A stretch of 39,868 bases of DNA from an uncultured Chitinophagaceae bacterium. Its GTDB lineage: Bacteria; Bacteroidota; Bacteroidia; Chitinophagales; Chitinophagaceae. The notes under the pieces were generated by a model. It was not told where the DNA came from. It searched no databases and saw only the letters and a list, made by a program, of their open reading frames with translations. The stretch covers positions 1-39,868 of the forward strand of contig CAISDV010000112.1 of the NCBI GenBank assembly GCA_903884185.1, read 5' to 3'. The first letter of the stretch is position 1; each line of letters opens with the position of its first letter. Both the position numbers and the translations under genes were made by a program. Positions 1 through 39,868 of this stretch are shown here, piece by piece.

Positions 1-21
1 TCATTTTTAGCCTATCGTAAA

Positions 22-897
22 TTATTTCATCTCTTTTTCTGCGAGCTCAAACAATTTTTTTCTTTTCCAGTTATACCAGGGTTTGGGAATGGTCTTTTTC
101 AGGAGCGTATCAATACTACGCATGCCAAACAGGTTCCAAAGGCCTTTTAGTTTACCACCCATAGAAGACTGCAGCGCGCGCAGGCTCATGGCAAAACCAC
201 TATCAAGGTATTCCATATGGTGCCAGTATCCAGCAGGCATAAATAAAGTATCGCCATGTTCGAGTATCACCTCATAACCTTTGGCAAATTTTAATGCCGG
301 GAATGAGTTATAGTCGGGCGTACCATTGTTGAGATAATAATTGGAGAAATCAGCAAGGCTCAATACTTCAAAAGGTTTGCGATAAAGTTTATGTTGTTCT
401 TCATTAGGAAAAAGAAGCACTCTTTTTCTGCCTGAAAATTGCGTGTGCAGGATATGGCTCATGTCGATGTCAAAGTGCATGTGCGTGATCGAACTCTGTC
501 CGCCTGTAAACAACATGGGGTAACGTTTTACAAAGCCGGCCATTAAATTTTCCGGCCAGGTAAAATCTTTTGTCAACTCAGGTGCATGTTCAAATATATT
601 AAACAGGAAAATGCGCCACCCTGCCGGCCCATCGCTGATCATGTCAATATATTCTCCAAAAGTTTTATAATCATCTGCCGTATTAATGGGGGTGTATGCA
701 TCGCTCTTTACATTATTATATAAGCCGACCTTTTTATCGCCCACCAGTTTTTTAAAATAATCCCAGCTCCATTTTTCATATGCAGGCCATTGCTTAGCAA
801 GATCTTTGATGATCAATGGCTTTTTGGGGCTGTAATAATTCTTTTTAAAATCTTCAGGCGAGATAGTATTGACCGTATCAACAGGTTGCAAATGCAT
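22..897 (-). CDS. Cupin-like / JmjC-type Fe(II)/2-oxoglutarate oxygenase
   Basis: A 291-residue protein of the cupin_8/JmjC-like family, whose members are non-haem Fe(II), 2-oxoglutarate-dependent hydroxylases acting on proteins or small molecules. The metal site is visible: H141-F-D143 inside HMHFDID, and a distal His in the PAGYWHH motif (H226 or H227) after the typical GDTLFMPAG turn. The N-terminus (PLIIKDLAKQWPA) also matches the family. There is no signal peptide, so it is probably cytoplasmic. The start is the only well-placed ATG; a TAnnTTTG-like box on the minus strand (922-915) lies about 18 bases upstream. The neighbour on the other strand is unrelated and the substrate cannot be read from the sequence. 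The fold class is fairly certain; the function is open. Confidence 0.8.
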   Translation of the reverse strand: MHLQPVDTVNTISPEDFKKNYYSPKKPLIIKDLAKQWPAYEKWSWDYFKKLVGDKKVGLYNNVKSDAYTPINTADDYKTFGEYIDMISDGPAGWRIFLFNIFEHAPELTKDFTWPENLMAGFVKRYPMLFTGGQSSITHMHFDIDMSHILHTQFSGRKRVLLFPNEEQHKLYRKPFEVLSLADFSNYYLNNGTPDYNSFPALKFAKGYEVILEHGDTLFMPAGYWHHMEYLDSGFAMSLRALQSSMGGKLKGLWNLFGMRSIDTLLKKTIPKPWYNWKRKKLFELAEKEMK

Positions 898-914
898 AGG
901 AAAAGAATTATGTG

Positions 915-922
915 CAAAGGTA
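915..922 (-). promoter_or_regulatory. Putative -7 promoter box of the cupin-like gene
   Basis: The minus strand reads TACCTTTG here, an exact match to the Bacteroidota -7 consensus TAnnTTTG, 18 bases before the ATG at 897. No TTG was found at the expected -33 spacing, so this is a half-supported promoter. Confidence 0.4.
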
Positions 923-1003
923 AGTTGAACAGGGCTTTTCGTGGCGGTAGCTTTCCTAATAAGGTGTAAAATTTTCCGGTATCCGCTTTGCGGGGTATAT
1001 TTA

Positions 1004-1621
1004 ATGATGTTGCTTCAAATACATCCTGAGAACCCCAATCCGCGCCACATTAAAACAACTGTGGAATGTTTGCTGGATGGGGGTGTGATCATCTACCCCA
1101 CAGATACCATCTATGGATTAGGGTGTGATATTTTTCAGCACAAAGCCATCGAAAAGATCAGCCAGATAAAAAATATCGATCCTAAAAAAGCGCAGTTAAG
1201 TTTTATCTGCTACGATCTTAGCGCCCTTAGTAAATACACCAAAAGTATTTCCACACCACTCTATCGGTTATTAAAAGGCCACCTGCCCGGGCCCTATACT
1301 TTTATTTTGCCTGCCAGCAGGGAAGTGCCTAAAATATTACAAAGCAAAAAAAATACAATTGGGCTGAGGGTACCGGATAACAATATTGCAAGAACGATCG
1401 TACATGAACTCGAACATCCTTTGTTAAGTGCATCATTGCCGGGGGAGATGGTGGAAGAATACACAGACCCGGAAGTGATCTATGAAAAGTTTAAAAATTT
1501 TGTTGATATTGTTATTGATGGAGGTATTGGTGGAATGGTGCCTTCTACCGTGGTTGACTGCACTAAGGATAATTATATTGTAACAAGGCAGGGAGCAGGA
1601 GAATGGAACTACCAGGATTGA
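1004..1621 (+). CDS. Sua5/YciO/YrdC-family protein (YciO type)
   Basis: About 205 residues from ATG 1004 (a second ATG follows at 1007); the reading frame opens further upstream at 941, but those residues lack family resemblance and the shorter form equals the usual YciO length. The family binds ATP, and its TsaC/Sua5 members make threonylcarbamoyl-adenylate for tRNA t6A. The motifs are clear: an N-terminal IHPENPNPRHI stretch, GGVIIYPTDTIYGLGCDIF, the PGPYTFIL segment, TIGLRVPDN and the C-terminal STVVDCT. Overall order and length match E. coli YciO rather than TsaC, so a role in t6A synthesis is not certain. It is a stand-alone gene, divergent from the cupin-like gene. Confidence 0.85.
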   Translation: MMLLQIHPENPNPRHIKTTVECLLDGGVIIYPTDTIYGLGCDIFQHKAIEKISQIKNIDPKKAQLSFICYDLSALSKYTKSISTPLYRLLKGHLPGPYTFILPASREVPKILQSKKNTIGLRVPDNNIARTIVHELEHPLLSASLPGEMVEEYTDPEVIYEKFKNFVDIVIDGGIGGMVPSTVVDCTKDNYIVTRQGAGEWNYQD

Positions 1622-1693
1622 GCAACAGTTAAAAAAAAGGTAAAGAAGTTTTCTTTGCGCAACGAAATTTTTACAAAAACTGCCTTAAAAAAT

Positions 1694-2521
1694 ATGAGAA
1701 AAAGAGAATTTGTTTTTTCCGTATTCACGGCCATCATTCTTCTCTGTTCCTGCCGTACACACCGTTATATTTATTCGCCACCACCACATAACATCCCATA
1801 TTTTCAAGAAAAGGGTGATTCTAAATTAACTGCTTATTATTCAGGCGGATTTGATAATGAGAGCAATGAAGGGTTTGATATACAAGCTGCTTATGCCATT
1901 ACAGATCATTTTGCAGTTGCGGGAGCTTATTCAGGCAGGAGCGAAAAAAATATCTATCCATACGCTGCGCATTCGCCGTATAATACCAATATTTTTGACA
2001 GCTCTGTCGTGCAATACACTAGAAGCATGATAGAAATAAGTGCAGGCTGGTTCACGCCACTCAATAAAAAAAGGACGATCACATATAACTTATACGGAGG
2101 ATTTGGCCTTGGAAAATTTAGTATACAAGATGCAGGGTTAGACAGTGCAGGAAAGAATTATAACAGGTCTTATTCAAATGATCTCAGTAAAATATTTTTA
2201 GAGGGAGGGTTTAATTTCATGCCGAGTAAAAATTTTCATTTCTCTCTCTCAGGCACACTTTCATGGGTGCATTATGGAAATAATACCAGTTCTTATACAA
2301 GCAGGGAACTGCAATATTTTTACCTGGATAAGATCACTAACCAGACACTTTTCTTTTATGAACCCGCACTTAACTTCCAGATCGGGCTGCGTAAATGGCT
2401 GAAGCTGGATATTACAGAAACTCTTTGCAGCGCTCTTCCTGAGAATTATCCGGCTACAAGGACATTCATGCAATCCGTGGGACTAACAGTTGATCTTTCA
2501 AAAATTGGCAGGTTAAAGTAA
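1694..2521 (+). CDS. Outer-membrane-type lipoprotein of unknown function
   Basis: A 275-residue predicted lipoprotein. It starts at ATG 1694 with a basic n-region (MRKREF), a hydrophobic core and the lipobox LLCSC, so Cys is expected to become the lipidated first residue. A TTG at 1655 would add 13 residues before the signal peptide and is less likely. The mature part is rich in alternating aromatic and polar residues (GGFDNESNEGFDIQAAYAITDHFAVAGAYSG is one block of this type, split by glycine), as in small outer-membrane beta-barrels of Bacteroidota. No catalytic motif is visible. It converges with rnhB and its stop codon overlaps the end of that gene by a few bases. Confidence 0.7.
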   Translation: MRKREFVFSVFTAIILLCSCRTHRYIYSPPPHNIPYFQEKGDSKLTAYYSGGFDNESNEGFDIQAAYAITDHFAVAGAYSGRSEKNIYPYAAHSPYNTNIFDSSVVQYTRSMIEISAGWFTPLNKKRTITYNLYGGFGLGKFSIQDAGLDSAGKNYNRSYSNDLSKIFLEGGFNFMPSKNFHFSLSGTLSWVHYGNNTSSYTSRELQYFYLDKITNQTLFFYEPALNFQIGLRKWLKLDITETLCSALPENYPATRTFMQSVGLTVDLSKIGRLK

Positions 2522-3112
2522 TAGCCCTTCTTTTTTTGGAATGATATCAAAACTCTTTCGGTGATGCCTGCATAAACCAAATTCTTCTATCGCTTTACGA
2601 TGTTCCGCTGTACCATACCCTTTATTTTTTCTCCAGTTGTATTGAGGGAACTCATCATGCAACTGCCGCATATAAGCATCGCGGTATGTCTTTGCAAGAA
2701 TGCTTGCGGCCGCAATACTGGCATAGATCCCATCTCCCTTGATGATGCAATGATGGCGAACAGTTTTATATTTTACAAAACGATTTCCATCGATCAATAA
2801 AATTCCAGGTTTCTTTTTTAACGCATCAATAGCCAGGTGCATAGCTTTAAAAGAGGCTTTTAAAATATTGATGCGGTCAATTTCTTCGGTGCCCACACTT
2901 GCTACGGCATAAGCGATCGCCTTCTCTTCAATGATTATTTTTAATTCTTCTCTTATTCCGGCAGAAACCTGTTTACTATCATTCAATAGCGGATGAAAAA
3001 AATCCTTTGGCAATATTACCGCCGCAGCAAATACAGGCCCGGCATAACACCCCCTGCCTGCTTCATCACAGCCGGCTTCGGTTAATTTTTCCTGGTAATA
3101 GGATCTAAGCAT
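2513..3112 (-). CDS. rnhB: Ribonuclease HII
   Basis: A 199-residue RNase HII, the usual length. It cleaves RNA in RNA-DNA hybrids and initiates removal of single misincorporated ribonucleotides from DNA. The active-site signature D16-E17-A-G-R-G stands near the N-terminus, followed by the acidic LLIDGNRF motif and by the ASIAAASILAKTYRD segment with the further catalytic Asp. It starts at ATG 3112. A minus-strand TAATTTTG (3163-3156) fits a -7 promoter box, giving divergent promoters with the heme A synthase gene. The 3' end overlaps the convergent lipoprotein gene by 9 bases. Confidence 0.95.
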   Translation of the reverse strand: MLRSYYQEKLTEAGCDEAGRGCYAGPVFAAAVILPKDFFHPLLNDSKQVSAGIREELKIIIEEKAIAYAVASVGTEEIDRINILKASFKAMHLAIDALKKKPGILLIDGNRFVKYKTVRHHCIIKGDGIYASIAAASILAKTYRDAYMRQLHDEFPQYNWRKNKGYGTAEHRKAIEEFGLCRHHRKSFDIIPKKEGLLL

Positions 3113-3136
3113 ATTTTTAAATCGATCCTTTAAAAG

Positions 3137-3144
3137 TACCTTTG
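3137..3144 (+). promoter_or_regulatory. Putative -7 promoter box of ctaA
   Basis: TACCTTTG, an exact TAnnTTTG match, lies 37 bases before the ATG of the heme A synthase gene. It sits in a 69-base divergent intergenic region that also carries TAATTTTG on the other strand (3163-3156) for rnhB. A clear -33 TTG was not found. Confidence 0.45.
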
Positions 3145-3181
3145 TGCTCCTGGTACAAAATTATCGTCCTGGATTTATACT

Positions 3182-4198
3182 ATGAACGATCATAACAAAT
3201 ATATCCGTTTTACAAAGGTTATTGTAGTAGTGGTTTTTGGAGTGATATTGGCCGGAAGCATTGTGCGTACCACCCAAAGCGGTATGGGCTGTCCCGACTG
3301 GCCCAAATGCTTCGGAAATCTCATTCCGCCTACGCGCGCGGAGCAGGTTGCTTTTCAGCCTAATCATATTTACCACCAGGGACAATTCATCATTTATAAT
3401 GACAGTTTGAAATATGCAAAGCAGGAATTTGTAAGTGGAAATATGTTTACGCCTGCTGATTGGATTCAATATGAAAAGCACAATTACGCAAAATTTGAAG
3501 TGTACCAAACCTGGATCGAATATGTAAACCGTTTACTAACAGGCGTACTTGGAATATTGTTGCTGTTGCATCTGATATGGAGCTTTAAAAACTTTTATAA
3601 AAAACACCGCACCATCTTTTGGCTTTCATTATTAATGATCGGGATCACCGGTTTTGAAGCATGGCTTGGGAAAACTGTAGTGGATTCAAACCTGGCAGTT
3701 ATTAAGATCACGGCACATATGTTTTCTTCTTTAGTATTGGTGGCCATACCTGTACTGATCATTTCAAAACTGAATACAGAAGCGAAAGTGCAAAACAGTC
3801 AATTAAAATGGCTTACTATCATCACGTTATTCCTATTGGTCATTCAAATATTATTTGGTACTGAAACCCGGCAACAGATAGATGATATCGCAAAATCGCT
3901 CAACTATGCACAAAGAGAATTATGGATAGACAGGCTTGATATGGCGTTTAAAATACACCGCAGCTTTTCATGGGTGGTGGCCATTTTTTGTTTTATCATA
4001 TTATTGAAAACAACAAAGAAAGAGAAATCCCAGCTTAACAGGTACGCGTTGTGGATCATAATAGTGGTTCTGGGTTTGATCATTCTTGGTTCGGTGATGG
4101 CTTTCTGGAATATACCTGCTTTTATCCAACCATTACATTTGCTTTTATCGTCTATTCTTGTGATCGCTCTATTTTCTTTCCGCCTGCGGCTGAAGTAA
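3182..4198 (+). CDS. ctaA: Heme A synthase, COX15/CtaA family
   Basis: A 338-residue polytopic membrane protein that oxidises heme O to heme A for aa3-type cytochrome c oxidase. The family hallmark GMGCPDWPKCFG (residues 34-45) follows the first membrane helix (VIVVVVFGVILAGSIV). About eight hydrophobic segments follow, with the expected heme-ligand histidines in the helices ITAHMFSSLVLVA, HRSFSWVVAIF and LHLLLSSILVIAL, and the NRLLTG loop motif. The start is ATG 3182. No cox or ctaB genes are next to it; the following patatin-like gene lies 75 bases downstream on the same strand and could be co-transcribed. Confidence 0.92.
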   Translation: MNDHNKYIRFTKVIVVVVFGVILAGSIVRTTQSGMGCPDWPKCFGNLIPPTRAEQVAFQPNHIYHQGQFIIYNDSLKYAKQEFVSGNMFTPADWIQYEKHNYAKFEVYQTWIEYVNRLLTGVLGILLLLHLIWSFKNFYKKHRTIFWLSLLMIGITGFEAWLGKTVVDSNLAVIKITAHMFSSLVLVAIPVLIISKLNTEAKVQNSQLKWLTIITLFLLVIQILFGTETRQQIDDIAKSLNYAQRELWIDRLDMAFKIHRSFSWVVAIFCFIILLKTTKKEKSQLNRYALWIIIVVLGLIILGSVMAFWNIPAFIQPLHLLLSSILVIALFSFRLRLK

Positions 4199-4273
4199 TT
4201 TGTGTTTTTTTTCTGGATGATTTGTTGAAGAAAACTTACATTCAACAAGCGAATAAAGGATAATGCTCACCTT

Positions 4274-6496
4274 ATGAAGAAATTTCTCACAGGCTGTTGG
4301 TACTCTTTGCCTGTACAATTACTTCTCCTTCATTTCCGGAGATACCAGGTTTTCCTGATCTTCTGGTATATTCTTTTTGCAACGGTCACAGGAAATTTTA
4401 TGAAACCGTTTGGCGGGGATTCTCTTTTCCTGGCACCAGAATATTTTGGAAATGTAACGCCATTCAGTACTGCTATCGTAGGCTTTGCCATTGGCGTCTT
4501 TGTGATGAGTTGGAATATCACCACTTTTATCCTTCACAGCAGGCAGGTTAGATTTTTAGTGACCACAGCACAACCCTTCCTGAAATATTGTATCAATAAT
4601 GCATTACTTCCTTTAGCATTTCTTGTTGTTTATTTTATCAACGCCTATGAATATGCGCGTCACCAGGAATTGATCCCTGCGATGAAAGTAGCCGGACTTT
4701 CAACGAGTTTTTTCGGTGGTTTTCTTTTATCTGTTTTTATTGCATTTGCTTATTTTTTTGGGGCTGATAGAAGGATCTATCTGCGGCTTGGAAAGAACAT
4801 TAAAACGGCCAATGAAGAATATGTGGAGGCGTTAAAAAAACCACAGTTGCCACCCGGAAAAACAGAAATGCGGATCGACTGGTTTCTGAGTGCCCGGCTG
4901 AATTTGCGAAAACCAAGGGATGTACGCCACTATAACCCTGAATTCCTGGACAGGATATTTGCGCACCAGCATGTAGCCGCGGTGATCGCTGTGATACTTG
5001 CCTTTTTATTTTTAATTGGTGTGGGTTTCACATCAGATGAACGATTATTCCAGATTCCTGCTGCAGCAAGCATCACTATCTTTTTTGCGGTACTGATCGG
5101 CGCTGCGGGCGCTATTTCCATGTTTTTGAAAACATGGAGTATTCCTTTGCTCGTGGTGATATATATCTGCATCAATTTTCTTTACCAGAAAGATATTATT
5201 GACCCGCGTAACAAAGCATACGGGTTGAATTACCAGAATAAAGATGAAAGGCCGCAATATTCCCAGGAAGCCATCACGAAGCTGGCATCAACAGAAAATA
5301 TCAATAAAGACAAAGAAGAATTTTTACGGATATTAAATAACTGGAAAGCGAGGCAAAAAGAAGCAAAGCCCACTCTCTTTATCATCAACACAAGTGGTGG
5401 CGGTATTCGTAGCGCCAATTTTACCATGAACGCTTTGCAGGAGTTGGACAGCCTGATGGGTGGGCAGCTGATGCAAAGAACACTTTTTATCAATGGTGCA
5501 TCAGGCGGGTTGCTGGGAGCTGCATATTTCAGGGAATTATATTACCGAAAACAATCCGGCCGGTATATCAATCTGCATGACAAAAAATACGTGGAGGATA
5601 TATCGCAGGACCTGCTAAGTCCGCTTTTTTCTTCTTTTGTATCGAGGGATATCGTAGGGCCGGTACAAAAATTCTCTTACAATAATTTTCAATATTCAAA
5701 AGACAGGGGATATGCATTTGAGCAAAAACTTAATGAGAACACGCATGGCATATTGAACAAACAACTGAAAGATTATGCAACGGCTGAGGAGCAGGCCATT
5801 ATCCCGTTCATGTTCTTTAATTCTATTGTAAGCCGTGATGGCAGGAAGATGATCATCAGCACACATCCTGCAAGATTTTTGATGAAACCTGCATTTAATG
5901 AAAAAGAACTAGCCACATTTGACGCAGACGCCATTGATTTCAATTCTTTTTTTGCAAAGCAAAACAGCAATGATATCCGTGTTCTTTCCGCATTACGGAT
6001 GAATGCTACTTTTCCTTATGTATTGCCTAATGTATGGCTGCCCACCAACCCGGTAGTGGATGTGATGGATGCGGGGCTCCGCGATAACTTTGGACAGGAA
6101 ACCACACTCCGTTTCATTGATGTATTTAAGGACTGGTTAAAAGAAAATACCTCAAAGGTGGTAGTGCTGCAACTGCGTGACCGTAGTATTGGTAATTGGG
6201 ATAAACCGTTCGTTGACAAAAATCTTCTCAGCCTGCTTACGGCGCCATTTTTATTATTACAAAACGATTGGTACAAGCTACAGGATTATGCGCAGCATGA
6301 CCAATTGGAATACTTTTCTGAAAATTATGGCCCAGATTTTTACAGGATATGTTTGCAATATGTAGCTACGGAAAAAGATGCATCGGCCAGCCTGAGTTTT
6401 CATTTAACTGCTGCAGAAAAGAAAGGGATCGCAACGTCATTAAATAATTCTGTGAATAGTGAATCATTCAGCAGGTTGAAGCAATTGTTGAAATAA
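4274..6496 (+). CDS. Membrane-anchored patatin-like phospholipase
   Basis: A 740-residue protein in two parts. The first 310 residues or so hold about seven hydrophobic helices (roughly 25-42, 62-80, 105-123, 143-162, 233-253, 262-282, 287-305). The C-terminal part is a patatin-type lipid acyl hydrolase: an oxyanion loop TSGGGIRS (about 373-380), the nucleophile elbow GASGG with Ser near 410, and the catalytic Asp in DAGLRDNFG (D599). Known patatin-like enzymes use such a Ser-Asp dyad to release fatty acids from phospholipids. The orientation of the catalytic domain relative to the membrane cannot be read with confidence. It follows ctaA and is tail-to-tail with a lipid kinase gene, one base apart. 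Confidence 0.82.
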   Translation: MKKFLTGCWYSLPVQLLLLHFRRYQVFLIFWYILFATVTGNFMKPFGGDSLFLAPEYFGNVTPFSTAIVGFAIGVFVMSWNITTFILHSRQVRFLVTTAQPFLKYCINNALLPLAFLVVYFINAYEYARHQELIPAMKVAGLSTSFFGGFLLSVFIAFAYFFGADRRIYLRLGKNIKTANEEYVEALKKPQLPPGKTEMRIDWFLSARLNLRKPRDVRHYNPEFLDRIFAHQHVAAVIAVILAFLFLIGVGFTSDERLFQIPAAASITIFFAVLIGAAGAISMFLKTWSIPLLVVIYICINFLYQKDIIDPRNKAYGLNYQNKDERPQYSQEAITKLASTENINKDKEEFLRILNNWKARQKEAKPTLFIINTSGGGIRSANFTMNALQELDSLMGGQLMQRTLFINGASGGLLGAAYFRELYYRKQSGRYINLHDKKYVEDISQDLLSPLFSSFVSRDIVGPVQKFSYNNFQYSKDRGYAFEQKLNENTHGILNKQLKDYATAEEQAIIPFMFFNSIVSRDGRKMIISTHPARFLMKPAFNEKELATFDADAIDFNSFFAKQNSNDIRVLSALRMNATFPYVLPNVWLPTNPVVDVMDAGLRDNFGQETTLRFIDVFKDWLKENTSKVVVLQLRDRSIGNWDKPFVDKNLLSLLTAPFLLLQNDWYKLQDYAQHDQLEYFSENYGPDFYRICLQYVATEKDASASLSFHLTAAEKKGIATSLNNSVNSESFSRLKQLLK

Positions 6497-6497
6497 A

Positions 6498-7397
6498 TTA
6501 CTCCTGTATCAGCATAAAAGAATCTTTGAGCACCTGGATTGAAAACTCATCTGCGGTATCTTTTGGCTCCCCGTCAATATGCAATGGAGCATGTTTTAGA
6601 TTTCGTATTGTAAGCGAGGGCACCTGGAAATACAATACATTTTTTTTGCTCATATCATCTACCAGCGCCTGCAATTTATTATTACCACGCAACTGATTCA
6701 ATATTGCAAAAGGCAGTTTTGCTTTGTTCATTTTCTGAACAATCACGATATCCAGTAAACCATCATTCAGGTTGGCATGAGGAGCGATGGTAAAATTATT
6801 CCCGAACTGGTTGCTGTTGGCGATGCTGATAAAAAACGCATCAGTGTAAAAGGAAAAATTATCGAGCACCACTTCAAATTGATAAGGATGTGCCTTAAAA
6901 AAATTCACGAGGCTTTGCTGGGTGTAAGTAAATAATCCCCTTGATTCTTTGGTTGCAAAATTATGTGCCACCTGTGCATCAAACCCAAGCCCACTCAGCA
7001 TACAGGAGTAATGGTCATTCACAAGAAATGCATCTGTTTTTTTTGCTTCACCCGAAAAGATCAAAGCCAGGGCTTCCTGTGGTTTTTTTGGGATACCTGC
7101 TGTAAGAGCCAACCCATTGCCAGAGCCAACCGGGATGATGCCAAAATGGACAGGGACGCCACGCAAAGCGCCTGTTACCTGGTTCACCGTTCCATCGCCA
7201 CCAATGATCACCACATCTGTGATGCCTTCGGATGAGATCTTTTCTTTTAAAAAATCGTAATCGCCGGCAGGGTTGGTAGAAACTATCTCAAAGGGTATTT
7301 CATTTGCAGCTGTTTCTCTTTCGACCAATTTTCTAACTCCTTCTTTTTTGGAGGTCCCGGATATTGGATTAAGCAGATAAATAATTTTCCTGTTCAT
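6498..7397 (-). CDS. Diacylglycerol/lipid kinase family protein (YegS/BmrU-like)
   Basis: A 299-residue member of the DAGK catalytic-domain family, which phosphorylates lipids such as diacylglycerol with ATP. The N-terminal LLNPISG motif, the nucleotide-binding GGDGTVNQV (G66 onward) and PVGSGNGLALTAGIP are all present, and the C-terminal half ends with the typical beta-sandwich carrying LHIDGEP. Length matches the family. It lies 28 bases downstream of fabH on the same strand, suggesting a fabH-lipid kinase transcription unit concerned with membrane lipids. The exact lipid substrate is unknown. Confidence 0.88.
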   Translation of the reverse strand: MNRKIIYLLNPISGTSKKEGVRKLVERETAANEIPFEIVSTNPAGDYDFLKEKISSEGITDVVIIGGDGTVNQVTGALRGVPVHFGIIPVGSGNGLALTAGIPKKPQEALALIFSGEAKKTDAFLVNDHYSCMLSGLGFDAQVAHNFATKESRGLFTYTQQSLVNFFKAHPYQFEVVLDNFSFYTDAFFISIANSNQFGNNFTIAPHANLNDGLLDIVIVQKMNKAKLPFAILNQLRGNNKLQALVDDMSKKNVLYFQVPSLTIRNLKHAPLHIDGEPKDTADEFSIQVLKDSFMLIQE

Positions 7398-7425
7398 GTC
7401 TTCTTTTAGAATTCTTTCAAATCAA

Positions 7426-8469
7426 TCACCATTTTAATAATGCGCTGGCCCAGGTAAAGCCGCTTCCAAAAGCTGCCAGGCATACCAGGTCTCCTTCTTT
7501 TATTTTTCCTTCCTGCCATGCTTCACATAATGCAATGGGTACAGAAGCGGCAGTAGTATTGCCATAGCGCTGGATATTATTAAATACCTGCTCATCCTTC
7601 AACCCTAATTTTTGCTGCACAAACTGTGCAATTCGAAGATTGGCCTGGTGCGGGATCAGCATATTTATATCAGAAGCCAGGTAGCCGTTTGCTTCCAGTG
7701 ATTCTTTTATCACTTCAGGAAATTTCACGATCGCTTTTTTGAAAACGGCAGGGCCATCCATAAAAGGAAAATTTTGGGCATCATCCACCATCTTATTGCT
7801 CATGAACATTTGCGCAATTTCGGCATCATCAAAATCAGCATATTTTCCCCAATGATTGGCATGTGTTCCCGGATTATACATGGCGAGTATTTCTGCAGAT
7901 TCACCGTCGCTATGTAAATGCGTACTTAAAATACCACGCCCGCTTTCTTCTGTTGGCTGCAATACAACAGCGCCTGCCCCATCACCAAAGATCACACTGA
8001 TATTTCTGCCGCGGGTTGTCATATCAAGACCGAAAGAATGTTTCTCACTTCCAATCAACAGGATATTTTTATACATGCCTGTTTTTATAAATTGATCGGC
8101 CACACTCAATCCATATAAAAAACCACTGCATTGATTGCGGATATCCAGTGCACCAATTTCTTTCATCTTCATTGCTCGCTGTACCAACACACCGCAGCCG
8201 GGGAAATAATAATCAGGAGATAGTGTGGCAAAAATAATAAAGTCAATATCTGCTGCTGTGATCCCTGCCCTTTCAATTGCGATCTTAGCTGCTTCCACAC
8301 CCATGGTTGTGGTTGTTTCAGTTGTGCGGTTTGCATAACGGCGCTCACGTATACCCGTCCGTTCTTCGATCCACTCGTCAGTGGTCTCCATGTATTTCAG
8401 CAGGTCATTATTCGTGAAAATATTTTCCGGCACATACATTCCAATACCTGCGACCTTGGTTCGTGGCAT
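7426..8469 (-). CDS. fabH: 3-oxoacyl-ACP synthase III (KASIII)
   Basis: A 347-residue thiolase-fold enzyme that condenses acyl-CoA with malonyl-ACP to start type II fatty acid synthesis. The Cys-His-Asn triad is complete: C114 in NQCSGF, H274 in IPHQAN and N304 in RYGNTTAAS. The N-terminal TTDEWIEERTGIRERRY and the C-terminal LAAFGSGFTWA blocks are typical FabH. The start is ATG 8469. The usual partners plsX and rpmF are not adjacent, so this may be a second or specialised KASIII copy (Bacteroidota often have several); a role in secondary lipids cannot be excluded. Confidence 0.9.
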   Translation of the reverse strand: MPRTKVAGIGMYVPENIFTNNDLLKYMETTDEWIEERTGIRERRYANRTTETTTTMGVEAAKIAIERAGITAADIDFIIFATLSPDYYFPGCGVLVQRAMKMKEIGALDIRNQCSGFLYGLSVADQFIKTGMYKNILLIGSEKHSFGLDMTTRGRNISVIFGDGAGAVVLQPTEESGRGILSTHLHSDGESAEILAMYNPGTHANHWGKYADFDDAEIAQMFMSNKMVDDAQNFPFMDGPAVFKKAIVKFPEVIKESLEANGYLASDINMLIPHQANLRIAQFVQQKLGLKDEQVFNNIQRYGNTTAASVPIALCEAWQEGKIKEGDLVCLAAFGSGFTWASALLKW

Positions 8470-8669
8470 ATCAATCGTTTTAGCGGGGGTGAAGATAGGA
8501 GAAATTAGTTTTTAGGATTAATAGGATGAGTTGAATTGCATCACTGTTGTAAGAAAAACTGTACCAGTTTATTGTATTAAAGATGATTTCAGGAATACTG
8601 GCAATACCAGCGTAAAAAAAGCAAATTATAGCCGGATATCCGCTTATTCGTTAAGTTTTTGATTAGCCC

Positions 8670-8699
8670 TTGTCCTACCATTGTTTTAGCGTACCTTTG
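8670..8699 (+). promoter_or_regulatory. Promoter of typA
   Basis: TTG (8670-8672), a 19-base spacer, then TACCTTTG (8692-8699). This is an exact match to the Bacteroidota housekeeping promoter in both boxes and in spacing. Transcription would begin about 8705, giving a leader of roughly a dozen bases before ATG 8717. The rest of 8470-8669 shows no gene. Confidence 0.75.
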
Positions 8700-8716
8700 C
8701 AGCCTCAAATTTTTAC

Positions 8717-10525
8717 ATGGAAATAAGGAATATAGCTATCATCGCCCACGTTGACCACGGTAAAACTACCCTTGTGGACAGGATCCTGCAAGCCACAAAG
8801 GTATTCCGCGACAACCAGGATACTGGTGATTTGATCATGGACAGCAATGACCTGGAAAGGGAAAGGGGTATTACCATCTTCAGCAAAAACGCTTCGGTTC
8901 AATATAAAGGAGTAAAGATCAATGTAATTGATACGCCGGGGCATAGTGACTTTGGCGGGGAAGTAGAACGCGTATTGAAAATGGCCGATGGGGTATTATT
9001 GCTGGTAGATGCTTTTGAAGGGCCGATGCCGCAAACAAGGTTTGTATTGCAGAAGGCATTACAACTGAACCTGCATCCAATTGTTGTGATCAATAAAGTA
9101 GATAAACCCAATTGCCGCCCTGATGAAGTACATGATGCGGTATTTGAACTGTTTTTTAACCTGGATGCTACCGAAGAACAATTGAACTTCCCTACTTTTT
9201 ACGGAAGCGGCAAGCATGGTTGGTTCAATGACAGCCTTACAGAAACAGAAGATATCCTTCCATTGATGGATGGGATTATTAAATATGTTCCGCCACCAAA
9301 AGTGAATGAAGGAACACTTCAGATGCAGATCACTTCACTTGACTATTCATCTTTTCTTGGAAGGATCGCGATCGGTAAAGTAACGCGGGGTTCAATTAAA
9401 GAAGGGCAATCCATTGCATTGGTGCAGGTTGAAGGCGTTAAAAAATCGCGTGTAAAAGAACTATATGTGTTTGAAGGAATGGGGAAGAGAAAAGTAACCG
9501 AAGTATTATCAGGTGATCTTTGTGCGGTTGTTGGCCTGGAAGATTTTAATATTGGCGATACCATTACTGATCCTGATAATCCAGAGGCATTGCCGGTGAT
9601 CAGTGTAGATGAACCTACGATGAGCATGTTATTTTCTATCAACAACTCACCTTTCTTTGGCAAGGATGGAAAATTTGTTACATCAAGGCATTTGCGCGAC
9701 AGGTTGATGAAAGAAACAGAAAAAAATCTTGCGTTGCGTGTAGAAGATACCGATAACGCAGATAGTTTCCTGGTATACGGACGTGGTATTCTCCATTTGG
9801 GAATATTGGTTGAGACCATGCGCAGGGAAGGATATGAACTAACGGTAGGTAACCCGCAGGTATTGGTAAAAGAAATTGATGGCAAAAAGAATGAGCCGTA
9901 TGAAATATTGGTAGTGGATGTTCCTGCAGAATTCAGCGGAAAGGTGATAGACCTTGTTACACAACGCAAAGGCGAAATGCTGGTGATGGAAAGTAAAGGA
10001 GAGATGCAACATCTTGAATTTGATATTCCTTCAAGAGGGTTGATAGGATTGCGTTCCAACATGCTCACAAACACAGCAGGTGAAGCCGTAATGGCGCATC
10101 GTTTCCTTGAATACAAACCATGGAAAGGCCCTATTCCCGGAAGAAGCAATGGTGTATTGATCTCGAAGAACCAGGATAAAACAACAGGATATTCAATTGA
10201 TAAGTTGCAGGATAGAGGTACATTTTTTATCGATCCAGGAGAAGAGGTGTATACAGGACAGATCATTGCCGAGCATATCAAACCAGGAGATTTGATCGTG
10301 AATGCAACGGAACCTAAAAAACTGACGAACCACCGTGCGAGCGGTAGTGATGATGCTTCACGCATTGCACCAAAGACCTTGATGACGCTGGAAGAATGTA
10401 TGGAATATATCCAGCAGGACGAGTGTATCGAGGTAACGCCTAAGAACATCCGTATGCGTAAAGTGCAGCTCAACGAAGATGAAAGGAAAAAAGTAAGCAA
10501 GAAGATGACTGCTGAAGTAGCGTAA
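8717..10525 (+). CDS. typA: Ribosome-associated translational GTPase TypA/BipA
   Basis: A 602-residue translation-factor GTPase of the EF-G/LepA class, which binds the 70S ribosome and supports 50S assembly and stress growth. The G1 motif AHVDHGKTTL opens the protein, followed by RERGITI (G2), DTPGHSDFGGEVERVL (G3) and NKVDKPNCRPDE (G4). The BipA-specific C-terminal region includes SRGLIGLRSNMLT and the late DDASRIAPKTLMTLEECMEY block. Length is normal. The gene has a strong promoter at 8670-8699 and a Rho-independent terminator at 10552-10580, so it is monocistronic. Confidence 0.97.
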   Translation: MEIRNIAIIAHVDHGKTTLVDRILQATKVFRDNQDTGDLIMDSNDLERERGITIFSKNASVQYKGVKINVIDTPGHSDFGGEVERVLKMADGVLLLVDAFEGPMPQTRFVLQKALQLNLHPIVVINKVDKPNCRPDEVHDAVFELFFNLDATEEQLNFPTFYGSGKHGWFNDSLTETEDILPLMDGIIKYVPPPKVNEGTLQMQITSLDYSSFLGRIAIGKVTRGSIKEGQSIALVQVEGVKKSRVKELYVFEGMGKRKVTEVLSGDLCAVVGLEDFNIGDTITDPDNPEALPVISVDEPTMSMLFSINNSPFFGKDGKFVTSRHLRDRLMKETEKNLALRVEDTDNADSFLVYGRGILHLGILVETMRREGYELTVGNPQVLVKEIDGKKNEPYEILVVDVPAEFSGKVIDLVTQRKGEMLVMESKGEMQHLEFDIPSRGLIGLRSNMLTNTAGEAVMAHRFLEYKPWKGPIPGRSNGVLISKNQDKTTGYSIDKLQDRGTFFIDPGEEVYTGQIIAEHIKPGDLIVNATEPKKLTNHRASGSDDASRIAPKTLMTLEECMEYIQQDECIEVTPKNIRMRKVQLNEDERKKVSKKMTAEVA

Positions 10526-10530
10526 ATTCT

Positions 10531-10734
10531 TTAATTGATATTTTCAACAAGGCCACCTCTATCAAGCGGGTGGCTTTTTTGTTCGTCATTTGGCCTCAGC
10601 AAATAATTTGTGTTGCAATTGTCCCCGTCGCAGCAAGGCAATGCATTGGTATTACAAACCGGGCATTGATAATGGCCATGAACTTGCACCAGTGTAACTA
10701 CGTGATTGCAGAAAGGGCATCTTTGGTCTTGCAT
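10531..10734 (-). CDS. Small Cys-rich zinc-ribbon-like protein
   Basis: A 67-residue protein with a CPFC pair (C6, C9), a CPVC pair (C24, C27) and CCDGDNC (C34, C35, C40), spaced as in a zinc ribbon with an extra Cys cluster. I recall similar short Bacteroidota proteins with the same CPVC...LPCCDGDNC signature, which supports it being real, but no function is known to me. It is cytoplasmic by absence of signal or membrane segments. The last 20 or so codons run antisense through the terminator hairpin of typA. The start is ATG 10734. Confidence 0.65.
   Translation of the reverse strand: MQDQRCPFCNHVVTLVQVHGHYQCPVCNTNALPCCDGDNCNTNYLLRPNDEQKSHPLDRGGLVENIN
10552..10580 (+). terminator. Rho-independent terminator of typA
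   Basis: GCCACC (10552-10557) pairs with GGTGGC (10569-10574) around an 11-base loop and is followed directly by six T. It lies 26 bases after the typA stop codon, inside the 3' end of the convergent Cys-rich gene. Confidence 0.75.
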
Positions 10735-10801
10735 GAGATAAAATTATCTGCAACAGGTTAAAAACTGGTACTAACTTTTCAACAGGTGTTTATACAATGA
10801 T

Positions 10802-10840
10802 AAACCTTCCGGAAGGATTAGTTCCGGAAGGTTTATTTTT
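10802..10840. terminator. Strong hairpin, probable terminator of the secreted hypothetical gene
   Basis: A perfect 13-bp stem, AAACCTTCCGGAA (10802-10814) with TTCCGGAAGGTTT (10822-10834), and a 7-base loop. It lies 14 bases beyond the stop codon of the minus-strand gene at 10849. The T-rich tail (ATTTTTT) is on the plus-strand side, although no plus-strand gene ends just upstream, so it may act in both directions or protect the transcript end. Confidence 0.6.
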
Positions 10841-10848
10841 TGAAATGA

Positions 10849-11286
10849 TCAGTTTTTGCTTACCACAAAATTTTCTGTTGTCTTAATCTCCACATTGATG
10901 CTGAAGCTTTCCAGAAAATTCACCTGGTCGGCCTTGATGGAAAAAGAAAGTTTTTTATACTCCGCTTCTTTTGGAAGTTCGAAGACCTTTGAAAACAGCT
11001 TTTCTTTAGAAACGTTCCTGTAAACTGTTTCGCCATACTCATTGGTGATGGATACAACAAAAGGCTTGCCGTTGCTGTTTTCATACTGCAATGAGAATAA
11101 AAGGCTGTTCTCGTTACTTCCTGTATATTTTACAGAGGCTTTGTTCTCAGCGCTTACACTAAGAGGAATTGTTTGATAACGGTTCTGAGCAAGGCTTTTG
11201 TTCTGTGCAGAAAGGAATATTGCTGCTACCAGTAAATTGCCCAGGAAAAATTTCTTAGCGATAATGCTCAATGATTGCTTTTTCAT
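10849..11286 (-). CDS. Secreted hypothetical protein
   Basis: A 145-residue protein with a clear N-terminal export signal: basic start MKKQSLSIIAKK, hydrophobic core FLGNLLVAAIFLSA and a likely cleavage after SLAQ. The mature part is a single small, mostly beta-strand domain (repeated patterns such as SVKYTGSNENSLLFSLQYEN and KKLSFSIKADQVNF) with no Cys and no catalytic motif. It is probably periplasmic or extracellular. It resembles short T9SS-era Bacteroidota surface proteins only in general character. The next upstream gene on this strand is obg, 248 bases away. Confidence 0.6.
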   Translation of the reverse strand: MKKQSLSIIAKKFFLGNLLVAAIFLSAQNKSLAQNRYQTIPLSVSAENKASVKYTGSNENSLLFSLQYENSNGKPFVVSITNEYGETVYRNVSKEKLFSKVFELPKEAEYKKLSFSIKADQVNFLESFSINVEIKTTENFVVSKN

Positions 11287-11534
11287 AGTTTTTATTTTTA
11301 ATAGGATGAATAATGATACACGGGCATGCCTCCGGCATAACAGGTGTAGGTTTTTCTTTGTAAAAATTTTCTATGGATGGGCAACCGGTTTCACATGGGT
11401 AAGCAGGACGCTTATTGTAGATGAAATCCAAACCGGTTTGTTGCCAATTAATACCCGTTTTTAAAAAAGGTAACCCTACAGTTTTTATGGACAATCTAAA
11501 AATTACGGAAACGATTGCGTAAAATATTTGCGCA

Positions 11535-12539
11535 TTAAGCCTGGACGGGTTTGTTCAATGTTAACCAAAGCAGGTCTTTCAACTCTGTTAACCCTTTATT
11601 TGTAATGGAAGAAATAAATAAGTGTGGAACATTTTTGGGTAATTCTTTGCTGATGGCTTCTTTTAATTCATCATCCAGCATATCACTTTTACTTACAGCG
11701 ATGATAAAATCCTTTTGCAGCATTTCAGGATTATATTCTTTCAATTCATTTTTTAAAATGTCAAATTCTTTTCCGTGATCAGCGCTATCGGCAGGAATTA
11801 AAAACAGCAATACAGAATTGCGTTCAATATGCCTCAGAAAACGATGGCCTAACCCTTTTCCTTCTGCCGCCCCTTCAATGATGCCGGGAAGATCTGCAAT
11901 GCAGAAACTTTTTCCATCTCTGTATTCTACCATTCCTAACTGCGGTGTGAGCGTGGTGAATGCATAATTTGCGATCTTGGGTGTAGCAGCTGTGATGACA
12001 GAAAGGAGGGTAGATTTACCTGCATTGGGGAATCCCACCAAACCTACATCAGCCAACACTTTTAATTCTAATAATTTCCAGCCTTCCAGGCCTTCCTCTC
12101 CCGGTTGTGAATGTTCGGGTGCCTGGTTGGTAGGAGTAGCAAAATTGGAATTACCCAATCCACCACGGCCACCTTTCATAAAAATAATTTCCTGGCCGTC
12201 TTCCAATATCTCAGCTTCGATCTTTCCTGTTTCTTCATTTTTGGCAACTGTTCCCAAGGGCACTTCAAGAATGATATCTTTTCCATCATGACCGGTGCAA
12301 TTATTCTTGCTGCCGGCTTCGCCATTTTCAGCGAGTACATTTTTAAAATAACGAAGGTGAAGAAGTGTCCAGAGGTTGCTGTTGCCGCGCAGGATGATAT
12401 GTCCGCCACGCCCGCCATCGCCACCATCGGGGCCGCCCATTGCGGTAAGTTTGTTACGCATGAAATGCCTTGCGCCCGCGCCACCATGGCCACTGCGGCA
12501 AAAGATGCGGATATAGTCTATGAAATTTTTCTCTGACAC
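11535..12539 (-). CDS. obg: GTPase Obg (ribosome-associated)
   Basis: A 334-residue Obg/CgtA GTPase, involved in 50S ribosome maturation and stringent control. The N-terminal Gly-rich OBG fold is evident ([34 protein letters not shown]), followed by the GTPase domain with GFPNAGKST (G1), [16 protein letters not shown] (G3) and the SKSDMLD motif (G4). It lacks a long C-terminal extension, as in many Bacteroidota. The best start is GTG 12539, which gives MSEKNFIDY, the normal Obg N-terminus; there is no ATG at that position. A minus-strand TACCTTTG (12566-12559) 19 bases upstream fits a -7 box. Confidence 0.95.
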
Positions 12540-12558
12540 GTTTTACATTGAATGGCTG

Positions 12559-12566
12559 CAAAGGTA
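12559..12566 (-). promoter_or_regulatory. Putative -7 promoter box of obg
   Basis: The minus strand reads TACCTTTG, an exact -7 consensus, 19 bases before the GTG start of obg. The -33 TTG is not at standard spacing. Confidence 0.4.
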
Positions 12567-12587
12567 AGCCAATGAAGATGGATGCGG

Positions 12588-13181
12588 TCAGCTTTTAGTT
12601 TCGTTCCAGGTTTTGTAAACCGGCTGCTGTGTTTTGGTGTCTTGGGGTATTTCTCTCAGCGGCTCGCATTCTTTCCAATGATCCTGCATGTCTTTGGGGA
12701 GGGATTGGTATAATTTGGTACCATCGTTTTTCCATGCGGCCATTTCATCACTTACTTCTTTGATCTTTTTTGCGGGATTACCAACAATAAGGCTTCTTCT
12801 TTCAAACTTTTCTCCTGCTTTGATCATAGTTAGAGCGCCAACAATACATTCATCACCTAATTCCACATTATCCATTACCACACTGTTAATACCTATCAGG
12901 CAATTCTTTCCAATAGTTGCGCCATGGATCACAGCGCCGTGACCGATATGAGATCCTTCTTTTAATAAAACAGTTACTCCAGGAAACATATGTATCGTAC
13001 AATTCTCCTGAACATTACAACCATCTTCAATAATAATTCCGCCCCAATCGCCGCGTATAGCTGCACCGGGGCCTATGTAAACATTTTTTCCAATGATCAC
13101 ATTCCCGGTCACCGTGGATAGTGGATGAATAAAGGATGAAGAGTGGATGACGGGAGTGAAGTTTTTATATGAGTAAACCAT
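12588..13181 (-). CDS. paaY: PaaY-type hexapeptide-repeat thioesterase / gamma-carbonic-anhydrase fold
   Basis: A 197-residue left-handed beta-helix protein built from hexapeptide repeats (GNVIIGKNVYIGPGAAIRGDWG, split by turns; then GHGAVIHGATIGKNCLIGINSVV). The metal-type residues of gamma-carbonic anhydrases (IHMF, IGHGAVIHG) are present. The C-terminal signature VGNPAKKIKEVSDEMAAWK and EPLREI matches PaaY, a thioesterase that removes dead-end ring-CoA products in phenylacetate degradation. It is the last gene of the paa run, 23 bases after paaI, which supports the assignment. The start is ATG 13181. Confidence 0.85.
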   Translation of the reverse strand: MVYSYKNFTPVIHSSSFIHPLSTVTGNVIIGKNVYIGPGAAIRGDWGGIIIEDGCNVQENCTIHMFPGVTVLLKEGSHIGHGAVIHGATIGKNCLIGINSVVMDNVELGDECIVGALTMIKAGEKFERRSLIVGNPAKKIKEVSDEMAAWKNDGTKLYQSLPKDMQDHWKECEPLREIPQDTKTQQPVYKTWNETKS

Positions 13182-13204
13182 GTATATAAAGTATATAGAG
13201 TAAG

Positions 13205-13627
13205 CTATCCTAAATCCTTTTCCGTCTTAAAACACGTCCCCTTAAACAAAACAACCAATTCGTCATTCTGATTTCTGATTTCAATAAGGTATAACCCCGT
13301 GCGCCTTGTCTTATTTACCTGTTTTGCCTCAGCTGTCAATATATCATTTTCTTTTACTGCTTTGGGAAATGAAATAGAAACATCGAGGGCAACAGTCACT
13401 TTTCCATCACTGTTACACGCAAAAGCAAAAGCGCTATCAGCCAGCGCAAATGTAATGCCACCATGGGCAATGCCAAAGGCATTCAGCATTTCTTTGCGGA
13501 GTGTCATTTGAATTTTACTATAGCCTTCTCTTATTTCTAAAACTTTCACACCCATCCATTGACTGAACAGGTCAAGTTCCATCATTCGATCAACTACTTT
13601 TTTTGCTGATGAGTCATTATCTGTCAT
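13205..13627 (-). CDS. paaI: Hotdog-fold thioesterase PaaI
   Basis: A 140-residue hotdog thioesterase. PaaI hydrolyses phenylacetyl-CoA and its ring-hydroxylated derivatives, rescuing CoA when the pathway stalls. The core motif FGIAHGGITFALADSAFAFACN carries the HGG and the catalytic acidic residue; ALDVSISFPKAVKENDILTAEA is the second typical strand pair. It lies between paaG and paaY on the minus strand. A 113-base gap from paaG contains no further gene. Confidence 0.9.
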   Translation of the reverse strand: MTDNDSSAKKVVDRMMELDLFSQWMGVKVLEIREGYSKIQMTLRKEMLNAFGIAHGGITFALADSAFAFACNSDGKVTVALDVSISFPKAVKENDILTAEAKQVNKTRRTGLYLIEIRNQNDELVVLFKGTCFKTEKDLG

Positions 13628-13740
13628 GAGTTATATCTTTTAGCCAATAATTTTAAAATTTTGCAATTATTCCTTGGGACCCTTGCGACAACTGCGACCC
13701 TGGAAGTATCAAAAACTGAATCGCAAGAAATAGTTGATTT

Positions 13741-14517
13741 TTATTCACCTTTAAAATCAGGCTTGCGTTTTTCAAGAAATGATTGCACGCCTTCTTTGAA
13801 ATCGTTTGTAGCGGCCGCTTTTTGTTGAAACTGATCTTCTAATAACAATTGTTCTTCGAGGCTGTTTGTAGCTGAAGCGTTTAGAACATGCTTGATATAA
13901 CCTAATCCTTTTGTTGGCATCTGCGCCAATGTTTGTGCGATCTTGAAACTTTCTTCTGCAAAACTTTCATCACTAAAGACCTTGTATATCATTCCCATTT
14001 TTTCTGCATCAGCAGCGGAAACCTTATCACCCAACATCATCAAAGCGCTTGCTTTTTGCCAGCCTATCAATCTTGGTAAAGTATATGTGCCTCCGCTGTC
14101 GGGGATCAAACCCAATTTTGAAAAAGCTTGTATAAATGAAGCAGATTGTGCAGCTACTGCAATATCAGAGGCAAGAGCAATGTTGGCACCGGCTCCGGCG
14201 GCAACACCGTTTACCGCGGCAATCACGGGTTTGGGAATATTTCTGATACGGGTGATGATGGGATTATAATGTTCACTCAAAATTTTTTCCATCCCCGGTC
14301 CATTTGGGTCAACCACTTCGGCAAGGTCTTGTCCTGCGCTAAATCCTTTTCCATTACCTGTAATATATACGCAGCGAATCTCATGAAGAGAAGCACATTC
14401 ATCCAAACGTGATTGCAGCAATAATGCCATTTCACGGTTAAAGGAATTGAGTTTATCCGGCCGGTTGAGCGTAATGCACCCAATATTATTTTTTATTTCA
14501 AACAGGATGGAAGACAT
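13741..14517 (-). CDS. paaG: Ring 1,2-epoxyphenylacetyl-CoA isomerase PaaG
   Basis: A 258-residue crotonase-fold enzyme starting at ATG 14517 (MSSILFEIKNN), which gives the standard family N-terminus; the frame is open a further 22 codons upstream but those residues do not fit. PaaG isomerises the ring epoxide to the oxepin and also acts as a delta3-delta2 isomerase later in the route. Visible motifs: LNRPDKLNSFN, GKGFSAGQDLAEV, VNGVAAGAGANIALASDI (oxyanion hole) and GLIPDSGGTYTLPRL with the catalytic Asp. It follows paaD by 43 bases. PaaF is a close relative, but the FSAGQDL and IPDSGGTY wording and the neighbourhood favour PaaG. Confidence 0.85.
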   Translation of the reverse strand: MSSILFEIKNNIGCITLNRPDKLNSFNREMALLLQSRLDECASLHEIRCVYITGNGKGFSAGQDLAEVVDPNGPGMEKILSEHYNPIITRIRNIPKPVIAAVNGVAAGAGANIALASDIAVAAQSASFIQAFSKLGLIPDSGGTYTLPRLIGWQKASALMMLGDKVSAADAEKMGMIYKVFSDESFAEESFKIAQTLAQMPTKGLGYIKHVLNASATNSLEEQLLLEDQFQQKAAATNDFKEGVQSFLEKRKPDFKGE

Positions 14518-14560
14518 ATTTTTTATTTTCAACTTACAATGTACGATTTCTATTCGCAGG

Positions 14561-15097
14561 CTAATGGCATTTGAAATAATCAAAAGGCTCTTTGCAATCT
14601 ACACATTGATACAGGGCTTTGCAGGCCGTACTTCCAAACTGCGACACCAACCTTGTATTAAATGAATCACAACGCGGGCATTGGATCGCTTCTTCCTGCT
14701 GAAAAGCATCAGGTGTGCAAACAGCCTGTGAGTAATGAGGTGGCGCAATACCGTATACTTTCAATTTCTTTTTTCCGCTTTCACTCATCCAGTCGGTTGT
14801 CCATACAGGTGAAAGTGTTTGCGTGATCTTAATATTTGTAAAACCTTCCTGCAACAAGGCAAAACGGATATTCATACTGATCATATCCATGGCCGGGCAA
14901 CCTGTGTAAGTGGGTGTGATAACTATTTCAAGCGACCATCCATGCAAAGCATTGCCATTTATTTTTACTTCCCTGACAATGCCAAGGTCCAATACTGTCA
15001 GCACCGGCACTTCAGGATCTGTTACTTCTCCCAAGATTTCCCAAACCTGTTTTTCAACCTGTTCTTTTTGTTCTGATATGTGAATTGTAGAATTCAT
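14561..15097 (-). CDS. paaD: Phenylacetyl-CoA epoxidase assembly protein PaaD
   Basis: A DUF59/MIP18-type Fe-S maturation protein needed for the multicomponent epoxidase. The N-terminal half shows EVTDPEVPVLTVLDLGIVREV and TYTGCPAMDMI, and the C-terminal half carries a Cys-rich zinc/Fe-S ribbon (CPRC...CKALYQCVDCKEPF). ATG 15097 gives 178 residues and leaves an 11-base gap after paaC; an in-frame ATG at 15115 (184 residues) would overlap the paaC stop and is also possible. It is followed by paaG. Confidence 0.92.
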   Translation of the reverse strand: MNSTIHISEQKEQVEKQVWEILGEVTDPEVPVLTVLDLGIVREVKINGNALHGWSLEIVITPTYTGCPAMDMISMNIRFALLQEGFTNIKITQTLSPVWTTDWMSESGKKKLKVYGIAPPHYSQAVCTPDAFQQEEAIQCPRCDSFNTRLVSQFGSTACKALYQCVDCKEPFDYFKCH

Positions 15098-15108
15098 GTT
15101 TGGTGGAA

Positions 15109-15876
15109 TTACCATTCTGCGCCGGGATAAGCTCTTTGCAGAAATTGCATTTCGGCTAAAACAAATCCCAGGTGTTCGGTATGTTTTCCTTCTTTGCCGC
15201 CAGATTGCATCCAGGCGGAATTATTTTCTTTAAAAGGAGAAGCCAGGGTTGCTTCTTCAAATACCGACCTTACTTTATCTGTCCATTTTTCTTTTAATGA
15301 TTCTGGGCCAACACTTATTCCATTCGTAGCAAGTTCTTTTTCATAATCAGTAGGTAAAAACATCTCGCCGGTAAATGCATATAATTCTTCAACAGCTTTC
15401 TCCATTCTTTGTTTGCTTTCATCAGTTCCGTCACCAAGCCTTATCACCCACTCACTACTCCATCGCAAATGATAGGTCACTTCTTTTAATGCTTTCGCAG
15501 CAATGGCTGCCAGCCTTTCATCTTTGCTGTGTTGTAGCTGTTGGTATAAAAAGTATTGATAGGTGCTGAAAAAGAATTGCCGCAAGATCGTTTGTGCCCA
15601 GTCGCCATTTGGCAACTCTGTGATCAATAGATTTTTAAAATCCCAACCATCGCGCAGGTAAGCCAGTGAATCTTCTGTTGCATGATCTCCTTTTAATTCA
15701 GCGGCATACTGGTAAAGATTTCTTGCCTGCCCTATCAGGTCCAATGCAATATTAGAAATGGCGATATCCTGTTCCAATATAGGCCCATGCCCACACCATT
15801 CACTATTACGATGGCCGATGATCAATGCATTATCAGCGAGGTGGAGTGTATAATCAATGAGGGATTGGTTCTTCAT
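15109..15876 (-). CDS. paaC: Phenylacetyl-CoA epoxidase structural subunit PaaC
   Basis: A 255-residue ferritin-like subunit that pairs with PaaA in the epoxidase and has lost its own di-iron site. Typical blocks include LADNALIIGHRNSEWCGHGP, EQDIAISNIALDLIGQAR, YLRDGWDFKN and the KEVTYHLRWSSEWVIRLGDG helix. Length matches the family. It follows paaB by six bases and is tightly coupled to paaD. Confidence 0.95.
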   Translation of the reverse strand: MKNQSLIDYTLHLADNALIIGHRNSEWCGHGPILEQDIAISNIALDLIGQARNLYQYAAELKGDHATEDSLAYLRDGWDFKNLLITELPNGDWAQTILRQFFFSTYQYFLYQQLQHSKDERLAAIAAKALKEVTYHLRWSSEWVIRLGDGTDESKQRMEKAVEELYAFTGEMFLPTDYEKELATNGISVGPESLKEKWTDKVRSVFEEATLASPFKENNSAWMQSGGKEGKHTEHLGFVLAEMQFLQRAYPGAEW

Positions 15877-15882
15877 AATTCT

Positions 15883-16167
15883 TTACATATGCTTGAGCTC
15901 ATCGGGCAGGTCATAGAATGTTGGGTGACGATAAGCTTTGTCGTTTGCGGGATCATATAAAGCGCCGGCATCATCGGGGTTGCTGGCATGAATATGTTTG
16001 CTTTCCACCACCCAGATGCTCACACCTTCCATTCTGCGGGTATATACATCGCGCGCATTTTCAATGGCCATAGCCGCATCAGCCGCATGAAGGCTGCCCG
16101 CATGTTTGTGATCAAGCCCTTGCCTGCTGCGGATGAACACTTCCCATAAAGGCCACTCTTTATTCAT
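15883..16167 (-). CDS. paaB: Phenylacetyl-CoA epoxidase subunit PaaB
   Basis: A 94-residue PaaB, which bridges the PaaAC heterodimers in the epoxidase complex. The whole length is conserved: WPLWEVFIRSRQGLDHKHAGSLH, the ALYDPANDKAYRHPTFY tail and the usual terminal HM. It lies 27 bases after paaA and six before paaC. Confidence 0.96.
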   Translation of the reverse strand: MNKEWPLWEVFIRSRQGLDHKHAGSLHAADAAMAIENARDVYTRRMEGVSIWVVESKHIHASNPDDAGALYDPANDKAYRHPTFYDLPDELKHM

Positions 16168-16194
16168 ATTATTGTTTGATAAGTTTTTTAAAAG

Positions 16195-17136
16195 CTATGC
16201 GGCTTTTACATTTTTCTCTTTCTTCTTTTCCGCATAGGCCATGGCCGCTTCCCTTACCCATGCACCATCTTCCCATGCTTTCTTGCGGGTCTCCAAACGT
16301 TGTTTATTACAAGGGCCATTGCCTTTTACCACATTCCAGAATTCATTCCAGTCAATCGCGCCAAAATCATAATGCCCGCGGGCTTCATTCCATACAAGGT
16401 TTTTGTCAGGCAATACCATGCCAAGCAATTTTACCTGCTCTGCAGATACATCAACAAATTTTTGCCTGAGCTCATCATTGGTGAATCTTTTTATTTTCCA
16501 TTTCACGCTTTGTAAAGTGTTGGGACTTTCATCATCGGGCGGGCCGAACATCATGATACTTGGCCACCACCAGCGATTGATCGCATCCTGGCACATTCTC
16601 TTTTGCGCTTCATTTCCTTTTGATAAAGTAAGTAACAATTCAAACCCCTGCCGTTGGTGAAAACTTTCTTCCTTACATATCCTCACCATAGCTCTTGCAT
16701 AAGGGCCATAAGAAGCGCGGCATAAAGGAACCTGGTTCATGATAGCTGCACCGTCAACCAGCCAACCGATCGCGCCCATATCGGCCCAGGTAATAGTTGG
16801 GTAATTAAAAATGGAAGAATATTTTGCTTTGCCTGTATGTAACTGATCGTACATTTCTTCTCTTGAAATGCCGAGGGTTTCTGCAGATGAATAGAGATAT
16901 AATCCATGCCCCGCTTCGTCCTGCACTTTGGCCAATAAAATAGCTTTGCGCCGCAGCGATGGCGCTCTTGTGATCCAGTTGGCTTCAGGTAACATGCCAA
17001 CGATCTCGCTGTGTGCATGCTGGCTGATCTGGCGTAAGAGTGTTTGCCTGTACTTCTCTGGCATCCAGTCTTTCGGCTCGATCTTTATTTCTGCATCAAC
17101 CGTATCCTGGAAATGCTTTTCCAAATTGATCTCCAT
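16195..17136 (-). CDS. paaA: Phenylacetyl-CoA epoxidase catalytic subunit PaaA
   Basis: A 313-residue di-iron oxygenase subunit that adds one oxygen atom of O2 across the aromatic ring of phenylacetyl-CoA. Ferritin-like helices with iron ligands are visible in [15 protein letters not shown] and [32 protein letters not shown] and the [16 protein letters not shown] block are diagnostic. The start is ATG 17136; the codon before it is TTG and is not needed. It opens the paaABCD-paaG-paaI-paaY run. A 14-bp palindrome at 17181-17194 lies 44 bases upstream and probably binds the local TetR regulator, so expression should be induced by a CoA intermediate. Confidence 0.96.
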
Positions 17137-17152
17137 CAAAAAATTTTATCCT

Positions 17153-17160
17153 CAAAAATA
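17153..17160 (-). promoter_or_regulatory. Putative -7 promoter box of paaA
   Basis: The minus strand reads TATTTTTG, matching TAnnTTTG, 16 bases before the paaA start. The operator at 17181-17194 lies where the -33 contact would be. The same box (TATTTTTG) stands at the TetR gene (19745-19738). Confidence 0.5.
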
Positions 17161-17180
17161 ACAAAAAAATGCGGGAGAGG

Positions 17181-17194
17181 CTAACGAATGTTAG
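17181..17194. promoter_or_regulatory. Putative PaaR-type operator in front of paaA
   Basis: CTAACGAATGTTAG is an imperfect palindrome with 5-bp arms CTAAC/GTTAG. Nearly the same site, CTAACAATTGTTAG, stands immediately upstream of the TetR gene at 19748-19761. From memory, the PaaR site of Thermus is CNAACGNNCGTTNG, to which this copy fits with one deviation. Its position just upstream of the paaA -7 box suits repression. It also lies 57 bases before the plus-strand cassette gene at 17252. Confidence 0.7.
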
Positions 17195-17251
17195 TGTAGG
17201 TTTACTATATTTAACCTTTATAAACCTCTCCTCAATTTAAAACCTTTATTT

Positions 17252-17407
17252 ATGACTGACACTGCCATCCAGGAGCAAATAAAGGATATTAAGAAAGCAA
17301 CAGATAAAGCGCTTCAATCAAAAGAAGCAGCAAGAAAATTTCTTGCTGATGCAGGTATCCTTCAATCGCCCCCCGATAAGAAGAGTGTAGAAACAAAAAA
17401 GAAATAG
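17252..17407 (+). CDS. Small Lys-rich protein, probable partner of the ART-like protein
   Basis: A 51-residue ORF (ATG 17252, TAG 17405-17407) with a helical, strongly charged sequence: IQEQIKDIKKATDKAL, then SKEAARKFLADAGIL and a Lys-rich tail. I recall similar 45-60-residue proteins with a K/R-S-x-E-A-A/S-R-x-F-L-x-x-A/T-G-I core lying directly before genes for the YFWE-type protein found next in this window, which supports it being real. The stop codon is one base away from the TTG start of the downstream gene, so the two are probably translationally coupled. Function unproven; an antitoxin-like or regulatory partner is possible. Confidence 0.6.
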   Translation: MTDTAIQEQIKDIKKATDKALQSKEAARKFLADAGILQSPPDKKSVETKKK

Positions 17408-17408
17408 T

Positions 17409-18026
17409 TTGTCGCATCATCAACCATTTCAAGTAACCGGCTTTCATAGCTGCGATAAAGATGTGGGCCTTGCTGTCTTAAATGGAGAAAACGACCTCAA
17501 GCCAAGTAATAATCCATGGGATTGGTTAAGTGGCGGAGTTTATTTTTGGGAGCAAAACCCTGCCAGGGCTTTAGAGTATGCAGAAGAAAGTGCTAAAGGG
17601 AAACAATACAACCTGATTCCTGTAAAAACACCTTTTGTATTAGGGGCAATAATTGAATTGGGCAATTGCTTAAATCTTACCGAATCTCAATCACTTTCCA
17701 TTTTAACGGAAGCATATACCGGGCTTCAAAAATTAAATCGTGAATTGGGAATTAAAATGCCTGAAAACGAAGGTAACAACAGGGCCTTAGACTGCGCTGT
17801 TATCAGGTATGCCCATCAATCAAGGAAAGAAAGTGGAAAAGCTTCTTATGATACTATCAGATGTGCTTTTGATGAAGGGGCAAAAGTCTATCCCGGAGCT
17901 TCATTTACTTCAAGGCACCACATTCAAATATGTGTGATAAACCAGGAGTTAATAAAAGGATATTTTTTACCCCGCCCGCTTGATTTATTTAATCCTTATT
18001 TAAAAAGAGAGTTGACGGCGGGATAA
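17409..18026 (+). CDS. Uncharacterised protein with ADP-ribosyltransferase-like signature
   Basis: A 205-residue protein with no ATG near its N-terminus: an in-frame stop stands at 17388-17390 and TTG 17409, one base after the previous stop, is the only reasonable start. N-terminal GFHSCDKDVGLAVLNGE, then WDWLSGGVYFWEQNPARALEYA, resemble the His and Tyr motifs (H13, Y45) of ADP-ribosyltransferase folds; the C-terminal YPGASFTSRHHIQICVIN and IKGYFLPRP are a second block I remember from a widespread uncharacterised family. It has no signal or membrane segment. It is convergent with paaE (three bases apart) and sits as a foreign plus-strand pair within a minus-strand paa cluster. Toxin, effector or housekeeping modifier all remain possible. 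Confidence 0.65.
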   Translation: MSHHQPFQVTGFHSCDKDVGLAVLNGENDLKPSNNPWDWLSGGVYFWEQNPARALEYAEESAKGKQYNLIPVKTPFVLGAIIELGNCLNLTESQSLSILTEAYTGLQKLNRELGIKMPENEGNNRALDCAVIRYAHQSRKESGKASYDTIRCAFDEGAKVYPGASFTSRHHIQICVINQELIKGYFLPRPLDLFNPYLKRELTAG

Positions 18027-18029
18027 CTT

Positions 18030-19106
18030 CTATTTCATATCATAATCGATCACCACTTTTTCAGTGACCGGGTGCGACTGGCAGGTGAGAATAAAGCCTT
18101 GTTTCAATTCTTCTTCTTCAAGTGAATAGTTCAGGTCCATTTTTACTTCACCTTCTATGAGTTTCGCCCTGCAGGTGCAACACACACCACCTTTGCAGGC
18201 ATAAGGCAGATCGGCACCTTGTTGCAGAGCGGCATCTAAAACACTGTCGCCATTGAATCCAAGATCAAAGTCGAAGCTTCTTCCGTCGAGGCGGATGGTG
18301 ATCCTGCTTTTGGGGCCGCTATCTTCTTTTTTTGATGGAGGAGTTTTTGCTGATACTTTCTGATTGGGAGTTGTAAATAATTCAAAATGAATTTTCTTTT
18401 TATCAATTCCTTTTTGTTCTAAAAAATCTTTGATGCTAAAAATCATTTCTTCAGGGCCACAGATAAAAAATTCATCCATTGATTGTATATCGATGAGTTT
18501 GTTCAACCCTTCCAGTTTTGCGGCATCGATCCTTCCAAAATTTATTTCGGCATCTGTTCTTTCCCTGCTGAGTATATGTACAAGGCGAAATTTTTCGATG
18601 TATTTATTTTTGAGCGCTTCAAGTTCTTCTTTAAAAATGATGGAGTTACGATTCCTGTTACCATATACTAATGTGAAGTTGCTGGAAGGTTCAGTAAGCA
18701 GGACCGTTTTAATGATAGACAATACCGGTGTGATACCACTTCCCGCAACAAAAGCGAGGTATTCTTTTTTGTGCGAGGGATGAAGAGTTGTAAAAAACCT
18801 GCCTGTTGGTGGAAGCAGTTCCAATTCATCACCTGCTTTTAATTGATCATTTGCAAAGGCAGAAAAAATACCGCCATCTACTTTTTTTACGGCTACACGA
18901 AAATCATTTTCTAATGGAGAGCTGCACAGGGAATAGGAACGGCGGACTTCTTCACCGTTATTGAAAATGCGGATCGTAATATTTTGACCGTGATGGTATT
19001 TAAAATTTTCTTTGAGTGTTTCAGGAATATTAAATGCAATGGAGACGCAATCGGGTGTTTCCTGTTTGACTTCTTTTACCGGGATCTTTATAAAGTGAAG
19101 CGACAT
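18030..19106 (-). CDS. paaE: Phenylacetyl-CoA epoxidase reductase PaaE
   Basis: An NAD(P)H-dependent reductase that passes electrons to the PaaAC oxygenase. From ATG 19106 (MSLHFIKI) it has 358 residues; ATG 19118 adds four more and cannot be excluded. Domains in order: FAD-binding with RRSYSLCSSP-type motif (here EVRRSYSLCSSPLE), NAD-binding with AGSGITPVLSIIKTVL and FICGPEEMI, and a C-terminal plant-type 2Fe-2S ferredoxin with ACKGGVCCTCRAKL plus a later Cys in LTCQSHP. It follows the TetR gene by about 30 bases and is likely co-transcribed with it, apart from the rest of the paa genes. Confidence 0.93.
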   Translation of the reverse strand: MSLHFIKIPVKEVKQETPDCVSIAFNIPETLKENFKYHHGQNITIRIFNNGEEVRRSYSLCSSPLENDFRVAVKKVDGGIFSAFANDQLKAGDELELLPPTGRFFTTLHPSHKKEYLAFVAGSGITPVLSIIKTVLLTEPSSNFTLVYGNRNRNSIIFKEELEALKNKYIEKFRLVHILSRERTDAEINFGRIDAAKLEGLNKLIDIQSMDEFFICGPEEMIFSIKDFLEQKGIDKKKIHFELFTTPNQKVSAKTPPSKKEDSGPKSRITIRLDGRSFDFDLGFNGDSVLDAALQQGADLPYACKGGVCCTCRAKLIEGEVKMDLNYSLEEEELKQGFILTCQSHPVTEKVVIDYDMK

Positions 19107-19136
19107 GTTAGCGGTCATTTATCAGTTGAATCAATT

Positions 19137-19733
19137 CTATCGGCTAGTCTTAAGCCCGCCAACCAAAATGGCGATCATACTTTCTTCGAGTTCCTTGCCG
19201 TTGATCTTTTGTTTGCTCCTATGCCAACTTTCGATACCACTGATGGCGTGCAGCATGATCAATACTGCCGTGGGGGCGTCAACTTTTTTGACCTCTTTTT
19301 TACGGATACCTTCTTCGATGATGGCTGCAAAACGTTTGCGGTATGTGCGTCGCTGGTTTTGGTAGTTAGATAAATAAGGATCGGCGAGATGTTTCCATTC
19401 GCGGTCGCTTACATATACTTCTTCAAAATGATGCACCATGCCACTGATATGAAAGCGAAGAAGTTTTTCAATTTTTTGTATGATGGGAATTTTTTCTGCT
19501 TCCAGTTCATCCATTTTTTGTGTAAACCGGTTGGCGACATCAAAACAGATGATATGCAGCAGTTCACTTTTACTATGGATATGATTGTAGAGGCTAGCCG
19601 CTTCCACGCCCACGGTATCGGCCAGGTCGCGCATGCTTGCAGCCTTGTAGCCTTTTTCCCTAAACAGTTCAGCCGCTTTACGGATGATAACCTCTTTTCG
19701 GGTGGTATTGCTATCTGTTTTGATACGTCCCAT
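19137..19733 (-). CDS. TetR/AcrR-family regulator, probable PaaR-type repressor of the paa genes
   Basis: A 198-residue TetR protein starting at ATG 19733 (MGRIKTDSNTTRKEVI). The N-terminal HTH is typical: AAELFREKGYKAASMRDLADTVGVEAASLYNHIHSKSEL in blocks, with GYKAASMRDLA and ASLYNHIHSK as the core. The C-terminal ligand domain is of the TetR_C_33/long-chain type seen in aromatic acyl-CoA regulators. A perfect palindrome lies 14 bases upstream of the ATG and a close variant precedes paaA, so it should repress itself, paaE and the paaA operon, and release DNA on binding a CoA ester such as phenylacetyl-CoA. The ligand is inferred from context. Confidence 0.88.
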   Translation of the reverse strand: MGRIKTDSNTTRKEVIIRKAAELFREKGYKAASMRDLADTVGVEAASLYNHIHSKSELLHIICFDVANRFTQKMDELEAEKIPIIQKIEKLLRFHISGMVHHFEEVYVSDREWKHLADPYLSNYQNQRRTYRKRFAAIIEEGIRKKEVKKVDAPTAVLIMLHAISGIESWHRSKQKINGKELEESMIAILVGGLKTSR

Positions 19734-19737
19734 AAAA

Positions 19738-19765
19738 CAAAAATACACTAACAATTGTTAGGCAA
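19738..19765 (-). promoter_or_regulatory. Promoter of the TetR-paaE unit
   Basis: On the minus strand TTG (19765-19763) and TATTTTTG (19745-19738) are separated by 17 bases, enclosing the palindromic operator. The -7 box ends only four bases before the ATG at 19733, so the transcript may start at or next to the start codon (leaderless). Confidence 0.5.
19748..19761. promoter_or_regulatory. Putative operator of the TetR regulator
   Basis: CTAACAATTGTTAG is a perfect 14-bp palindrome placed between the presumed -33 and -7 boxes of the TetR gene, ideal for autorepression. It shares CTAAC/GTTAG arms and spacing with the site in front of paaA (17181-17194). Confidence 0.75.
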
Positions 19766-19798
19766 AAAGAAAGATTTTGTTAGTATATGCTGGTTACC

Positions 19799-19860
19799 GG
19801 TTACTGGAGGCCAGTTGCCAGTTCCGTTCACTAACTGGCAACCAGTAACCGGAAACTGGC
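19799..19860. repeat. Intergenic inverted repeat with CCAGTTGCC / GGTTACTGG words
   Basis: GGTTACTGG (19799-19807) plus TTGCCAGTT (19815-19823) pair with AACTGGCAACCAGTAACC (19833-19850), giving an 18-bp stem interrupted by one 7-base bulge. A further AACTGGCAAC follows at 19854-19863. The words repeat each other in both orientations, like a REP-type intergenic element. No gene is present between the TetR gene and the kinase gene at 19945. Confidence 0.6.
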
Positions 19861-19944
19861 AACTTTTGTAGGATTTCTAAAATAACTAACCTCTATTTCC
19901 CCCATTTACAATAGTTTCGCAGCCCGTAAACCAAACCCTTTTTT

Positions 19945-20865
19945 ATGTCACTGATCGTTGTAGGTTCCATGGCTTTTGATGCGATAGAAACCCCATTTGG
20001 CAAGAGCGATAAGATCGTTGGTGGCGCTGCCACATTTATTGCCTGGTGTGCAAGTAATTTTACACCTGTAAAACAAATTTCTGTTGTGGGTGGCGATTTT
20101 CCGCAGGAAGAACTGGAAGCACTTGCTGCACGCAAAGTATCATTGGAAGGAGTACAGATAAAAAAAGATGAAAAAACATTTTTCTGGAGTGGCCGTTACC
20201 ATATGGATATGAATACGCGCGATACACTGGAAACACAGTTGAATGTATTGGGTGATTTTAAGCCTGTGGTACCTGATAGCTACCAGGACTGCGAATTCCT
20301 GATGCTCGGTAACCTGGCGCCGTCTGTTCAGTTAAGTGTAATAGAACAGTTGAAGACAAAGCCAAAGCTGATCGTTTTGGATACGATGAACTTCTGGATG
20401 GAAGTGGCATTAGACGACCTGAAAAAAGTATTAGCGAAAATAGATGTGCTGATGATCAATGATAGCGAAGCAAGGCAACTGAGCGGTGATTATTCATTGG
20501 TGAAAGCGGCGGCTACTATTATGAAGATGGGGCCAAAATACCTTGTCATCAAGAAGGGAGAACATGGTGCATTATTATTCCATGGCAACCAGGTATTCTT
20601 TGCGCCGGCATTGCCATTGGAAGAAGTGTTTGACCCAACCGGTGCAGGCGACACATTTGCAGGAGGTTTTATCGGGCATATTGCCAAGACAAAAGATATT
20701 TCTTTCGAGAACATGAAAACTGCCATTATTGTTGGAAGCGCTATGGCAAGTTTTAGCGTGGAAAAATTTGGTACCCAGCGCCTGCGTGAGATCACAAGGG
20801 CAGATATTGATGCAAGGCTACAGGAGTTCGTTGCATTAGTGAATTTTGATATAGCGCTTGTATAA
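19945..20865 (+). CDS. PfkB-family carbohydrate/nucleoside kinase
   Basis: A 306-residue ribokinase-fold kinase. The N-terminal substrate motif GSMAFDAIETPFG and IVGGAATFIAWCAS, and the C-terminal signature DPTGAGDTFAGGF with catalytic D236, define the PfkB family. MINDSEARQLSG in the middle is typical of nucleoside and sugar kinases. The substrate is not evident. It is followed by a separate promoter and attenuator for asd, so it is probably not part of that operon. Confidence 0.85.
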   Translation: MSLIVVGSMAFDAIETPFGKSDKIVGGAATFIAWCASNFTPVKQISVVGGDFPQEELEALAARKVSLEGVQIKKDEKTFFWSGRYHMDMNTRDTLETQLNVLGDFKPVVPDSYQDCEFLMLGNLAPSVQLSVIEQLKTKPKLIVLDTMNFWMEVALDDLKKVLAKIDVLMINDSEARQLSGDYSLVKAAATIMKMGPKYLVIKKGEHGALLFHGNQVFFAPALPLEEVFDPTGAGDTFAGGFIGHIAKTKDISFENMKTAIIVGSAMASFSVEKFGTQRLREITRADIDARLQEFVALVNFDIALV

Positions 20866-20871
20866 ATAAAA

Positions 20872-20879
20872 TAATTTTG
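20872..20879 (+). promoter_or_regulatory. Putative -7 promoter box of the asd leader transcript
   Basis: TAATTTTG matches TAnnTTTG and begins seven bases after the stop codon of the kinase gene. Transcription would begin about 20885, 30 bases before the leader-peptide ATG. A TTG is present upstream (20846-20848) but at a wide 23-base spacing. Confidence 0.45.
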
Positions 20880-20914
20880 GTAACGATTCGATTACACAAT
20901 ATTTTTGCCACATC

Positions 20915-20977
20915 ATGAAACAAATAAAGCATACAAAGCGCATAAAGAAACCGGTCTCCGTTTGGGAAGGTGCTTAG
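20915..20977 (+). CDS. Lys-rich leader peptide of the asd attenuator
   Basis: A 20-residue ORF: ATG 20915, TAG 20975-20977. The first twelve residues, MKQIKHTKRIKK, hold five Lys codons, two Ile, one Thr and one Arg; the rest is PVSVWEGA. Asd makes the precursor of Lys, Thr, Met and Ile, so a Lys-rich leader ORF here fits control by charged tRNA-Lys. The end of the ORF contains the antiterminator arm (20960-20970). It is too short to be scored by composition, and the call rests on position, content and the RNA folding around it. Confidence 0.6.
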   Translation: MKQIKHTKRIKKPVSVWEGA

Positions 20978-21019
20978 CGTTTGGGTATGTGTAAACATAT
21001 ATCAGCAGCCTTCCTCAAC
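20960..21019 (+). promoter_or_regulatory. Antiterminator pairing of the asd attenuator
   Basis: GTTTGGGAAGG (20960-20970, end of the leader ORF) can pair with CCTTCCTCAAC (21009-21019) over 11 positions with one G-T wobble and one mismatch. The second arm includes most of the 5' arm of the terminator (21006-21014), so the two structures exclude each other. A ribosome at the leader stop codon would cover the first arm and allow termination; one stalled at the Lys codons would leave it free. Confidence 0.6.
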
Positions 21020-21034
21020 GGGAAGGCTGTTTTG
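21006..21034 (+). terminator. Attenuator terminator hairpin upstream of asd
   Basis: CAGCCTTCC (21006-21014) pairs perfectly with GGAAGGCTG (21021-21029), loop TCAACG, followed by TTTTG. It lies 29 bases after the leader stop and 32 before the asd start codon. The T-run is short, so termination may be partial, as expected for an attenuator. Confidence 0.7.
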
Positions 21035-21066
21035 TTATCATCATTTCATCACATAAAAAAAACAAA

Positions 21067-22056
21067 ATGAAAGTAGCAGTAGTGGGCGCCACAGGATTGG
21101 TAGGCACCAAAATGTTGCAGGTATTGGCTGAAAGGAGTTTTCCCGTAACGGAACTGGTGCCGGTTGCATCAGAAAGGTCTGTGGGCAAGGAAGTGGAATT
21201 CAAGGGAAAAAAATATAAAGTGGTAAGTATGAGTGATGGTATTGCAGCAAAGCCGGCCGTAGCGATCTTTTCTGCGGGTGGTGGTACTTCATTAGAGTGG
21301 GCGCCAAAATTTGCAGAGGCAGGTATCATAGTGATCGACAATTCAAGTGCATGGAGAATGGACCCTTCTAAAAAATTGGTGGTTCCTGAAGTGAATGCAT
21401 CAGTACTCACAAAAGAAGACCTCATTATCGCAAACCCCAACTGCTCTACTATACAAATGGTTGTTGCATTGCAGCCACTGCATACAAAATATAAGATCAA
21501 ACGTATAGTAGTAAGCACTTACCAAAGTGTAACAGGCACAGGAAAAAGCGCTGTTGATCAATTATTCAATGAAAGAAGGGGTGTGGAAGGAGAGATGGCT
21601 TATAAATACCAGATCGACCTGAACGTGATACCACAGATAGATGTGTTTACAGATAATGGCTACACAAAAGAAGAAATGAAAATGGTGAACGAAACAAGGA
21701 AGATCATGCAGGATGATTCTATCCGCGTAACGGCCACCACTGTTCGTATCCCGGTTGTGGGCGGACACAGCGAAAGCGTGAATGTTGAATTTGAAAATGA
21801 ATTTGACCTTGCCGAATTGAAACAGGTATTAAGCACTGCTCCTGGAGTGATCGTCCAGGATGATCCTTCCAAACAATTATATCCAATGCCATTATGGGCG
21901 CATGAAAAAGATGAAGTGTTTGTGGGAAGATTACGCAGGGATGAGACACAGCCAAAGACTTTGAATATGTGGATCGTGAGCGATAACCTTCGCAAAGGAG
22001 CTGCTACCAATGCAGTTCAAATAGCTGAGTATATGATGGGGAAGGGATTGTTATAG
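21067..22056 (+). CDS. asd: Aspartate-semialdehyde dehydrogenase
   Basis: A 329-residue enzyme that reduces aspartyl-4-phosphate to aspartate semialdehyde with NADPH, the branch point for Lys/diaminopimelate, Thr, Met and Ile. The NADP motif VVGATGLVGTKML opens the protein, the catalytic Cys is C126 in ANPNCSTIQM, and the catalytic His sits in VVGGHSESVNVEF. The length and the DNSSAWRMD and QSVTGTGKSAV blocks are standard. Upstream lie a leader peptide and terminator-antiterminator pair; downstream a terminator at 22081-22112 ends the transcript. Confidence 0.96.
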   Translation: MKVAVVGATGLVGTKMLQVLAERSFPVTELVPVASERSVGKEVEFKGKKYKVVSMSDGIAAKPAVAIFSAGGGTSLEWAPKFAEAGIIVIDNSSAWRMDPSKKLVVPEVNASVLTKEDLIIANPNCSTIQMVVALQPLHTKYKIKRIVVSTYQSVTGTGKSAVDQLFNERRGVEGEMAYKYQIDLNVIPQIDVFTDNGYTKEEMKMVNETRKIMQDDSIRVTATTVRIPVVGGHSESVNVEFENEFDLAELKQVLSTAPGVIVQDDPSKQLYPMPLWAHEKDEVFVGRLRRDETQPKTLNMWIVSDNLRKGAATNAVQIAEYMMGKGLL

Positions 22057-22080
22057 AAATTTGTTGGCAGATATATGAAT

Positions 22081-22112
22081 AGCCTCCATTGAACTGGGGG
22101 CTTTCTTTTTTA
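22081..22112 (+). terminator. Rho-independent terminator of asd
   Basis: AGCCTCCA (22081-22088) pairs with TGGGGGCT (22095-22102), with one G-T pair and a 6-base loop, followed by a T-rich tail (TTCTTTTTT). It is 24 bases after the asd stop codon. Confidence 0.75.
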
Positions 22113-22159
22113 AAATGTATCAAAAAAGTAATAGGTAATTTTGGGAGAATAGAATTTTA

Positions 22160-23641
22160 ATGAAACTTCTTTCAGTAGCACAAATCAAACAATGGGATGC
22201 TTGCACAATGCAGCAAGAACCTATTGCATCTATCGACCTGATGGAAAGGGCTGCAACTGCCTGCACGCAATGGCTGATGGTATCTGGGCTGCAGAACAAA
22301 CTTATCAAAATATTTTGTGGTACAGGAAACAATGGTGGCGATGGATTGGCTATCGCAAGATTATTGGTGGAGAAGGGAATTAATCCTGCTGTGTATGTTA
22401 TTGGTGATGATTTAAAAGGTAGTAACGACTTTCAAATCAACCTAAAAAAATTACAAAGCTTTAGTGAGATCCATTTTATCGATTCGCAAAATGAATTCCC
22501 CGCCATTGATAAAGATGACCTGATAATTGATTGCTTGTTTGGCTCGGGACTGAACAGGCCATTGGAAGGAATCAATAAAGAAATCTTAGAACATATCAAT
22601 ACATCAAATGCTGTAGTGGTTTCTATTGATACACCCAGCGGAATGTTTATTGATAAGAGTTCAAAAAGCAACAGCATTGTTAAGGCCGATCATGTGTTGA
22701 CCTTTCAATCCCTCAAACTGTGTTTTCTTGTTGCTGAGAATGCGGTTTATTTTGGTAAGGTAGAAGTACTTGATATTAAGCTTAATAAAAAATTTCCTGA
22801 AAGTGTTGACACGATCTTTGAATTGGTTGATGAACAACTTGTAACATCTTATATCAAACCAAGAAATGAATTTTCTCACAAAGGAACTTACGGACATGCA
22901 TTATTGATAGCGGGAAACAAAGGAAAGATGGGCGCAGCTGTATTGGCGGCTAGAGCCTGTTTGCGCTCAGGTGTTGGATTGTTAACAGTAAATATTCCAG
23001 CTGAACAATCTCCCATCATCCAGGAAACAGTTCCCGAAGCAATGGTGGCCATGCGCGAAGATGCATTACCCGGATTAGATAAATTTTCAGCAATTGGCAT
23101 TGGCCCGGGATTGGGAACAGATGAGAGGTCAGAAAAAATAGTATTCAATATATTAGAACAAAGCAAACATTCTGTGTTGCTTGATGCAGATGCATTGACG
23201 ATTCTTTCAACACATACAGGCTGGCTTAAGAAAATTCCCGCAGGATCAATACTAACACCACACCCGAAAGAATTTGAAAGAGTATTTGGTGTTTGTGAAA
23301 ATGATTTTGAAAGACTGGAGAAAGCCATTGAACAATCTAAGCAATATCCATTCATCATCATATTGAAGGGGCATTATACATTGATCTCTTCTAATGGGAA
23401 AGGATATTTTAATAACACCGGCAATGCAGGACTGGCAAAGGGCGGCTCAGGAGATACGCTCACCGGTATCATCACTTCCTTACTGGCACAAGGTTACGGC
23501 TCTTTGGAAGCTGCAATAACGGGAGTTTGGCTGCATGGATCGGCTGCGGATCTGGCTTTAGAAACACAATCAATGGAAAGCATGCTGCCATCAGACCTTA
23601 TTGAATTTATTGGTAAAGCTTTTGATCGACTGAGAAAATAA
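22160..23641 (+). CDS. nnr: Bifunctional NAD(P)H-hydrate epimerase / ADP-dependent dehydratase
   Basis: A 493-residue fusion that repairs hydrated NADH and NADPH. The N-terminal YjeF epimerase domain shows GTGNNGGDGLAIAR and LIIDCLFGSGLNRPL. The C-terminal ribokinase-like dehydratase domain shows GHALLIAGNKGKMGAAVLA, LLDADALT, TPHPKEFERVFG and the catalytic AKGGSGDTLTGI. Both halves are complete and the length is normal. It is stand-alone between the asd terminator and the convergent DUF2461 gene. Confidence 0.94.
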   Translation: MKLLSVAQIKQWDACTMQQEPIASIDLMERAATACTQWLMVSGLQNKLIKIFCGTGNNGGDGLAIARLLVEKGINPAVYVIGDDLKGSNDFQINLKKLQSFSEIHFIDSQNEFPAIDKDDLIIDCLFGSGLNRPLEGINKEILEHINTSNAVVVSIDTPSGMFIDKSSKSNSIVKADHVLTFQSLKLCFLVAENAVYFGKVEVLDIKLNKKFPESVDTIFELVDEQLVTSYIKPRNEFSHKGTYGHALLIAGNKGKMGAAVLAARACLRSGVGLLTVNIPAEQSPIIQETVPEAMVAMREDALPGLDKFSAIGIGPGLGTDERSEKIVFNILEQSKHSVLLDADALTILSTHTGWLKKIPAGSILTPHPKEFERVFGVCENDFERLEKAIEQSKQYPFIIILKGHYTLISSNGKGYFNNTGNAGLAKGGSGDTLTGIITSLLAQGYGSLEAAITGVWLHGSAADLALETQSMESMLPSDLIEFIGKAFDRLRK

Positions 23642-23643
23642 TA

Positions 23644-24309
23644 TCATCCTTCCAGCGCTCTGTTCAGAAATTTCACAAGGGGCATTGAAAGTTCAAATAA
23701 AGCAATGATCTTTTTTTCCAAACCTTTTTCTGTGAGCTCCGCATCGGAAATGGGGGCTGTTACTACCCAGCTTTTTAACCTGAGATATTCAATCACCGGA
23801 TTATCTTTTTCATAACCTTTTGGTTCCCGGCTTAATGCGTCTTCTCTTTCCAGCTCGCCAAATGCTGCTACAAATTTTTTGTTCTTTATAATACGGAGAA
23901 ATTCCTCGTGGTTATAATCAATCTCCTGCCTTAATTTTTTTACAGCATCTGCTTCACGCATCCACACGCCACTGCCAATAAAACTTTTACCACCAGGTTC
24001 ACAATGAAAATAATATCCTCCAAAAATACTTTTCTTACCATCCCGGTCAAGGCTCGCGCTCAAATGCGATTTATACGGAGTTTTGTTTTTGCTGAAACGC
24101 ACATCCCTGTAAATACGGAAGACACAATCCTTTGCTTCCTGGGAAGCGATATCCTTGTCTTTTTTTCCGAAACCTTTAATGAGATGGCCTACCAGCTCAG
24201 TAAAATCTTCTTTGGCGGCTTCAAAATTTCCCCTGTGCTTCTCAAACCAATCCCTTGAATTATTTTTCTTAAGGTTCTTTAAAAACGTAAGTGTAGATGG
24301 TTGTAACAT
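23644..24309 (-). CDS. DUF2461 domain protein
   Basis: A 221-residue protein of the DUF2461 (TIGR02453) family, function unknown. The recognisable blocks are FLKNLKKNNSRDWFEKHR at the N-terminus, VFRIYRDVRFSKNKTPYKSH, GGYYFHCEPGGKSFIGSGVW and the LKSWVVTAPISD segment. It is cytoplasmic and of usual length. It lies 20 bases downstream of ligA on the same strand and is probably co-transcribed; it ends two bases from the convergent nnr. Confidence 0.85.
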   Translation of the reverse strand: MLQPSTLTFLKNLKKNNSRDWFEKHRGNFEAAKEDFTELVGHLIKGFGKKDKDIASQEAKDCVFRIYRDVRFSKNKTPYKSHLSASLDRDGKKSIFGGYYFHCEPGGKSFIGSGVWMREADAVKKLRQEIDYNHEEFLRIIKNKKFVAAFGELEREDALSREPKGYEKDNPVIEYLRLKSWVVTAPISDAELTEKGLEKKIIALFELSMPLVKFLNRALEG

Positions 24310-24329
24310 GAATAAATGTGTGTGAAAAA

Positions 24330-26459
<2,130 letters not shown>

Positions 26460-26525
26460 TTATTCCGCTAAGTAAAACATATATCTACATATTTAAAACT
26501 TCTTATCTTAACGCAGTAATTTTAC

Positions 26526-27269
26526 ATGATGAAAAGACCCCCGGTTTCAGAAGAATCCTCCTCAAAGCGCCTGATCACTGATGCGGGTGGGCTGGTGGCA
26601 TCCTACCCGAAAGTGCCGCTGACGGTTGACTGTGTGATCTTTGGGTTTGAAGAAAACGAATTAAAAGTGCTTCTTATCCGGAGTGACCTTGAGGCTTACA
26701 AAGGCCTCTGGTCTTTATTGGGCGATAATGTAAAAAATAATGAAGAACTGGATGCTGCTGCTTACCGTGTATTAAAGGAAAGGACTGGCATGGCGGATGT
26801 TTACCTGGAGCAGGTGCGTTCTTTTGGCAGCCCCAAACGCCATCCTGGCGGAAGGGTGATCACGGTTGTTTATTGTTCACTGCTTAATATCCAGCACCAT
26901 GAACTGAAGATCCACGATAATGAATTGCACTGGCATAGCTATGCATCCATTAAAGAACTGGCTTTTGACCATGCAAGCATTATGCATTTTTGCCATGAGT
27001 GGTTGCAAAAAAGAATACAGGAACATCCATTAGGTTTTAGCCTGTTGCCTGATAAATTCTCCCTTCGTGAATTGCAGAATCTGTACGAAGCCATACTGGG
27101 TGTAAGCCTTGACAGAAGAAATTTTCGGAAAAAATTTGCATCTATGGGATTATTGATCGATGTAAATGAACTGGAGCAGGATGTGCCGCACAGGCCGGGT
27201 AAGCTCTATCGCTTCAATTTTGAGAAATATGAAAAGAGCAAGCGGAAATGGATAGGGATTGATTTTTAA
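26526..27269 (+). CDS. Nudix-like transcriptional regulator (NrtR/AraR type)
   Basis: A 247-residue protein: N-terminal Nudix fold (TVDCVIFGFEENELKVLLIRS) and a C-terminal winged-helix DNA-binding domain (FSLRELQNLYEAILGVSLDRRNFRKKFASMG in blocks, ending KLYRFN). The Nudix box is degenerate: instead of RELxEETG it reads RVLKERTG, with two acidic residues lost, so hydrolase activity is unlikely. This is the pattern of Nudix-derived regulators such as NrtR and the Bacteroides AraR, which bind a nucleotide or sugar ligand. The target is unknown; no sugar or NAD genes are adjacent. ATG 26526 is followed by a second ATG at 26529. Confidence 0.85.
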   Translation: MMKRPPVSEESSSKRLITDAGGLVASYPKVPLTVDCVIFGFEENELKVLLIRSDLEAYKGLWSLLGDNVKNNEELDAAAYRVLKERTGMADVYLEQVRSFGSPKRHPGGRVITVVYCSLLNIQHHELKIHDNELHWHSYASIKELAFDHASIMHFCHEWLQKRIQEHPLGFSLLPDKFSLRELQNLYEAILGVSLDRRNFRKKFASMGLLIDVNELEQDVPHRPGKLYRFNFEKYEKSKRKWIGIDF

Positions 27270-27363
27270 ATTAGCTATTAGTGATGATTTATAAGTTATG
27301 AGTTGATAAGAACGAAGTCAACAGGTTTAATCCCACAGATGCTTATGGCAGGGTATTTTAAGC

Positions 27364-27371
27364 TATTTTTG
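27364..27371 (+). promoter_or_regulatory. Putative -7 promoter box of the yicC gene
   Basis: TATTTTTG matches TAnnTTTG and lies 28 bases before the ATG at 27400. The -33 position carries TTA rather than TTG. Confidence 0.4.
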
Positions 27372-27399
27372 CCACCGGCTCATTTGCCAAAAATACAAG

Positions 27400-28275
27400 A
27401 TGCTATACTCGATGACAGGTTACGGAAGGGCAGAACAAACGGTGGGCGACAAGACCTTCCTGGTAGAAGTACGTTCATTGAACGGTAAGCAGTTCGACCT
27501 GCGATTGCAGATACCAGCGTTGCTGAAACCGTTTGAATTTGAAGTGCGTAATATATTGAATGAAGGATTGGAAAGAGGAAGCGTGGAATGCAATGTCAGC
27601 ATAAAACAGAACGGGGCGTCAAAGCCTGTTACCATCAATACCGACCTGCTAAAAGCATATTATCAATCCGTAACGGAAGTAGCGGATGAATTAAAGGCTG
27701 ATGTGAGCCAACTTCTTCCTGCATTACTCCGCCTACCTGAAGTAGTGGTGAATTCCACTGAAATGCTAAGTGATGATGACTGGAAAAAATTCGCCGCTGT
27801 TTTAAAAGAAGCGATCAAGGAATTGAACGGCCATAGGGTGGAAGAAGGCAAATCCATTGAAACAGACCTCTTGCAAAGGCTTACCAATATTGAATTACAC
27901 CAGGTATCAATTGCAGCATTGGCGCCACAGCGCCGCGAAAAAATAAAAGAAGGCCTGGTAAAAGTGCTGGAAGAAAATATTGGAAAAGAGAATTATGATC
28001 CCAACAGGCTGGAACAGGAGCTCATCTATTATATTGAGAAGATAGATATCAGCGAAGAGCAAGTGCGGTTAAAGAACCACTGCGATTATTTCAGGACAAT
28101 ATTGGCTGAGAAGGAAAAAAGCAAAGGCAAGAAATTGTCTTTCATTTTACAGGAATTTGGAAGAGAGATCAATACTACCGGCTCCAAGGCCAATCATTCT
28201 GAAATGCAAAAATTAGTGGTGCTGATGAAAGACGAACTCGAAAAAGCAAAAGAACAGGTGCTGAATGTGCTTTAA
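27400..28275 (+). CDS. yicC: YicC family endoribonuclease
   Basis: A 291-residue YicC/YloC protein. Members of this family have been shown to cleave RNA endonucleolytically. The N-terminal MTGYGRAE motif, EVRSLNGKQFDLRLQIP, and the C-terminal DUF1732 block with KKLSFILQEFGREINTTGSKA are diagnostic. Length is standard. In many bacteria gmk follows; here a gldH gene comes nine bases later, so it may head a yicC-gldH-sensor-regulator transcript. Confidence 0.93.
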   Translation: MLYSMTGYGRAEQTVGDKTFLVEVRSLNGKQFDLRLQIPALLKPFEFEVRNILNEGLERGSVECNVSIKQNGASKPVTINTDLLKAYYQSVTEVADELKADVSQLLPALLRLPEVVVNSTEMLSDDDWKKFAAVLKEAIKELNGHRVEEGKSIETDLLQRLTNIELHQVSIAALAPQRREKIKEGLVKVLEENIGKENYDPNRLEQELIYYIEKIDISEEQVRLKNHCDYFRTILAEKEKSKGKKLSFILQEFGREINTTGSKANHSEMQKLVVLMKDELEKAKEQVLNVL

Positions 28276-28284
28276 ATTTGTATC

Positions 28285-28743
28285 ATGCAACGTATCCTTA
28301 TTTGTTTGCTCCTCACCGTTTTTATCGCGTCCTGCACGACGATAGATGTTTACCAGAAAACATTTTTTTTCTCTTCACATGAGTGGAAGGGGAATGATAC
28401 ACCTTCTTTTACGTTTACGATAAAAGATAATTCACACTTGTATAATTTGTATGCAGTGATACGCCATGGAGATGCTTACCGGTACAAAAATATATGGCTG
28501 AATGTACAGGTAAAAACCCCCGATTCGGTTTATACTCTCAAGAGAGAATTTATTTTGGCTGATAATACAAAATGGCTGGGTAGCGCCATGGACGATATCA
28601 TAGAGCATCGGTTGCTGTTCAACAGCATTCCTATCCTTCTTAAAAAAGGCAACTACACTTTCACCCTGCAACAAGTGATGCGGGAAGAACCTTTGCAATA
28701 CATGCTTGATGCGGGTATTCGGGTGGAAAAAGCAAACCCATGA
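28285..28743 (+). CDS. gldH: Gliding motility lipoprotein GldH
   Basis: A 152-residue lipoprotein with the signal MQRILICLLLTVFIASC, lipidated at C17. The mature domain has the GldH pattern: YNLYAVIRHGDAYRYKNIWL, a DNTKWLGSAMDDI block and the terminal DAGIRVEK. GldH is one of the lipoproteins needed for gliding in Flavobacterium and is found across Bacteroidota, also in non-gliding species. Its stop overlaps the start of the histidine kinase gene by four bases (ATGA), implying translational coupling. Confidence 0.88.
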   Translation: MQRILICLLLTVFIASCTTIDVYQKTFFFSSHEWKGNDTPSFTFTIKDNSHLYNLYAVIRHGDAYRYKNIWLNVQVKTPDSVYTLKREFILADNTKWLGSAMDDIIEHRLLFNSIPILLKKGNYTFTLQQVMREEPLQYMLDAGIRVEKANP

Positions 28744-29714
28744 GTTTCTTTAAAAAACACCGGCTGGCGGTGATCACAGCTGTATACTGGCTGCTGCTGG
28801 GATACATGGTGGCTGCTTTGTTCTTCTGGTTCATTGAATTGTACGACCAGAATAAAAGAATGGCCGACCTGCGATTGGTGGAGCTGAAAAAAGATGATCC
28901 CGAATATATTTCACGAAGAGAAAATATCACGGGCTATCAAAAACTAAAGACCGCGCAATATATTGGCGAAGGCGCGACTTTCCTGGTGGTGATATTGATC
29001 GGTGCAGTGTTTGTCTCTCGTGCCATCCGCAGGCAACTGAGGTTATCCAACCAGCAACAGAACTTCATGATGGCGATCACGCATGAATTAAAAACACCCA
29101 TTGCCATTACGCGCCTGAATCTTGAAACACTTCAGAAAAGAAAGCTGGATGCTGCGCAGCAGCAGAACCTGATCTCACACACTTTGCAGGAAGCGAACAG
29201 GCTGAACACCTTATGCAATAATATCTTACTGGCCTCGCAGCTGGATGCAGGCGCACATAAACCTGTAAAAGAAGAGATACATTTTAATGACCTGGTAGAA
29301 GGATGTATTGAAGATTTCAGGTTGCGCTATCCACAAAGAAAAATTGATACTGATATTGATGAAAGCATTTATCTCAATGGTGAGGAATTGCTCCTGCAAA
29401 TGCTTACAAACAACCTGGTTGAGAATGCACTGAAATATTCACCCGTTGATTCTGCTATACAGGTCACGTTGAAAGAGAATACTAAAGCCGTGATCCTGCA
29501 GGTTATGGACCAGGGAGCGGGTATTGCCGATGAAGAAAAGAAAAAAGTGTTCCAGAAATTCTACCGCACAGGTGATGAGAATACCAGGAAGGCAAAAGGC
29601 ACGGGGCTGGGGTTATATTTATGTAAAAAGATCATGGAAGAGCATAATGGATCGGTCTCTGTAACGGATAATCAACCAAAGGGAAGTATTTTTACAGCCA
29701 CGTTTAACTTATGA
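28740..29714 (+). CDS. Sensor histidine kinase
   Basis: A 324-residue membrane kinase. Two hydrophobic helices (about 10-33 and 79-97) enclose a short periplasmic segment of roughly 45 residues. The HisKA box holds H115 in THELKTP, and the HATPase domain shows NLVENALKYSP (N box), DQGAGI (G1) and GTGLGLYLCKKI (G2). It overlaps gldH upstream and the response regulator downstream by four bases each, so the three are one coupled unit. The small sensor region gives no ligand. Confidence 0.93.
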   Translation: MSFFKKHRLAVITAVYWLLLGYMVAALFFWFIELYDQNKRMADLRLVELKKDDPEYISRRENITGYQKLKTAQYIGEGATFLVVILIGAVFVSRAIRRQLRLSNQQQNFMMAITHELKTPIAITRLNLETLQKRKLDAAQQQNLISHTLQEANRLNTLCNNILLASQLDAGAHKPVKEEIHFNDLVEGCIEDFRLRYPQRKIDTDIDESIYLNGEELLLQMLTNNLVENALKYSPVDSAIQVTLKENTKAVILQVMDQGAGIADEEKKKVFQKFYRTGDENTRKAKGTGLGLYLCKKIMEEHNGSVSVTDNQPKGSIFTATFNL

Positions 29715-30418
29715 CGGAAAATACAAAAGGAAATATCTTATTGGTGGAAGATGAAGAGAACCTTCACGAAACACTCAAACTAAACCTGGAGATGGAGGGC
29801 TATGGCGTTACTTCTGCATTTGATGGCAATGCTGCGTTAAAGGCCGTTGCCAATGAATACTTCGACCTGCTGGTATTGGATGTTATGCTTCCTGAAGTAG
29901 ATGGCATTACAGTGGTTGAAACCATTCGTGTCAATAATAATGATGTGCCTGTGTTAATGCTGAGCGCCAAAAGCACCAGCGCCGATAAGATCATTGGGTT
30001 ACGAAAGGGAGCTGATGATTACCTCACCAAACCTTTTAACCTGGAAGAATTGTTGTTGCGGGTTGATAAACTCATCTCAAAAAATAAAAAAATACAGGTT
30101 AGGGAATCGGTAGGCGAAACTTATTCATTTGGCAGCAATACCATCGACTTTAAAGCACAGAATGCTACCACATGGAAAGGTGATAAAGTAGACTTGAGCA
30201 AGAAGGAAGCCATGCTTTTAAAACTATTGATCGAGAACAGGGCAGAAGTAGTGACAAGAGAAAAAATATTACAGATGGTTTGGGGTTATAATGTTTATCC
30301 TACTACGCGTACCATTGATAACTTCATTCTCAATTTTAGAAAATACTTTGAAGAAGACAGCCGAAATCCAAAACACTTTCATTCGGTAAGGGGTGTTGGG
30401 TATAAATACACTGAGTAG
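29711..30418 (+). CDS. OmpR-family response regulator
   Basis: A 235-residue regulator: receiver domain with the acidic pocket LLVEDEEN, phospho-acceptor D57 in LLVLDVMLP, the Ser/Thr switch in LMLSAKS and the Lys in YLTKPFN; then an OmpR/PhoB winged helix (LSKKEAMLLKLLIENR, then RTIDNFILNFRKYF and HSVRGVGYKY). It is the partner of the kinase encoded just before it. The downstream gene is convergent, eight bases away. Confidence 0.94.
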   Translation: MTENTKGNILLVEDEENLHETLKLNLEMEGYGVTSAFDGNAALKAVANEYFDLLVLDVMLPEVDGITVVETIRVNNNDVPVLMLSAKSTSADKIIGLRKGADDYLTKPFNLEELLLRVDKLISKNKKIQVRESVGETYSFGSNTIDFKAQNATTWKGDKVDLSKKEAMLLKLLIENRAEVVTREKILQMVWGYNVYPTTRTIDNFILNFRKYFEEDSRNPKHFHSVRGVGYKYTE

Positions 30419-30426
30419 CCCATTTT

Positions 30427-32142
30427 TTACGATCTTGAAAATTCTCTTATCGCATTCAGGATATCCTGGCGACTAATTATTGCTACCGGAGAATATAATC
30501 CTTCGTTGCATTGTTTGATAACTGCTTCCAATCCCTTTTTGTTTTGATCCTTTTGCAATAACTCTATTGCCATTTCTTTGGCGTTGATAAAAAACAATTT
30601 ATTATCTTCTATCAGTGCGAGGGTATTCAACTTGTCGTAATAATTAATTGGTTCGATAGCACTAATCGCTGCTTCTGATATTTTTTCTTCCGGTAATTCA
30701 CTCGCCACAAATTTCTCAGGTTCATTTTGATTTTCTTTTTTCCTTCCATAGGCTAGCCACCATGAAAGCCCTGCCAGTAAAGCAATGGCAGGCACTATCC
30801 AGATATATTTATGATTCGTGATATCCCCCGAGATCTTTGATTTATCGATCCTGTTCTTTAATGCCGGAGATACATTCACAACAATACTGTCTGAGTAAAC
30901 TGTCTTGTATTGCTGGGTAGCTGCATCGAGGTAAGAAAAGCCAACCGGTGGTATTACCATTCTTCCGGGCTGTTTTGCAACAAAAGGAATTTCAAATATT
31001 CTTGACCCGCTGGCAGGAAAAACAAGTTTGTTCACATCATCTTTCATGGTATTTTCAAAATGCTCAGTATTGCCTGGCCATTGCACCATCGGACAATTAA
31101 TAGTTTGAAAATTTCCTTCACCGCTGATACTGATCTGCAGGCTATTATTGTCTTCTGCGGTATCTACCTGTTTTGTTGCCGTAGCAGTGACGGTAAATTT
31201 TCCAACAGCGCCTGAATAGTCGGCAGGTTTATTCTTATCAGGCAAAGCATGTACCTGGATAGTAATTGGTTCACTACTAAGTGTTACTGTTTTTTCTTCT
31301 GTTTGAAGTTGTGAACTGGATGTAAAAAAAGTGATCGTATTATCAACAGTGGCAACATCCAATTTCAATTCACCCGTTTGCAAGGGGAATAGCTGCACTT
31401 TCCGGATGATATAGGCTTTGTATTGTTCTCCATTGAATTTTTCAGCCTGGGGGTACGGGTTATCAGTTGTCATTTCATAAACGGTACAACCAGAGAAGGC
31501 TGGCTGCTTCACTACTTTAGAGCGTGAATGCAGGCGGGTATATAATTTGTATGTAACGAGTAGAGGCTCGCCCAGCATACAATTGGTTTTGCTCACTTCT
31601 GCTTTTATAAAAATGTTGGACTTTATTTTTTGGGCTAAATTTTCACCGGATTTTAAAACAGGGACCTTATCCAGTTCATCATCACTCATTGCATCATCCT
31701 GGAAAAAACTTGCCAAAGGAGAACTGCCAACAAGTGGTGATGCGCCTACAACATGCCCTATGTTCTTTACCGAGATAGTAACAGGGTTGCAGGTTAGTCT
31801 TTTTCCATCTGCTTCAATAGTTGTTGCGGGAAGAACAAATGTGCCTGCTGTTTTTGGTTGAAGCGTATAAGTATAGCCGACACTTGTAGATGTCTTTCCA
31901 TTGTTGTTGCTCATTTCGTTGAAATTGCCGGGCCCGGATAATAATTTCCATTGAGACAAAACCGGTTGTATAAAATTGGAAATGTTCTCGGTACCGCTGA
32001 CAGAATATCTAACTTCTATAGCATCTTCCTTTCCAATTTCCCTGGCGCTAGGTATTATCTCAAATTTTACCTGGCCGATGCAGGATACACCTGTCAGCCA
32101 ACCGATCACCAGTAAAAAAATATAAAGTACCCTTCTATTCAT
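30427..32142 (-). CDS. BatD-like protein
   Basis: A 571-residue exported protein: an N-terminal signal (VLYIFLLVIGWLTGVSC), several immunoglobulin-like beta domains beginning with VKFEIIPSAREIGKEDAIEVRYSVSG in two pieces, and one membrane helix near residues 440-460 (WIVPAIALLAGLSWWLAYG) followed by a cytoplasmic tail. The family (BatD, oxygen tolerance) belongs to the Bat system of Bacteroidota, usually beside batA/batB, which are absent here. It may therefore be a solitary paralogue. A minus-strand TAAATTTG (32161-32154) 12 bases upstream may be its promoter box. Confidence 0.82.
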   Translation of the reverse strand: MNRRVLYIFLLVIGWLTGVSCIGQVKFEIIPSAREIGKEDAIEVRYSVSGTENISNFIQPVLSQWKLLSGPGNFNEMSNNNGKTSTSVGYTYTLQPKTAGTFVLPATTIEADGKRLTCNPVTISVKNIGHVVGASPLVGSSPLASFFQDDAMSDDELDKVPVLKSGENLAQKIKSNIFIKAEVSKTNCMLGEPLLVTYKLYTRLHSRSKVVKQPAFSGCTVYEMTTDNPYPQAEKFNGEQYKAYIIRKVQLFPLQTGELKLDVATVDNTITFFTSSSQLQTEEKTVTLSSEPITIQVHALPDKNKPADYSGAVGKFTVTATATKQVDTAEDNNSLQISISGEGNFQTINCPMVQWPGNTEHFENTMKDDVNKLVFPASGSRIFEIPFVAKQPGRMVIPPVGFSYLDAATQQYKTVYSDSIVVNVSPALKNRIDKSKISGDITNHKYIWIVPAIALLAGLSWWLAYGRKKENQNEPEKFVASELPEEKISEAAISAIEPINYYDKLNTLALIEDNKLFFINAKEMAIELLQKDQNKKGLEAVIKQCNEGLYSPVAIISRQDILNAIREFSRS

Positions 32143-32198
32143 AGCATTGCCAGCAAATTTACGGGTACCCGTGGACGAAATGTGGTTAATGCCGGGTT

Positions 32199-32226
32199 AA
32201 AACATACTATCATTTATGTATGTTTG
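32199..32226 (+). promoter_or_regulatory. Putative promoter of the arginase-like gene
   Basis: TATGTTTG (32219-32226) matches TAnnTTTG, and TTA stands at the -33 position (32197-32199). Transcription would begin near 32232, which argues for ATG 32243 as the start codon and against the upstream ATG at 32216. Confidence 0.5.
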
Positions 32227-32242
32227 TCACAAACAAAGCAGT

Positions 32243-33376
32243 ATGAGCCTTCAAACCATCATTGACTTTCTTGACCCAGTGGATATATTCCAGCTTTCTG
32301 ACGATGGCGGGTATAAAGACACGCAACTGGGCCGGCATATTGCTGTTTATGATGGCGAATTTCCTTCTGTTGCAGAAGCAGATATTGTTTTAGTGGGTTG
32401 TGGCGAAATGAGAGGAGAGGGAATGGAATATGGCAATACGATCTCACCCGATGCGATAAGAAAAGAATTCTATAACCTGTATCACTGGCATAAAGAAGTA
32501 AACGTTGCTGATCTTGGTAATGTAAAAACAGGAGCTACTCTGCAGGACAGTTATGCTGCGGTAAAAACGGTGGTGAGTGAATTACTGGAGCAGGGAAAGA
32601 AAGTAGTACTACTTGGTGGCTCGCATGATGTAACAAGCGCGCAGTATGGCGCTTATGCTTCTCTTGGCAAGATCATTGAAGCGGTGTGCATTGATGCAAG
32701 GATTGACCTGAACATGGACAGCGTGCTGCCGGCAGATAATTTTTTAATGGATATGCTTACCGGTGAACCAAATTTTATCCGCCACTACAACCATATCGGT
32801 TTTCAAAGCTATATGGTGCATCCAAAAATGCTTGAGACCATTGATAAACTTCATTTCGATTGTTTTCGTTTAGGAAAAGTAAAAGAGAATATTGAAGAAA
32901 TGGAACCCGTGATCAGGAACGCAAGCTTAGTTTCTTTTGATATCGCAGCCATACAACATGCACATGCTCCCGCGAACAGGTTATCGCCAAATGGGTTTAC
33001 CGGGGAAGAAGCCTGTATGCTGATGCAATACGCAGGCATGAGCCCCAATGCAAGCAGCATTGGTATTTATGGCTATCATCCCGACCAGGATATCAGCGGG
33101 CTAACTGCAAGGCAGGTCTCACAAATGTTATGGTACCTGATGGATGGCATTTATAAAGGCAAGCAGGAAGCAGCCCTTGAGGACAGGAGCAACTTTAATG
33201 AATTCACACTTGCATTTGCAGAAGTAGAGACCACTTTCCTGCAAAGCAAACGAACAGGCCGTTGGTGGATGCAGATGCCCGATGGTAAATGCACTGCCTG
33301 CAGCAAGATGGATTATATCATCGCTTCCAATAATGAAACACCCGAAAGGTGGATGCGTGCGGTGGAGCGGGGATAA
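32243..33376 (+). CDS. Arginase/formimidoylglutamase-like protein, metal site degenerate
   Basis: A 377-residue ureohydrolase-fold protein from ATG 32243 (MSLQTIIDF). The three metal motifs are altered: GGSHD for the GGDH motif, DARID instead of DAHxD, and SFDIAAIQ instead of SxDxDxxDP. At least two manganese ligands are missing (His to Arg, Asp to Ala), so canonical arginase or HutG chemistry is doubtful. From memory the Bacteroidota proteins annotated formimidoylglutamase share this loss, plus the SPNGFTGEEACMLMQYAG block. It may be a structural or regulatory protein. The propeller gene begins just after its stop. Confidence 0.8.
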   Translation: MSLQTIIDFLDPVDIFQLSDDGGYKDTQLGRHIAVYDGEFPSVAEADIVLVGCGEMRGEGMEYGNTISPDAIRKEFYNLYHWHKEVNVADLGNVKTGATLQDSYAAVKTVVSELLEQGKKVVLLGGSHDVTSAQYGAYASLGKIIEAVCIDARIDLNMDSVLPADNFLMDMLTGEPNFIRHYNHIGFQSYMVHPKMLETIDKLHFDCFRLGKVKENIEEMEPVIRNASLVSFDIAAIQHAHAPANRLSPNGFTGEEACMLMQYAGMSPNASSIGIYGYHPDQDISGLTARQVSQMLWYLMDGIYKGKQEAALEDRSNFNEFTLAFAEVETTFLQSKRTGRWWMQMPDGKCTACSKMDYIIASNNETPERWMRAVERG

Positions 33377-33398
33377 CGATAAGACTTATCTGTATGAA

Positions 33399-34934
33399 TT
33401 GAAATACCCTGCAAAAAAGCAACTGCTTCTGATTATTTTTATTTGCCTCAGTTATTTACTGATGGCGCAAGGGGGTATTGAAAAAATAGAACATTATACT
33501 ATTGAAGATGGATTATCGAATGCTTCGATCACCTGCATCCTTCAAGACAAGCGTGGATTTTTATGGATTGCTACTGATTGGGGATTGAACCGTTACGACG
33601 GAAGGACCTTTAAGCAATATGCCACGATCAAAAAAAACGGATTGATCGACCTTGCTATTACTGCACTGGCTGAAGATGCAGAAGGCCGGCTATGGCTTAC
33701 TACTAACAGTGGCGTCATTTCCTTTGATCCTTTTACTGAAATATTTACATCCTATCCATTTATTGGTGTTGAAGCTTTGTATATAGACAAATCGGGTACG
33801 ATCTGGTGCAGCTCCACTTCTGTTATTTATTGTTTTGACAGGGACAAAAATAAATTCCAGCCTTTTACCACGATCACCTTGCAGGACAAGGAAACAAAGA
33901 CCAACCCATATGTCTCTGACTTTTTTGAAGATAGCAGGGGCAGGTTCTGGCTCGCCACTTCATACGGTATCAAATTGCTAGACAAGAAAACCAGGTCATA
34001 CATTTCTTATCATTTCCCGGAAACAGCTACACATCATAATGATAAGAACAGTTGTTCGCGGATGTTTGAAGACAGCAGTGGGAAGCTATGGGTTGGAACA
34101 TGGGGCAGCGGTATGCTGGTATTCAATGAAAAAGAAAACAAATTCGAACAACTGATGTTTGACAGTCATGAAGGAAATGATGTCAATATTGTGCATTGGC
34201 TCAAAGAACTATACGTGAACGGGAAAAAACTTTTTATTGCCTGCACTGAGCATGGCCCCATAATAATTGAGAAAGAAAAAATTATACCAGGAAAGTTGCT
34301 GGTTCAAAATTTCGTTATGAATAATGAACTGAAATTTAAACTGGCATCGCAAAATATACAGTGTGTATACCAGGACAAAGAAAAAAATTACTGGATAGGA
34401 ACGCGCAAAGGCCTTTGTAAGATAGACCCGCGGCAGCAGGCGTTTCGATGGATAGGCCTGCCAGGGGGGAATGCCGATAATGTTATTTATCATATCATAA
34501 AAGATATACATCAGCCTGACAAACAGGTTTATTTAACCACGCAACAGGGTTGGTGGAAGATGGATATGGATTCTCAAACGATCCGCCCTTTTGCGCTGCC
34601 TTCAAAGTATTTTGAAATATTGGCCAGCATCAACAATTACGCGGCAACAAAAGATGGATACTGGTTTACCTCTCAAACTGGGTTTGGATTTTATGATCCC
34701 TACAAGCAAGAAGTAAGGGACCTGACACGATTGTTGGAACCGGATAAAACCAAATCTTTAAGAACAGGAAAAGTATTGATCGACAGGTCGGGAAAAATAT
34801 GGTTCACTGTTTTTAGAAGTGGCATAAGGATACTGGATCCTGCAACAAATAAAATTATTAAATTATTGAATGAACCTTCTCCAGCGGGACTGTCGGGGAA
34901 AAATATTTATGACCTGCAAGTTGGATTCCCTTGA
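33399..34934 (+). CDS. Two-component-regulator propeller protein, 3'-truncated
   Basis: About 511 residues from TTG 33399, giving a signal peptide (KKQLLLIIFICLSYLLMAQ) at the N-terminus; longer starts within the upstream gene lack a signal. Eight or so reg_prop repeats follow, such as QDKRGFLWIATDWGLNRYDG, EDSRGRFWLATSYGIKLLD and IDRSGKIWFTVFRSGIRILD. Complete proteins of this type run to about 1000 residues with more repeats, a Y_Y_Y domain, a membrane helix and a kinase or LytTR output. Here the frame ends after IYDLQ with VGFP, where it meets a GNAT-like gene fragment. It is most likely non-functional as a sensor. Confidence 0.72.
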   Translation: MKYPAKKQLLLIIFICLSYLLMAQGGIEKIEHYTIEDGLSNASITCILQDKRGFLWIATDWGLNRYDGRTFKQYATIKKNGLIDLAITALAEDAEGRLWLTTNSGVISFDPFTEIFTSYPFIGVEALYIDKSGTIWCSSTSVIYCFDRDKNKFQPFTTITLQDKETKTNPYVSDFFEDSRGRFWLATSYGIKLLDKKTRSYISYHFPETATHHNDKNSCSRMFEDSSGKLWVGTWGSGMLVFNEKENKFEQLMFDSHEGNDVNIVHWLKELYVNGKKLFIACTEHGPIIIEKEKIIPGKLLVQNFVMNNELKFKLASQNIQCVYQDKEKNYWIGTRKGLCKIDPRQQAFRWIGLPGGNADNVIYHIIKDIHQPDKQVYLTTQQGWWKMDMDSQTIRPFALPSKYFEILASINNYAATKDGYWFTSQTGFGFYDPYKQEVRDLTRLLEPDKTKSLRTGKVLIDRSGKIWFTVFRSGIRILDPATNKIIKLLNEPSPAGLSGKNIYDLQVGFP

Positions 34935-35143
34935 ATTGTTAATTTATAAACTTCTCTTCTTTCTGTGTTCAGTTCTTTTTTCCAGTTAAAAAGCCATCCA
35001 TTTTTCTTTGTAACCTGTTTAATGTCAATCCTTGTCAGATAAGTAATTTCGGTCGGAAAACTGTCACCAGTAGCAACATTTTCAACCGAACGCGTCAACT
35101 TGTCAATCTCGAAATCAAGATAATTTATCTCCTCCTTTTTCAC
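34907..35143 (-). pseudogene. N-terminal fragment of a GNAT-like acetyltransferase-family protein
   Basis: A 78-residue frame (GTG 35143) that reads INYLDFEIDKLTRSVENV, GDSFPTEITYLTRIDIKQ and KKNGWLFNWKKEL, then VYKLTIQGNPT before a foreign tail CRS and a stop. I recall full-length Bacteroidota proteins of about 200 residues with this start and a GNAT-like remainder; only the first third or so is present. The break lies about 34916-34925, in the overlap with the truncated propeller gene, so the two genes were probably joined by one deletion or rearrangement. Confidence 0.6.
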
Positions 35144-35205
35144 CTCACTAATTTACGAAATATCAGGCAGTTTTAAGTTAAATATTTGAATTAGATACAA
35201 AGTCC

Positions 35206-35260
35206 GATCAGATTCTCGCCAAGAGGACACTGATGAAACGGAAAGCCTGTTTCTATACTC
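35206..35260 (+). repeat. Palindromic repeat, copy A
   Basis: A 55-base unit starting GATCAGATTCTCGCCAAGAG and ending GCCTGTTTCTATACTC. It matches copy B at 47 of 55 positions by eye. Its inner part is a weakened version of the palindrome seen in copy B. Confidence 0.7.
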
Positions 35261-35315
35261 TCCCGAAAGCTATCTGAATTCGTTCGTCCCCAGTATATCA
35301 AGGCGCGATCAAAGG

Positions 35316-35347
35316 CTCGTCAGACGCTCATCAGACGCTCATGAAGG
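35316..35347 (+). repeat. Short tandem 11-mer
   Basis: CTCGTCAGACG, CTCATCAGACG and a partial third copy CTCATGAAGG follow each other between repeat copies A and B. Confidence 0.55.
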
Positions 35348-35358
35348 CTCTTGTGTCT

Positions 35359-35413
35359 GATCAGAGTCTCTCGAAGAGGACTCTGATGGAATGAAAAGCC
35401 TATTTCTATACTC
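35359..35413 (+). repeat. Palindromic repeat, copy B
   Basis: The best-formed copy. ATCAGAGTC (35360-35368) and GACTCTGAT (35379-35387) form a 9-bp stem around a 10-base CTC..GAG-type loop, followed by the shared tail ending TTTCTATACTC. Confidence 0.7.
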
Positions 35414-35620
35414 ATCCTATACTCAAGGTATACTCAAAACGGTGTTTGGAAACCGATTTCTTGGGGCTGTTTTTGGCCATTCGTTCACAGGAGAAGGCGT
35501 TTCGTTCCTGGTCTCTGTAGTGTTCGTACCAGGTGGGTTAACTGTTGGTTACATTTTATGGTTGAGGGGTTGCTGGTTGTAGTACGTTTGCTCATGGAGA
35601 AATGGGACAAGGGGTATTTT

Positions 35621-35652
35621 GATCTGCATCAGAGGATTCTGATGGAACGGAA
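35621..35652 (+). repeat. Palindromic repeat, partial copy C
   Basis: GATCTGCATC then AGAGGATTCTGATGGAACGG (35631-35650), matching the second half of copies A and B. The stop codon of the orphan membrane gene follows immediately. Confidence 0.55.
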
Positions 35653-36153
35653 TTAGTTGAATTTTTGATTATTCCAATTAATGTCGATCCCGAGATAGGG
35701 TAGCTTTGTAAAACCAGATCTCATTTCATCAAGGTTTGAGTAATAAAAGCTATCTATTTTTAAAATTATTTGTTTGTCCTTTAATATTCCGATCGCTTTA
35801 TAAGATGTTCCACCTTTTCCATGGTTAATAATCATATCGGAAAAGCCATCTAATTCCGAAAAATTATAAACTTGAACCTTGCGTGTAATAAAGTTTCTAA
35901 TTGATAATTTTTTTTGATCGATATCGAGTATTATAATTTTTATTTTTACGGAAGCCCCAATTATAAATGATGTAAATCCCAAAGTACTCCATATAATTTG
36001 GCCAGCAAATTGTTCTGTATTCAAGATATTAGAATTAAATTGACAAGAATGAAAATACTGGCAACTTAGTGTGGTTAGAATTATATAGAGAAAGAAACAG
36101 CAAGCCAGTATAAGCAACCACGTGACGATTGTATTATAATGAGATTTTATCAT
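35653..36153 (-). CDS. Orphan membrane protein of unknown function
   Basis: A 166-residue protein with two membrane helices (about 9-30 and 50-72; IVTWLLILACCFFLYIILTT in the first) and a beta-rich C-terminal domain (IIILDIDQKKLSIRNFITRK, split by turns; QIILKIDSFYY) that resembles the small PH-like domains of bacterial membrane proteins in outline only. The base composition is more AT-rich than in neighbouring genes. It is bounded by repeat copy C at its 3' end and the inverted copy D 40 bases upstream. I do not recognise it; it may have arrived with the repeats. Confidence 0.55.
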   Translation of the reverse strand: MIKSHYNTIVTWLLILACCFFLYIILTTLSCQYFHSCQFNSNILNTEQFAGQIIWSTLGFTSFIIGASVKIKIIILDIDQKKLSIRNFITRKVQVYNFSELDGFSDMIINHGKGGTSYKAIGILKDKQIILKIDSFYYSNLDEMRSGFTKLPYLGIDINWNNQKFN

Positions 36154-36192
36154 TTCGAATTGCCAAATTAAGATTGCATAAAACTTTATGCC

Positions 36193-36222
36193 GAACAGAA
36201 TCCTCTTCGAGAGACTGTGATC
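36193..36222 (-). repeat. Palindromic repeat, inverted copy D
   Basis: On the minus strand it reads GATCACAGTCTCTCGAAGAG then GATTCTGTTC, closely matching the core of copy B but inverted relative to copies A-C. It lies between the orphan membrane gene and the M13 peptidase terminator. Confidence 0.65.
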
Positions 36223-36257
36223 AGGCGGAATTTAATTTTGAAAAGCGTCTTAAATAT

Positions 36258-36289
36258 ACAAAAAGCCCACACATTTCTGCATGGGCTTT
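36258..36289 (-). terminator. Rho-independent terminator of the M13 peptidase gene
   Basis: AAAGCCCA and TGGGCTTT (36262-36269 and 36282-36289) form an 8-bp stem with a 12-base loop; on the minus strand it is followed by TTTTTGTAT. It lies about 56 bases after the peptidase stop codon. Confidence 0.7.
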
Positions 36290-36344
36290 GTAATAGGAGT
36301 CTTTCGAATAGAATTCTGAAAATTCTTAAATTCTGAGAATTCTG

Positions 36345-38405
36345 CTACCAGATATGTGTTCTATTCTCCGGCGCTTTATACATTTTATCTCCGGGCTTTA
36401 CATCAAATGCAGCATACCATGCATCAATATTGGTGATGGGTGCATTGGCGCGATGCTGGCCGGGTGAATGTGGATCGGTCAATATCAGCTGCGCTGCAGA
36501 TTCAGGTAGAATGTTGCTTCTCCAAACCTGTGCCCAGCTTAAGAAGAAGCGCTGTTGCGGGGTAAAACCGTCTATCTTCTTTCCTTCTTTGAATTGTTTT
36601 GTTTTGGTGAATGCTTCATAAGCCATATTCAGTCCGCCAAGGTCGGCGAGGTTTTCGCCAAGCGTGAGCCTGCCGTTTACATGAACTGTGTCTAATACTG
36701 TCAATGCGTTGTATTGAGCTACTACTTCATCGGCCTTGCTTTTAAATTTATCAGCATCGGCTTTTGTCCACCAGTCTTTCAGGTTGCCCACTGCATCAAA
36801 CTGTCTTCCCTGGTCGTCGAAGCCATGCGTCATTTCATGGCCTATCACTGCGGCAATACCGCCATAATTCACTGCATCATCGGCTCCAAAATCAAAGAAT
36901 GGGAATTGTAAAATACCCGCAGGGAATGTGATATCATTGGCAGATGGATTATAAGAAGCATTGATAGTGGGAGGTGTCATTCCCATTTCAGTGCGGTCAA
37001 CCGGCTTGCCCATTTTGCTGACGTTATAATTATAAGCCCAATTGCTGCAGCTATGCAGGTCAGCAAAAAAATCGCCACGCGTAATGACAATACCATCATA
37101 AGTTTTCCATTTATCGGGGTATGCAATTTTTTTAGCGATCGCATTTAATTTTTCCAGAGCCTTTGCTTTTGTTTCAGCACTCATCCAGTCAAGGCGCTTG
37201 ATGCGGTCTGCAAATGTGCCCTGCAGGTTGTTCACCAGGTTCACCATATACACTTTTGCTTCAGCCTTGAAATATTTTTCTACATAGATCTGTCCAACAA
37301 GGTCGCCAAGCGTTCTGTCTATCAGGCTGCTCATTCTCTGCCAGCGCGGTGTTTGTTCTTTCTGCCCTGTCTGTACACTGGTGAATTCAAAATCAGCCTG
37401 TACAAAAGCATTGCTTAAAAAAGGTGCAGCTGTTTTGATCACATTCCAGCGCAGGTAGCTTTTGAGATCGGCTAATGGAGCATTGGCCAATAGACTATCT
37501 GCTGTTTTTATAAAAGAAGGATTGCCAACCAGCATGCTGTCGGCGCCTTTGATCTTTGATTCGTCCAATACCATTGCCCAGTTAATATGCGGAGTAGTGG
37601 CGCCCAGGTCTTTTACCGCAAACTTGTGATAAGTAACATTAGGGTCGCGCATTTCTACACGGCTCAACTGTGCCTGTGCCAGTATTTTTTCGATCTTGAA
37701 TACAGAAGCGCCGCTGGCTGCAGCGGTAGTTGCATCTTCTCCTACCAAAGAAAACATTTTTACCAGGTATGCTTTGTATGCATCACGGATCTTTGTGCTG
37801 CGTGGATCATTACGCAGGTAATAATCCCTGTCGGGTAAAGTTGTTCCACCCTGGCCTGTAGAAGGAATATATACCAAAACATTTTTTCTGTCGGGCCCAA
37901 CATTCACACCAAATAATGGGGCACCCATACCATTGATGCGCAGGTTGGTTATCTCATGCAACACTTCTGTATTGGATTTTAAACCAGACAGGCGATCAAG
38001 CGTTGGTTTAATGGGTTGATAGCCTTTTGCTTCAATAGCAGCGCTGTCCATACCGCTTGCATACAGGTCGCCAATGATCTGTGTTTTACGATCGCGGCCT
38101 GTGTTCTTTGCGGCATCTTCTAAAAGCACTTGTAAACGTTTGGAACTTTCTTCGCGCAGTTCATCAAAACTTCCCCAGCGTGTTTTAGATCCGGGAACAG
38201 GGTTATTTTTCACCCATGTACCATTGGCATAGGAATAAAAATTATCGCCGGGTTTTACTGAAGCGTCCATATTGGACTTATCAATATACTTTTTGGGAGG
38301 TGGCGGTGTTTTCTTTGGTTGTTTATCGCCGGGTGATGCCAAGGCGGTGGCTGATAAAAAGATCAATGCTACAGCGAGCCATTGGGAACGATGTTGTAGT
38401 TTCAT
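36345..38405 (-). CDS. pepO: M13 (neprilysin/PepO) family zinc metallopeptidase
   Basis: A 686-residue exported endopeptidase. The signal peptide is WLAVALIFLSATALA, followed by a Pro/Lys linker and the M13 N-terminal domain (DNFYSYANGTWVKNNPVP). The zinc site is complete: H523-E524-x-x-H527 in HEMTH and E584 in ENLADLGG. The substrate-binding NASYNPSANDITFPAGI and the conserved C-terminal Trp (HIW) match the family. It is presumably periplasmic or on the cell surface and degrades peptides. The gene is divergent from the PBP4-type gene and has its own terminator. Confidence 0.93.
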   Translation of the reverse strand: MKLQHRSQWLAVALIFLSATALASPGDKQPKKTPPPPKKYIDKSNMDASVKPGDNFYSYANGTWVKNNPVPGSKTRWGSFDELREESSKRLQVLLEDAAKNTGRDRKTQIIGDLYASGMDSAAIEAKGYQPIKPTLDRLSGLKSNTEVLHEITNLRINGMGAPLFGVNVGPDRKNVLVYIPSTGQGGTTLPDRDYYLRNDPRSTKIRDAYKAYLVKMFSLVGEDATTAAASGASVFKIEKILAQAQLSRVEMRDPNVTYHKFAVKDLGATTPHINWAMVLDESKIKGADSMLVGNPSFIKTADSLLANAPLADLKSYLRWNVIKTAAPFLSNAFVQADFEFTSVQTGQKEQTPRWQRMSSLIDRTLGDLVGQIYVEKYFKAEAKVYMVNLVNNLQGTFADRIKRLDWMSAETKAKALEKLNAIAKKIAYPDKWKTYDGIVITRGDFFADLHSCSNWAYNYNVSKMGKPVDRTEMGMTPPTINASYNPSANDITFPAGILQFPFFDFGADDAVNYGGIAAVIGHEMTHGFDDQGRQFDAVGNLKDWWTKADADKFKSKADEVVAQYNALTVLDTVHVNGRLTLGENLADLGGLNMAYEAFTKTKQFKEGKKIDGFTPQQRFFLSWAQVWRSNILPESAAQLILTDPHSPGQHRANAPITNIDAWYAAFDVKPGDKMYKAPENRTHIW

Positions 38406-38462
38406 GTTGCAGTTTTTTTAGGGAGGACAAAATAATACATTCACGCGAACAATTACAGTAAA

Positions 38463-39845
38463 ATGAGAAAAATCAGGAAAACAGGCAGTTATGTTATCAT
38501 TCTTATATGTGTCCTGGCTGCTTCCTGTAGTAGCAGCAAGAAGATCAGTAGCAATATAGCAATAAAAGGCAGCGGCAATATTGACATTGCAAAAGAAGCA
38601 GAAAAGGACATATTGAGCGATAGCAATCTTCTTTCGGCGCATATAGGTATCAGTATTTATGATCCCGCAGAAAAAAAATACTTATATAATTACCAGGGAG
38701 ATAAATTTTTTATTCCGGCAAGCAATATGAAACTCTTCATGTGTTATGCTGCGATGAAATATTTGGGAGATAGTTTGGTAGGATTAAAAGTGACAGAGTA
38801 TGACGACAGGATAGTTCTTTACGCTACCGGCGATCCTACTTTATTGCATCCGGATTTTCCCAATCAACCGGTGATCGATTTTTTATCAAAAACAAATAAG
38901 CCATTGTGGGGTTCTGAACTGGGGTGGAAGGAAGAAGGGTTGGGGTCGGGCTGGTCATGGAATGATTACAGCGATGACTATATGGCGGAACGCTCTGCGT
39001 TACCCATTTATGGCAATGTGGTTAGATTTTCAGGTATGAAGAATGATATCAAGTATTATCCCGCGGGTGCTGTGAACGACAATAAGTTTCCTGTTAATGG
39101 GTTAGAAGGATATGTCAGTGCAGTAAAGAGAGAATTCTATCAAAATAATTATACAATTAATGTTTCTGGCAGGGCATTGCGAACTATTGAAGTTCCATTT
39201 ATAACATCCAGTAAACTTTCTTTCCAACTGCTGGCTGATGTCTTAAAAAAGAAGATCATTCCACCTAAAACTTTCATGGGCACAGGTGTGGTCACTACGG
39301 GGAATCCAACGATATTAAACTATGTTATTCATTCACAAGCCACAGATTCACTTCTCAAGATCACCATGCACCGGAGCGATAATTTCTATGCAGAGCAAAC
39401 TTTATTAATGGTGAGCAATGCAAAACTCGGTATCATGAATGATGCAAAGATCATTGATACATTATTAAAGACGGATCTGAAAGGGCTTCCGCAAAAACCT
39501 AAATGGGTGGATGGAAGCGGGCTCAGCCGTTATAACCTCGTGTCCCCGCAGGATTTTGTTGCATTGCTTGAAAAGATGAAGAATGAATTTTCATGGACAC
39601 GTATTAGCACTATCCTCGAAACAGGCGGTACCGGAACACTGAATGGTTATTATAAAAACTACGCGGGGCGCATCTATGCAAAGACCGGAAGCCTGAGTAA
39701 TAATATTGCATTAAGTGGTTATATCACTACACAAAAAGGGAAGCAGTTGATCTTTTCCGTGCTCGTATCAAACCACCTAACAGGTGCAGCCAATGTGCGG
39801 AGGGCGGTAGAGAAATTCTTAAGCGCAGTAATGGATATGAACTAG
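38463..39845 (+). CDS. dacB: PBP4-type D-alanyl-D-alanine carboxypeptidase/endopeptidase lipoprotein
   Basis: A 460-residue S13-family penicillin-binding protein that trims or opens cross-links in peptidoglycan. All three motifs are visible: S87-x-x-K90 in PASNMKLF, SDN in HRSDNFYAE and KTG in RIYAKTGSLSNN. The N-terminus is a lipoprotein signal (VIILICVLAASC, Cys22) rather than the usual cleaved signal, so it is anchored to a membrane. The family's extra middle domain is present (LPIYGNVVRFSG region). The gene stops 23 bases before the window end; 57 bases separate it from the divergent peptidase gene. Confidence 0.9.
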   Translation: MRKIRKTGSYVIILICVLAASCSSSKKISSNIAIKGSGNIDIAKEAEKDILSDSNLLSAHIGISIYDPAEKKYLYNYQGDKFFIPASNMKLFMCYAAMKYLGDSLVGLKVTEYDDRIVLYATGDPTLLHPDFPNQPVIDFLSKTNKPLWGSELGWKEEGLGSGWSWNDYSDDYMAERSALPIYGNVVRFSGMKNDIKYYPAGAVNDNKFPVNGLEGYVSAVKREFYQNNYTINVSGRALRTIEVPFITSSKLSFQLLADVLKKKIIPPKTFMGTGVVTTGNPTILNYVIHSQATDSLLKITMHRSDNFYAEQTLLMVSNAKLGIMNDAKIIDTLLKTDLKGLPQKPKWVDGSGLSRYNLVSPQDFVALLEKMKNEFSWTRISTILETGGTGTLNGYYKNYAGRIYAKTGSLSNNIALSGYITTQKGKQLIFSVLVSNHLTGAANVRRAVEKFLSAVMDMN

Positions 39846-39868
39846 GCAGGGTCTGAGTTTAATAAACA

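Follow-up and report, generated by a model that had tools for sequence, protein, structure and literature searches.

In the 39,868-nt stretch of DNA analyzed here (the window), from an uncultured Chitinophagaceae bacterium, a kinase-like frame of 306 codons (PfkB-type by eye) ends at 20865, just 5' of a promoter-like stretch on the plus strand. This candidate promoter of the Bacteroidota type (20876-20907, +), recognized from its sequence, combines TTTG at -33 (20876-20879) with a -7 box, TATTTTTG, at 20900-20907, at a distance of 20 nt. It is followed on the same strand by a 20-codon ORF for a putative leader peptide, MKQIKHTKRIKKPVSVWEGA (20915-20977), with Lys at codons 2, 5, 8, 11, and 12. 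The end of the ORF contains the 5' arm of a candidate antiterminator (20960-20974, +, from duplex calculation), with the core GGGAAGG at 20964-20970. After a spacer (20978-21003, +) comes an intrinsic terminator hairpin (21004-21031, +), whose 5' arm (21004-21015) is common to the antiterminator. The list of open reading frames then places at 21067-22056 (+) a frame of 329 aa that we take to be asd, for aspartate-semialdehyde dehydrogenase, a name that rests on the first-pass annotation of this DNA and on general features of the family rather than on a search against family models.

The first-pass annotation had reported a -7-like box, an ORF with five Lys codons in its first twelve, and a perfect 9-bp hairpin at 21006-21029 with a T run, and all three were recovered at these positions. 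The terminator core pairs CAGCCTTCC (21006-21014) with GGAAGGCTG (21021-21029) in nine perfect pairs, with a short T run, TTTTGTTATC, 3' of this stem, and a hairpin scan lengthens the stem to 12 pairs (21004-21031). The pairing that had been proposed between 20960-20970 and 21009-21019 was borne out by eye, apart from a single T-C mismatch, and includes one G-T pair. The arm duplex calculated for the window lengthens this pairing on its other side and joins 20964-20974 to 21004-21015 at -16.1 kcal/mol. Terminator and antiterminator had been described as mutually exclusive, as their shared 5' arm bears out. When 20866-21066 was shuffled with dinucleotide content kept, a short ORF this rich in Lys (at least 5 Lys in 12 codons) arose by chance in 10/20000 shuffles, and such an ORF with TA..TTTG 5-10 nt ahead of it arose in 0/20000. 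The spacer between the leader stop and the terminator contains GTATGT...ACATA (alignment by eye), which is resembled in many relatives (alignments A1 and A2), and a small inner hairpin is possible there in folds. This stretch may be a pause site or an inner hairpin, and the simple model presented below does without it.

With asd as the query, 55 of the 59 relatives gave a match, and upstream DNA was read for 50 of these 55, comprising 34 genomes of the same family and 16 from other families of the order. We defined a leader as a short ORF that has at least three Lys among its first 18 residues and a terminator behind it. By this rule, a leader and terminator precede asd in 23 of the 34 family genomes and in 0 of the 16 genomes from the order's other families. 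The 11 asd-bearing family genomes without a leader by rule include one (L038) in which the upstream sequence is masked. Among the best 80 named asd loci, 15 carry a leader, 14 by rule and one (L055) by eye; the L055 leader has three Lys codons, just two of them within the first 13. These 15 carriers include two Flavihumibacter MAGs, Limnovirga soli, a Parafilimonas MAG, and four MAGs labelled Chitinophagaceae. No leader was found in the Pedobacter, Mucilaginibacter, Sphingobacterium, Flavobacterium, Polaribacter, Hymenobacter, and Spirosoma records among the same 80 loci.

The 38 leaders (23 family and 15 named) were used to build alignment A1 and a model, R1. Over the best 80 named loci, R1 recovered its own 15 and no further one, the next match being antisense (0.0066). 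At E ≤ 0.01, R1 has matches in 323 of the 394 family genomes, a count that includes weak matches such as that to the his leader of the window's own genome (4e-4); the family-genome matches listed run to E = 3.8e-14. The class-wide set of 395 genomes gave 31 matches at E ≤ 1e-5, 6 in the family itself and 25 outside it. Fourteen of these 25 were read, and 13 precede asd (families f41, f57, f61, and f48) and one precedes hisG (L303, f64). The Lys frame is intact in 12 of the 13 asd loci and broken in L301; the 13 are partly redundant, as the L295 leader equals that of L062, already part of the model, and L304 resembles L305. The location of these 13 outside-family loci before asd implies that the asd leader extends beyond the family. 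At L301, in an f41 genome, the frame is shifted ahead of most of the Lys codons in an otherwise preserved element, with poor arm pairing (-6.4); this locus is either a decaying copy or a sequence error.

Several other candidates were rejected. The Lys-rich ORFs before asd in the Flavobacteriaceae-type loci L104, L114, L120, and L128 (with terminator) look by eye like C-terminal ends of presumably MscL-like proteins, and those of the Polaribacter loci L112 and L117 look by eye like the end of what is presumably a membrane protein. The weak R1 match at L130 (E 0.046) was set aside as well, as its upstream sequence shows no leader.

An 8-codon core, K-x-[TI]-[KT]-x-x-K-[KT], is gap-free in 27 of the 38 leaders (26 distinct). 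For these 27, with the remaining 11 excluded because they differ in spacing or residues, mean pairwise pS in the core is 0.56 and pN is 0.14, which gives a pN/pS of 0.24, compared to 1.65 and 0.59 in the other two frames. As judged from these substitution patterns, the leader frame is under purifying selection. Codons 2-13 of the 38 leaders comprise 160 Lys, 81 Thr, 46 Ile, and 33 Met among 456 codons, or 70% compared to 32% expected from base composition, where the Lys enrichment is partly built in because leaders were picked by a rule demanding at least three Lys. Thr, Ile, and Met lie outside the selection rule and together make up 160 of the 456 codons (35% compared to 17.5% expected). Some internal Met codons might instead serve as start codons. 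All four of these amino acids are made through asd, and this codon content suggests that the leader perhaps reads Thr, Ile, and Met beside Lys, not Lys alone.

Both RNA pairings are marked by coordinated change among the leaders. Nine of the 10 consensus pairs of the terminator have changes on both sides in the 38 sequences, and the consensus fold of the 38 consists of the terminator pairs, with no other consensus pairs. This fold thus shows no protector hairpin (1:2) of the kind that, in four-segment attenuators of the trp/his/thr type, would free the terminator in the absence of a ribosome. In the 38 leaders, the duplex between each arm and its own terminator averages -16.6 kcal/mol compared to -14.2 kcal/mol for swapped partners, and 0/20000 permutations were as good. 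Over 74 distinct sequences, the corresponding means are -16.2 (own), -13.7 (swapped), and -7.8 kcal/mol (shuffled arms), again with 0/20000 permutations, in tests that ignore kinship, as do the Fisher tests below and the counts of coordinated changes. Of the 13 loci with CCTTTC terminators, 7 have a GAAAGG arm and the remaining 6 lack a fully matching one, and this arm occurs in 0 of the 61 other loci. Of the 4 loci with CTTCTC terminators, 3 have a GAGAAG arm, which occurs in 2 of the 70 other loci. At L054, arm and terminator are both changed, to GGGGC and GCCCC. Scored by column on alignment A2, antiterminator pairing gave standard pairs in 431 of 518 cells (83%), a figure compromised by sequences of the GGCCTTCC type, whose register is shifted by one base, and the ungapped duplex test is preferred for this reason.

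The arm also holds a regular position relative to the codons. It begins 6-15 nt past the last Lys codon in all 38 leaders and 12 nt past it in the window, in a search that began 4 nt past the codon, and the leader stop codon lies either before or after the arm, depending on the leader. This distance fits a ribosome that frees the arm when it waits on Lys and covers the arm when it is at the stop codon. When a ribosome is placed on the last Lys codon in equilibrium folding, 32 of the 38 leaders still have the terminator at P ≥ 0.5 and 6 of 38 switch, a result unfavorable to the model. The window terminator has P 0.94 in all three ribosome states, and without a ribosome the terminator forms anyway. 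Since equilibrium folding favors the terminator in most members, switching must be kinetic, and the model would need the antiterminator to form first and persist. As long as the terminator lacks its 3' arm, this segment of the window folds best into the antiterminator plus the inner hairpin, at -20.7 kcal/mol, compared to -19.4 kcal/mol for the terminator hairpin alone; in such folds, the leader arm is paired by eye with the terminator 5' arm in all 38 structures.

Promoters of Bacteroidota have a consensus of TTTG at -33 and a -7 box. In 34 of the 38 leaders, the ATG is preceded at 5-10 nt by a TA..TT[TC][GA] box, with the strict form TA..TTTG in 20. A box so placed stands ahead of 2 of the 130 start codons of asd and of 3 of the 348 other ATGs upstream. 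TTTG lies 15-24 nt upstream of the box in 32 of the 38, the controls covering the box alone. Shine-Dalgarno-like 4-mers (GGAG, GAGG, or AGGA), counted in the leaders alone, are present at -20 to -3 in 0 of 38. The placement of the ORF 5-10 nt behind a -7-like box implies that the leader is probably near-leaderless, with its start site predicted from the -7 box. If the start spacing matches that of other such promoters, the 5' UTR would be about 0-5 nt. In Bacteroides, 5' UTRs shorter than 10 nt amount to about 3.7%, as given in the accessible part of one study (PMC7366714).

Some strong R1 matches sit before dapA, the first gene of the lysine branch, with gene names here being presumptive assignments by sequence. 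Lys leaders, such as MQLIKKHTKRVKKHSVYREG and MNLIKKYSSKKNISEREDA, are present in 10 of the 55 dapA loci scanned (sets of 30 and 24, plus L167), a total that includes L198 and L249, where the scan was misplaced at contig ends. The residue preceding the last Lys pair of these leaders is Val in 7 and Ser in 3. Thr or Ile thus occupies this position in 0 of 10 dapA leaders, compared to 31 of 38 asd leaders (Fisher 3e-6), or in 0 of 8 compared to 31 of 38 when distinct peptides are counted (2.5e-5), and both tests overstate independence because the dapA leaders are related to one another. The dapA and asd leaders are alike in Lys (36% and 35%) and Ile (9% and 10%), whereas Thr (10% compared to 18%) and Met (1% compared to 7%) are lower in dapA leaders. 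The first Thr is kept in 9 of the 10 and an Ile in all of them, which implies that the dapA leaders are Lys-biased, not Lys-only. In the window's own genome, dapA (L185) has no leader and is preceded by a frame whose end resembles accA by eye. For hom-like loci, a scan for upstream ORFs preceded by a -7-like box covered 15 of 30 PF00742 matches (those with a short frame) and found no Lys/Thr-rich leader; the other 15, mostly thrA-type with starts beyond the flank, lay outside the scan.

By sequence, the asd leader is accompanied in these genomes by other leader-peptide-like units, and the numbers that follow are raw counts without a chance control. In the window's own genome, hisG (L274; G000:C113:15632-15750) is preceded by MKINTHIHHHFLPIG, and the ORF end pairs with its terminator at -10.3 kcal/mol. 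Among hisG loci L262-L291 (30 read of 34 matches), a short upstream ORF with at least three His is present in 28 of 30, some of them doubtful; these ORFs are of the HIHHHH type, with HHH in 25 of 30 and a -7-like box ahead in 19 of 30. An ORF with at least two Trp precedes trpE in all 13 loci scanned (L310-L322, from 20 PF04715 matches, the rest being weaker), and WWW occurs in 12 of 13. These ORFs are of the WWWHTNS type, with a -7-like box by rule in 3 of 13, and the own-genome trpE leader, MKQITNKYWWWHTNLDRGL, includes WWW. A Phe/Tyr-rich ORF (for example, RFYFYFFF) is found in 11 of 14 pheA loci (L330-L343), behind a -7-like box in 9; the own-genome pheA (L337) is without one.

A peptide with runs of Lys and Arg is basic, and the leader could act as an arrest or slow-down peptide, with the ribosome slowed by the nascent chain, either alone or on another signal, and not through uncharged tRNA. 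In favor of this reading, KHTKRTKK often retains residues from outside the pathway (His and Arg), and third-base variation is nearly absent from the CAT and ACA codons (24 of 27 for each). By contrast, Lys is kept whereas its neighbor in core position 5 varies, and the Thr or Ile that is usual before the last Lys pair at asd is absent at dapA. Moreover, an arrest peptide does not predict codons for the genes' own products in the leader-like ORFs before hisG, trpE, and pheA. We regard this explanation as quite improbable.

Elsewhere, genes of the lysine pathway are under lysine riboswitches or T-boxes. One such case, that of lysC1, is described in the literature (PMC12925634). The RNA might likewise bind lysine or another ligand directly, with the ORF incidental. 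In a scan of the window, every Rfam family, lysine riboswitch and T-box included, fell below its gathering score. The consensus pairs are those of the terminator only, and the codon frame is constrained; we give direct ligand binding very little credence. That the hairpin is a mere terminator of the upstream PfkB-like gene, where it would be ordinary so close behind the gene's end at 20865, and that the Lys-rich ORF is there by chance is hardly credible, given the promoter-like sequence that intervenes, the different upstream sequence of relatives (by eye), the purifying selection on the ORF and its fixed place behind a -7-like box, and its rarity in shuffles.

We consider it very probable that the asd unit is a ribosome-mediated transcription attenuator, as the first-pass annotation had proposed. 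That proposal gains support from the conserved Lys frame, the two-sided changes in the terminator, the fit of arms to their own terminators, and the Lys leaders before dapA, and the comparison of relatives, where loss of the ORF or of the pairings would have spoken against it, found both kept. On the other side stand the equilibrium folds, the 11 family genomes without a leader by rule, the six CCTTTC loci with unmatched arms, the broken and poorly pairing L301, and the few Lys codons of L055. The window has the parts that such an attenuator needs: a conserved short ORF between a promoter-like site and the gene, codons for products of the pathway, an intrinsic terminator before the gene (a feature that the leader rule itself required), and an exclusive antiterminator within reach of the ribosome. 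The ORF, its codons, the two pairings and their coevolution, the spacing, the promoter-like placement, and the conservation before asd are read from sequence, and from them we infer the start site, translation, stalling, the switch, and the identity of the sensed amino acids.

In the proposed attenuator, RNA polymerase would initiate a few bases 5' of the leader ATG, and translation would begin from a nearly leaderless 5' end. When charged Lys-tRNA (perhaps also Thr-, Ile-, or Met-tRNA) is scarce, the ribosome would wait at codons 2-12, with its front edge short of the GGGAAGG arm, and leave the arm free. The free arm would pair with the terminator 5' arm as it is made, and transcription would proceed into asd. 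When amino acids are plentiful, the ribosome would reach the stop codon and cover the arm, the terminator would fold, and transcription would end. Three RNA segments would suffice for this switch.

A broader reading, which we hold tentatively and would place somewhat short of probable, is that a leaderless-start attenuator senses Lys, Thr, Ile, and Met together, hence every end product beyond asd, that a more lysine-biased paralogue stands before dapA, and that both belong to a set of his, trp, phe, and lys leader-peptide attenuators that is a main form of amino-acid control in this part of Bacteroidota. The attenuator, in which Lys codons take the lead, would provide a testable circuit of amino-acid control in Bacteroidota. 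Should the RNA begin at the leader or close to it, the question also arises of how transcription-translation coupling works without a Shine-Dalgarno site. The pair formed by asd (Lys plus Thr, Ile, and Met) and the more Lys-biased dapA offers a ready test of how leader codons set what is sensed.

A limited search of the open literature (titles and abstract starts) agrees with the first-pass statement that no Lys leader of asd has been described in Bacteroidota: among the matches listed, none reported Lys leaders for asd or dapA, and none an amino-acid leader attenuator in this phylum. A comparative survey of attenuation by Lopatovskaya et al. from 2010 may contain Bacteroidetes cases. The lysine riboswitch (L-box) controls lysine-pathway genes by premature termination; there, the RNA itself senses lysine, and the window is without an Rfam match. 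Streptococcus mutans, which belongs to a different phylum, reportedly has an attenuator-like sequence before asd that would share the gene and a terminator-like hairpin in the leader.

The details of the thr operon leader (thrL) of Escherichia coli provide a general point of reference. Like thrL, the asd leader has codons for several end products before aspartate-pathway genes, and its terminator and antiterminator are exclusive. Unlike thrL, it is Lys-led with Thr, Ile, and Met, is probably near-leaderless and lacks a Shine-Dalgarno site, and would work with three segments. Attenuation of E. coli thrABC by Thr and Ile is stated in the accessible part of a recent source (PMC12925634). As of 2010, and before the Firmicutes case of that report, no leader-peptide attenuator was known outside Proteobacteria and Actinobacteria but the atypical ermC, according to the text available from it (PMC2965389). 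In the available part of another report, Lys codons appear only as a replacement for Arg (PMC6386406).

In Sinorhizobium meliloti, the SEP5 sORF has six Thr and three Lys codons, lies in the 5' UTR of a gene that its authors call aspartate dehydrogenase, is translated, and is proposed by them as a possible leader peptide, as described in the accessible text (PMC10117765). SEP5 is a precedent for a Thr/Lys leader in this pathway; as far as that text goes, it differs from the asd leader in that it belongs to Alphaproteobacteria, is conserved only in Sinorhizobium, and is Thr-led with its cluster near the 3' end, and the text mentions no terminator or antiterminator. The same text reports that the trpL (rnTrpL) attenuator RNA of S. 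meliloti begins with the AUG of the leader ORF (PMC10117765). By that account, trpL is a precedent for leaderless leaders, with Trp codons and in another phylum, whereas the start of the asd leader is predicted from the -7 box only. Single traits of the asd leader therefore have precedents, and what appears to be new is their combination: Lys-led codons with Thr, Ile, and Met, a probable near-leaderless start, three segments, and a new phylum.
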